48,416 nt of DNA from Gallionellales bacterium RIFCSPLOWO2_02_FULL_59_110 (lineage in GTDB: Bacteria > Pseudomonadota > Gammaproteobacteria > Burkholderiales > Gallionellaceae). The position numbers and the translations under genes were made by a program. The number at the start of each line of letters is the position of its first letter. Position 1 is the stretch's first letter. Positions 1-48,416 of the stretch are shown piece after piece. Where the stretch lies: contig MGXA01000096.1 in NCBI GenBank assembly GCA_001801215.1, positions 1-48,416 on the forward strand, written 5' to 3'. Below the pieces are notes generated by a model, which saw only the letters and a list, made by a program, of their open reading frames with translations, made no database searches and was not told where the DNA came from.

Positions 1-6
1 GGGCAG

Positions 7-984
7 GTGGCAAAAATTAAATATCGAAGACTCGGACAGACTGATCTCAATGTTTCGGAAATAGCGCTTGGCTGTGCTGGTTTCTGGGGGGATCGGCTGT
101 TTTCCGAACGGAAGGCAATCTCGGTAGTCTCGGAAGCATTGAGTCATGGCGTTAACTTTTTCGATACGGGTCATAACTATAGTAATTTCAATGCCGAGCC
201 GAGATTGGGGAAGGCTTTGCGCAATCTGCTGGGTTCCGGCGACCGATCCAAAGTCATCCTTTCTTCAAAAGCCGGAACCGTTGTGGCAGCGGGAAAGCTT
301 GCGTTGTCCAAACCCGCAAAAATCAAGGATTTCTCCCCCGGGTATATCGAATCCTCATGCGCGCAGTCGCTCAGGAATTTAGGCACAGACTATCTGGATA
401 TTTTTCAGTTGCATGGCATTACAAAAGAAGAAATTACCGAGGGTCTGCTTGACCGGCTCGACACAATGAAAAGAAACGGGATGTTCCGCTTCCTGGGCGT
501 GAATACACATGCGCTTGCGGATATGAATTTCATTGCGGAGCACCCGGATCGTTTCGATATGGTGCTGCTTGACTATAACGTTCTCCAGCTTGACAGGGAG
601 CCGGTCATCGCAAAGCTTCAGGCGAACGGAATCGGGGTGGTAGCGGGGACGGTTCTTGGTCAGGGGCATTTAATCAAGGGGAAAATCGGCAGGATTCGTT
701 CGATGTCCGACATCTGGTATCTGGCGAGGTCACTCGTCAGGCCGGGCGGGAGAGAGCTGGCGGCAAAATCGGCGGCCATGCAGGAGGTTCTGATGTCGGT
801 GGAAGGCATGACTGCCGCTCAAGCGGCGGTTTCTTTCGTTCTTCAAAATAGCTCAGTTGCCAGCTGCATTATCGGGACAACGAAAATTGCCAATTTGATC
901 GAAGTTATCGGGGCGGCGAACAACGATCTAAGCCAGCACGATATTGAAAGAATAAGAGCCACTTACCAATCCATGCAGCATTGA
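7..984 (+). CDS. Aldo/keto reductase family oxidoreductase
   Basis: NAD(P)H-dependent carbonyl reductase of the aldo/keto reductase superfamily, 325 residues, cytoplasmic. The opening RRLGQTDLNVSEIALG is typical of the family. The catalytic tetrad can be read as D53 and Y58 (FDTGHNYS), K88 (SSKAG) and H136 (QLHG). The C-terminal cofactor region includes IIGTTK near residue 290. The start used is GTG at 7. The frame is open to the window edge, so the true start may lie upstream. Base composition is less GC-rich than the following genes, and the gene could be the last of a sugar or polysaccharide cluster to the left. The substrate cannot be told from sequence. Confidence 0.85.
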   Translation: MAKIKYRRLGQTDLNVSEIALGCAGFWGDRLFSERKAISVVSEALSHGVNFFDTGHNYSNFNAEPRLGKALRNLLGSGDRSKVILSSKAGTVVAAGKLALSKPAKIKDFSPGYIESSCAQSLRNLGTDYLDIFQLHGITKEEITEGLLDRLDTMKRNGMFRFLGVNTHALADMNFIAEHPDRFDMVLLDYNVLQLDREPVIAKLQANGIGVVAGTVLGQGHLIKGKIGRIRSMSDIWYLARSLVRPGGRELAAKSAAMQEVLMSVEGMTAAQAAVSFVLQNSSVASCIIGTTKIANLIEVIGAANNDLSQHDIERIRATYQSMQH

Positions 985-1084
985 TGTTCGGTGTCCGGCC
1001 CGAGCTGGCGGTGCTGTATAGGTCAGTAGCCGGGCTTTGCGGTATCATCGCGCCCTCGCAAATTCGCTATGAAGTCCAACCGCA

Positions 1085-3067
1085 ATGGCATCCGCAAATT
1101 TCATCGACCTTCCTCCCCTGCTGACTGCGCGCGGCACCGTCACGTTGCCCGGCTCGAAGAGCATTTCCAATCGCGTGCTGCTGCTGGCGGCGTTGTCCGA
1201 AGGCGCGACCGAGGTGCGCGACGTGCTGCTGTCCGACGATACCGAACGCATGCTGGATGCGCTGCGCATTCTCGGCGTTGGCGTGGAGCAACTCGATATG
1301 CATGTGTTCCGTATCACCGGCTGTGGAGGGAATTTGCCGGTCAAGGACGCCGAATTGTTTCTCGGCAATGCGGGCACCGCGTTCCGCCCGCTGACGGCGG
1401 CGCTGGCGCTGTCGGGCGGGCATTACAAGCTGTCCGGCGTGGCGCGCATGCACGAGCGGCCAATCGGCGATCTGGTGGATGCGTTACGCCAGTTGGGGGC
1501 GGACATTCGTTATCTGGGCAACGCGGGCTTTCCGCCGCTGGAGATTTTGCCTCCCTCACCTCCATCACCTCTCACGGGGGGCGAGGGGAGAGTGCGGGTG
1601 CGCGGCGATGTGTCCAGCCAGTTCCTTACCGGCCTGCTGATGGCATTGCCGCTGACCGGGCAGACGGTGAAAGTCGAAGTGGTCGGCGAGCTGATTTCCA
1701 AGCCTTATATCGAAATCACGCTGGCGATGATGGCGCGTTTCGGCGTGCGCGTGGAGAGGCAGGAGTGGCAGAGTTTTGTCGTGCCCGGCGGGCAGCGTTA
1801 CCGCAGCCCCGGCACGGTTTACGTGGAAGGCGATGCGTCATCGGCCTCGTATTTCCTCGCGGCAGGCGCTATTGGAGGAGGCCCGCTGCGCATCGATGGC
1901 GTGGGCAGCGACAGCATCCAGGGCGACGTGCGCTTTGCCGATGCGCTGGCGCTGATGGGCGCGCGCATCGAGCGCGGCCCGAACTGGATGGAGGCGCGCG
2001 CGCCGGAAAATGGCAAATTGAAAGCCATCGATCTGGATTGCAACCATATTCCCGATGCGGCGATGACGCTGGCGGTCGCGGCCCTGTTCGCCGACGGCAC
2101 GACCACGCTGCGCAACATCGCGAGCTGGCGCGTCAAGGAAACAGACCGCATCGCGGCGATGGCGACCGAATTGCGCAAGGTCGGCGCGATGGTGGAAGAG
2201 GGCGCGGATTACATCCGCATTACACCGCCGTATCCTGCCCTTCTCACTTCTCCCTTCCCCCTTCACGCCTCCATCGACACCTACGATGACCACCGCATGG
2301 CGATGTGTTTCTCTCTCGCCGCCTTCGGCCCAGAAGGGGTGCGCATCAACGATCCGGGTTGCGTTGCCAAGACTTTCCCGGATTATTTCGCGGCATTCGC
2401 CAGCGTTACGCAGGCCGTGCCGGTGATTGCCATCGACGGGCCTTCCGCTTCGGGCAAGGGCACGGTCGCGCAGCGCGTGGCACGCGAATTGGGCTTCCAC
2501 TTCCTCGACAGCGGCGCGCTGTATCGCCTGCTGGGGCTGGCGGCTCAGCGCAGCGGCGTGGCGCTGGAGGATGAGGCGGCGCTGGCCAGCCTGGCGGGGC
2601 GGATGGATATCCGCTTCGAGGGCACGGACATCTGGCTGGACGGCGCAAGGGTGGGGGACGAGTTGCGCAGCGAGGGGGCGGGCGCCGCCGCCTCCAGAGT
2701 GGCGGCGCTGCCCATGGTGCGCGCCGCGCTGTTGGACAAGCAGCGCGCCTTCCGCCGCGCGCCGGGGCTGGTGGCCGACGGGCGCGACATGGCTTCTGCG
2801 GTGTTCCCGGATGCGGTGTTGAAAATCTTTTTGAACGCCAGCGCCGAGGCGCGCGCCGAGCGCCGTTATAAGCAGTTGAAAGAAAAAGGAATGGATGCTA
2901 ACATCGCAACCCTTTTGCAGGAAATCCGGGCGCGCGACGAGCGGGATACACAGCGCAGCGCTTCCCCTCTGCAACAGGCCCCTGGTGCGAGTCTGCTCGA
3001 TACCAACGCTCTGAACATCGAGCAGGCGGTTGCCGAAGTACTGGCGCGCTACCGGGTGAAGAAATAG
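1085..3067 (+). CDS. aroA-cmk: Fused EPSP synthase (AroA) and cytidylate kinase (Cmk)
   Basis: One 660-residue reading frame joins two enzymes that are usually adjacent separate genes. Residues 1-~440 are 3-phosphoshikimate 1-carboxyvinyltransferase of the shikimate pathway. They show GSKSISNR near 23, NAGTAFRP near 94, KETDRI and YDDHR at 400-404. Residues ~445-660 are cytidylate kinase (CMP/dCMP phosphorylation) with P-loop GPSASGKG at 452-459. The linker is only a few residues: the AroA end ([13 protein letters not shown]) runs into VPVIAIDG without a stop. A GTG at 2417 could serve as an internal Cmk start, but it has only a weak Shine-Dalgarno. The AroA part carries two insertions relative to the E. 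coli enzyme, at residues ~156-172 and ~384-395, both made of repeat-like DNA. The gene precedes rpsA, as cmk does in many proteobacteria. Confidence 0.95.
1552..1600 (+). repeat. Repeat-derived in-frame insertion in aroA
   Basis: Stretch rich in CCTCACC / CCTCTC followed by GGGGCGAGGGGAGAG. This is the inverted-arm pattern of short palindromic repeats common in proteobacterial intergenic DNA. It codes for a Pro/Ser then Gly-rich segment ([13 protein letters not shown]) and lengthens this loop by about seven residues relative to E. coli AroA as I remember it. Its ends resemble those of the 96-bp element inside prmC. Confidence 0.55.
2236..2268 (+). repeat. Pyrimidine-rich repeat insertion in aroA
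   Basis: Run of CCCTTCTC-type units inside the AroA part, just before the conserved IDTYDDHR block. It matches one arm of the purine/pyrimidine hairpins at 8402-8478 and 29249-29334. It encodes the extra residues [10 protein letters not shown]. Confidence 0.5.
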
Positions 3068-3077
3068 GCCCCGCCTG

Positions 3078-3101
3078 ACTCTCCGTCTGGCGGGATCATT
3101 A
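3078..3101 (+). promoter_or_regulatory. Hairpin in rpsA leader
   Basis: The 76-bp gap before rpsA holds a stem of CCCGCC and GGCGGG with a 12-base loop. No T run follows, so it is more likely a leader structure than a terminator. The rpsA start has no clear Shine-Dalgarno (TTTTGGGTATATCCG precedes the ATG). S1 mRNAs are known to have atypical, autoregulated initiation regions. Confidence 0.35.
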
Positions 3102-3143
3102 ACCGACCCTCTGCGCGAGCAGAAATTTTTTTGGGTATATCCG

Positions 3144-4859
3144 ATGAACTCAACCGCAACAGCTTTAGAAAACCCCGATAGTTTTGCCGCAATGTTTGAA
3201 GAAAGCCTGACGCGCAAGGAAATGCGCGCCGGCGAACTGATTACCGCACAAGTCGTGCGCGTCGACCACAACATGGTGGTCGTGAATGCCGGACTGAAGT
3301 CCGAAAGTTTGATCCCGGTCGAGGAATTCCTCGATGCGAAAGGCGAGCTGGAAATCAAGGCGGGCGATTTCGTCACCGTCGCGATCGAGGCGCTGGAAAA
3401 CGGTTACGGCGAGACCAAGCTGTCGCGCGAAAAAGCCAAGCGCCTGGCCGCATGGCACGATCTGGAAGTGGCCATGGAAGAAGGCCGGATCGTGGAAGGT
3501 TTCGTCAGCGGCAAGGTCAAGGGCGGTCTGACCGCGATGGTCAACGGCATCCGCGCGTTCCTGCCGGGTTCGCTGGTGGACATCCGTCCGGTCAAGGACA
3601 CCACGCCGTACGAAAACAAGACCATGGAGCTGAAGGTCATCAAGCTGGATCGCAAGCGCAACAACGTGGTGGTTTCGCGCCGCGCAGTGCTGGAAGCCAG
3701 CATGGGCGCAGATCGCGAAGCGGTCATGGAAAACCTCAAGGAGGGCGCGATCGTCAAGGGCGTGGTCAAGAATATCACCGACTACGGCGCGTTCGTCGAT
3801 CTGGGCGGCATCGACGGCCTGCTGCATATCACCGATCTGGCTTGGCGCCGCGTGAAACATCCTTCCGAAATATTGAATGTGGGCGACGAAGTCGAAGCCA
3901 AGATTCTCAAGTTCGATCAGGAAAAGAACCGCGTCTCGCTGGGTATCAAGCAGATGGGCGACGATCCGTGGAGCGGGCTGGCGCGCCGCTATCCGCAGGG
4001 CACCCGCCTGTTCGGCAAGGTGACCAACCTGACCGACTATGGCGCATTCGTCGAGATCGAGCAGGGCATCGAAGGTCTTGTACACGTTTCCGAAATGGAC
4101 TGGACCAACAAGAACGTTCACCCGTCCAAGGTCGTGCAACTGGGCGACGAAGTGGAAGTGATGATCCTGGAAATCGACGAGCAGCGCCGCCGCATCTCGC
4201 TGGGCATGAAGCAATGCCAATCCAACCCGTGGGACGATTTTGCGATCAATCACAAAAAGAGCGACAAGGTCAAGGGCGCCATCAAATCTATCACCGACTT
4301 CGGCGTGTTTATCGGCCTGGACGGCGGTATCGATGGCCTGGTGCATTTGTCCGACCTGTCATGGAGCCAGCCCGGCGAAGAAGCGGTACGCAGCTATAAG
4401 AAGGGCGACGAAGTCGAGGCCGTGGTATTGGCGATCGACGTGGAGCGCGAGCGTATTTCCCTGGGCATCAAGCAAATGGAAGGCGATCCGTTCGGCGGCT
4501 TCGCTTCCAGCCACGAGAAGGGCGCAGTGGTTACCGGCAAGGTGAAATCGCTGGACGCCAAGGGTGCAACCATCGCTCTGGAAGGGGATGTGGAAGCCTA
4601 CCTGAAGGCTTCAGAAGTATCCGCCGACCGCGTTGAAGATATCCGCACCCACCTTAAGGAAGGCGATAGCGTGACCGCCGTCATCATCAATGTGGATCGC
4701 AAGAATCGCGGCATCAACCTGTCGATCAAGGCGCTCAACAAGGCAGAAGAATCCGCAGCGATGCAGAAGTTCTCCGCCGAGAACACTGCCAATGCTGGAA
4801 CCACCAACCTGGGCGCGTTGCTGAAGGCCAAGATGAGTGGCAGCAAGACCGAAGCCTAA
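3144..4859 (+). CDS. rpsA: 30S ribosomal protein S1
   Basis: 571 residues, the length of full-size proteobacterial S1. It binds mRNA at the 30S subunit and is needed to initiate on structured messages. Six S1 (OB-fold) repeats can be followed, spaced about 85 residues apart. The middle ones show the signature [12 protein letters not shown] / GLLHITDL, repeated as [12 protein letters not shown] and [12 protein letters not shown]. The last repeat is more diverged ([19 protein letters not shown]). The N-terminal FAAMFEESL is the usual ribosome-anchoring start. It lies between cmk and ihfB, the classical order. Confidence 0.98.
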
Positions 4860-4876
4860 GTTTGGGGTTTATTGCC

Positions 4877-5164
4877 ATGACTCGTTCAGATTTGATTGCC
4901 AGGCTTGCCGAATTGCATCCGCAACTGTTGGCCAAGGATGCCGAGTTTGCCGTTAAAGTGATTCTCGATACCTTGTCCGCCACGCTGGCACGCGGAGAAC
5001 GGGTCGAGATTCGCGGTTTCGGCAGCTTCGGCCTGAATTACCGTCCGCCGCGCCAGGGGCGCAACCCCAAGACCGGCGACAAGGTGAAAGTGCCGGCCAA
5101 ATATGTGCCGCATTTCAAGGCGGGCAAGGAATTGAGGGAGCGGGTCTGCATACAGAAGCCATGA
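4877..5164 (+). CDS. ihfB: Integration host factor beta subunit
   Basis: 95-residue HU/IHF-fold DNA-bending protein ([11 protein letters not shown]...). It shows the DNA-contact arm [26 protein letters not shown] split around residues 66-90 and the core [12 protein letters not shown]. Position after rpsA identifies it as the beta subunit rather than HU. The start chosen is ATG 4877. The frame can be opened to a TTG at 4862, but that adds only five non-conserved residues. It pairs with IhfA, which is encoded elsewhere. Confidence 0.96.
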
Positions 5165-5257
5165 TTCTTGTTTGAAGCAACTCAAGTGGCGGCATATCGC
5201 GAGGTATTGCCGCCATTTTTTATGCTATCGTTGCGGCGGTTTTCAAGGGTAAAAGCT

Positions 5258-5554
5258 ATGCGTTATCTTAATTGGGCGTTGCGGATAGTGTTGTTTGTCG
5301 TGCTGCTCGGGTTTGCGGTCAAGAACGACCAGCCGGTCACGGTGCGCTATTTTTTCGGCATTGAATGGCAGTCATCGCTGGTGATCGTGCTGCTGGCATT
5401 TTTTGTTGCCGGTGCGGCGATCGGAGTGATTGCGATGTTTGCCAATGTCCTGCAACAGCGCCGCGAAATCGTGCACCTGAAGCGCGACATCCGGGTCAGG
5501 AGCAAACTTGCCGATATCGGCGAAAAGCAGCAAATCCCCATTCAACCTTCCTGA
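5258..5554 (+). CDS. lapA: LPS assembly protein A (DUF1049 membrane protein)
   Basis: 98 residues with two hydrophobic helices (about 7-24 and 41-64) separated by the short hairpin KNDQPVTVRYFFG, followed by a basic cytoplasmic tail rich in R and K. This is the LapA/YciS layout. LapA works with LapB in the inner membrane to control LpxC levels and LPS supply. Start ATG 5258 follows AAGGGT. The open frame extends to 5168, but those residues are not family-like. It is followed 15 bp later by lapB. Confidence 0.9.
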   Translation: MRYLNWALRIVLFVVLLGFAVKNDQPVTVRYFFGIEWQSSLVIVLLAFFVAGAAIGVIAMFANVLQQRREIVHLKRDIRVRSKLADIGEKQQIPIQPS

Positions 5555-5569
5555 CAGGCATATCCGGTT

Positions 5570-6745
5570 ATGGAATTTGAACCCTGGATGCTGCTGGTTT
5601 TTCCGCTGTTTTTCGGCATGGGATGGCTGGCCGCGCGCATCGATATCAAGGAGTTGCTTTCCGAATCGAGCGCGCTGCCGCAATCGTATTTTCAGGGGTT
5701 GAACTTCCTGCTCAACGAGCAGCAGGACAAGGCCATCGAAGCGTTCATCGAGGTGGTCAAGGTCGATCCGCAAACCATCGAGTTGCACTTCGCGCTGGGC
5801 AGCCTGTTCCGCCGCCGTGGCGAAATCGATCGCGCGTTGCGCATGCACCACAATCTGGTGGAACGCGCCGATCTGGATCACGGCAAACGCCAGCAGGCGA
5901 TTTTCGAGCTGGCGCAGGATTACCTGAAGGCGGGCATTTTCGATCGCGCCGAGAGCCTGTTTCGCGAGCTGGAAAAAACGTCGTACGCGAAACCGGCCAT
6001 GGAATTTCTGCTGGAATTGTTCCAGAAGGAGCACGACTGGCTCAAGGCGATCGATGCGGCCCGGCGGCTTGAAGCACTATCCGGCCAGTCATACAGCAAG
6101 CTGGCCGCCCTGTTTTATTGCGAGCTGGCGAGCGATGAGATTGCCAAGGGCGATACCGCCGCTGCCCACGGGCATCTGCAACAGGCGTTGTCGGTTTATC
6201 CGGGCGCGGTGCGCGCCACGATGATGCTCGGCGATATGGCGGCCGGGGGAAGCAAGTTCGAGGAGGCTGTCGCCATCTGGAAAAATATCGAGGCGCAGGA
6301 CGCGCAATATCTGCCTCTGGTTGCGGAACGCCTGTTGAATGCTTATCGCAGCCTGGATTGCGAAGTGGAGGGCATTGTCTTGCTGCGCGAATATCTGGGC
6401 AAATACCACTCGCTGGATTTGATGAATGTGGTGTTCGATAGCGTGCTGAAAAACGAGGGGCCGACGGCCGCTTACCAGCTGGTGCGCGATGAGTTGCAGC
6501 GCAATCCGTCCCTGCTCGGCCTGGACAAGCTGCTCGAGGCGCGGCTGCTGGAAATGCCGCTGGAACGGCGTGCCGATGTCGAGCTGGTGAAGGATCTGGT
6601 GCACAAGCGCACGCGCAACCTGGCGATGTACCACTGCGGACATTGCGGCTTCAAGGCTCGCCAGTTCTACTGGCACTGCCCGGCCTGCCAGGCGTGGGAC
6701 AGCTATTCGCCGCGCCGCAGCGAAGAAACGGGAACTTCCTTATGA
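5570..6745 (+). CDS. lapB: LPS assembly protein B (TPR protein with rubredoxin-like domain)
   Basis: 391 residues. An N-terminal membrane anchor (about 4-21) is followed by a long TPR superhelix, for example [23 protein letters not shown]-terminal rubredoxin-type metal site has C356, C359, C370 and C373 (CGHC...CPAC). LapB/YciM recruits FtsH to degrade LpxC and also acts at the LPS transport hub. Length, order after lapA and the zinc/iron knuckle all fit. The stop overlaps the pyrF start (ATGA), so the two are translationally coupled. Confidence 0.95.
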
Positions 6746-7443
6746 ACGATCCGAAGATCATCGTTGCGCTGGATTGCCCGGCCGCCGCACCGGCGCTGGC
6801 GCTGGCGGAGTTGTTGCGGCCTGCGCAGTGCCGCCTGAAAGTCGGCAAGGAACTGTTCACCGCTGCCGGGCCGGGGTTGATCGAGCAATTGCAGCGGCGC
6901 GGGTTTGAAGTTTTTCTCGATCTGAAATTCCACGATATTCCCAACACTGCCGCGCAGGCCTGCAAGGCTGCCGCCGCGTTGGGCGTGTGGATGGTCAACG
7001 TCCATGCCTCCGGCGGCAGGCGCATGATGGAAGCTGCGCGCGAGGGGCTGGCGAATTTTACCAAACCGCCGAAATTGATTGCCGTAACGGTGCTCACCAG
7101 CATGGCGCAGGCAGACCTTGCGGAGTTGGGCATCACCATGACGCCAGCAGACTTGGTGTTACGTCTGGCGGGCCTGGCACAAGCCAGCGGAATGGACGGC
7201 GTGGTGTGTTCCGCTCAGGAAGCCGTGCTGCTGCGCAGGCAGTGCGGCAAAGAATTCTGTCTGGTGACACCGGGCATCCGCCCGGCACAGGCGAGCCTCG
7301 ACGACCAGTTGCGCGTGATGACGCCATTGGCTGCGCTACAGGCCGGCTCCAGCTATCTGGTGATCGGGCGCCCGATCACCCAGGCTGCGGATCCGTTGCA
7401 GGCATTGCTCGACATCAACAAGGAAATCGGAGAACCGATATGA
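6742..7443 (+). CDS. pyrF: Orotidine 5'-phosphate decarboxylase
   Basis: Last step of UMP synthesis (OMP to UMP). 233 residues. It shows the catalytic block [10 protein letters not shown] (D-K-D charge network) near residues 59-68, the N-terminal IIVALDCP and the C-terminal phosphate loop (YLVIGRPIT). Start ATG 6742 overlaps the lapB stop by four bases. The longer upstream frame is an artefact. Confidence 0.96.
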
Positions 7444-7465
7444 ATCAGAAAAGCGCGGGGCGGTC

Positions 7466-8431
7466 ATGACGGCGTTGCCGAAATTTGAAAATGCAAAAAT
7501 ACTGGTAGTCGGCGACGTCATGTTGGATCGCTACTGGTTCGGTGACGTCTGCCGCATTTCGCCGGAAGCTCCGGTGCCGGTGCTCAAGGTCGAGCGTGTC
7601 GAAGAGCGCCCCGGCGGCGCGGCCAACGTGGCGCGCAACATTGCCGCGCTCGGCGCGCAGGCGACGCTGCTATCGGTGGTCGGCGACGACGAAGCGGGCG
7701 CGTGCCTGGAGAGATTGCTCAAGCAGCACGATAACATCGGCGCGCTGCTGCACCGCGACAGCAGCATCTCCACCACCATCAAACTGCGCGCCGTTGCACG
7801 GCATCAGCAGTTGCTGCGCATCGATTTCGAGACCCAGCCCAGCCACGAGGTTCTGAATGCGAAGCTGGCAGATTTCCGCGTCAAGCTGCCGGAAGCGGCT
7901 GTGGTGATCCTGTCCGATTACGGCAAGGGCGGGCTGGCGCATATCGCCGAGATGATCCGCCTGGCGCGCGCGGCGGGCAAGCCGGTGCTGGTCGATCCCA
8001 AGGGCGACGATTACGCCCGCTATCGCGGCGCGACAATGCTCACGCCTAACCGCAGCGAATTCCGCGAAGTTGCGGGCAGCTGGAAAACTGATGCCGAGTT
8101 CAACAACAAGGCGGAGAAACTGCGCACCGAATTGCAGCTCGACGCGCTGCTGGTCACGCGCAGCGAGGACGGCATGAGCCTGTACCGCACCAACGAAGCG
8201 CTGCACGAACCGACGCAGACGCGCGAGGTGTTCGACGTCAGCGGCGCGGGCGATACCGTAATCGCCACGCTGGCGGTGATGCTGGCAAGCGGTGCAGACT
8301 TGCCCGATGCGATGCGCATCGCCAACCGCGCGGCGGGCATCGTGGTCGGCAAGCTGGGCACGGCGGTGGTGAGCCGTGAGGAAATCGTGAGAGACATCAG
8401 TGAAGGGAGAAGGGAGAAGGGAGAAGGGTAG
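7466..8431 (+). CDS. rfaE1: D-glycero-beta-D-manno-heptose-7-phosphate kinase
   Basis: 321-residue PfkB-family sugar kinase that makes heptose 1,7-bisphosphate for the LPS inner core. It shows FGDVCRISPEAPVPVL near residue 24, GGAANVARNIAALG near 50 and the ATP/anion-hole motif SGAGDT near 260. It corresponds to the N-terminal half of E. coli HldE. The nucleotidyltransferase half is absent and must be a separate gene outside this window. The last residues (SEGRREKGEG) are encoded by a purine-rich repeat arm starting at 8402, so the native C-terminus was probably altered by repeat acquisition. Confidence 0.93.
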   Translation: MTALPKFENAKILVVGDVMLDRYWFGDVCRISPEAPVPVLKVERVEERPGGAANVARNIAALGAQATLLSVVGDDEAGACLERLLKQHDNIGALLHRDSSISTTIKLRAVARHQQLLRIDFETQPSHEVLNAKLADFRVKLPEAAVVILSDYGKGGLAHIAEMIRLARAAGKPVLVDPKGDDYARYRGATMLTPNRSEFREVAGSWKTDAEFNNKAEKLRTELQLDALLVTRSEDGMSLYRTNEALHEPTQTREVFDVSGAGDTVIATLAVMLASGADLPDAMRIANRAAGIVVGKLGTAVVSREEIVRDISEGRREKGEG

Positions 8432-8478
8432 GAAGGTTTACGGTTTTACCCTTCTCCCTTCCCTCTTCACCCTTCTCC
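8402..8478 (+). repeat. Purine/pyrimidine hairpin repeat between rfaE1 and rfaD
   Basis: Left arm of GAAGGGAGAAGG units (8402-8430), loop, then right arm of ACCCTTCTCCC-type units (8447-8478). Together they form a long imperfect hairpin. The left arm overlaps the end of rfaE1. The same arrangement, with the shared GGTTTTACCCTTC junction, occurs between gcvPA and gcvH at 29249-29334. A smaller relative lies at 9702-9729. Confidence 0.75.
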
Positions 8479-8494
8479 ATTAAGGAGTTTTAAT

Positions 8495-9493
8495 ATGTAC
8501 TACATCGTTACCGGCGCAGCCGGATTTATCGGTTCCAACCTGGTCAAGGCGCTCAACGAACGCGGCGAGCACAACATCATCGCGGTGGACAACCTTAGGA
8601 ACGCCGACAAGTTCAGGAATCTGGCCGATTGCGAAATCGCCGACTACCTCGATAAGGAAGACTTCCTGAAAAAGCTTCAGGAAGGTTTTTTCGATGGGCT
8701 GGTCAGCGCGGTGCTGCATCAGGGCGCGTGCTCCGACACGATGGAGACCGATGGCCGCTACATGATGGGCAACAACTACCAGTATTCGCTGGAGCTGCTG
8801 GATTACTGCCAGAACGAGGAAATACCGTTCCTGTATGCCTCGTCCGCGTCGGTGTACGGCGGCGGCAAGGTGTTCAGCGAAAGCCGCGAACACGAAGCGC
8901 CGCTGAACGTGTACGCCTACTCAAAATTCCTCTTCGACCAGATCGTGCGGCGCCGCTGGCACAAGCGTAACGCGCAGATCGTCGGGCTGCGCTACTTCAA
9001 CGTGTACGGCCCGCGCGAACAGCACAAGGGGCGCATGGCCTCGGTCGCGTTCCACTTCTTCAACCAATACCGCGCCGCAGGTAAGGTGAAGCTGTTCGAA
9101 GGCTGCGACGGCTACGCCAACGGCGGGCAGTTGCGCGACTTCGTCTCGGTGGAAGACGCGGTCAAGGTGAACCTGTATTTCCTCGGCAACCCGCACAAAT
9201 CCGGCATCTTCAATCTCGGCACAGGGCAGGCGCAGAGCTTCAACGACGTGGCGGCGGCGACCGTCAACGCCCTGCGCAACGCCGAGGGCAAGCCCGCCTT
9301 GAGCCTCGCCGAACTGCAACAGCAGGGCCTGATCGAGTACATCCCGTTCCCCGACGCGTTGCGCGGCAAATACCAGAGCTACACCCAGGCCGACATCGGC
9401 GCGCTGCGCAACAGCGGCTATGCCGAACCGTTCCTGACCGTGGAGCAGGGCGTGGCGAGGTATGTGGAGCAGATGCTCAAGACAGCGCGATAG
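8495..9493 (+). CDS. rfaD: ADP-L-glycero-D-manno-heptose 6-epimerase
   Basis: 332-residue extended short-chain dehydrogenase that converts ADP-D-glycero- to ADP-L-glycero-manno-heptose for the LPS core. NAD(P) motif GAAGFIGSN is at residues 7-15, YASSASVYG contains the active-site Ser, and YAYSKFLFD gives the YxxxK pair. Start ATG 8495 has a good AAGGAG. It follows rfaE1, so heptose activation and epimerisation are clustered. Confidence 0.96.
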
Positions 9494-9547
9494 ATTCATG
9501 CATGAGCGGAGCCTGCTCGCTTACCTGGCTTCGCGGCTGTATGAATT

Positions 9548-9571
9548 CCCTCTCCCGCAGGCGGGAGATGG
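9548..9571 (+). repeat. Short CCCTCTCCC/GGGAGA palindrome
   Basis: CCCTCTCCCGCAGGCGGGAGATGG, given here as arms CCCTCTCCCGC and GCGGGAGATGG. First of three different repeat units stacked in the rfaD-cysM gap. Confidence 0.6.
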
Positions 9572-9579
9572 TTAGTGTT

Positions 9580-9660
9580 GTAGCCCGGATGGAGAGCAAC
9601 GGAATCCGGGAGATACGGGGCACCGCATTCCCGGATTACACGGCGTTTCATCCGGGCTAC
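9580..9660 (+). repeat. GTAGCCCGGAT palindromic repeat
   Basis: 81-bp element beginning GTAGCCCGGAT and ending ATCCGGGCTAC, with internal GGAATCCGGG and CCCGGATTACA. A second copy lies at 27270-27354. This motif family is widespread between genes in many proteobacteria. Confidence 0.85.
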
Positions 9661-9701
9661 GTATTCCACCACATCAGTTTCAATCGCACCCCTCATCTCC
9701 A

Positions 9702-9729
9702 CCCTTCTCCCGTCTATTGGAGAAGGGAG
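9702..9729 (+). repeat. CCCTTCTCCC/GGAGAAGGG hairpin
   Basis: CCCTTCTCC and GGAGAAGGG arms around a short loop, immediately upstream of cysM. Same family as the arms at 8402-8478. Confidence 0.65.
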
Positions 9730-9766
9730 TTATCATGACAACCTTTGGCAATATGAAGACAATGCG

Positions 9767-10654
9767 ATGTACCAATCCATAGAAAATTTTGTCGGCAACA
9801 CCCCGCTGGTGCAGCTCGAGCGCATCCCCGGCGCCACCTCCAACGTCATTCTCGCCAAGCTGGAAGGCAATAACCCCGCCGGTTCGGTGAAGGATCGCCC
9901 CGCGCTGTCGATGATCGTGCGCGCCGAGCGGCGCGGCGACATCAGGCCGGGCGACACGCTGATCGAGGCGACCAGCGGCAACACCGGTATCGCGCTGGCG
10001 ATGGCGGCGGCGATACGCGGCTACCGGATGATCCTGGTGATGCCGGAGAACCAGAGCGTGGAGCGTTGCCAGGTGATGCGCGCCTACGGTGCGGAGCTGT
10101 TGCTGACAGCCAAGGAAGGCAGCATGGAGCTGGCGCGCGACACGGCGGAAAAGCTGCGCGACGAGGGCAAGGGCATCATCCTCGACCAGTTCGCCAACCC
10201 CGACAATCCGCTGTCACATTACGAAGGCACCGCGCCGGAAATCTGGCGCGACACCGAGGGCAGGCTCACGCACTTCGTCAGCAGCATGGGCACCACCGGC
10301 ACCATCATGGGCTGCTCGCGCTACTTCAAGGAACAGAATTCAGCCATCCGCATCATCGGCGTGCAGCCCGAAGAAGGCGCGCAGATTCCCGGCATCCGCA
10401 AATGGCCGCAGGCCTACCTGCCGAAGATCTACGACGGCAAAAACGTGGACAGCCTGGAATATGTCAGCCAGCGGGACGCTGAGGAAATGACGCGCCGCCT
10501 GGCGCGCGAGGAAGGCATCTTCTGCGGCATCTCCTCCGGCGGCGCAATGGCCGTGGCGCTGCGCATTTCGCAGCAGGTCGAGAACGCGACCATCGCGTTC
10601 ATCGTGTGCGACCGAGGGGACCGCTATCTGAGCACCGGCGTGTTCCCGGCGTGA
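9767..10654 (+). CDS. cysM: Cysteine synthase B
   Basis: PLP enzyme making cysteine from O-acetylserine and sulfide or thiosulfate. 295 residues. Schiff-base lysine is K42 in GSVKDRPA, phosphate-binding SGNTG lies near residue 70, and GTTGTIMG near 180. The short length and the VKDRPAL form (rather than VKCR-type) point to the CysM subtype. It has its own start region within a repeat-rich gap. Confidence 0.93.
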   Translation: MYQSIENFVGNTPLVQLERIPGATSNVILAKLEGNNPAGSVKDRPALSMIVRAERRGDIRPGDTLIEATSGNTGIALAMAAAIRGYRMILVMPENQSVERCQVMRAYGAELLLTAKEGSMELARDTAEKLRDEGKGIILDQFANPDNPLSHYEGTAPEIWRDTEGRLTHFVSSMGTTGTIMGCSRYFKEQNSAIRIIGVQPEEGAQIPGIRKWPQAYLPKIYDGKNVDSLEYVSQRDAEEMTRRLAREEGIFCGISSGGAMAVALRISQQVENATIAFIVCDRGDRYLSTGVFPA

Positions 10655-10690
10655 TGCGAGACGGTGTTTTGAGCGAGTAGATGGGTTCGG

Positions 10691-10768
10691 CGTAGGTTGG
10701 GTTGAGCGCAGCGATACCCAACATGCACGCGAAACCGATGGGTATCGCGTTGCTCAACCCATCCTACG
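10691..10768 (+). repeat. CGTAGGTTGGGTTGAGC palindromic repeat
   Basis: 78-bp inverted repeat: CGTAGGTTGGGTTGAGC at the left and GCTCAACCCATCCTACG at the right, with GCGATACCC / GGGTATCGC inside. Belongs to a repeat type common in intergenic DNA of beta- and gammaproteobacteria. Lies just downstream of cysM. Confidence 0.85.
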
Positions 10769-10798
10769 GTGCTGGAGTGTTTTCAGGGGGGTGGGGGG

Positions 10799-11251
10799 TC
10801 AGAGGCCACTTGCTTGCTTTCCTCCGCGAATTGCCCAGACCAGCAGGATGGAGAAGCCTTCAAAAGCTGTTATTAACACTAGCAGCGTTAAGAATACCAA
10901 AAATAATCTCATCAACCCCCTTTGGACTTTTCCCCAAAGCGGTCTAACTTCCCCTTGGAACCTGCCAATTCGGTTAGTGATGTGTTCAATGATGAGCCAC
11001 GACTGAAGCACATTGGAGCCAACCAGAAAGACTGCGAAGATTGTTAGCGTCCAAGGCCATGCAGCGGCCTGTTCGCTGGTATGAGGCTCTCTTAAGGCTG
11101 TCACCGCAGCCACAACTGCGGCGCATATTATGTAGTTTCGTACGTTATCAAAGAGCAATTTAAGAGACATCGTCTCTTCAGGCAGCATGAACTTCTTCGC
11201 TCGCTCCCAAGCCTCTCGTACTACACTTCTCTCTTGGTGTGGTGTCCCCAA
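10799..11251 (-). CDS. Small hypothetical membrane protein
   Basis: Not recognised as any named family. About 150 residues from TTG 11251, which has AGAGG six bases upstream; ATG 11170 would give 123 residues. Three hydrophobic segments are visible: YIICAAVVAAVTAL, WPWTLTIFAVFLVGSNVL and a long C-terminal LFLVFLTLLVLITAF. Between them is a basic amphipathic stretch (RIGRFQGEVRPLWGKVQRG). Base composition is more AT-rich than the neighbourhood, which suggests acquired DNA. It lies downstream, on the same strand, of a degraded toxin-antitoxin locus. No function is proposed. Confidence 0.5.
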   Translation of the reverse strand: MGTPHQERSVVREAWERAKKFMLPEETMSLKLLFDNVRNYIICAAVVAAVTALREPHTSEQAAAWPWTLTIFAVFLVGSNVLQSWLIIEHITNRIGRFQGEVRPLWGKVQRGLMRLFLVFLTLLVLITAFEGFSILLVWAIRGGKQASGL

Positions 11252-11412
11252 AGCAAGCCTCTAGAGTAAAGCTAATAATAACAATGCCATAGATAACAGT
11301 GATGCTTGCCGCAAGAGCATCTCTAAACTCCGTCTTTGCAAACTTCGGTTTGGACAGCAGCGGATTCTGCGCGAAATAGCGCTTGATGCCGCTGGTCGAG
11401 TCTATCCCATTT

Positions 11413-11472
11413 TCATTTTCCGCGAATCTCGACAATGCAATCACGGGCATTGGGAGTGTAGCGTATCCTCAT
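11413..11472 (-). pseudogene. Truncated RelE/ParE-type toxin start
   Basis: A 19-codon frame begins at ATG 11472, overlapping the antitoxin stop as ATGA. It reads MRIRYTPNARDCIVEIRGK and then stops. This resembles the first strand and helix of ParE/RelE toxins (typically IxYTPxAxxDLxxI). No continuation was found in the other frames, so the toxin appears lost by truncation. The call rests on a short stretch and on the canonical antitoxin-toxin overlap. Confidence 0.45.
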
Positions 11473-11705
11473 GCCGCCTTGTCTGCATGTTCGGCAAAGA
11501 AGGCATTCATTTCTGAATCCGGGACGAATTCGCCATGCTGGGCTTGTGCCAGTCCCTTTTGAATTCGTGCGCGCATGTAACGGTCATGCGCGAGAAATGC
11601 CGACAAAGCCTCATTGGCAAGCTCGGTTTCGCTGCGGTGCGTTTCCTCGGCTAGGTGGTGCAGTTGCGCCTTAATGTCGCTGCTGATTTCCAGAGTGGCG
11701 TTCAT
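11469..11705 (-). CDS. Ribbon-helix-helix antitoxin-like protein
   Basis: 78 residues. The N-terminal part MNATLEISSDIKAQLHHLAE followed by ETHRSETELANEALSAFLA fits a ribbon-helix-helix DNA-binding fold of the CopG/ParD kind. The acidic C-terminal tail (EFVPDSEMNAFFAEHADK) would be the toxin-binding part. The ATG at 11705 is chosen because AGGA precedes it by eight bases; five further upstream codons are possible. The downstream toxin is reduced to 19 codons, so this is now an orphan antitoxin, perhaps kept as a repressor. Confidence 0.7.
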   Translation of the reverse strand: MNATLEISSDIKAQLHHLAEETHRSETELANEALSAFLAHDRYMRARIQKGLAQAQHGEFVPDSEMNAFFAEHADKAA

Positions 11706-11828
11706 GTGTGTTTCCTGCATGAGTTTGCCGCCATACTACACCGGAAAATCGAGGTCTGAAACACCGCATGAGGGGGTATGGCAAGACAGCATCGTCCGAA
11801 CACTGTCTGCGTGAATTCTGGTTTGGGC

Positions 11829-11919
11829 AGGGGAGGGGATGGGTTTGAGGACGAAGAGGGTGTTTTTGATTAACCCGATAGCCCCATCCCCCTCCTAACC
11901 TCCCCCTTGAAGGGGGAGG
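11829..11919 (+). repeat. Inverted repeats between antitoxin and rimO
   Basis: The 285-bp gap from 11721 to 12005 has no gene. It contains GGGGAGGGGATGGG (from 11830), which can pair with CCCCATCCCCCTCC (11882-11895). It also holds a compact hairpin CCTCCCCCTTGAAGGGGGAGG at 11899-11919. Both are repeat-type structures; no promoter is obvious. Confidence 0.6.
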
Positions 11920-12005
11920 AATCTGAGCCACCTTGGGCAGCGGTCGAGTTGACCTGCCGCGCGCAATGGCATTTTGGCTATGTGCGCAGCCGCTGATGCG
12001 GGGCA

Positions 12006-13379
12006 TTAAGCGCCGGCATGGGAGCGGGATGAACCCATCTCCGCCCACAGGTCGTGAGTGTCGGAACCGGTGACGGTCACTTCGACGAAGTCGCCGGCCT
12101 GCAATTGTTGACCATCGCCGATGAACACCAGCCCGTCGATTTCCGGCGCGTCGGCGGAGCTGCGCGCAATCGCCCCTTCCTCGTCCACCTCGTCCACCAG
12201 CACGGTGAGGGTCTTGCCGATCTTGCGCTCGAGGCGCTCTTCGCTGATTTCCTCCTGCAACATCATCAGTCTTGCAAGGCGCTCCTGCTGCACTTCGGGC
12301 GGCACATGATCCGGCAGGTCGTTGGCCGCCGCGCCTGCCACGGGCGAGTAAGCGAACGCGCCGACGCGGTCGAGTTGCGCCTCCCCGATGAAATCCAGCA
12401 GCTCTTCGAATTCCGCCTCGGTCTCGCCGGGGAAGCCGACGATGAAGGTGCTGCGCAGCGTCAGTTCCGGGCAGGTTTCGCGCCATTGCCTGATGCGCGC
12501 CAGCACGTTTTCGCTGTCGCCGGGGCGCTGCATCAGCTTGAGGATGCGCCGGTTGGCGTGCTGGAACGGCACGTCGAGGTAGGGCAGGATTTTTCCTTCG
12601 GCCATCAGCGGAATGACCTCATCCACATGCGGGTAAGGATAAACGTAATGCAGGCGCACCCATGCGCCCCCTTTACCCGGATCACCCGGATCACCCAGTT
12701 CGCCGAGGGCCGCCGCCAGTTCGGTCAGGCGCGTTTTGAGCGGCCTGCCGCCCCAGAAGCCGGTGCGGTATTTTACGTCCACCCCGTAAGCGGAGGTGTC
12801 CTGCGAAATTACCAGCAGTTCTCTGACACCGGCATTGACCAGGTTCTGCGCTTCCTGCATCACCTCGCCGACCGGGCGGCTGACCAGCGGCCCGCGCAGG
12901 CTGGGAATGATGCAGAAGGTGCAGCGATGGTTGCAGCCTTCCGAAATTTTCACATAGGCATAGTGTTTCGGCGTCAGGCGGACGCCCTGCGCGGGCACCA
13001 GATCGGAATAGGGGTCGTGCGGTTTGGGCAAGTGCGCATGCACCGCCTCCATCACCTCGCGCGTCGCGTGCGGGCCGGTGACGGCCAGCACTTTCGGGTG
13101 TGCCTGCCGCACCACCTCGTCTTTCGCGCCGAGGCAGCCGGTGACGATCACCTTGCCGTTCTCGGCCAGCGCCTCACCGATCGCGTCCAGCGACTCTTCC
13201 ACCGCGCTGTCGATGAAGCCGCAGGTGTTCACGATTACCAGATCGGAGTCCCGGTAGCTGGCGGAGATCAGGTAGCCTTCGGCGCGCAGGTGCGTGAGGA
13301 TATGCTCGGAATCCACGGTGGCCTTGGGGCAGCCCAGCGAGACAAAGCCGACTTTCGGAATGGCGCGGGTTTTATTCAT
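12006..13379 (-). CDS. rimO: Ribosomal protein S12 methylthiotransferase
   Basis: Radical SAM enzyme adding a methylthio group to the conserved Asp of ribosomal protein S12. 457 residues. The N-terminal MTTase domain has three cysteines for the auxiliary 4Fe-4S cluster (SLGCPK, NTCGF, TGCLG). The radical SAM motif CNHRCTFC is mid-protein, and a TRAM domain ends the chain. Start ATG 13379 gives the typical N-terminus [18 protein letters not shown] small direct-repeat insertion (GDPGDP) precedes [10 protein letters not shown]. The same frame runs open far upstream over a gene on the other strand; that extension is not coding. Confidence 0.95.
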
Positions 13380-13571
13380 GCGATGCTTTCGTTCCGGAAA
13401 AAATTCGCTCAGCAGCTTTCGCGGAGCAAGCGAATTATCGCATGGCATCCCCGTTTGAGGCTGGAGATACGCGGCCATGGCCGGCTGCCGTTCCGGCGCC
13501 ATACCGCCCGGCATCGAAAAAAACTGGTAGCATGAAGCCTGACAACAGTACCCGGACAACAGGAAAATCAC

Positions 13572-15758
13572 ATGCCGGATACCATCATCATCAGCGATCT
13601 GGATGGAACGCTGCTCGACTCGGCGAGCTACTCCTTCGCGGCGGCGCAGCCCGCCCTGGAGGCGATCCGGGCGCGCGGCATTCCGCTCGTGCTGTGTTCC
13701 AGCAAAACGCGCGCGGAGATCGAGGAATATCGCCGCCGCCTGGACAACCGCCATCCCTTCATCGCCGAAAACGGCGCGGGCATATTCATTCCGACCGGCT
13801 ATTTTTCGTTTCCCGTCGAAGGTGAAGCGCTTGACGGCTACCGCCTCGTTACGCTCGGCACGCCCTATGCCGAAATCAGGCAACATTTCGTCAGGCTGCG
13901 CGAACAGTGTGGCGCCAGGGTGCGCGGATTCGCGGACATGACGGATGAGGAAGTCGCGGCGCTGACCGGACTTTCCCTCGCCGAGGCTCGCCTGGCGAAG
14001 CAACGCGACTTCGACGAAGTCTTCGTGTTCGACGGCAAGCCCGACGAGACCTTCCTGAAGGCGATCGAAACCGCCGGCCTGCACTGGACGCAGGGGCAGT
14101 TCTTTCACATCCTGGGCAACCATGACAAGGGGCGTGCGGTAAAACTGCTGCAAGCACTTTACCGGCGGGAATCCGGCGCGGTCGCCAGCATCGGCCTGGG
14201 CGACAGCCTGAACGACTTGCCGCTGCTCGAGGCGGTCGAGCGCCCCGTGCTGGTGCGCAAAGCGGACGGCAGTTTCGATGCGCGCATCGGCCTGCCCGGC
14301 CTGCTCAAGACGCAACAGCCCGGCCCGTCCGGCTGGAACGCCGCCGTGCTGCAACTGCTGGCTGCCGCGCCGTTGCAAACAGACGCCAAACGGCAGGCCC
14401 TGACCGGGATTTTCGACGCCGCCATCGCAGCCGTCGATCCGCGCCGCGCGGTGCTCAATGCCGTCAGGCTCGAGGATGGGAGCTTGCGCGCGGGCGATGC
14501 CGTTTACGACCTTGCGGCATACCGGCGCATCGTCGTGATCGGCGCGGGCAAGGCCACGGCGCGTATGGCGCTGGCTGTCGAAGAGCTGCTCGGCGCGCGG
14601 ATTGCCGCCGGGCTGGTGATCGTGAAGCAGGGGCACCGCGAGCCCTTGCGCACTATCGAGCAGGTCGAGGCAACCCACCCCGTGCCGAACGCGGACGGGC
14701 TGCAAGGCGCGCAGCGCATCTTGCAAATGGCACAGGATGCCGACGAGAAAACGCTGTTGATCTGCCTGCTGTCGGGCGGCGCGTCGGCGCTGCTGGTCGC
14801 GCCCGCCGCCGGTTTGACGTTGCAGGACAAGCAGGAAGCCACTGCCTTGCTGCTGAATGCGGGCGCATCCATCGGCGAACTGAATGCCGTGCGCAAGCAT
14901 CTTTCGGCGGTGAAAGGCGGGCGGCTGGTGCAGGCGGCCTATCCGGCGCAAGTGCTGGCGCTGATCCTCTCGGACGTGATCGGCGACCGGCTCGATACGA
15001 TCGCCTCCGGGCCGACCGCGCCGGACGATTCGAGTTTTGCCGATGCCTGGGCGGTGATCGAGAAGTACGGCCTGCGGGAAAAAATTCCCGCGCGCGTCGG
15101 AGAATATTTGCAGCGCGGCATGGGTGGGCTGGAAGCCGAAACGGTCAAGAGTGGCGACCCCTGTCTGACAGCGGCCCGCAATGTGGTGGTCGGCAGTCTC
15201 GGCCTGGCGTTGGCCGCAGCGGCGGAAGAGGCGCGCCGACTCGGCTATGAAACGGAGATCCTCGGCGCCGATCTGCAAGGCGAAGCGCGTGACGCCGCGA
15301 AGTTTCTCGCGCGGCGCGTGCGCGCCACGCTGGCAGGAATGCATCCGCGCGAGCGGCGCTGCCTGCTCAGTGGCGGCGAAACCACGGTCACGGTGCGCGG
15401 CACCGGGCAGGGCGGTCGCAACCAGGAACTGGCGCTGGCGTTTGCGCTGGAAATCGACGGCCTCGCGGGCGTTACTCTGCTATCCGCCGGCACGGATGGA
15501 GGCGATGGGCCGACCGATGCCGCCGGGGCAATGGTGGATGGCGGGACAGCGGAGCGGGCGCGCCAGTTTGGCATCGGGCTGACCGGCCATCTTGAAAACA
15601 ACGATTCGTATGCGTTCTTCCGGCGCCTCGATGCCGCCTCCGGCAGGCAGAGCCATCTTCTCACCGGGCCGACCGGGACAAACGTGATGGACATACAGAT
15701 CATGCTGTGCGATAAGGGCGCAGGCGCAATTGTGCCGGAACAGGCAAACGCACCATGA
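13572..15758 (+). CDS. Fused HAD sugar-phosphoglycerate phosphatase and glycerate 2-kinase
   Basis: 728 residues. Residues 1-~265 are a HAD-IIB phosphatase of the mannosyl-3-phosphoglycerate phosphatase type: nucleophile motif SDLDGT (D9, D11), [10 protein letters not shown] near 44, [10 protein letters not shown] near 65 and metal motif GLGDSLND near 210. Residues ~275-728 are a glycerate 2-kinase of the MOFRL/GckA family: [40 protein letters not shown] and [16 protein letters not shown]. The phosphatase half would release a sugar-glycerate from its 3-phosphate. The kinase half would turn free glycerate into 2-phosphoglycerate. ATG 13572 has AGGA upstream, and the stop overlaps the next start (ATGA). 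The sugar attached (mannose or glucose) cannot be read from sequence. Confidence 0.88.
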
Positions 15759-17014
15759 ATTCCACGACCTTCAGAGCCGAGGTGCATCGGCAGATTGAAC
15801 AGATCGGGCAGGCCGACATCGTCATCGGCATCCCGAGCTTCAACAATGCGCGCACCATCGGCCACGTGGTGCGTGCCGTGCAAGCCGGGCTGGCCAAATA
15901 TTTTCCGTCGCACAAGGCGGTGATCGTCAATTCCGACGGTGGTTCCAGCGACGGCACGATGGGCGTCGTGCAGAACACCGCGATCGAGGATTTTCACGCC
16001 ATTCTGCTGCATCACCGGACCGAACCCATCACCAAGCTGGCGTTTCCCTATTCCGGCATCCCCGGCAAGGGCAGCGCCTTCCGCGCCGTGTTCGAGATCG
16101 CCAAGGCGCTGGGCGCGAAGGCGTGCGCGGTGGTCGATTCGGACCTGAGAAGCATCGCGCCGGAGTGGGTCGAGATGTTGCTGAAGCCGGTGCTGGAGGG
16201 TGGTTTCGATTACGTCGCACCGCTCTACCACCGGCACAAGTTTGACGGTACCATTACCAACAGCATCGTCTATCCGTTCACGCGCGCGCTGTATGGCAGG
16301 CGGGTGCGCCAACCGATCGGCGGGGATTTCGGCTTTTCCGGAAAGATGGCGCAGTTCTACCTGACCAAGGAAGTGTGGGAGTCGGATGTGGCGCGCTTCG
16401 GCATCGACATCTGGATGACGACGACCGCGCTGGCGAACGGCTTCAAGGTCGCACAGTCTTTTCTCGGCGCCAAGATCCACGATGCCAAAGACCCCGGCGC
16501 AGACTTGAGCGACATGCTGTACCAGGTGGTCAGCGCCACCTTCGACCTGATGGAAAATTACCGCGACGTGTGGGCGCCGGTACGCGGCTCGGAACCGGTG
16601 CCGACCTTCGGTTTCGAGTACGCCGTTGGCCTGGAGCATGTCAGCGTTAACACCGCGCGGATGCTGCATATCTTTCGCGAGGGACTGAGAAATCTGCGCG
16701 AAATCTGGGTGGGCATCCTCGGCAGCGGCGACCTGCGCGAGGTGGAGCGGCTGGCCGACCTGGACGATGCGGCGTTTCACTTTCCTCCCGGTTTGTGGGC
16801 ACGCATCGTTTACGATTACGCCATCGCCTTCCACCTGAAAAAACTGCCCGTGGCGCATTTGATCAAGTCGCTCACGCCGCTGTATATCGGCAAGACTGTT
16901 TCCTTCGTCATACAGGCGGAAAACATGGGACAGGCCGAGGTGGACGCCGAAATCGAGAAGCTATGCATGGAGTTTGAAAGCAAGAAGGATTACCTGACCA
17001 GCAGTTGGAAATAG
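15755..17014 (+). CDS. GT-A glycosyltransferase, sugar-glycerate type
   Basis: 419 residues. GT-A fold with the opening IVIGIPSFNNARTIGHVVRA, NSDGGSSDGT, GKGSAFRAVFEIA and the metal/nucleotide-sugar motif VVDSDLRS. A distinctive acceptor-side block IGGDFGFSGKMA follows near residue 190. The layout resembles glucosyl/mannosyl-3-phosphoglycerate synthases. It starts inside the stop of the phosphatase-kinase fusion (ATGA), which implies a shared pathway. Candidate roles are a second sugar transfer (for example onto glucosylglycerate or its phosphate) or an alternative synthase. No signal peptide was seen, so it is probably cytoplasmic. Confidence 0.75.
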   Translation: MNSTTFRAEVHRQIEQIGQADIVIGIPSFNNARTIGHVVRAVQAGLAKYFPSHKAVIVNSDGGSSDGTMGVVQNTAIEDFHAILLHHRTEPITKLAFPYSGIPGKGSAFRAVFEIAKALGAKACAVVDSDLRSIAPEWVEMLLKPVLEGGFDYVAPLYHRHKFDGTITNSIVYPFTRALYGRRVRQPIGGDFGFSGKMAQFYLTKEVWESDVARFGIDIWMTTTALANGFKVAQSFLGAKIHDAKDPGADLSDMLYQVVSATFDLMENYRDVWAPVRGSEPVPTFGFEYAVGLEHVSVNTARMLHIFREGLRNLREIWVGILGSGDLREVERLADLDDAAFHFPPGLWARIVYDYAIAFHLKKLPVAHLIKSLTPLYIGKTVSFVIQAENMGQAEVDAEIEKLCMEFESKKDYLTSSWK

Positions 17015-17051
17015 CTCGCTGCGCGATTTCACATTATCAAGGAGATATGCC

Positions 17052-17756
17052 ATGACGGATTTTATGGAAATGATTTTCGAGCCCTTGCGTGAGTTGTTCA
17101 TGCAATTCAAGGCGTTTTTGCCCGGCCTGCTGGCCATGCTGGTGATACTGGTGCTGGGCATTCTGCTGGCCAAGGCGATCAAGGCTATCCTGGTCAGATT
17201 TCTCACCGCAGTCAATTTTGACAGCTGGTGCGACCGCATGGGATTCACCACCCTGATGCGCAAGGGAGACCTGTGGACCAAACCCTCCGTGCTAGCCGGG
17301 GTGATCGTGTTCTGGCTGCTGCTTATCGTTACGCTGATGGTCGGGCTGAGCGCGCTCAAGGTCGCGGCTATCGACCAGATGGTAGGGCAATTTTTCGGCT
17401 ACATGCCGCGTATCTTTTCCGCCGCCATTATTCTGGTGATCGGTTATGTCCTGTCGGGCTTTGTCAGCCGCGCGGTGTTGATTACGGCGGCGAACAGCGG
17501 CTTCCATTACGCCAAGCTGCTGGCCGAGACTGTCCGCACCCTGCTGGCAGTATTGATCCTGGCGATGGTCATGGAGCAGCTCCAGATTGCGCCGAGCATC
17601 GTGCTGGCCGCTTTTTCCATCATCTTCGGCGGCATCGTGATCGCGCTTTCCATCGCCTTCGGCGTAGGCGGCATCGATGCGGCGAAACGGGTCATCGAAC
17701 GGGAAACGGCGGAAAAACGCGCCGAAGAAACAAAAGACGAGATCGAGCATATTTAG
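17052..17756 (+). CDS. MscS-like conserved-TM-helix membrane protein
   Basis: 234 residues with about five hydrophobic helices. There are repeated LPGLLAMLVILVLGILLAKA-like and YMPRIFSAAIILVIGYVLS segments, each leading into an amphipathic helix, and a C-terminal AFGVGGIDAAKRVIERE. This is the 'conserved TM helix' pattern found in small mechanosensitive-channel-like proteins. It has a strong AAGGAG before ATG 17052. Placement between two osmolyte glycosyltransferases suggests a role in turgor, for example solute release on downshock. That role is inference. Confidence 0.8.
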   Translation: MTDFMEMIFEPLRELFMQFKAFLPGLLAMLVILVLGILLAKAIKAILVRFLTAVNFDSWCDRMGFTTLMRKGDLWTKPSVLAGVIVFWLLLIVTLMVGLSALKVAAIDQMVGQFFGYMPRIFSAAIILVIGYVLSGFVSRAVLITAANSGFHYAKLLAETVRTLLAVLILAMVMEQLQIAPSIVLAAFSIIFGGIVIALSIAFGVGGIDAAKRVIERETAEKRAEETKDEIEHI

Positions 17757-17768
17757 AGGGAAAAAGCC

Positions 17769-18977
17769 ATGTCGGATTTTTATCAGTCGGGGGTCATCAC
17801 CACGCTGCACCAGCTCGGCAAGTCTTCGCTGGAGCGGCTGGAATCGGAGCTGCAGGGCTTCGCCAGAACCAGGCCGATAGCGCTGGTATTGCCGGCCCTG
17901 TACTCGGAGTTCGAGGGGCCGGCCATGCCGGGCATCGTCCGCGAGCTGGCCAAGGTGAAATACCTGAACGAAGTCGTACTCGTACTGGACCAGGCTTCCG
18001 AGCAGGAATTCGCGCGGGTGCGCGAGTTCATGTCGCCTGTCGGCGGCGAAGTCAGGATCATCCACAACAAGGGCAAGCGCATCAGCGAAATCTACGAGAC
18101 GCTGAAACGCAACGGGCTGGATCCGGGGCCGCAGGGCAAGGGGCGTTCCGCGTGGCTTGCCTACGGCTATGTGCTGGCGCGCGCCAAATCGGACGTGATT
18201 GCGCTGCACGATTGCGACATCGTGACCTACAGCCGCGAGTTGCTGGCGCGGCTGTGCTACCCGGTGGCTCATCCGTCGCTCGATTACGTGTTCTGCAAGG
18301 GTTATTACAGCCGGGTGTCGAACAAGATGAACGGGCGCGTCACGCGCTTGCTGGTGACGCCGCTGGTGCGCTCGCTGCAACAGCTGGTCGGACAGCATGG
18401 CTTTCTGATGTTCCTCGACAGCTTCCGTTACCCATTGTCCGGGGAGTTCTGCATGACCACGGACGTCGCGCGCACGAACCGCATTCCCAGCGACTGGGGC
18501 CTGGAGGTCGGCTCGCTGGCCGAGGTGTACCGCAACTATTCGTCGCGCCGCGTCTGCCAGGTGGACATCGCCGCGACCTACGACCACAAGCATCAGGCGC
18601 TCTCCGCCGACGACGCGAACAAGGGCCTGATGAAAATGACCGTGGACATCTGCAAATCGATGTTCAGGACGCTGGCGTCCGAAGGTGTGGTGTTCTCGGA
18701 CGGCCTGTTCAAATCGCTGATTGTGACCTACCTGCGACAGGCGGAGGATACGCTGGTGAAATACGAGGCCGATGCGACCATCAACGGGCTGGAGTTCGAC
18801 CGGCACGAGGAGGCGCGCGCGGTGGAAGCGTTCACCCATGCGGTTGCCCTGGCCGCGCAGGCGTATATGGAAAATCCGATGGGCACGCCGCCGATCCCGA
18901 ACTGGAACCGGGTCAAGGCCGCCATCCCGGATATTTTCGAGATGCTGATAACGGCGGTGGAAGCGGACAATAAATGA
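17769..18977 (+). CDS. Glucosyl-3-phosphoglycerate synthase-like glycosyltransferase
   Basis: 402 residues, GT-A fold of GT81 type. It shows ALVLPALYSEFEGPAMPGIV at the start of the nucleotide-binding region and GKGRSAWLAYGYVLARA. The DxD-type metal motif is LHDCDIVTYS. The acceptor region reads YPLSGEFCMTTDVAR with GLEVGSLAEVY, as in GpgS enzymes. The predicted reaction is transfer of glucose from an NDP-glucose to 3-phosphoglycerate. The phosphatase half of the upstream fusion would then give glucosylglycerate, a compatible solute. The gene starts 12 bp after the MscS-like gene (AGGG upstream of ATG 17769). Confidence 0.8.
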   Translation: MSDFYQSGVITTLHQLGKSSLERLESELQGFARTRPIALVLPALYSEFEGPAMPGIVRELAKVKYLNEVVLVLDQASEQEFARVREFMSPVGGEVRIIHNKGKRISEIYETLKRNGLDPGPQGKGRSAWLAYGYVLARAKSDVIALHDCDIVTYSRELLARLCYPVAHPSLDYVFCKGYYSRVSNKMNGRVTRLLVTPLVRSLQQLVGQHGFLMFLDSFRYPLSGEFCMTTDVARTNRIPSDWGLEVGSLAEVYRNYSSRRVCQVDIAATYDHKHQALSADDANKGLMKMTVDICKSMFRTLASEGVVFSDGLFKSLIVTYLRQAEDTLVKYEADATINGLEFDRHEEARAVEAFTHAVALAAQAYMENPMGTPPIPNWNRVKAAIPDIFEMLITAVEADNK

Positions 18978-19071
18978 TCCGGCAGAAATGTCGTGATTTT
19001 GTGTTAAGGTAAAAAAAGAGAAACGCTATCTGACGCAGGCCTCGATCGCGCGAACATTGGAAAGGAAAGCC

Positions 19072-19125
19072 ATGAAACCATCCACAGAATCTGCTCCTTC
19101 GAACACCGCCCATCCGGTCCGTTGA
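19072..19125 (+). other. Short leader ORF ahead of fructokinase
   Basis: ATG 19072 is preceded by a good GGAAAG and opens a 17-codon frame (MKPSTESAPSNTAHPVR). Its stop TGA (19123-19125) overlaps the TTG start of the fructokinase gene. It may be a coupling leader, or the true beginning of the fructokinase separated from it by a frameshift. Confidence 0.45.
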
Positions 19126-20093
19126 AACAGCAACACCCCGCCACAAACGGGCCCCCGTCCACTTGCGCCATCCTGCTGTTTGGCGAGTTGCTGGTGGACT
19201 GCTTTCCGGATCGGGAAGTCATGGGCGGCGCCCCTTTCAACGTCGCCTACCACCTGCTCGGCCTCGGCGGTAAGGCCGGGGTCAATCCGGCGCTGGTCAC
19301 CCGCATCGGCAAGGACGAACGCGGTTTTCGCATTCTGCAAACCATCCAGGCCGCCGGCCTTGCCATCGACGGCGTGCAGCAGGATTCGCTGCATCCCACC
19401 GGTCTGGTTCAAATCACGCCGGATAACGATACCGGCGGGCACCGCTTCGAAATTGCTCCAGATCAGGCCTGGGATTTCATTCATGGCGAAATGGCGCGGC
19501 TGGCCGGGCTGGTGCATCGCCCGCAGTGGGTTTATTTTGGCACCCTCGCGCAACGCGGCGCTTCGCATTTTGCCTTGCGCACGCTGTTGCGCACCACGCG
19601 CGCCAAAACTTTTCTGGATGTCAATTTGCGCGATCCCTGGGTGGACAAAAAGGTGTTGCGCTGGTCGCTGGACAAGGCAGATATCGTCAAGCTGAACGAG
19701 GATGAGTTGCATCGCATCGCCGCCATGCTGGGGCTGGGCGGCAACGCGCCGAGATTGCTCGGAGAACGCCTGCTCCATGTTTCCGGGGCGCGCCGCCTGC
19801 TGGTCACCAGGGGCGAAAAAGGTGCCTGGCTGCTGGGCGAAGAAGGTAGCTATTTTCAGGTCGCAGCGGCGCAGCCGGTAGACGGCCTGGTCGATAGCGT
19901 CGGCGCCGGGGATGCCTTTTCCGCCGTATTCCTGCTCGGCCTGACGCAAAAATGGCCAGTCGATCAGACGCTGGAGCGCGCGCATCGCTTCGCCGGAGAA
20001 GTCTGCCGCCTGCGCGGAGCGATTCCGGACAGCATGGATTTTTACCGGCCCTTCGTCGCTGACTGGCAACTGGAAAAGGAGAATGCGGCTTGA
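19122..20093 (+). CDS. Fructokinase (PfkB family)
   Basis: 323-residue PfkB-family carbohydrate kinase. FGELLVDCFPD near residue 20 leads to the sugar-binding GGAPFNVAYHL. LDVNLRDPWVD is typical of fructokinases, and the C-terminal ATP motif is VDSVGAGDAFSAVF. In this operon it would phosphorylate the fructose released by sucrose synthase. The start is TTG 19122; no later ATG leaves the conserved N-terminus intact. The leader frame at 19072 carries the better ribosome binding site. The stop overlaps the TTG start of the next gene. Confidence 0.88.
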   Translation: MKQQHPATNGPPSTCAILLFGELLVDCFPDREVMGGAPFNVAYHLLGLGGKAGVNPALVTRIGKDERGFRILQTIQAAGLAIDGVQQDSLHPTGLVQITPDNDTGGHRFEIAPDQAWDFIHGEMARLAGLVHRPQWVYFGTLAQRGASHFALRTLLRTTRAKTFLDVNLRDPWVDKKVLRWSLDKADIVKLNEDELHRIAAMLGLGGNAPRLLGERLLHVSGARRLLVTRGEKGAWLLGEEGSYFQVAAAQPVDGLVDSVGAGDAFSAVFLLGLTQKWPVDQTLERAHRFAGEVCRLRGAIPDSMDFYRPFVADWQLEKENAA

Positions 20094-22246
20094 GCCAATG
20101 CTATATCCTGATGTTGAGCGTGCACGGCTTGATCCGCGGCCGCGACCTGGAACTGGGGCGCGATGCCGATACCGGCGGCCAGACCCTGTACGTGGTGGAG
20201 TTGGCGCGCGCGCTGGGGCGGCACCCGCATGTGGATCGCGTCGATCTGCTCACCCGCTTGGTCGATGACCCGCAAATTTCGCCCGATTACGCGCGCGGCG
20301 AGGAAGCGCTGGGGCACAATGCCCGCCTGGTGCGCCTGCCTTTTGGTCCGCGCCGCTATCTGCGCAAAGAAACCCTGTGGAACCATCTCGACCAGATGGT
20401 CGACCGTACGGTCAGTTACATGCGCCAGCAGGGCCGCCTGCCGGACGTGATCCACAGCCATTACGCCGATGCCGGCTACGTCGGCGTGCAACTGTCGCAA
20501 CTGCTCGGCATCCCGCTTATCCATACCGGCCATTCGCTCGGCCGCTGCAAGCGCCAGCGCATGCTGGCGCACGGGCGCAAGGCGCAGGCGCTGGAGCGGC
20601 AGTTCAATTTTAACCGGCGCATCGCGGCGGAAGAGGCGGTGCTGGCGCATGCCGGCCTGGTGGTGACCAGCACGCCGCAGGAGAGCACGGAGCAGTACGG
20701 CCTGTACGAAAGCTATCAGCCGGGCCGCGCGACGGTGATTCCGCCCGGCACCGACACTTCGCGCTTCGCGCCGCCCGGCAAGGCGCCGGTAACGTCGGAA
20801 GTTGCGCGCATGGTCGACCGCTTCCTCGATGCGCCGCGCAAGCCGCTGATTCTCGCCATCTGCCGCCCCGAGGTGCGCAAAAACCTGGCCCGGCTGATCG
20901 CCGCCTATGGCGAATCACCGCGCCTGCGCGAGCTGGCCAACCTCGCCATCGTGGCCGGCCAGCGCGAGAATATCCGCACGCTCGACGAAGATCAGGCGAA
21001 GGTGCTGACCGGCCTGCTGCTGGAAGTGGATCGCCACGACCTATGGGGGCATGTCGCGCTGCCCAAGCAGCACCAGTCAGACGACATTCCGCAGCTCTAC
21101 CGGCTGGCCGCCGCGCGCCGGGGCGTGTTCGCCAACCCCGCGCTGACCGAGCCGTTCGGGCTGACGCTGATCGAGGCGGCCGCCAGCGGTCTGCCCATCG
21201 TCGCCACCGCCGACGGCGGCCCGCGCGACATTGTCGGCAATTGCGAAAACGGCATTCTGGTCGATCCGCTCGATACGGCGGCCATCGCCGCCGCGCTGGA
21301 GGCGGTGCTGTCCGATCCGCGCGCCTGGCAGCGTTACTCCCGGCGCGGCATTGCCGGGGTGGCGCGGCACTACACCTGGGATGCACATGTCGAAAAATAC
21401 CTGAAGGCCGTCGGGCGCATGTTGCGCCGCAGCCGCAAACAGATGCGGCGCGATCTTGCCGCCTTCCGCTGCCACGGCGCCACCCCGCTGCCATTCTTGC
21501 AGCGTATGCTGGTGAGCGATATCGACAACACCCTGATCGGCGACAAGGCCGGACTGGCGCAGTTGCACGCCGTGCTGCACGGCAGCAGCCGCGAGCTGGG
21601 CTTCGGCGTCGCCACCGGTCGCACCCTGGAAAGCACTTTGCGCATTCTCAAGCAATGGCGCGTGCCCATGCCGGACGTGCTGATTACCTCGGTCGGCAGC
21701 GAAATCAATTATGGCCGCGACCTCGGCCCCGATGCCGGCTGGAGAAACCATATCCGCCACCTGTGGCGGCGCGACGCCGTGGAGCAGGCGCTGTCCGGAA
21801 CGCCGGGCCTCACCTTGCAGCCGGCGGAAAACCAGCGCGAATTCAAGCTCAGCTACAACGTCGATCCAGAGGCGATGCCGCCGCTGCACGAGCTTCACGC
21901 CATGTTGCGCAGCCACAAGTTGCACGCCCGGCTAATCTACTCCCACCAGGCGCATCTCGACATCCTGCCGGTGCGCGCATCCAAAGGCCATGCGGTGCGC
22001 TATCTGGCCTACAAATGGGGTTTGCCGCTGCGCGCCTTCCTGGTTGCCGGCGATTCCGGCAACGACGAGGAGATGCTGCTAGGCGATACCCTCGGCGTGG
22101 TGGTCGCCAACCACAGCCCGGAACTCGAGAGTCTGCGCGGCCTCGAACAGATATATTTTTCCGCTGCGCCTTACGCGGCGGGGATTCTGGATGGGATGAG
22201 GCATTATGGCTTCATCGCCGGAGCCGTAAACGGGGAGGTACCATGA
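20090..22246 (+). CDS. Sucrose-phosphate synthase with C-terminal sucrose-phosphatase domain
   Basis: 718 residues, two enzymes in one chain. Residues 1-~450 are a GT4 glycosyltransferase: [12 protein letters not shown] near 24-35, [10 protein letters not shown] near 121 and the retaining-GT pair E354/E362 in EPFGLTLIE. They make sucrose 6-phosphate from a nucleotide glucose and fructose 6-phosphate. Residues ~470-718 are a HAD phosphatase with nucleophile motif DIDNT (D477, D479) and metal motif [10 protein letters not shown], releasing sucrose. Start TTG 20090 overlaps the fructokinase stop, and the stop overlaps the sucrose synthase ATG. The phosphatase catalytic aspartates are intact, so the bifunctional protein should be active in both halves. 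Confidence 0.93.
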
Positions 22247-24621
22247 TCGACCACCTGCGCGCCTGGACGCACGAGCACCGCGATGCCCAGCAGGCTTTTC
22301 TGCGCCGTTGTTTCGCCGAGGGGCGTCCGCTCATGCTGCAAACCGACCTGCGCGGCATTTTCTCCGGGCTGTGCGAAACAATGTCCGGCGAACTCGCCGC
22401 TTCGCCGCTGGAAGAGAGCGTGCGGCTGTTGCAGGAAGGCGTCTTTCAGTCGCCCTGGGCTTATTTTGCGTTGCGCGAGGGCGCCGGTCGCTGGCATTAC
22501 CTGCGCGCGCATCTGGAAGAGGCCGTGCCGGAGACGGTCGGCGTCGCCGAATTCCTGCGCTTCAAGGAATTGGTAGTGCGCCCCGATGCCGGCACGGAGG
22601 CGGTGCTGGAAGTAGATTTCGGGCCGTTCAACCGCGAATTCCCGCGCCTGAAGGAAACGCGCTCCATCGGTCAGGGCGTATTGTTCCTCAACCGCCACCT
22701 GTCCAGCGCGATGTTCCAGAAATCGGGTGAAGGGTATGTCAAACTGCTGAACTTCCTGCGCCTGCACGCGATGGAGGGGCGCCAACTGATGCTGCACGAG
22801 CATATCCGCGATGTTCCCGCCTTGCAGGCCGCATTGCGCCAAGCGCAGGCGCTGCTGGAAAATCAGCCGGCAGACACGTCCTGGCCACAGCTTGCGGAAC
22901 CGCTCGGGCGGCTCGGTTTCGCGCCCGGCTGGGGCGGCGCCGCCGCGCGCGCCGCCGATACCATGAGCCTGCTGACCGACATTCTGGAAGCCCCCTCGCC
23001 GCAGGCGTTGGAAGCGTTCCTGGCGCGCATCCCGATGATCTCGCGCCTGCTGATCCTGTCGCCGCACGGCTACTTCGCGCAGGACAACGTGCTCGGCAGG
23101 CCGGACACCGGCGGCCAGGTGGTTTATATCCTCGACCAGGTGCGTGCGCTGGAGCAGGAAATGCGCGCAAGCCTCGCGGTGCAGGGCGTGAACGTGGAGC
23201 CGCAGATACTGGTGGTCACGCGGCTGATTCCGGAGTCGGACGGCACCACCTGCAACCAGCCGCTGGAGAAGATACACGGCTGTGATTGCGCCACCATCCT
23301 GCGCGTACCGTTTCGCATGGAAAGCGGCGAGGTCGTGCGGCACTGGATTTCCCGCTTCGAAATCTGGCCGTATCTGGAAACTTTCGCCCGCGATGTCGAG
23401 CGCGAGGCACTGGCGCAATTCGGCGGTCGCCCGGACCTCATCATCGGCAACTACTCCGACGGCAACCTGGTCGCCTCGCTGCTTTCGCAACGCCTCGGCG
23501 TCACCCAGTGCAACATCGCCCATGCGCTGGAGCAGACCAAGTACCTGCACTCCGCCCTGTACTGGCAGGAAAACGAGATTCCCTATCATTTCTCGAGCCA
23601 GTACACCGCCGACCTGATCGCCATGAACAGCGCGGATTTCATCATCACCAGCACCTACCAGGAGATCGCGGGCACGGCGCAAACCGTGGGCCAGTACGAG
23701 AGCTACCGCGCATTCACCATGCCGGGGCTGTACCGGGTGGTGCAGGGCATCGACCCGTTCGACCCCAAGTTCAACATCGTGTCGCCGGGCGCCGACGAAC
23801 GCATCTATTTTTCGCATCTGGACGAAGGGCGGCGCCTGCGTTCGCTGCAACCGGACATCGAGCGCCTGCTGTCAGGCGACGATCCGGGCGTGCCGTGGCG
23901 CGGGCATTTTTCGGAGCCCGGCAAGCCCATCGTTTTCACGCTGGCGCGGCTGGATCGCATCAAAAACCTGTCCGGCTTGACGGACTGGTTCGGGGAATGT
24001 GCGCGTTTGCGCGAACGCGCCAACCTGCTGGTGATCGGCGGCCATATCGATCCCGCTGCTTCCTCGGACGCCGAGGAGCGCGAGCAGATATTGCGCATGC
24101 ACGAATTGATGGATCGGCATGGCCTGGACGGGCAGATGCGCTGGCTGGGGACGCGCCTCGACAAGGCGCTGGCCGGTGAAATCTACCGCACGGTGGCCGA
24201 CCTGCGCGGCGTGTTCGTGCAGCCCGCGCTGTTCGAGGCATTCGGTTTGACGTTGATCGAGGCGATGGCGTCCGGCCTGCCGGTGTTTGCCACCCGTCAT
24301 GGCGGGCCGCAGGAAATCATCCAGCACGGCGTCTCCGGCTTCCATATCGACCCCAACGACGGCGCTGCCGCCGCCAGCGCCATCGCCGATTTCCTGGAGC
24401 AGGACGCTGCCGGTTCGGCGGCCTGGCAGCAACTGTCGCAAGGCGCGCTGGCGCGCGTGGAAGCGCGCTACACCTGGAAACGCTACGCCGAGCGCATGAT
24501 GACCCTGTCGCGCATCTACGGTTTCTGGAAATTTGTCAGCAACCTGGAACGCGAGGAAACCGCCCGCTATCTCCAGATGTTTTACCATTTGCAGATGCGG
24601 CCGCTGGCACGGGCAATTTGA
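22243..24621 (+). CDS. Sucrose synthase
   Basis: 792 residues, full length for the family. It reversibly converts sucrose plus NDP to NDP-glucose and fructose. The N-terminal regulatory region (1-~260) is followed by [20 protein letters not shown] and the [15 protein letters not shown] helix start. [16 protein letters not shown] and [19 protein letters not shown] complete the GT4 catalytic site. ATG 22243 lies in the stop of the preceding gene (ATGA), so production is coupled. A much longer upstream frame exists but overlaps the sucrose-phosphate synthase gene and is not coding. Confidence 0.94.
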
Positions 24622-24752
24622 GGGTGCGACAGCAGCTTTGCAATGCACCGCTTGGTTTATCGTCATCGGCACTGCGTCAACAGGCACGCTGTCGGTTGCC
24701 ATCTATTTCCGAGTGCGCGATTGCCGCAATGAAACGGCAGGAATATATCTCC

Positions 24753-25511
24753 TCAATCGGGTTTGACCTTGTTCCATGCACCCGTCCTGTCGAGGTCATA
24801 GACGAACATGCCGATCAGTTTTTTTACCCGCTCGGGGCTCTGCGTGAAACGCACGCCGGCCCGGTTGGCGCGTGTGCCGTCCGGCAGGGTGATCGCCGTC
24901 ACGTAGCGTATCCTGAAATCGGCGATGATGGCGTCGCCGCTCGGCATGATGATGCGACAGCCTTTGAGCATCGCGCCTTCCGTGAGCGTGACCCCGCTGT
25001 CGTAGAGGATACCTCCCATGCCGTCGAGGCTGATGTCGACGATCCTCGCTTCGAAGGAAATGGTGCTGCCTTCGTCGGCGACGCAGCGCAGCGATGTGTC
25101 CTCGGGCACGGGAATGCGTGGCTGTTCGCGGCGATGGTGGAGGATCAGCGACTGCGGGAACGCAAACTGGATGGCAGGCTGGCCGTCGAATTCCGTATCC
25201 AGCGGATTGGAGACCTCGAATACAATCTGCGCTTCCTTGTAGAATGCGGTGAATTCCACTATCGGGAGGGCGAGCAACGTCTTGTTCCGCGACTTGTTTA
25301 CGCAGTAGGCTATGAGGAAATGGTCGGTTGCCGGGTCGACGGAAATAATATGCGATACGAACATCCGGCTGGTTCCGATTACCGTCCCCAGCGAAATGCG
25401 CTCTTTTTTCAGCGCCTGCAAAATGCGGTAAATTTCGATGCGGGAACGGTATAGCGCATTCTTGGGCATCGGAAGCTGCGGGGTTTTGCCGGAGTCAATG
25501 GAATTGGCCAT
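24753..25511 (-). CDS. PilZ-domain c-di-GMP-binding protein (YcgR-like)
   Basis: 252 residues. The N-terminal half is a YcgR-type beta domain. The C-terminal half is a PilZ domain with both c-di-GMP signatures: RREQPR (RxxxR) near residue 128 and DISLDGMGG (D/NxSxxG) near 160. Such proteins slow flagellar motors or tune surface attachment when c-di-GMP rises. Another c-di-GMP gene (EAL end) closes the window. Start ATG 25511. It is convergent with the sucrose operon, with a 131-bp gap that shows no clear terminator. Confidence 0.88.
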   Translation of the reverse strand: MANSIDSGKTPQLPMPKNALYRSRIEIYRILQALKKERISLGTVIGTSRMFVSHIISVDPATDHFLIAYCVNKSRNKTLLALPIVEFTAFYKEAQIVFEVSNPLDTEFDGQPAIQFAFPQSLILHHRREQPRIPVPEDTSLRCVADEGSTISFEARIVDISLDGMGGILYDSGVTLTEGAMLKGCRIIMPSGDAIIADFRIRYVTAITLPDGTRANRAGVRFTQSPERVKKLIGMFVYDLDRTGAWNKVKPD

Positions 25512-25535
25512 GAATATTGATCCAAATACAGATGG

Positions 25536-25794
25536 TTAATGGCAGTTTTTGGGTTTATGGCTAATGCGTGTTACGCCGTTGCCGGTCAGTACGCGCACCC
25601 GGTCGCCGGGCTGCGCTTTCTTCGATGGCAGTCCCCGCCGCTCACCCCGCAACTGTACCCGGCACGGTGCACACCGCGCTGCCGGCGGCGGCAGCGCTAA
25701 CTGCAATGCTTCCCGCTATCGCTCCTGCTGTCGTACCGGTGGGCGGTTTGGCGGTTTCGATCAGCACCTCGCGCACGCTTTCAACGGTGGTCAT
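25536..25794 (-). pseudogene. Remnant of a glycine-zipper 2TM (SlyB-like) gene
   Basis: Starting 3 bp after the gcvPB stop, ATG 25794 opens MTTVESVREVLIETAKPPTG followed by an Ala/Gly-rich stretch, with a stop after 49 residues. A second frame continues with QLRGERRGLPSKKAQPGDRV and RVLTGNGVTRI, ending at TAA 25536-25538. The TVESVREV start, glycine-rich middle and GDRVRV end match the order of glycine-zipper 2TM outer-membrane proteins, but the pieces lie in different frames. I read it as a frameshifted remnant. The match is by eye only. Confidence 0.4.
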
Positions 25795-25797
25795 GAA

Positions 25798-27249
25798 TTA
25801 AACAGCGGGTTTCCACGTCAGGTCAAGTTCCCTCGCCGCCTTCACGTCGTCGAGGCGGCGCACCGGCATGGTATGCGGCGCGCCCTTCACCAGCTCCGGC
25901 GCGGCGTAGGCTTCGTCGCGAATTTTCTTCAGCGCGGAGACGAAGCCATCCAGCGTCTCCTTCGATTCGGTTTCGGTCGGCTCGATCAGCAGGCACTCCG
26001 GCACCAGCATCGGGAAGTAGGTGGTGGGCGGGTGAAAGCCCTTGTCCAGCAGGCGCTTCGCGACGTCCATCGCGGAGATCCCGGTGGCATCCTTGAGCGG
26101 CTTCATCGAAATAATAAACTCGTGGCTGGCGCGGCGCTGCGGGAAGGCGACGGCGAATCCCGCCTTGCCCAGCTCTGCCATCAGGTAGTTGGCATTCAGC
26201 GTGGCGAATTCGGCGACGCGGTGCATGCCTTCCGCGCCCAGCATGCGCGCATACACATAGGCGCGCAACAGGATGCCGATGTTGCCGGTGAACGCGGACA
26301 GGTGGCCGATGGATTGCGGCAAGTCCTGCTCGGTCAAATAGCGATAGGTTTCGTCCTGTTTTGCGACCACCGGCAGCGGCAGGAACGGCAGCAGGCGCTG
26401 CGCCACGCCCACCGCGCCCGCGCCCGGCCCGCCGCCGCCGTGCGGCGTGGAGAAGGTCTTGTGCAGGTTCATGTGGATCACGTCGAAGCCCATGTCGCCG
26501 GGCTTGACCTTGCCGAGGATCGCGTTCAGGTTCGCGCCGTCGTAATACAGCAGGCCGCCCGCATCGTGGATGATCTTCTGGATATCTGCGATGCGCTTCT
26601 CGAACACGCCCAACGTGGAAGGGTTGGTCAGCATCAGCCCGGCGGTCTGCGGGCCGGTCGCGGCGCGCAGCGCGTCGAGATCGACATCGCCGTTCGCGTC
26701 GGTCGGAATCTCTTTTACCGTATAGCCGCACATCACCGCTGTCGCCGGGTTGGTGCCGTGCGCCGCATCCGGCACGATGATCTCGCGGCGCGCGGTGTCA
26801 TTGCGCGCGTCGTGGTAGGCGCGGATCATCGCGATGCCGGCGAATTCGCCCTGTGCGCCGGCCATCGGCATCAGCGAAACGCCGGCCATGCCGGTCACGT
26901 CTTTGAGGATTTCCTGCAAGTCGTACAGGCAGGCCAGCATGCCCTGCCCGCTGGCTTCCGGCGCGAGCGGATGGCGCGCGAGGAAGTTCGGCAGCATCGA
27001 AAGCGTGTTGCAGGCGCGCGGGTTGTACTTCATCGTGCAGGAGCCGAGCGGATAGAAATGCGTGTCGATAGAGAAATTTTTCTGCGACAGCCGGGTGTAG
27101 TGGCGCACCACATCCATTTCCGAGGCTTCCGGCAACAGCGGGCGATCCTCGCGCAGCAGCGTAGAAGGAATGCCGCTAATTGCGGCGGCGTGATGGGGAG
27201 CCTGCGCCGCGTTGCGGCGACCGGGATGGGAGCGTTCAAAAATCAGCAT
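25798..27249 (-). CDS. gcvPB: Glycine dehydrogenase (decarboxylating) subunit 2
   Basis: 483 residues, the catalytic PLP half of the split P protein. It decarboxylates glycine and passes aminomethyl to the lipoyl arm of GcvH. The PLP lysine lies in [27 protein letters not shown] and AHGTNPATA are further family blocks. It is separated from gcvPA by tpx and a repeat. Start ATG 27249. A dense opposite-strand open frame over this gene is a GC artefact. Confidence 0.96.
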
Positions 27250-27269
27250 GGTTTATTCCTTAAAACACC

Positions 27270-27354
27270 GTAGCCCGGATGCAGCGTAGCGGAATCCGGG
27301 AATTTTCCGCATGCGCACACGACCCCGGATTCCATTGCATTCCATCCGGGCTAC
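27270..27354 (+). repeat. GTAGCCCGGAT palindromic repeat, second copy
   Basis: 85-bp element between tpx and gcvPB with GTAGCCCGGAT at one end, ATCCGGGCTAC at the other, and inner GGAATCCGGG / CCCCGGATTCC. Same family as 9580-9660. It lies inside the gcv transcription unit. Confidence 0.85.
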
Positions 27355-27361
27355 CGGTTCT

Positions 27362-27865
27362 TTATTTCAGTGCTGCCAGCGCCGCATCGTAGTTCGGCTC
27401 GTTCTTGATCTCGCTGACCAGTTCGGTGTAGCGCACCACGTTGTTCTCGTCGAGCACGATCACGGCGCGCGTCGCAAGTCCGGCCAGCACGCCATCGGCG
27501 ATCTCCACGCCGTAGTTGCGCAGGAATTCGCGACCGCGCATCAGGGACAGGTTGACCACGTTGTCCAGCCCTTCGCTGGCGCAGAAACGCGCTTGGGCGA
27601 AGGGCAGGTCGGCGGAGATGGTGACGACCACGGTGTTGTCCAGACCGCCCGCAAGCTGGTTGAAGCGCCGCTCGGAAGCCGCGCAGGTCGGCGTATCCAG
27701 GCTCGGCACGATGTTCAGCACCTTGCGCTTGCTGCCGAAACTGGCCAGCGTGACATCCTTCAGATCCTTGCCTACCAGCGAGAAGGCCGGTGCGGTTTGC
27801 CCTGCTTTGGGGAAGTCGCCGTTCAGTTGTACGAGATTGCCACCGAGTGCTGTGCTGTGTGCCAT
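27362..27865 (-). CDS. tpx: Thiol peroxidase
   Basis: 167-residue atypical 2-Cys peroxiredoxin reducing peroxides at the expense of thioredoxin. Peroxidatic Cys61 is in [10 protein letters not shown] and resolving Cys95 in QARFCASEG, the exact Tpx layout. Start ATG 27865 follows a GGAG-type site; the longer frame runs into gcvPA. It lies 20 bp after gcvPA and before gcvPB, so it interrupts the two halves of the P protein in one apparent operon. Confidence 0.95.
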
Positions 27866-27884
27866 GTCGTTCTCCTTGGTGAGG

Positions 27885-29237
27885 TTAGTGAAGTGCGTGG
27901 CGTAACGCCGCCACATAGCGTTGCAAATCTTCATTGGTCTTGGTTTCGGTGGCGCAAACCAGAATCGCGTTGCCGAGTTGCGGGTAATGCGGTTGCAGAT
28001 CGAAACCGCCAGAGATGCCCTGACTGGATATGCTCGCCAGCACTTTGGCGGAAGACTCGGGCAAATGCAAGACCACTTCATGGAAATGCGCTGCGCCGAA
28101 CAGGCGCTTCACGCCGGGTACGCCGCCGGCCTGCACAGCGAGGGCCTGCGTGTTGGCGTGCGACGCCGCTGCGGCGCGGCGCAGGCCATCTGCGCCGAGC
28201 AACGACATATGGATGGTCGCCGCAGCCACCATCAGCCCCTGGTTGCTGCAAATATTGGAAGTCGCCTTGGCGCGGCGGATGTGCTGCTCGCGCGCTTGCA
28301 GCGTCAGCGTGAAACCTTGTTTGCCGTCGAGATCGACGGTGCGGCCGATGATGCGCCCCGGCATCTGGCGCACCAGCGCCTGCTTGCAGCACATGAAGCC
28401 GAAATACGGCCCGCCGCTGGACAGCGGCGCACCGAGCGGCTGGCCGTCGCCGACCGCGATGTCCGCGCCTTTTTCCGCCCACTGTCCGGGAGCCTTGAGT
28501 AACGCCAGAGTCAACGGATTGACCAGCGCAATCGCCAGCGCGCCCTGCGCATGCGCCCAGGCGGTCAGCGCATCGACATCTTCCAGCACGCCGAAGAAAT
28601 TTGGCTGCGGGATCACCAGCGCGGCGATATCGCTGCCTGCATGTTGTTCCAGCGCCTTCATGTCGGTCGTGCCGGTCGCGCTGTCGAACGGGATTTCCAC
28701 CAGTTCGATGTTCTGCAATTTGACGATACTGCGCGCTACGCTGCGGTACATCGGGCTGACGGTGGCGGGCAGCAGCACGCGGCGCGAAGACTTATGCGAA
28801 CGCACCGCCATCAGGGCCGCCTCTGCCAAGCCGGATGCGCCGTCGTACAGGCTGGCGTTGGACGCGTCCATGCCGGTCAGCGACGCGATCATGGTCTGGT
28901 ATTCGTACAGCGTTTGCAGCGTACCCTGGCTGGCCTCGGCCTGATAGGGCGTGTAGGCGGTGTAATACTCGCCGCGCGTGGCGATCTCCCAGACTGCGGC
29001 GGGAATATGGTGCTCGTAGGCGCCCGCGCCGATGAAATTAAGCGGCTGGACATCCTGCGCCGCGCGCTCGTGCATCAGGCGCGTGACCTGCATCTCGTTC
29101 AAGCCGTCGCCGATGGCGCTCAACTTGCCGCTGCGCAACGCGGCGGGGATTTCGTCGAACAGCGCGTCAATATTTTTCGCGCCGATGCTGGCGAGCATCG
29201 CTGCAATGTCTTGCTCGGTGTGGGGGATGAAGGGCAT
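27885..29237 (-). CDS. gcvPA: Glycine dehydrogenase (decarboxylating) subunit 1
   Basis: 450 residues, the non-PLP-binding half of the split P protein. It forms the enzyme with GcvPB. It begins [19 protein letters not shown] as typical GcvPA does, with [15 protein letters not shown] near residue 68 and [13 protein letters not shown] near 95. The split P protein occurs in many bacteria; E. coli has a single chain. Start ATG 29237. Confidence 0.96.
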
Positions 29238-29248
29238 GTTAAATCCTT

Positions 29249-29334
29249 GAGAAGGGAGAAGAGGGAAGGGAGAAGGGTGGCGCGCGTTGCGCGCCTCAGG
29301 TTTTACCCTTCCCCCTTATCCCTTCCCCCTTCCC
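29249..29334 (+). repeat. Purine/pyrimidine hairpin repeat between gcvH and gcvPA
   Basis: GAGAAGGGAGAAG-type arm (29249-29277), a GC-rich inner stem GCGCGCGTTGCGCGC, then TTTTACCCTTCCCCCTT-type arm (29305-29334). Same family as 8402-8478. It fills the gap before the gcvPA start and lies inside the operon. Confidence 0.75.
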
Positions 29335-29339
29335 GGTTT

Positions 29340-29729
29340 TCAGTGGGCTTCGCTATCCACGACGGCCTGATACCCCGCCGCATCCATCAGCGCCGCGACG
29401 TCCGCCGCGTTGTCCGGTTTCAATTTGAACATCCATGCGGCATAGGGGTCGTCGTTGATTCTTTCCGGTGCGCTGTCCAGTTCGCCGTTTACCGCCGTCA
29501 CTTCGCCGGCAACCGGCGCGTATACGTCGGCGGCGGCTTTCACCGATTCCACGACCGCGCATTCTTCCCTGGCCTTGAGCTTGCGCCCCACTGCCGGTGT
29601 TTCAACAAACACCATGTCGCCCAGCAGTTCCTGCGCGTGCTGGGTGATGCCGATACTGATGGTGCCGTCGGCCTCGGTTTTGACCCATTCGTGGGAGGCG
29701 GTGTATTTCAGATTGCTCGGATTGCTCAT
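29340..29729 (-). CDS. gcvH: Glycine cleavage system H protein
   Basis: 129-residue lipoyl carrier shuttling the aminomethyl group between P and T proteins. The lipoylated residue is K64 in [12 protein letters not shown]. Start ATG 29729 is favoured because GGAG lies six bases upstream; the frame opens four codons earlier. It is 29 bp from the gcvT stop. Confidence 0.97.
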
Positions 29730-29758
29730 GCTGTTCTCCAATAGTTAATCGATACAAA

Positions 29759-31024
29759 TTAAATCAGTCCCTTCCCATTGCGCGCGAATGGATACTTCAC
29801 TACCTTCGCCGCCAGCATTTTATCGCGGATCGCCACCTGCACCTCGTCGCCGGTTTGCACTTCCTTGGGCACGCGCGCCAGCGCGATCGACTGGTTCAGG
29901 GTGGGCGAGAAGCTGCCGCTGGTGATCTCGCCTTCGCCGTGCGCGGTGTGCACCTTCTGGTGACCGCGCAGCACGCCGCGATCCAGCAGCACCAGCCCGA
30001 CCAGCTTGCGCGCCGGGGGATTGGCGAGCAGTGCTGCCTTGCCGATGAAGTCGCGTTCGCTCTTCAGATCCACCGTCCATGCGAGGCCGGATTCCAGCGG
30101 ATTCACGCTCTCATCCATGTCCTGGCCGTAGAGGTTCATGCCGGCCTCGAGGCGCAAGGTGTCGCGCGCGCCCAGGCCGCACGGTTCGACACCCTTGTCC
30201 GCCAGCGACTTCCAGAAATACGGCGCAGCAATGGAGGGGAGCACCACCTCGAAACCGTCCTCGCCGGTATAGCCGGTGCGCGCGATGAACATCGTGCCCA
30301 TCACCACGGCGCTGAAAGGGGCGAGGTTTTCGGTTAGCAGCTTGCTGCCGGGCATCGCTTCCCACAGCTTCTCACGGGCATGCGGTCCCTGAATCGCGAT
30401 GATCGACAGCTCGGGGTGGTCGGCGATGTCCAGCGGCGGCTTTTCCGTCCCTTCCTCGTCCTGTTCTTTCCAGATGAGCTTCGCCGCCTCTTCCTGGCTC
30501 ATGTCGCCGAACAGGTAGGCGTTCGGCACTCTTTTGATTTCTTCTTCCGGAGGGACGGCTTCCGCCGAAACTTCGCCTTCCGCGCCACCTTCGCTCTTTG
30601 CGTAGCATTCGGGATGCGCCTTCGCGTGTTCGGCGGCCTGCCGCCTCATCCACGCGATATCCTTGTCGGCGGTGCCCGCGTTCACCACGATGCGGAACCA
30701 CTGCTCTTCCATGAAATACACGATCAGGTCGTCGATCACCCCGCCGTTTTCCAGCAGCATGCAGGAATACAGCGCCTTGCCCGGCGTGGTGAGCTTGTCC
30801 ACGTTGTTCGCCAGCAGGTAGCGCAGGAAGTCGCGCACGCCCTTGCCCTTGATGTCCACCACGCGCATGTGCGACACGTCGAACATACCGCAATCGTTGC
30901 GCACCTGATGGTGTTCGTCGATCTGCGAACCGTAGTTCACCGGCATGTCCCAGCCGCCGAAATCGACCATCTTTGCGTCCATCGCGCGGTGCGCTTCGTT
31001 CAGCGAGGTTTGTTTTAATGTCAT
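29759..31024 (-). CDS. gcvT: Aminomethyltransferase (glycine cleavage T protein) with acidic insertion
   Basis: Transfers the aminomethyl carbon to tetrahydrofolate. 421 residues against about 360 for ordinary GcvT. Family blocks are [14 protein letters not shown] near 19, MFDVSHM near 47, [12 protein letters not shown] and [11 protein letters not shown]. The extra length is one segment at about residues 135-203, rich in Glu and Ala ([19 protein letters not shown] and [13 protein letters not shown]), inserted before IIAIQGPHA. Start ATG 31024, downstream of the riboswitch and its terminator. Confidence 0.95.
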
Positions 31025-31042
31025 ATTGGCTTTCTGAGAATG

Positions 31043-31074
31043 AAAAAAGGCGCAGCGCAAAATTGCGCTGCGCC
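31043..31074 (-). terminator. Intrinsic terminator of the glycine riboswitch
   Basis: On the minus strand: GGCGCAGCGCAA, short loop, TTGCGCTGCGCC, then six T. It begins right after the closing strand of aptamer II P1 (CAGATGGGG) and ends 19 bases before the gcvT ATG. It is probably the expression platform, giving read-through when glycine is bound. Confidence 0.9.
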
Positions 31075-31075
31075 C

Positions 31076-31390
31076 CATCTGTCCTTGGTACCTGAGAGAT
31101 TGCAACTCGCGTCGCGTGCCCCTTCGGTGGTCAACTGCACCTCTCTCTCCTACCCTCTGATGAAACAACTAGCCATTCGACTAAGCTGTCCAACTTCGCC
31201 AGCTAAGTCGCTGGTTATCCCGCAAGCGGGCGAGGGAGCAAAGGTTCGCTACGCGAATTTCAGTGCGACGACGCTCTCCAGATTTGCCTGTCCCCACGGT
31301 TCCTTGTGCCTGAGCGGTTGCGGGTGTTGCGCCTTCGGCGGTGCTCCAGTCCGTGTAACGGTGCTGGGCGACACGCTCTCCCATAGGTCT
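31076..31390 (-). ncRNA. Tandem glycine riboswitch, second aptamer enlarged by an insertion
   Basis: Aptamer I (~31390-31286) has GGGAGAGCG, GCCGAAGGCGCAAC, ACCGCTCAGGCACAAGGA and GGGGACAGG. Aptamer II (~31284-31076) opens with ATCTGGAGAG and closes with CAGGTACCAAGGACAGAT; the P1 strands ATCTG and CAGAT pair exactly. Its glycine-site core CCACCGAAGGGGCA and AATCTCTCAGG is intact. Aptamer II is about 209 nt instead of roughly 90-100, because a repeat element occupies the variable P3 arm (GTC...GCAC on one side, GTGC...GAC on the other). Upstream of gcvT, glycine is expected to switch expression on. Confidence 0.92.
31143..31240 (+). repeat. 96-bp-class dispersed repeat inside riboswitch aptamer II
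   Basis: About 98 bp, ending CTCCTACCCTC on one side and GAGGGAGCA on the other. It shares the near-identical blocks AACTAGCCATTCG and AAGTCGCTGGTTATCCC with the copy in prmC (31945-32040), in opposite orientation. Found within the P3 arm, outside the ligand-binding core. Confidence 0.85.
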
Positions 31391-31404
31391 GAACGGCAGG
31401 GCGA

Positions 31405-31433
31405 ATTATGCCGGAAAGCATGAGGGCTGACAA
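31405..31433 (-). promoter_or_regulatory. Sigma-70 promoter of the gcv operon
   Basis: Minus-strand -35 TTGTCA (31433-31428), 17-bp spacer, -10 CATAAT (31410-31405). Each hexamer matches consensus at five of six positions. Transcription would begin near 31398, just ahead of aptamer I. It lies in the gap after the prmC stop. Confidence 0.75.
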
Positions 31434-31441
31434 ACAGCCTG

Positions 31442-32392
31442 TCAGCAAGCCCGCCCGCCGCTTACCCTCTCGATGCCCGCCAGGTCGCGCGCCGAAAACA
31501 CCTCGGCGTATCCCGCCGCACCGAGCAGTTCGTGCGCGCGCTCGGCCTGGTCGTAGCCATGCTCGAACAGCAGCCAGCCACCAGGATTGAGATGCTCCTT
31601 TGAATCCACGACGATGCGGCGGATGTCGTCCAGCCCGTCCGCGCCAGAAGCCAGTGCGGCGCGCGGCTCGAAGCGCAGGTCGCCCTGCGCGAGATGCGCG
31701 TCGCCGTTGGCGATATACGGCGGATTGGAGACGATCAGGTCGAAACGCTCGCCCGCCAGCGCGGAGAACCAGTCGCTGCGCAGCAGGCGCGCGTTGCCGA
31801 TATTCAAGCGCCGCGCATTTTCCCGCGCCACTTCCAATGCGTCCGGCGATGCATCCAGCGCCGTCACCTCGATATCCGGCCGCATGTGGGCGATGGAGAG
31901 CGCGATCGCGCCGCTGCCGGTGCCGAGGTCGAGTATGCGGAACTTTCTCCCTCTCCCCGTGGGATAACCAGCGACTTGGGCATTGTTTTTCGATGGCCTA
32001 GCCGAATGGCTAGTTGTTCCATTAGAGGGTGGTGGTGAGGAAAATTCTTTGGAGATGCGCTGCAACGCCAGTTCCACCAGCAACTCCGTATCGGGGCGCG
32101 GGATCAGCGTCGCGGGCGTCACTCTGAACGTCAGCCCGTAAAATTCGCGTTCGCCGAGGATGTAGGCCAGCGGCTCGCCCGCGAGGCGGCGCTGCAACAG
32201 CGCGCGGTAGGTTGCGGCCTGTGCTTCGCCCAACACCTGCTCGGGATGCGCCAGCAGATATGTGCGCGAAACGTCCAGCGCCTGCTGCAAAAGCATCTGC
32301 GCTTCGATGCGTGCCGTGCCGGAATCCAGTCCGAGGGAAGTTTCCAGCGCGGCTTTGTCCTGCGTCAGGATGGATTGGATAGGGCGCGGCAT
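31442..32392 (-). CDS. prmC: Peptide chain release factor N5-glutamine methyltransferase
   Basis: Methylates the GGQ glutamine of RF1/RF2. 316 residues. N-terminal helical domain, then the SAM site ILDLGTGSGAIALS and the catalytic NPPY in IVSNPPYIANGD. Residues ~118-149 (FSSPPPSNGTTSHSARPSK and following) are encoded by an inserted repeat of 96 bp, a multiple of three, and sit just before the first strand of the SAM domain. Both catalytic blocks are intact, so the protein may still work. Start ATG 32392 is chosen (MPRPIQSILTQDK); the frame opens further to 32449. Confidence 0.93.
   Translation of the reverse strand: MPRPIQSILTQDKAALETSLGLDSGTARIEAQMLLQQALDVSRTYLLAHPEQVLGEAQAATYRALLQRRLAGEPLAYILGEREFYGLTFRVTPATLIPRPDTELLVELALQRISKEFSSPPPSNGTTSHSARPSKNNAQVAGYPTGRGRKFRILDLGTGSGAIALSIAHMRPDIEVTALDASPDALEVARENARRLNIGNARLLRSDWFSALAGERFDLIVSNPPYIANGDAHLAQGDLRFEPRAALASGADGLDDIRRIVVDSKEHLNPGGWLLFEHGYDQAERAHELLGAAGYAEVFSARDLAGIERVSGGRAC
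31945..32040 (-). repeat. 96-bp dispersed repeat inserted in frame in prmC
   Basis: On the plus strand the arms are CTCCCTCTCCCCG and GAGGGTGGTGGTGAGG. Inside is a perfect hairpin CTAGCCGAATGGCTAG. It aligns along its length with 31143-31240. The shared blocks GGGATAACCAGCGACTT and CGAATGGCTAGTTGTT are identical. Adds 32 residues to PrmC. Confidence 0.85.
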
Positions 32393-32506
32393 TTTGCAGG
32401 CGTGGGTGGGGCGGTTGTTAAAAGAAACCGGGCTGCCCGCTGGAAGCAACCCCGAAAAGGATTGTGTTGCTCGTACGCCCGCGAGGTTTCTTGCGCAATT
32501 TCGTGT

Positions 32507-32875
32507 TTATTTCGCAGGCTTTGGTGATCCCTTTACAGGCACCCAAATCAACCTGGAGCGGGTTTTGCCTTCTGCGGGAAATTCCTGCGCCACCATATTT
32601 TGCTGATCCGCACAACGGTAAATCCCGTCCGGCATTTTCAGCACGGCGCCTTCACTGTAAAGTTTGCCTTCATACAGGCATGTCGCAGAGGGAGTATGCA
32701 TGCCCCCATGGCTGCACTTTTCCTTATCTTTTTTCATGGTAGGGCAATCATCGCCGACCATCATGTGCTGCATGGGTTGCGTGCTCTTCGTCATGGCATG
32801 CTCGGCATGAGAGTCATTGGCCTGAGCGCCAAAAGACAACATTAAAGCTACAACCAATATCGAGAAACGCATCAC
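32507..32875 (-). CDS. Secreted Met/His-rich DUF1496-like protein
   Basis: 122 residues with a signal peptide (MMRFSILVVALMLSFGAQA). A short Met/His-rich segment follows (HAEHAMTKSTQPMQHMM, then CPTMKKDKEKCSHGGMH) that could bind copper or another metal. The core CLYEGKLYSEGAVLKMPDG with IYRCADQQN resembles DUF1496 proteins, whose function is unknown. Four cysteines could pair in the periplasm. Transcribed away from uppP. Confidence 0.7.
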   Translation of the reverse strand: MMRFSILVVALMLSFGAQANDSHAEHAMTKSTQPMQHMMVGDDCPTMKKDKEKCSHGGMHTPSATCLYEGKLYSEGAVLKMPDGIYRCADQQNMVAQEFPAEGKTRSRLIWVPVKGSPKPAK

Positions 32876-33076
32876 TAGCCCCTTTTTATGAATATCGTAT
32901 TAAAACAGATTCCGGGGTTGCTCACATGGATGTTCTCTTCCGCCATCGCGGCAAGCTACTCGGCCATCGATTCAATGGGTCGGAGCGCCATACGGCTAGA
33001 GTATCAGTTGCTTTGACGCTGTTCAATAATCGCGCCCGCAAGCGCGTTTGCAGCCTGCGCCTTTGCCGGGCGCGGG

Positions 33077-33082
33077 TATAAT
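33077..33082 (+). promoter_or_regulatory. Candidate -10 element for uppP
   Basis: Perfect TATAAT 24 bp before the uppP start, with AGGA between them. No good -35 at 16-18 bp spacing was found, so the promoter may be weak, extended or activator-dependent. Confidence 0.4.
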
Positions 33083-33105
33083 CGCGGCCTGTTTTCAGGA
33101 AAAAC

Positions 33106-33930
33106 ATGGATACCACTCTGCTGCTTACGGCCGCCATTCTCGGCATCGTTGAGGGACTCACCGAGTTCCTGCCGGTTTCGTCCACCGGACATCTGATTAT
33201 TCTCGGCGACCTGCTCGGCTACAACGACGAGACCAGCAAGGTGTTCAAGATCGTGATCCAGCTTGCCGCGATTCTTGCGGTGTGCTGGGATTACCGCGAC
33301 CGCCTGACGAAGATGGTGGTGGGGTTGTCAAACGACAAGCCTTCGCAGCGTTTTGCCGCGATGCTGTTCATCGGTTTTTTGCCCGCAGCGGTGCTGGGGC
33401 TGATGTTCCACTCGGCGATCAAGGCGCTGCTGTTCAACCCGATCACCGTGGCGACCGCGCTGATCGTAGGCGGCTTCGTCATCCTCTATGTGGAGAAGCG
33501 TGTTTACCATCCGCGCATCAATTCGGTGGACGAAATGCGCTGGCCGGACGCGCTCAAGGTCGGTTTCGCGCAGGCGCTGGCGATGATCCCCGGCACTTCG
33601 CGTTCCGGCGCGACCATCATGGGCGGGCTGATCTTCGGCTTGTCGCGCAAGACAGCGGCGGAGTTCTCGTTCTTTCTCGCGATCCCAACGATGTTCGCCG
33701 CGACCGCTTACGACTTATACAGGAACTGGCACTTGCTGCGGGCGGACGACCTGCCGGTGTTCGCGGTGGGTTTTGTCGCCTCGTTCATCGCCGCGATGTG
33801 GGCGGTGAAGGGCTTCATCAAATTTATCTCCAATCACACTTTCGTGGTGTTCGCCTGGTATCGCATCGTGTTCGGGCTGATCGTGCTGGGTACGGCATAC
33901 AGCGGCGCGGTGAGTTGGTCGGCAGCATAG
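33106..33930 (+). CDS. uppP: Undecaprenyl-diphosphatase
   Basis: Recycles the undecaprenyl carrier for peptidoglycan and LPS synthesis; integral inner-membrane enzyme. 274 residues with about eight hydrophobic segments. Both catalytic regions are clear: [14 protein letters not shown] at residues 16-29, and [15 protein letters not shown] near 163. Start ATG 33106 with AGGA upstream. Confidence 0.97.
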
Positions 33931-33947
33931 AAGAGCTTTTTCCGGGC

Positions 33948-33980
33948 AAAAAAACCAGCCAAAAAGGAGGGTGGCTGGTT
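33948..33980 (-). terminator. Intrinsic terminator reading leftwards
   Basis: On the minus strand the stem AACCAGCC / GGCTGGTT with a 12-base loop is followed by a T run (A run 33948-33954 on the plus strand). It would stop minus-strand transcription coming from the cytochrome gene before it enters uppP. A second small hairpin GCCTTAA / TTAAGGC lies at 33984-34003. Confidence 0.65.
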
Positions 33981-34023
33981 AATGCCTTAAACTGGGTTAA
34001 GGCACACGATCAGGAGGAGAGTC

Positions 34024-34088
34024 GTGTCGGACGCATAATGCCTCCTTCATCCATCAAAGAATATCAGCCGACTCTTAAATTTCCGTAG
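34024..34088 (+). other. Two overlapping mini-ORFs behind a strong ribosome binding site
   Basis: AGGAGGAGA (34012-34020) precedes GTG 34024, which opens MSDA and stops. The stop overlaps an ATG (TAATG, 34036-34040) that opens a 16-codon frame MPPSSIKEYQPTLKFP ending at 34088. The very good Shine-Dalgarno and the coupling are odd for non-coding DNA, but nothing else supports a protein. The rest of the gap 33931-34237 holds hairpins, including TAGGAAAAT / ATTTTCCTA at 34086-34121. Confidence 0.3.
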
Positions 34089-34187
34089 GAAAATCATACA
34101 AAGCGCCTAGGAATTTTCCTATGTCGGGAGCCACGGGCCATAAGGGAATGCATGGGCAATGGCGGTGATTCCGGCCGTCTCCGACCG

Positions 34188-34215
34188 CTGAAAGCCTGTC
34201 GAGACAGGCTTTCAG
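34188..34215 (-). terminator. Perfect 13-bp palindrome downstream of the cytochrome gene
   Basis: CTGAAAGCCTGTC and GACAGGCTTTCAG separated by two bases, 23 bp after the cytochrome stop. There is no T run, so it could be an mRNA-stabilising or Rho-assisted end, or a protein-binding site. Confidence 0.45.
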
Positions 34216-34237
34216 GGAATATAACCGGCACGCCTAT

Positions 34238-34696
34238 TTATTGGCGATAGGTTGCATGGCACTCCACGCAATATTGCATGGTTTTATTCAATGCGCGCAG
34301 CGACGCATTTACATTCCTGGTTTTCAATGCAGCGCCGAGATCGTCCCCGCTCTTGTGGAAAGCCAGTCCCAGCGCCTTGAAATCCTTGTTGTCGAACATG
34401 TTGCACATGGCCTGCATGTCCGCGGTCAAGCCAAGCCTGGCATGGGCTATTTTGGAAGCATCTTCGAGCTTGTTTTCCGAAATCAAACCGACGATCGATT
34501 TGATCGCCTCCATATGCTCGCGCATGTTCGACAGCTGATGCTGCTTCATTTCCTCCGGAAGGCCAAGGGAAATGCGCGTGTCCGCCATGTGCATCTGGTG
34601 CTGATGGTCATGATGCATCATTTCGTCTTTTGCAAATGCCGCGCTAGAGACGGCTATTCCGACGAACACTGAAGCCGCGATCAAAATTCTCTTCAT
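34238..34696 (-). CDS. Cytochrome c'-type periplasmic heme protein
   Basis: 152 residues with a signal peptide (MKRILIAASVFVGIAVSSAAFA). A His/Met-rich start (MMHHDHQHQMHM) precedes a helical domain that ends in a single heme-binding CxxCH (C143, C146, H147 in YCVECHATYRQ). A C-terminal CxxCH after four predicted helices is the cytochrome c' layout. Such proteins bind NO or take part in periplasmic electron flow. A Crp-type palindrome lies about 150 bp upstream of the start (34844-34859), the same one found ahead of the gene at 39973. Confidence 0.8.
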   Translation of the reverse strand: MKRILIAASVFVGIAVSSAAFAKDEMMHHDHQHQMHMADTRISLGLPEEMKQHQLSNMREHMEAIKSIVGLISENKLEDASKIAHARLGLTADMQAMCNMFDNKDFKALGLAFHKSGDDLGAALKTRNVNASLRALNKTMQYCVECHATYRQ

Positions 34697-34843
34697 GCTT
34701 TGAATCCCTCATGTGATGAGATCGACTGCGGTCGGTCTCGTTTATTTGGATAAATTGCGCTGCTTCATAAGTCCGCAGGCTTTTGTCCCACCCGCATGCT
34801 GCGAATTGGACAAGCTATCCTAAACCGGGGTTGCAGAATAAAA

Positions 34844-34890
34844 TATGACTGAAATCATACCGGCGAATCGGGCTGTCGCTGCAACAGGAT
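34844..34890. repeat. 47-bp direct repeat, copy 2: crp 3' remnant with palindromic operator
   Basis: Matches 40053-40099 at 44 of 47 positions. It begins with the palindrome TATGACTGAAATCATA (34844-34859). Read on the minus strand, the rest encodes ILLQRQPDSPV and a stop, the last residues of the Crp/Fnr gene (ILLQRQPGSPV). No other part of that gene remains here. The copy lies between the barrel stop (34905) and the cytochrome c' gene. Confidence 0.85.
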
Positions 34891-34904
34891 GGATTGTTTG
34901 CATT

Positions 34905-36182
34905 TTAAAAGTAATAGCGTGCAAACAACTCCGCCCTGCGCAGGTTCTGCTTCTCGCCAAACTCCGTTTGGGCATCGCCGTTCAGCATATAGAGCCTGAA
35001 GCGCAGCTCCAGATTGGTTATGCCGGTGTAAAGCAGCTCTGGGGTCAACGAAAAACTCCTGTCACCCGGATTGATAATCGCCGCGAAAGACGGCGTGAAA
35101 TACAGGATGTCGAACGGCTCTTTCTGGCTGATTTTTGCGTAAACGTAATTGCGCATCGGGTTGGGGCGCCCGTAGCCGCCTCGGGCAAGATTGAGCGCCT
35201 GGTGCAACAGCGCGTCGCTGGCGGTTGCCTGAAACTGAGACAATCCGTTATCGACGAAACGGTAAAAATCGCTCATCTGGCTTTGCGTGTAGCCTGTGCC
35301 GTTACGGTAATACTCCAGGATGGTGGTGGCGTCGTTTTCGCAGAGGTAACGCAATCCCAACAGGGAGCTGGTGACGCTTTCCCGTTGGGTGGTCGTAGCG
35401 CCGGAGGCGTTCGTCACTTTTTGCTCGAAATCCGTAATGCGCGCCCATTCGCCGTGAATTTCCAGGTTGCTCGTCAGGTTGCGCGAGAAATCGATGCCGA
35501 AGCGCGGCGTCCGGCTGCCCCGGCCCAGATAAACCAGGTCGATGTCGGTATCGCGGTAGAGAAAGTAGAGCTTGGCGGCAACATTGACGTGGCCCGGCTT
35601 GCCGAAATCGCTGTTTACGGCGCCGCTCACCGGCAGCAGCAGCGGCGTGAAGGCGATGGTTCTGAGTTCGCCGTCGAAATTGCGGATGAAATCCGCCGCG
35701 ACCATGGTATAGCCCTCGCGCGCCAGTTCGGCATCGTTGGGGTCTTTGGGGCGCTCGACGAAGCCGACCGGATTCCAGGCATAACCCTTGCCCCATTTGA
35801 GCGCCTGTTTGCCGGTATCAAGCGTAAAACCCGGATCGGGTTTGAGCGACACGTAAGCCTCGTCGAAGCGCTTGATGCGTTCGCTCGACAGCTCGTCGCG
35901 CCGCACTTCCGCGTCGGCGCGCAGAGTGAAGCTGGCGATGCCCTGGTTGTACTTCGCGTTCAGCTTGAGGGTGGCGGCATTGCGGTCGAAGGTGCTCCGT
36001 TCGAGGCCGTTCAGCGCATAGAAAGCGCCATCCCGGTTCAGCCATGCGCGTTCCGGCTTGTATTCGAGATAGCCGCCGAACTCGAACGGCTTCTTCTCGA
36101 ATTCCGCAGCATCGAAGCTGTACTCCTCCGCCCATGCGGCACCTGCAAGCAGGCAGGCGCACAGCACTGAAACCCGTTTCAC
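34905..36182 (-). CDS. Outer-membrane beta-barrel protein of unknown function
   Basis: 425 residues. Signal peptide MKRVSVLCACLLAGAAWA. Alternating hydrophobic/polar strands with aromatic ends run through the chain, for example FGGYLEYKPERAW, ASFTLRADAEVRRDEL and VNVAAKLYFLYRDTDIDLVY. The last residue is Phe (LFARYYF), as the barrel-assembly machinery prefers. It resembles DUF1302/porin-like barrels in outline, but I cannot name the family with certainty. The start overlaps the stop of the LolA-like gene, so the two probably cooperate. Confidence 0.7.
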   Translation of the reverse strand: MKRVSVLCACLLAGAAWAEEYSFDAAEFEKKPFEFGGYLEYKPERAWLNRDGAFYALNGLERSTFDRNAATLKLNAKYNQGIASFTLRADAEVRRDELSSERIKRFDEAYVSLKPDPGFTLDTGKQALKWGKGYAWNPVGFVERPKDPNDAELAREGYTMVAADFIRNFDGELRTIAFTPLLLPVSGAVNSDFGKPGHVNVAAKLYFLYRDTDIDLVYLGRGSRTPRFGIDFSRNLTSNLEIHGEWARITDFEQKVTNASGATTTQRESVTSSLLGLRYLCENDATTILEYYRNGTGYTQSQMSDFYRFVDNGLSQFQATASDALLHQALNLARGGYGRPNPMRNYVYAKISQKEPFDILYFTPSFAAIINPGDRSFSLTPELLYTGITNLELRFRLYMLNGDAQTEFGEKQNLRRAELFARYYF

Positions 36183-36907
36183 TTGCGCATGCCTTCGACG
36201 CGCGGCAGGTAGTTGAGCGTGAACACCTTATCGGCAAATTCGCGCTTCTTGATCTGCGCGTACAGCATCACCGATTTGTAGCCTTTGTACAGAGGGCTGT
36301 CGGTCTCCACCGTCGCCGGACGCCTGATGCCTCCGCCGAAATCCTTGATGTCCTTGAAGTGCAGCGTCTTGATCAGCATGCCGCTGGCGGCATAGCACTC
36401 GATGTCGACCGGCAGGTAGGTCTTTTTGTCCACCCACATCTTGAGTTTGTCGTAAGCAACCTCGCCGGTCCTGGCCTTGAGTATCAGCAGGTAGTTGTCT
36501 TTCTCTTCGGTGGCGGCTTCGACGGTATATTCCACCGTGTAATCGACACGCAGGATGTCGGCGTTGTTGAACACGCCGCCGGTGACCGATTGCAGGCTGG
36601 TGATGCGCATCGGCTTGCCCACCTCGGGAATGTAGAGCCACATGTTGTCGCCGAGGCGCAGCGTAGCGCGGCCCTTGTCGCTCGGTGGCGCGAGGAACAG
36701 CGCGACGATCCTGTCGCGCCCTTTCTTGACCGAATAGAGCACGAACTCCTTTTTGTTGCCGTCGGGTTCGACGTTTATGAGTTTGCGCAGCATCTCGTAG
36801 GACTCGGGTTCGAGGTTGCGGTCGACTTTCTTCAGGATCGCTGCGCCGTCGATGGCGTGCACGGGCATTGCCAGCAGGCAGAGCAAGATTGCGATCATTT
36901 TCTTCAT
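36179..36907 (-). CDS. Outer-membrane lipoprotein-sorting (LolA-like) protein
   Basis: 242 residues, exported (MKKMIAILLCLLAMPVHA). The mature part has the half-barrel pattern of the LolA-like 'outer membrane lipoprotein-sorting protein' family: RIVALFLAPPSDKGRATLRL, MWLYIPEVGKPMRI, KLKMWVDKKTYLPVDIECY and FKDIKDFGGGIRRPA. It would carry a lipid or lipoprotein across the periplasm between the FtsX-type exporter and the barrel. Start ATG 36907 is preferred (AAGGG eight bases upstream); a GTG at 36916 is possible. Confidence 0.82.
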   Translation of the reverse strand: MKKMIAILLCLLAMPVHAIDGAAILKKVDRNLEPESYEMLRKLINVEPDGNKKEFVLYSVKKGRDRIVALFLAPPSDKGRATLRLGDNMWLYIPEVGKPMRITSLQSVTGGVFNNADILRVDYTVEYTVEAATEEKDNYLLILKARTGEVAYDKLKMWVDKKTYLPVDIECYAASGMLIKTLHFKDIKDFGGGIRRPATVETDSPLYKGYKSVMLYAQIKKREFADKVFTLNYLPRVEGMRK

Positions 36908-36940
36908 GACGTTCACCCTTTAACCTAAACCTTAATTCAA

Positions 36941-37070
36941 GCCACAGAGTTCACAGAGAACACAGAGAAAGAATCTGTATTCCCATGATTCGCTGGCTCA
37001 CCCAAAAAGTGTAACGCGATTTAGTGATAACCATTTGTCTTTCCTCTGTGATCTCTGTGTTCTCTGTGGC
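36941..37070 (+). repeat. CACAGAG inverted repeat
   Basis: Left arm GCCACAGAGTTCACAGAGAA and right arm TTCTCTGTGGC with tandem CACAGAG / CTCTGTG units, about 130 bp overall. It separates the permease gene from the LolA-like gene within one strand-consistent gene group. Confidence 0.85.
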
Positions 37071-37091
37071 TAACTAAGTTTTAAGGTTGAA

Positions 37092-38339
37092 TCAAACATG
37101 GCGCAGCGCGCTGATAGGATCCATGCGCGAAGCCTTCCAGGCCGGTTGCAGGCTGGCGAGCACCGCGACGGCGACCACCATCGCGGCGATGGCCAGTACA
37201 TCCCCGGCGGCGATAGTCGGCGCCATCACCAGGTTCTGCTGCTGACCGAAGGCGAAGGTCGGGCTCCAGACATTGATGCCGAAGATCGCGGCGAGGCTGA
37301 AGATAATTCCCGCCGCCGTGCCGACGACGCCGAGCATCAGCCCCTCGGCGAGGAACAGCGAGAGGATGCGGCCCGGCGGCGTGCCGATGGCAGCGATGGT
37401 GCCGATCTCGCGGATGCGCTCGAACACCGCCATCATCATCACGTTCATCACGCTCACCAGCACGATGGAGACCAGCATGATCTTGATGAACAGGGTCATC
37501 AGGTCGATCATGCGCGCCAGGTTGGCAAAGGGCGACAGCTCCGCCCAGGTATGGACTTCGATGGTCTGCTTGCCTTCCTTGTTGGTCGATTCGCCGAGCG
37601 TCTGCTTGAACTGTTTGTCGGCCTGGCCCAGCCGCGAGAAGTCTTTCAGCCGGACGGCGACCTCGCTGATCTCGGCGTCAGACATGCGCAGCAGCGCCCG
37701 TGCATCGTCGATGTGCATGTAGCCGTCGCGCCCGCCGGGGCCGGTGACGCCCTCGAGGATGCCCTGCACAACGAAGGTCTTGCCGTTCACCGAGCCGTCG
37801 CGGTTGGTCGCCACCACGACCACCGTGTCGCCGACCTTGGTGTTCATGCCGCGCGCCAGCAGCACTGGAATGAGGATATTCCCGCGTTCGACCAGCGGTT
37901 TCGCCTTGTCACCCTCGATCAGACGACCGGGCAATAGCGGCACTGTCGCGGCTTCGCGCGCAGGATCGATGCCGTTGATGCGGATGCTGGTGGTCTCGGC
38001 GAAGTTGCTGAACATGCCGCCAAACTTGATGCGTGGCGACCATGTTTCGACCAGCGGGTTCGCCTTCAGCGCTTCTTCGGTCTTTGCCACCATGGCAGCC
38101 GACATGTTGAGATTGAGCGGCAGGTTGTCGATGGAGGCGACATAACCCTTGCGATGCACTTGCAGGTGGCCCAGCACCGAATCGGTGAACTGTCCCACCA
38201 TCATAGCCTTGAAGGAACCGGCGACGGCGACGAACAGCAGCACCGCAACCATGCCGATGACGATCAGCAGCAAGGTCAGCAGGGTGCGGCGGCGGTAGCG
38301 CAGCAGGTTGCGGCTGGCGATGGCGAGAACGTCAAGCAT
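37092..38339 (-). CDS. FtsX/MacB-type ABC transporter permease
   Basis: 415 residues with the LolC/E-MacB layout. One N-terminal TM helix (TLLTLLLIVIGMVAVLLFVA) is followed by a ~230-residue periplasmic domain and then three TM helices from about residue 285 (IMLVSIVLVSVMNVMMMAVF). The motif RIREIGTIAAIGTPPGRI is the cytoplasmic coupling segment. It ends PAWKASRMDPISALRHV, as FtsX-domain proteins typically do. Its start overlaps the end of the ATPase gene by 8 bp. Such exporters extract lipoproteins or lipids from the inner membrane. Confidence 0.92.
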   Translation of the reverse strand: MLDVLAIASRNLLRYRRRTLLTLLLIVIGMVAVLLFVAVAGSFKAMMVGQFTDSVLGHLQVHRKGYVASIDNLPLNLNMSAAMVAKTEEALKANPLVETWSPRIKFGGMFSNFAETTSIRINGIDPAREAATVPLLPGRLIEGDKAKPLVERGNILIPVLLARGMNTKVGDTVVVVATNRDGSVNGKTFVVQGILEGVTGPGGRDGYMHIDDARALLRMSDAEISEVAVRLKDFSRLGQADKQFKQTLGESTNKEGKQTIEVHTWAELSPFANLARMIDLMTLFIKIMLVSIVLVSVMNVMMMAVFERIREIGTIAAIGTPPGRILSLFLAEGLMLGVVGTAAGIIFSLAAIFGINVWSPTFAFGQQQNLVMAPTIAAGDVLAIAAMVVAVAVLASLQPAWKASRMDPISALRHV

Positions 38340-39027
38340 GGTTGCTCTCCTTTTCGTTTTGCAGGCGGCCGTCTTCCAGCGTGAAAATGGTTTCCGCCTC
38401 GCCCATGATCTTCGGATCGTGGGTGGAGAAGACGAAGGTGGTGCCGAATTCGTCGCGCATCTTCTTCATCAATTGCAGCACGCGATACGCCGTGTCGTGA
38501 TCGAGATTGGCGGTGGGCTCGTCGGCCAGCACCAGCTTCGGCTGGCTCACCAGCGCGCGGGCGATGGCGACGCGCTGCTTCTGTCCGCCGGAAAGCTGGT
38601 CAGGCCGCTTGTCTGCCTGATCAGCCATGCCCACTGCCTCCAGCAGGCGCAGCACCTGCGCGCGGCGTTTTTCCAGCGGCCACTTCTGCACCATGCGCAG
38701 CGGATATTCGACGTTCTCGTAAACGGTGAGCACGGGAATCAGGTTGAAATCCTGGAACACGAAGCCGATATGTTCGCCGCGAAACGTCGCGCCGCTGCGC
38801 GGGTCGAGCGTGGCGACATCGGTATCCAGCACGGCCAGCTTGCCCGAAGACGGGTGATCGAGGCAGCCGATCATATTGAGCAGCGTGCTCTTGCCGCTCC
38901 CCGATGGCCCGACGAAGGCGACAAAAGACGAAGGCTCGATGGAGAAGTCCACTCCCTTCAGCGCCTGTACCTCCACATCGCCCATCCGGTAAGTCTTTAC
39001 CAGTTGTTCCGCGCGTACCAGACTCAT
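38332..39027 (-). CDS. LolD/MacB-type ABC transporter ATPase
   Basis: 231 residues. Walker [10 protein letters not shown] at 40-48, Q-loop [14 protein letters not shown], signature [15 protein letters not shown], Walker B LVLADEPT and switch His in STHDP. The D-loop reads ANLD. This matches the LolD/FtsE/MacB clade that partners FtsX-type permeases. It is followed by the permease with an 8-bp overlap. Confidence 0.94.
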
Positions 39028-39044
39028 GATGTGGCTCCTTTTGT

Positions 39045-39161
39045 CTAGGGAAACGCAGATTTATTCGGTTTTGTCGTTCCCGCGTAGGCGGGAACCCAGT
39101 CAAATCAAGCATCTGGATCTCCGCCTTCGCGGGGATGACGAATTAACCTGCGTTTCCCTAG
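39045..39161 (+). repeat. 117-bp element with perfect 14-bp terminal inverted repeats
   Basis: Outer ends CTAGGGAAACGCAG and CTGCGTTTCCCTAG are exact inverted repeats. Inside is the common pair GTCGTTCCCGCGTAGGCGG / CCGCCTTCGCGGGGATGAC (39073-39139). The structure is MITE-like. It lies between the ALDC-like gene and the ABC ATPase gene. Confidence 0.85.
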
Positions 39162-39217
39162 CTAATGTCGATCCATCCGATTTGAAATGAATTCCACCTT
39201 CGCACTGTAGCTCAATC

Positions 39218-39973
39218 TCAAGGTTTCGGCAGATGAAGCGTCATACCGGCGCCGAGCGTGATGTTATCAATATGGCCTGTCATCTTGTCGGCATGTGAGA
39301 CAAAGTGCAAGTGAATCGCGTTCTTCAAGCCGCTATCGCGCTTGATTGCCGGTGCATATTCGGCAATGAACACGCCCAGATGATGTTCGGAATAGAACCC
39401 GATGATGTCGACAGGTTCATTGTTGGTCACATAGGGTTCCTTGGATTTTACAAACAATTCTCTGGTAATGGTTTTGCCCTCGGTGCGGTCAACATTGATG
39501 TGCCATTTGATTTCTGCCGGTATTCCAGAAAGCCGGAAAGGGAAGGGCTTGCCTGTATCGATACCAGCCGCGCCCGCTTGAGTTTTTACGAAGTTTTGCA
39601 GATCGACATAGCTCTTTACGGTCTCTGGAATGGGGATGTTCTGCCACTGCGCCTGCTCGGTCCAAACCAGGAAAAATGCGCTGTGGTCATGGGATTGTTC
39701 AACTACTTTCCCGCTCTGCCGTACTTTGCTCACATAGGGTTTCCCGTCAAAAATGGTGATTTCCCCATCGAGTCCCTCAACCGGGCCAATACCATATAGC
39801 CCTGGCCGCCCCGCCAGGGATTTCAGCGACATGACCCGCTCGGCCTTGCCTTTGGTGAAAATATCTTTCTGGGCGCCGATGTACTCGACAAAGCCTTCTT
39901 TGGTCGAGGCGAGGCCGATCGTAGTGCATGCGGCGACCATGCAGACGCCAAAAATTGCGAAGTGTTTTTTCAT
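39218..39973 (-). CDS. Exported acetolactate-decarboxylase-like protein
   Basis: About 251 residues from ATG 39973. The N-terminus MKKHFAIFGVCMVAACTTIG looks like a signal peptide and may be a lipoprotein signal (VAAC). The mature part follows alpha-acetolactate decarboxylase: VEGLDGEITIFDGKPYV near the start and, close to the end, IHLHFVSHADKMTGHIDN. That last segment keeps the three metal-binding histidines (HLH...GH). An exported member next to an ABC export system is unusual, so the substrate may differ. The open frame begins at 40027. A Crp-type palindrome lies 80 bp upstream. Confidence 0.72.
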   Translation of the reverse strand: MKKHFAIFGVCMVAACTTIGLASTKEGFVEYIGAQKDIFTKGKAERVMSLKSLAGRPGLYGIGPVEGLDGEITIFDGKPYVSKVRQSGKVVEQSHDHSAFFLVWTEQAQWQNIPIPETVKSYVDLQNFVKTQAGAAGIDTGKPFPFRLSGIPAEIKWHINVDRTEGKTITRELFVKSKEPYVTNNEPVDIIGFYSEHHLGVFIAEYAPAIKRDSGLKNAIHLHFVSHADKMTGHIDNITLGAGMTLHLPKP

Positions 39974-40052
39974 GATGATTGTTTTCTCCATTATTGGTCG
40001 CACCATCAACAAAGATGAGCCGATCACTATAGACTGGCACTCCGAGGTAGAG

Positions 40053-40068
40053 TATGACTGAAATCATA
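40053..40068. promoter_or_regulatory. Candidate Crp/Fnr-family operator
   Basis: TATGA-N6-TCATA has the geometry of a Crp-type site (TGTGA-N6-TCACA). It is repeated exactly at 34844-34859. It lies upstream of the ALDC-like gene here and of the cytochrome c' gene there, directly next to a Crp/Fnr-family regulator gene. Binding by that regulator is inference. Confidence 0.5.
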
Positions 40069-40099
40069 CTGGCGAGCCGGGCTGTCGCTGCAACAGGAT
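40053..40099. repeat. 47-bp direct repeat, copy 1, with palindromic operator
   Basis: Copy overlapping the end of the Crp/Fnr gene. The palindrome TATGACTGAAATCATA spans 40053-40068 and includes the regulator's stop codon (40064-40066). Partner of 34844-34890. Confidence 0.85.
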
Positions 40100-40678
40100 C
40101 AGTGTTTGTCCCTGCCGTTGCAATATGCCTTCCTGTTCCATTTCAGCCAGGGTGCGATAAAGCGCTTCGTGGCTTGCTCCCAGCTCCGTCGCCCAGCGGA
40201 TAATGGGCTGATTCAGTTCGACGCGCCCATCTTTACCATGATCCACCAGGTAGTGGATGATGCGCATGCGCAGGCTTTTCAGGCCGAGCCGCTCTTGGGC
40301 GGCTCGTTGCCGGCGAAGGTTCCGTGACAGCGTGGCGATCCATTCCATGGCGAAATTGGGGTCGTTGGCCAGGCAGTGGCGCAGGGCTGCGGCGGGCAAT
40401 TGCAGGCAACGCCCGGAACGGGTGCAGATCGCATCGCAATGGTAGCGGGAGCCGAACAGGCTGGCTTCGGCGAAGAAATCACCTTCACGAGCGCGGTGCA
40501 GGACAATTTCGGCACCCTCCGGCGAGAAGCGTGTCAGGCAAACATCTCCCTCCAGCACGCGATACACGGCTGCTACTTCGTCACCCATGCGGAAGATACG
40601 CTGCCCTTTGCACATATCCATGGGGCGCGCCGCCAGTCGAAGTGCTTCAGGGGATTGTTCTATCCAATCTTCGTTCAA
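40064..40678 (-). CDS. Crp/Fnr family transcriptional regulator
   Basis: 204 residues. The N-terminal cyclic-nucleotide-binding-like jelly roll (QRIFRMGDEVAAVYRVLEGD, GDFFAEASLFG) is followed by a dimerisation helix and a winged helix-turn-helix (IIRWATELGASHEALYRTL; ILQRQGQTLILLQ). Cysteines in DMCKGQ, DVCLTR, YHCDAICTRSGRC and RHCLAND do not follow the Fnr iron-sulfur spacing. The arginine/serine cAMP pocket of true Crp is not evident either, so the effector is unknown. Start TTG 40678 is chosen for its GGAGAG seven bases upstream; ATG 40744 in the same frame is an alternative. Confidence 0.85.
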   Translation of the reverse strand: MNEDWIEQSPEALRLAARPMDMCKGQRIFRMGDEVAAVYRVLEGDVCLTRFSPEGAEIVLHRAREGDFFAEASLFGSRYHCDAICTRSGRCLQLPAAALRHCLANDPNFAMEWIATLSRNLRRQRAAQERLGLKSLRMRIIHYLVDHGKDGRVELNQPIIRWATELGASHEALYRTLAEMEQEGILQRQGQTLILLQRQPGSPV

Positions 40679-40869
40679 GATTGCTCTCCATGTAATTTGC
40701 GCATTGGAAAATACCACGCGGTCGTCACCTTCTTGGTATCGCATCGTGTCCGGCCTGGCCGTGCTGGCAAACGGATATATAGCGGCATGGTGAATTGATT
40801 GCGGCGTAATGGCAACACCGATAAAAGAGCCGCCGTAATTTCCGGCGGCTCTTTGTTTGCACTGCAACT

Positions 40870-43146
40870 TTAGAACTTCAGGGTTGCGCCGACATAAACC
40901 GAGCGGCCCATGCCCGGAACCGGGATACCCCAGGGTATGAGGCCTGCTACCGGGGGCATGGTCTTGCCCTGACCGGTATATGCCCCGCCCAACGGATCGT
41001 TGTAAAACTTGTCCAGGACGTTTTCGATGCCCATATCGAAACGGAATTGCTTCCATTCATAGCTGCTGCGCAGATTGAGTAGGCCATAACCTGCTGTTCG
41101 CAGTTCGTTGCGGGTGCTGGACACATCCTTCTTGGCATCGACCAGTTCCACTTCGGCGGTGTTGGTCCATCCGGCGAGGCGCTGAACCACGGCAAATTTT
41201 GCGTTCAGCGGCATGATGTTGTAGAGGTTGTCGCCGGTCGTCTCATTCTTGCCGTCCACATGGCTGACTACGCCCGTTGCGGTAAAGCTGCCATAGCCGC
41301 CGGTTTCCGCCAGAGGCATGCGACCGGAAATGTCCAGCCCGTAGAGGCGCGCGCGCTGGTTGACGAACTGGAGAAAGACGAAGCCGTCGGTCCTGGTCAG
41401 GTTTGCGGCATTGCACACGCCGGCCCCGGTGAAGCAACGCATGGCGTCGATGTAATCCTCTACCCGGGTGTAATAGGGCGTCACTTTCACGTTCCAGCCT
41501 TCCGCTGCGGCATCGTGCCAGTCGGCGGTGGCGCTCAGGGTATGCCCCACTTCCGGTTGCAGATCCAGGTTGCCGACGTAGCCGTTGCCGTCGCCGGCCA
41601 TGTTGATCATGTTCATGGCCATGCCGCCTTTCGACCAGGTGTAACGCTCGTAGAGGTTGGGCGAACGGGTCTTGCGGGCAAAGCCGAACTCGTAGGCCTG
41701 CGTGGGGGAGGGGGTGTAACGGGCCAGTGCGGTCAGGTCGGTGTTGTCGTCGCTCTTGTTGCGGTCGGCGTCATTGAAGGCTTTCGCATCTGCCGCGTAG
41801 CCTGCGCCATACCCCTGCACGGCGCCCGCATTCATGTCGACCTTCTCGTAACGCAGCCCGAACTGGGTCTGCCACCGCGCGCTCCACGCGGCCTCCCATT
41901 CGCCGAACAGGGCGAGACGGTCGCGTTCGCCGTTGTTGATATTCCAGAAGACGTTGGGCCACATCCCCTTGCCGGACGGGTCCCACCAGTCGTTCAGTCG
42001 GTAGCGCTGGGTTTCGCCGCCGACACGGAGCAGGTCGCGGGCAGACAGCAAGATGTCCGCCTTGACGACCGCGCCGGTGTTCCGGCCCTCGGTATCCATC
42101 GGCATGCCCGCCGCGCAGCTGGTGCCGACGGCGAGATAGTCGGCGCACGGCACGCCATCGAACTTCGTATCGGTCGGGGCCCCTTTGCCGTACCAGTAGA
42201 GCTTGTCGTCGAAGAACTGCATCTTGTGCCGGGTATTTTCGTGATAGGCGCGCGCTTCGAGCCCGCCCCAGCCGTATTGGCCGGTATAGCGCAAGTTGAA
42301 CTGCTCGCTGTCGTTGCCGGTCATGTCCATGCGCTGGTTCGGCCAACCCTGGTATGGGATGTCCTGCACGCCCAGCTTCAGCTCGACCATGTGGTTCTGA
42401 TTGCGCAGCGCAAATGCGAGGGATTGGTTCGTCGATTTGTACATTGAGGAGCCGACCTCGTCGCCAGCCAGCCAGTTTCTGCCTGCCGCTGCCGGCCCCG
42501 CCGCCTTGAAATCCCCGCCGGCCTTGTAATCGTCGGCCTCGGTGGTGGAGCCGCTGTACGTCACGCTCAATCGTTCGGTTGCGATTGTGGCCGAAAGATT
42601 GCCACCGTGCGCATCGCCGTTGCTGCGATAAAAAGCGCCTGCTTGCCCTTTGAGCAAGGTCTCGTCATGTGCGGCAAACTCCGGCGCGGCGGATTCCACC
42701 ATGATCGTGCCGCCGATGCTGTCGCCGCCGACGCTGACCGGCGCGATGCCGGCAAACACCCTGACGCTGCCGACATTGGAGGGGTCGATATAAGAAAGCG
42801 GCGGGTTCATGTGGTTGCCGCAGGCGGAAATCAGATCCATGCCATCGACCTTGGTGCGGATGCGGTCGTCCGCCAGGCCGTGTATCGCCGGCAGGCTGGA
42901 TACGCCGCCCGCCCCGTATAGGCTGACGCCCGGCTGCCCTTCGAGCAGCTTTGCCGTGTCGCTGGTGGCGGCGCGCTGACGGGCGATGTCGATGCCGCCG
43001 AGAGCCGAATTGCTCTTGGCAGGCAGGGGCCGGATTTTATTGCCGACGACCTCGACATCGGGCAAGGCGGTTTCGGCGGCCTCCGCCGCAAACGCGCCGG
43101 GCGCAAAGGCCAGGGCGATACAGATGGTGATACGCTTGAGTTGCAT
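40870..43146 (-). CDS. TonB-dependent copper receptor (OprC/NosA-like)
   Basis: 758 residues: signal peptide (MQLKRITICIALAFAPGAFA), plug domain and 22-strand-type barrel ending in Phe (YVGATLKF). The plug carries C109-x3-M113 (SACGNHMNPP) and the barrel has H307-x-M309 (TRHKMQFF). CxxxM with HxM is the methionine/cysteine copper site known from OprC. LADDRIRTKVDGMDL and GGDSIGGTIMVES are plug landmarks. Probable role is copper uptake across the outer membrane. GGAG precedes ATG 43146. Confidence 0.9.
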   Translation of the reverse strand: MQLKRITICIALAFAPGAFAAEAAETALPDVEVVGNKIRPLPAKSNSALGGIDIARQRAATSDTAKLLEGQPGVSLYGAGGVSSLPAIHGLADDRIRTKVDGMDLISACGNHMNPPLSYIDPSNVGSVRVFAGIAPVSVGGDSIGGTIMVESAAPEFAAHDETLLKGQAGAFYRSNGDAHGGNLSATIATERLSVTYSGSTTEADDYKAGGDFKAAGPAAAGRNWLAGDEVGSSMYKSTNQSLAFALRNQNHMVELKLGVQDIPYQGWPNQRMDMTGNDSEQFNLRYTGQYGWGGLEARAYHENTRHKMQFFDDKLYWYGKGAPTDTKFDGVPCADYLAVGTSCAAGMPMDTEGRNTGAVVKADILLSARDLLRVGGETQRYRLNDWWDPSGKGMWPNVFWNINNGERDRLALFGEWEAAWSARWQTQFGLRYEKVDMNAGAVQGYGAGYAADAKAFNDADRNKSDDNTDLTALARYTPSPTQAYEFGFARKTRSPNLYERYTWSKGGMAMNMINMAGDGNGYVGNLDLQPEVGHTLSATADWHDAAAEGWNVKVTPYYTRVEDYIDAMRCFTGAGVCNAANLTRTDGFVFLQFVNQRARLYGLDISGRMPLAETGGYGSFTATGVVSHVDGKNETTGDNLYNIMPLNAKFAVVQRLAGWTNTAEVELVDAKKDVSSTRNELRTAGYGLLNLRSSYEWKQFRFDMGIENVLDKFYNDPLGGAYTGQGKTMPPVAGLIPWGIPVPGMGRSVYVGATLKF

Positions 43147-43330
43147 TGCTCTTCTCCATGTAAAAAATGTGCGGCGATTATCGATGCAATGACTTTGCCT
43201 GGGAATGTGGCATATTGCCGCGCGTCAGAATGTCGCATCCCCCGTACTTGCCGGTTTTGTCTGGCACGCGCAAAAAAATCATTCCGTGTCATAATTGCGG
43301 CGAACGATTACTCATAAGGAGATTTACAAC

Positions 43331-43603
43331 ATGGCGAGAATGGTGCAATGCGTAAAACTGGGGCGCGAGGCAGAAGGGCTGGATCGCACGGTTTATCCCG
43401 GCCCGCTGGGCCAGCGAATTTTTGAGAATGTATCCAAGGAAGCCTGGCAGGGCTGGATCAGGTTCCAGACCATGCTGGTGAACGAAAACCGCCTCAATCT
43501 CGCCGACGCGACGGCGCGCAAATACCTCGCCGCGCAAATGGAGAATTATTTCTTTGGCGAAGGGGCGCAGATGCCGCAAGGGTACGTGCCGCCCAAAAGC
43601 TGA
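43331..43603 (+). CDS. yggX: Fe(2+)-trafficking / oxidative damage protection protein
   Basis: 90 residues with the conserved start [18 protein letters not shown] (Cys7), then [18 protein letters not shown] and NYFFGEG. YggX protects iron-sulfur clusters and limits free iron damage. Start ATG 43331 with AAGGAG nine bases upstream. Confidence 0.96.
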
Positions 43604-43614
43604 CCGCGCCCGCC

Positions 43615-45696
43615 TTGGCAAAGAAATACGTCCCGCAGCAATTCCTGAACCGCGAACTCGGCCAGCTCGAGTTCAACCGGCGTGTGCTGGCGCAGGCCGA
43701 AGACGCGACAGTGCCGTTGTTGGAACGGTTGAAATACCTGTGCATCGTCAGCAGCAATCTCGACGAATTCTTCGAAATCCGCGTGGCGGGACTGAAAGAA
43801 CAAATCAAGTTGGGCAGCGTTGCCGCAGGCGCGGACGGCATGACCGCCAGACAGACGCTCAAGCTGGTGCGCGAACAGGCGCACCAGCTTATCGAGCGGC
43901 AATACCAGTTGTTCGATACCGACATCGTTCCTGCACTCGCCACGCAAGGCATCCGTTTTTTGCGCCGCACCCAGTGGAATGAAACGCAGCAGGCCTGGGT
44001 CAGGGATTTTTTCCTGCGCGAAGTGATGCCGGTGCTGACCCCGATCGGGCTCGATCCGGCGCACCCCTTTCCGCGCGTGCTCAACAAGAGCCTGAATTTC
44101 ACCGTGGAGCTGCAAGGCAAGGACGCCTTCGGGCGCAACCAGGCGCGCGCCATCGTGCAGGCGCCGCGCGTGCTGCCGCGCACCATCCCGATACCGCCGG
44201 AAATCGGCGGCTGCGCGCACGGCTTTGTGTTCCTCTCTTCTATCCTGCACGCGCATGTCGGCGAGCTGTTTTCCGGTATGGAGGTGCTAGGCTGCTACCA
44301 GTTCCGCGTGACGCGCAACAGCAACCTGTTCGTCGATGAAGAGGAAATGAAAAACCTGCGCCTCACCCTGCAAGGCGAACTGCCGCAACGCCACTTCGGC
44401 GATGCGGTGCGCCTGGAGATCGCCGACACATGCCCGCCGCATATCTCCGAATTGTTGCTCAAGGAATTCGGCCTTGCTCCGGAAGATTTATACCGCGTGC
44501 ACGGCCCGGTGAATCTGGTGCGTCTGATGGAAATCCCCAATCTGGTGGCGCGCGACGACCTGAAGTTTCCCGTCTTTGCGCCCGGCGTGCCGACGGTGAT
44601 CCAGAAAAAGGGCGCCGACATGTTCAAGGCGATCCGCAAAAGCGACATTCTGCTGCACCACCCTTTTCAATCCTTCAAGCCGGTGATCGATTTCATCCAG
44701 CAGGCCGCCAGCGACCCGGGCGTGGTCGCGATCAAACAGACCGTATATCGCACCGGCGCAGACTCCGCGCTGATGGAAGCGCTGATCGGCGCGGCGCAGC
44801 GCGGCAAGGAAGTGACGGTGGTGGTGGAACTGCTGGCGCGCTTCGATGAAGAAGCCAACATCAATTGGGCGACCCGCCTCGAGCAGGTGGGCGCGCACGT
44901 CGTGTACGGTGTGGTCGGGCACAAGACGCATGCCAAGATGCTGATGGTGGTGCGCCGCGAGGACGGCAGGCTGCGCCGCTACGTGCATCTGGGCACCGGC
45001 AACTACCATCCGCGCACCGCGCGGCTCTATACCGATTTCGGCCTGTTCACCTGCAACGAGGAGGTTTGCGCGGACGTGAACGAGGTGTTCGGCCAGCTCA
45101 CCAGCCTCGGCAAGGCGCGCAAGCTGAACCACCTGTGGCAATCGCCGTTCTCGCTGCACAGCGAAGTGCTGCGGGCGATCCAGAACGAAACCCGTCTCGC
45201 CGGGGCCGGCAAGCGCGCCCACATCATTGCCAAGATGAACGCATTGCTGGAACCGGAAACCATCAACGCGCTTTACGAAGCCTCGCTGGCGGGCGTCAAA
45301 ATCGACCTTATCGTGCGCGGCGTATGCGCGTTGCGCCCCGGCGTGAAGGGGCTGTCGGAAAATATCCGGGTGCGTTCGGTGATTGGGCGTTTCCTCGAGC
45401 ACACGCGCATTTTTTATTTCCGCAACGACCTGAAACACGACGTGTATCTGGCCAGCGCTGACTGGATGGATAGGAACTTCTTCCGCCGCATCGAGGTGTG
45501 CTTTCCGCTGCTCGAAAAGAAGCTCAAGAAACGCGTGATCGACGAAGGGCTGAAGGTTTATTTGCAGGACAACTGCCAGGCGTGGGATATGGATGGCGAC
45601 GGGCATTACCGGCGCAAAAAAGCCAGCCGCGCCGCGCAGAAATGCGCACAAATCGAGTTGCTCAAACAGCTCGCCAGTTCAACGCGGGCGGTGTAA
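43615..45696 (+). CDS. ppk: Polyphosphate kinase 1
   Basis: 693 residues, full length. It reversibly builds polyphosphate from ATP. The N domain (NRELGQLEFNRRVL; SSNLDEFFEIRVAG) is followed by the head and two PLD-like catalytic domains. The catalytic histidine is H436 in GHKTHAKML; a second conserved His is near 465 in GTGNYHPRTARLYTDFG. Start TTG 43615 lies 11 bp after yggX; no nearby ATG keeps the conserved N-terminus. Confidence 0.97.
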   Translation: MAKKYVPQQFLNRELGQLEFNRRVLAQAEDATVPLLERLKYLCIVSSNLDEFFEIRVAGLKEQIKLGSVAAGADGMTARQTLKLVREQAHQLIERQYQLFDTDIVPALATQGIRFLRRTQWNETQQAWVRDFFLREVMPVLTPIGLDPAHPFPRVLNKSLNFTVELQGKDAFGRNQARAIVQAPRVLPRTIPIPPEIGGCAHGFVFLSSILHAHVGELFSGMEVLGCYQFRVTRNSNLFVDEEEMKNLRLTLQGELPQRHFGDAVRLEIADTCPPHISELLLKEFGLAPEDLYRVHGPVNLVRLMEIPNLVARDDLKFPVFAPGVPTVIQKKGADMFKAIRKSDILLHHPFQSFKPVIDFIQQAASDPGVVAIKQTVYRTGADSALMEALIGAAQRGKEVTVVVELLARFDEEANINWATRLEQVGAHVVYGVVGHKTHAKMLMVVRREDGRLRRYVHLGTGNYHPRTARLYTDFGLFTCNEEVCADVNEVFGQLTSLGKARKLNHLWQSPFSLHSEVLRAIQNETRLAGAGKRAHIIAKMNALLEPETINALYEASLAGVKIDLIVRGVCALRPGVKGLSENIRVRSVIGRFLEHTRIFYFRNDLKHDVYLASADWMDRNFFRRIEVCFPLLEKKLKKRVIDEGLKVYLQDNCQAWDMDGDGHYRRKKASRAAQKCAQIELLKQLASSTRAV

Positions 45697-45727
45697 ACAG
45701 GCAATCCGGCGAAGTATCCGGTAGGCG

Positions 45728-46084
45728 CTAGTGTTTTTTTGGGCGGCCCGTCTTGATTTTTTCCAGATTGCCCAGCGCATTTTTCAATTGTGCGGCACCG
45801 AGCTTTGCCAGGGCTTGCAGCCCGGCGCGCAGCACTTCGCTTTTCTTTACATGCAAGCCCTGCTCCAGACAGGCCTCCTTGATCTCGGCGATTTTCCGGT
45901 ACTCGTCCTGCGGCATGGTGAAGCTGTCGCGCACCACTTTCACCTTGTGCTCTTTCCTGGTTTTTTTCGAAGCCGGTTTCACGGCTGATGCAGCGGGCGG
46001 TTTTGCCGGAGCGGCGGGTTTTTTCACCGGCGCTTGCTTTGCCGGGGTGGTTGCCGGGGCCGCGGTTGTCTTTTTGGTTGCCAT
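45728..46084 (-). CDS. Histone-H1-like tail protein with RHH-like domain and AT-hook-like end
   Basis: 118 residues. The first half is a low-complexity Ala/Lys/Pro tail (MATKKTTAAPATTPAKQAPV and on) like bacterial histone-H1-type proteins. The second half reads DSFTMPQDEYRKIAEIKEAC and KKSEVLRAGLQALAKL, a strand plus two helices that fits a ribbon-helix-helix DNA-binding fold. The chain ends KTGRPKKH, which resembles an AT-hook (GRP core). Probably a nucleoid or regulatory DNA-binding protein. It is encoded against ppk and sixA and is convergent with ppk. Confidence 0.75.
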   Translation of the reverse strand: MATKKTTAAPATTPAKQAPVKKPAAPAKPPAASAVKPASKKTRKEHKVKVVRDSFTMPQDEYRKIAEIKEACLEQGLHVKKSEVLRAGLQALAKLGAAQLKNALGNLEKIKTGRPKKH

Positions 46085-46166
46085 GTCGTTTCCCTTCATA
46101 TTGGAGTGGTGGAAACAGTGTATACGGTATATGCTGGCAAATAAAATATAAAGCTCGGGGGGCGAG

Positions 46167-46619
46167 GTGGATATTATTCTGTGGCGGCATGCGGAGGCGG
46201 CGGATGGTACGCCGGATCACGACCGCGAACTTACCGCAAAAGGCGTCAAGCAGGCGGAAAAAATTGCGGCCTTCCTGCACCGGCACCTGCCCGGCGATAC
46301 GCGCATCCTGGTCAGCCCGACCGTCCGCACGCAGCAGACCGCAACCGCGCTCACCGGGCGTTTTACGCTCGCGCCCGCCATCGCGCCCGGCGCTTCCGCG
46401 CAGGACGTGCTGAAGGCGGCAGGCTGGCCGGATGACGACGGCGCGGTGCTGGTGGTCGGGCATCAGCCGACGCTCGGCGAAGTCGCGGCGCAACTGCTGG
46501 GGAGCGACGATTATGCGCTGAACATCAAGAAGGGTGCGCTGTGGTGGTTCAGCCGCCGCGAGCGCGATGGGTCGATCCAGATCACGTTGCGTCTGGCGAT
46601 CACGCCGGATTTTCTGTAG
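46167..46619 (+). CDS. sixA: Phosphohistidine phosphatase SixA
   Basis: 150-residue histidine phosphatase. The catalytic RHA motif is at residues 7-9 (LWRHAEAADG). SPTVRTQQTA near 50 and LVVGHQPT near 95 give the second arginine and histidine. Removes phosphate from phosphohistidine in signalling proteins. Start GTG 46167 with a GGCGAG-type site. Next to ppk and PPK2 genes, as in several proteobacteria. Confidence 0.92.
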   Translation: MDIILWRHAEAADGTPDHDRELTAKGVKQAEKIAAFLHRHLPGDTRILVSPTVRTQQTATALTGRFTLAPAIAPGASAQDVLKAAGWPDDDGAVLVVGHQPTLGEVAAQLLGSDDYALNIKKGALWWFSRRERDGSIQITLRLAITPDFL

Positions 46620-46629
46620 GGAGGACATC

Positions 46630-48126
46630 ATGTTTGAATCCGCTGAACTGGGCCACAAGATAGACAAGGAGACTTACGACCAGGAGGTGCCGCCTTTGCG
46701 CGAGGCCTTGCTGGAGGCGCAAATGGATCTGGCCAGGCTGGCAAAATTTCCGGTCATCGTTCTGGTTGGCGGCGTGGATGGCGCGGGGCGCGGCGAAACC
46801 GTCAACCTGCTCAACGAATGGATGGATCCGCGCTTCATCCAGACCCACGGTATGGGCGATCCGTCGGACGAGGAACTGGATCGTCCGATGATGTGGCGCT
46901 TCTGGCGCGAGCTGCCGCCCAAGGGCAAGATCGGCGTATTTCTCGGCTCCTGGTACACCTGGCCGATCCTCAACCGAGTTTCCGGTCTCACCAAGACAGC
47001 CGATCTCGACCAGAGCCTGGAACGTGCCAGACGCCTGGAAACAATGCTGGTGGAAGAAGGCGCGTTGATCCTCAAGTTCTGGATGCATCTGTCCAGGGAA
47101 AAGCAGGAAAAACGCCTCAAAACTCTCGAAAAAGACCCAAAGACCCGCTGGCGCGTCACGGAACGCGACTGGGAACATTACAAAATGTACGACAAGTATC
47201 GCGTGGTGAGCGAAAGCGTGATGCGCCACACCAGCACCGCCGAAGCGCCGTGGACAATCGTTGAGGGATACGATGCGCGCTACCGCAGCCTGACCGTGGG
47301 CAAGGTGATTCTCGATGCGATCCGCAAACGCCTGGATGAAGCGGGCAAGAAAACAACGGAAGTTTCCGCGCCGCCGCCGCTCCCGTCTATCGACAAGCTG
47401 CATATTCTGAAAACGTTGGATCTCGGCCAGAAAATCGACAAGAAGAAGTATGAAATCGAGCTGGAGGAATACCAGGGCAAGCTCGCGCTGTTGACGCGCA
47501 GCCCGAAGTTCAGGGGCATCACCGTATTGGCCATGTTCGAAGGCAACGATGCGGCCGGCAAGGGCGGCGCGATCCGCCGCATCACCGGCGCGCTGGATGC
47601 GCGCCAGTACAACATCGTGCCGATTGCCGCACCCACCGAGGAAGAACGGGCGCAACCCTATCTGTGGCGATTCTGGCGCCACATCCCGCGGCGCGGCCGG
47701 GTGACGATTTTCGACCGTTCTTGGTATGGCCGCGTGCTGGTCGAGCGCGTCGAGGGCTACTGTTCGAAAACCGACTGGATGCGCGCCTACAGCGAAATCA
47801 ACGACTTCGAGGCGCAACTGGTGCGCCACAATATCGTGGTGGTCAAGTTCTGGCTATCCATCAGCAAAGAAGAGCAGCTCAGGCGCTTCAAGGCGCGCGA
47901 AAAAATCGGCTTCAAGCGTTTCAAGATTACCGAGGAAGACTGGCGCAACCGCAAGAAATGGGAAGAATACGAACATGCCGTGTGCGACATGGTGGATCGC
48001 ACCAGCACCGAAATCGCGCCGTGGACGCTGGTGGAAGCCAACGACAAGAACTTCGCGCGCATCAAGATTCTGAAAACTTTATGCCGGCAAATCGAAGCGG
48101 CGATGAAAAAGAAAAAAGAAAAATAG
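46630..48126 (+). CDS. pap: Polyphosphate:AMP phosphotransferase (tandem PPK2)
   Basis: 498 residues with two PPK2 domains. The N-terminal domain has a degenerate P-loop (GGVDGAGRGE, residues 47-56) in which the usual GK lysine is arginine. The C-terminal domain has the complete FEGNDAAGKGG (303-313) and FDRSWYGRVLVERVEG. The two-domain class phosphorylates AMP to ADP with polyphosphate. By family knowledge only the C-terminal domain is expected to be active. Start ATG 46630 follows GGAGGAC. With ppk1 it gives a polyphosphate store and a route back to adenylate energy. Confidence 0.94.
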   Translation: MFESAELGHKIDKETYDQEVPPLREALLEAQMDLARLAKFPVIVLVGGVDGAGRGETVNLLNEWMDPRFIQTHGMGDPSDEELDRPMMWRFWRELPPKGKIGVFLGSWYTWPILNRVSGLTKTADLDQSLERARRLETMLVEEGALILKFWMHLSREKQEKRLKTLEKDPKTRWRVTERDWEHYKMYDKYRVVSESVMRHTSTAEAPWTIVEGYDARYRSLTVGKVILDAIRKRLDEAGKKTTEVSAPPPLPSIDKLHILKTLDLGQKIDKKKYEIELEEYQGKLALLTRSPKFRGITVLAMFEGNDAAGKGGAIRRITGALDARQYNIVPIAAPTEEERAQPYLWRFWRHIPRRGRVTIFDRSWYGRVLVERVEGYCSKTDWMRAYSEINDFEAQLVRHNIVVVKFWLSISKEEQLRRFKAREKIGFKRFKITEEDWRNRKKWEEYEHAVCDMVDRTSTEIAPWTLVEANDKNFARIKILKTLCRQIEAAMKKKKEK

Positions 48127-48235
48127 GCTATCGGAAGCCGCCTTGAAAGTTTGCGAGGAGGGTGAAGCAAGCCTGCCCCGGTTTGATCGAAGGAACGCGC
48201 GGAGCATTCGGCCAAGCCGGTAGCAATAGCCTATT
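48122..48235. repeat. Inverted repeat spanning both convergent gene ends
   Basis: AATAGGCTAT (48122-48131) and ATAGCCTATT (48226-48235) are exact inverted 10-mers about 94 bp apart. The PPK2 stop lies inside the left arm, and the last base of the EAL gene stop touches the right arm. The intervening DNA has no clear gene or T run. Confidence 0.6.
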
Positions 48236-48416
48236 CACCCCACCTGCTTCAGTAACGCCTCGAACTGTTCAATCGGCAACGGCTTGCTGAACAGATACCC
48301 TTGGTAGTTGGTGCAACCTTTATCCAGCAGAAGTTGTTGCTGCGCTTCCGTCTCCACCCCTTCGGCGATAATGCCCAGGTTCAGGCTGTCTGCCATGGCA
48401 ATGATGGTGCGCACAA
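48235..48416 (-). CDS. EAL-domain c-di-GMP phosphodiesterase, C-terminal end (partial)
   Basis: The last 60 codons of a gene running off the window: VRTIIAMADSLNLGIIAEGV, ETEAQQQLLLDKGCTNYQGY and LFSKPLPIEQFEALLKQ. This is the end of an EAL domain, including the conserved AEGVET and QGYLFSKPL segments. Upstream domains are outside the window, so it may be a plain EAL or a GGDEF-EAL protein. Confidence 0.93.
   Translation of the reverse strand, partial: VRTIIAMADSLNLGIIAEGVETEAQQQLLLDKGCTNYQGYLFSKPLPIEQFEALLKQVG

Follow-up and report, generated by a model that had tools for sequence, protein, structure and literature searches.

Can a folded, ligand-sensing RNA take up a dispersed repeat within one of its helices and still sense its ligand? 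This question is raised by the gcvT leader of a Gallionella-type bacterium, encoded on the minus strand of the 48,416-nt stretch of DNA analysed here as a whole (the window). The leader is a tandem glycine riboswitch with two aptamers, both of which carry the GGAGAG, CCGAAGG and CUCAGG core letters and closing P1 strands, as letters only, the pairing being predicted. As expected of RF00504, the glycine riboswitch model of Rfam, it lies upstream of glycine cleavage genes, the gcvT start being at 31024. RF00504 matched aptamer I in full and bore out aptamer II only in part, with a match of 28.5 bits over 31150-31081 that was obtained at a permissive threshold and falls below the gathering score. 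When the whole genome was searched with strict filters, the only match was aptamer I of this leader. An earlier note on this DNA had described the P1 strands (ATCTG and CAGAT) and the core of aptamer II as intact, and their letters are indeed unchanged. The terminator that it called normal has arms (31074-31063 and 31060-31049) that are 100% complementary and followed by a T-run. The estimate of about twice the usual length for aptamer II was too low, since its 207 nt compare with 79 nt in the relative G020, a ratio of about 2.6.

The arm that carries the insert is P2. It had been named P3 in the earlier note; in the Rfam order P2 is the first internal hairpin, and the P3 helix (CCGAAGG with CTCAGG) is untouched. 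The five pairs of P2 all vary on both sides in a set of 16 relatives that lack an insert (15 distinct), with 98.7% of the cells paired, and these both-side changes identify P2 as a real helix of the genus. The strands said to be able to close below the insert are still present in the lower arm, of P2 and not of P3.

What fills the arm in the window is a nested pair of repeats (Table 1). The outer repeat, R1, is a REP-like palindrome of the CCCTC-GGGAG type with a small hairpin in front, and it is split by R0, an element of 60 nt. The repeat previously placed at 31143-31240 corresponds to the R1 palindrome plus R0, but the foreign stretch is longer, is nested and includes the hairpin at 31257-31245. 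Its description as a dispersed repeat held: the insert occurs at 41 places in its own genome, itself included, and the next-best copy is 89% identical over query positions 44-154 (E 3.9e-35), far beyond chance. Aligned insert copies form a sharply bounded unit with differing flanks. For R0, 38 sites were parsed, of which 37 are distinct, and 32 of these 37 measure exactly 60 nt; its consensus folds into one hairpin of -26.8 kcal/mol, and several of the stem pairs (18-32 and 20-30, for example) have changed on both sides. The insert was also considered as a known RNA family and rejected as such: at gathering, the window gives no Rfam match except glycine aptamer I, and as for the sub-threshold matches to sbrA, ncS54, STnc40, mir-7147 and suhB, those that were aligned fall on the terminator.

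Table 1. Features of the riboswitch locus and of the neighbouring R0 copy (window coordinates).
Feature	Position	Strand	Remark
gcvT (aminomethyltransferase), intact, downstream of the riboswitch	29759..31024	-	Pfam GCV_T 2e-76, GCV_T_C 4.5e-19
Intrinsic terminator hairpin and U-run	31043..31074	-	12-nt arms, then TTTTTT
Aptamer II	31077..31283	-	207 nt, insert in P2; P1 and core anchors placed
P1 3' strand CAGAU (DNA CAGAT)	31077..31081	-	invariant in 16 insert-free relatives
P3 3' strand and core AAUCUCUCAGG (AATCTCTCAGG)	31091..31101	-	found in 34/34 parsed genus leaders, as the reading pattern demands
P3 5' strand and core CACCGAAGGGGCA	31117..31129	-	found in 34/34 parsed genus leaders, as the reading pattern demands
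Lower P2 arm, 3' side GUGCAGUUGAC	31130..31140	-	placed by anchors
R1 palindrome, 3' arm	31140..31158	-	contains decoy GGAGAG at 31150-31145
R0, 60-nt element nested in R1	31159..31218	-	matched 40 times in its genome
R1 REP-like palindrome, 5' arm CUCCCUCGCCCGCUUGCGGG	31219..31238	-	
Small hairpin UUCGCGUAGCGAA, 5' end of R1	31245..31257	-	like layout in P2 inserts of G008, G017, L119
Lower P2 arm, 5' side CGUCGUCGCAC	31263..31273	-	P2 helix covaries in relatives
P1 5' strand AUCUG (the true one; DNA ATCTG)	31279..31283	-	invariant in 16 insert-free relatives
Aptamer I, without large insert	31287..31393	-	Rfam RF00504 47.9 bits, gathering 32, model 1-94
prmC (release factor methyltransferase) ORF with R0	31442..32449	-	Pfam PrmC_N and MTS
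Second R0 copy, in frame in prmC	31964..32023	+	minus-strand reading NGTTSHSARPSKNNAQVAGY

The relatives place the two repeats in order. R1 without R0 is the P2 filling in L119, G008 and G017, and R1 is dispersed in the genomes of G008 and G017. Within the clade of the window (support 100/98), G020 and G026 carry the short arm, an insert-free version of the kind that the earlier note had in mind; P2 measures 37 nt in G018, and R1 stands alone in L119. The same note had allowed for an arm of unrelated, variable sequence in relatives; the arm does vary, being either short or occupied by other repeats. The simplest order of events on these sequences would be entry of R1 into P2, followed by entry of R0 into R1. 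The record of L119 (MEPP01000008.1) is titled Bdellovibrionales; its gcvT is 88% identical to that of the window and its riboswitch is of the Gallionella type, and it is probably mis-binned or mislabelled.

The window insert has counterparts throughout much of the genus. We compared 34 leaders with a complete aptamer II, namely the window and 33 genus relatives; G034, near a contig end, was unparsed, and G003 and G033 gave no riboswitch match. Since leaders were found through a riboswitch match, this survey is biased against broken leaders, and since the reading pattern demands an intact aptamer II core, the invariance of the core carries no weight as independent evidence. A large insert lies in aptamer II in 15 of the 34 leaders, in P2 in six and in P3b in nine, and the other 19 are without one. 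P2 of aptamer II measures 83-144 nt in the window genome (G000), G008, G015, G016, G017 and G024, and 15-17 nt otherwise, except for 37 nt in G018 and 29 nt in G032. P3b of aptamer II measures 43-158 nt in G001, G002, G005, G009, G010, G011, G027, G028 and G032, and 14-21 nt in the others. The extra length carried by these two arms is roughly 28-143 bases. In aptamer I, P3b is 8 nt long in all 32 parsed leaders and P2 ranges from 14 to 52 nt, the survey covering its length; P2 is 36 nt in G007 and 31 nt in G031, as read by another pattern, and no aptamer I arm exceeds 52 nt in the 34 leaders.

Thirteen of the 15 inserts were tied to four dispersed repeat families, 12 of them firmly and one (G028) weakly. 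The match counts that follow include the riboswitch copy, and many matches are partial, those of R3 mostly so. The R1/R0 set occurs in G000, G008 and G017, the R1 insert having 31 genome matches in G008 and 21 in G017. R2, built of long inverted arms with TTAGTC units, has 25 matches in G015, 8 in G024 and 3 in G016, the last being the riboswitch and one other locus counted on both strands. R3, of the GTCATTCCCGC type, has 49 matches in G010, 29 in G001, 7 in G009 and 6 each in G028 and G032; its tie to the G028 insert extends over 26 nt (E 5e-4). R4 has 4 matches in G005 and 1 in G011, where the riboswitch copy is the sole match in the genome. The inserts of G002 and G027 were assigned to none of the four families. 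Pairwise local alignment scores among R0, R1, R2, R3 and R4 are low (11-18).

These states were mapped on a weakly supported tree of gcvT and gcvH with 42 rows, in which 12 of the 39 inner branches are starred. The tree omits L111, L116, L118 and L123 (the same sequences as G008, G017, G024 and G016), G014 and G034 (contig ends) and the non-Gallionella matches of a pattern scan; altered terminators form their own state. A tree that included gcvPA was set aside, since it mixed different gcvP versions. Near gcvT/gcvH, some relatives (L129-L160) carry a different gcvP, with 31-42% identity to the gcvPA of the window over the aligned part. In the clade of the window GcvT itself is longer, at 420-423 aa, and contains an internal stretch that varies; most other rows have 357-387 aa. 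On this tree, sister leaders differ in what they carry: R2 in G016 and R1 in G017, in the same P2 arm (100/99); R4 in P3b of G011 and R2 in P2 of G015 (100/99); no insert in G023 and R2 in L126 (99/98). The fewest changes needed are 23 over all states and 9 for presence or absence alone. R2 lies in P2 in forward orientation in G015, L112, L115, L126 and L128 and in reverse orientation in G016, G024 and L124, L125 being ambiguous. With other genomic R2 copies taken from G015, G024, G016 and G000, the nearest relative of the G015 riboswitch copy is another copy in its own genome. The P2 copies of L112, L115 and L126 are mutually nearest, as are those of G016, G024 and L124, which means that some R2 inserts may be inherited, as old shared insertions. 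Counting each family and orientation once (R1, R0, R2 forward, R2 reverse, R3 and R4), there were at least six insertions. As read from the aligned leaders, these results show that four repeat families entered P2 or P3b of aptamer II several times independently, in aptamers whose cores read as intact.

A pattern scan of named genomes, sorted by eye, gave 18 stretches. Twelve of these have R1 or R2 in P2, four being the same as G008, G017, G024 and G016; the rest are riboswitches with a long P2 (L113, L127 and L121) and stretches with no riboswitch context (L114, L120 and L122). The records with R1 or R2 in P2 include ones titled Gallionella, Sideroxydans and Ferriphaselus sp. R-1, the last with an R2 insert and not marked as MAG; we take this strain to be an isolate. 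L111 and L116, whose records bear the title Gallionella sp., have the same leaders as G008 and G017, and L125 has R2 in P2 plus R3 in P3b. In another family of the order, G040 (L106) bears an insert of about 150 nt in P3b of aptamer II, with an R4 match of 74.7% over 87 nt, and the pattern of arm inserts may reach beyond this family. An order-wide survey of 200 genomes, 107 of them matching, gave no match above 148 nt among the stronger matches listed; expanded aptamers lie among the weaker ones. In G052 (L109), also of another family, P2 of aptamer I contains repeated units (GCATAGCCAAAACCGCTATG), an indication that aptamer I arms can expand elsewhere. A general softness of riboswitches was considered as well and rejected: a TPP search gave 30 matches of 91-115 nt, spread over 29 of the 31 genus genomes, though strongly expanded ones could escape it.

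The leader is not always spared outside the two arms. In G006 (L075) and G021 (L090), the terminator 3' of aptamer II has changed: its U-run, its usual loop and a portion of its 3' arm are not seen, and the sequence found there is weakly R4-like (12-14 nt). In G012 (L081), G019 (L088), G022 (L091) and G024 (L093), an extra stretch of about 80-150 nt follows the terminator, ahead of the gcvT start codon.

Taken together, these results make it probable that R1 and then R0 hit P2 of aptamer II, that inserts in these arms are tolerated and that the riboswitch, as predicted from its sequence, still senses glycine. In such a course of events, a REP-like palindrome would enter the P2 hairpin and the 60-nt hairpin element would then enter the palindrome. 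Being self-folding, the repeats would merely lengthen a peripheral helix, glycine sensing being retained, and inserts outside the P2 and P3b arms would be removed by selection. Inserts in P2 and P3b would be tolerated because the tips of these arms presumably point away from the binding pockets. From conservation we infer that the RNAs of the genus would still be functional.

An alternative is that the insert broke aptamer II in the window: the decoy GGAGAG would compete with the true strand, and the leader would be decaying, with gcvT relying on aptamer I alone or unregulated. Folding bears on this reading. Using ViennaRNA, we computed how much free energy it costs to force P1 and P3 to form in 42 leaders (34 of the genus and 8 named). 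In the 19 leaders without a large insert the cost is 4.27-7.97 kcal/mol, at most 5.28 in 18 of them, the highest value being that of the insert-free G036. The nine leaders with P3b inserts cost 4.58-6.42 kcal/mol, and in all nine only 0-7% of 60 shuffles do as well; P3b inserts fold nearly as cheaply as no insert. The fourteen leaders with P2 inserts cost 4.28-8.39 kcal/mol, the fraction of shuffles at or below the natural value being 0.03-0.78, and in these 14 cases the natural inserts have no clear advantage in insulation over shuffled ones. The window leader has the highest cost of the 42, 8.39 kcal/mol, with a shuffle fraction of 0.73, and is thus no better than its shuffled inserts. A genus covariance model built from 16 insert-free relatives points the same way: it reads straight through the 83-nt P2 of G008 with 79.7 bits, and in the window it scores 58.0 bits, starting at the decoy (31150-31145) in preference to the true 5' strand and with non-standard P1 pairs. 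The Rfam score below threshold also fits a broken aptamer. However, decay should touch the conserved P1, the core letters and the terminator, and all of these are unchanged; moreover, the decoy is without a P1 strand. The folding costs themselves are weak evidence, since ViennaRNA is blind to the tertiary fold and also misses the native fold of the insert-free G020, and the insert-free G036 costs 7.97 kcal/mol. We therefore regard a broken aptamer II as unlikely, while noting that the model results support tolerance for the genus and leave the window species as the weakest case.

It is likewise doubtful that the repeats simply target hairpin-forming DNA, the arms (and terminators) being hit as palindromes with selection playing a minor part. 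The inserts do sit in hairpin arms, R0 is often nested in other repeats and two terminators are also altered. Against this, the flanks of 36 R0 sites pair over 7.7 pairs compared to 6.9 at random places of the same loci (P about 0.20, a test of R0 only), and the P2 hairpins of aptamer I carry no insert beyond 52 nt in 34 leaders. Targeting of hairpin apices by R0 in particular looked attractive from the aligned copies and was rejected, being unsupported by the junction-palindrome test.

There is little to suggest that the long arms are adaptive, an extended P2 or P3b tuning folding kinetics or aptamer cooperativity. The high frequency of inserts (15/34) and the presence of different repeats in sister species would fit such a role, but arms, lengths and families all differ between sister species and 19 of the 34 leaders do without a large insert, which a passenger explains more simply than adaptation. 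An assembly artefact, a repeat contig joined into the leader of a draft genome, is very improbable: the window genome (G000) is in 112 contigs, related named records are mostly marked MAG and repeats do cause mis-joins, but many assemblies made separately have inserts of this kind, among them Ferriphaselus sp. R-1 and few-contig genomes such as G009, and the P2 arm and the core run on exactly on either side of the insert.

Returning to tolerated entry of repeats into aptamer II, published structures bear on which parts of the RNA are free. According to the part of PMC12060979 available, the P3 loop of aptamer I has adenines that dock into P1 of aptamer II, and P2 is variable, which fits the unvarying P3b of aptamer I and a free P2 of aptamer II. 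In the cryo-EM data of the same part, adenines of aptamer II P3 contact P1 of aptamer I, and the tip of P3b may therefore not be wholly free. For Bacillaceae, the available part of PMC6944388 states that aptamer 1 seems more conserved than aptamer 2 in gcv contexts; 'insertion', 'repeat' and 'P3b' have no occurrences in that text. On balance, we lean towards the view that, in Gallionella-type bacteria, palindromic repeats of unrelated families land time and again in P2 and P3b of aptamer II, in effect a natural insertion scan, and that R0 is a dual-use passenger, tolerated in RNA as an arm extension and in conserved enzymes as a peptide of 20 residues. Provided that the RNAs work, a tandem riboswitch has been put through an insertion scan by evolution, one that marks its free parts, and the leaders are ready-made natural variants for effects of arm length on folding, cooperativity and termination. 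Repeats in intergenic DNA and within protein genes are already known; a literature search found no case in which different repeat families had repeatedly entered defined arms of an RNA that senses a ligand.

The locus resembles RF00504 riboswitches upstream of gcvT in its tandem aptamers, conserved core, terminator and downstream gcvT, and differs from them in the roughly 118 nt of nested dispersed repeats that P2 of aptamer II bears in the window and in the other repeats found in P2 or P3b of relatives. The elements themselves recall REPs and the GTAG- and CGTC-tagged repeats in being short, many-copy palindromes that also occur in coding regions, an occurrence noted in the available part of PMC3733652, where 'riboswitch' is absent. 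By eye, R3, which starts with TCGTCATTCCCGCG, looks like the CGTC-tagged type, whereas R0 has neither GTAG nor CGTC at its ends and its flanks show no clear target duplication. R0 was also considered as a REP mobilised by a RAYT; a search for the Y1 transposase in the genome gave one weak PF01797 match (23.6 bits, cut-off 23). Short repeats also occur in loops of cyanobacterial RNase P RNA, where a peripheral loop of a structured RNA likewise accepts repeats; here, by contrast, the host is a ligand-sensing riboswitch and several repeat families occupy the same two arms. MITEs and BOX elements with riboswitch-like motifs (PMC10969869, available part) are similar as small mobile elements linked to a riboswitch, but in that proposal the regulator is formed by the element, whereas here elements enter an existing one.

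The repeats are abundant genomic passengers and not part of the riboswitch, and R0 is also found in frame in conserved proteins. A second copy lies in the window itself, in prmC, where the protein has 35 extra residues (query 135-169) relative to E. coli HemK, between HemK residues 108 and 111. PrmC of G018, G020, G021 and G026 is without R0, and in G016 R0 lies close by in PrmC, in another reading frame. Most R0 copies have three open frames, and in 12 of the 38 parsed copies the open frame extends at least 100 codons on both sides. Ten R0-bearing ORFs were scanned with Pfam and five proteins compared with PDB sequences. Homology on both sides of R0 was found by PDB alignment for CysS, RlmN, GpsA and PrmC, whose homologues are without R0, and by Pfam domains for PolA, MutL, a lipoyl/E3-binding protein and an HD protein; for L003, L010 and L013 the Pfam match is confined to one side, and L004 and L011 stand outside the homologue comparison. 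R0 thereby shows the marks of Rickettsia palindromic elements (RPE), a palindromic fold and in-frame insertion where homologues lack it. Likened by description in the available part of PMC10969869, RPEs are also palindromes in frame in unrelated conserved genes; R0 differs in its length of 60 nt and not about 150, its Gallionella-type host and its additional presence in a riboswitch arm. R0 was present in 21 of the 23 genomes tested, including all 19 of the genus.
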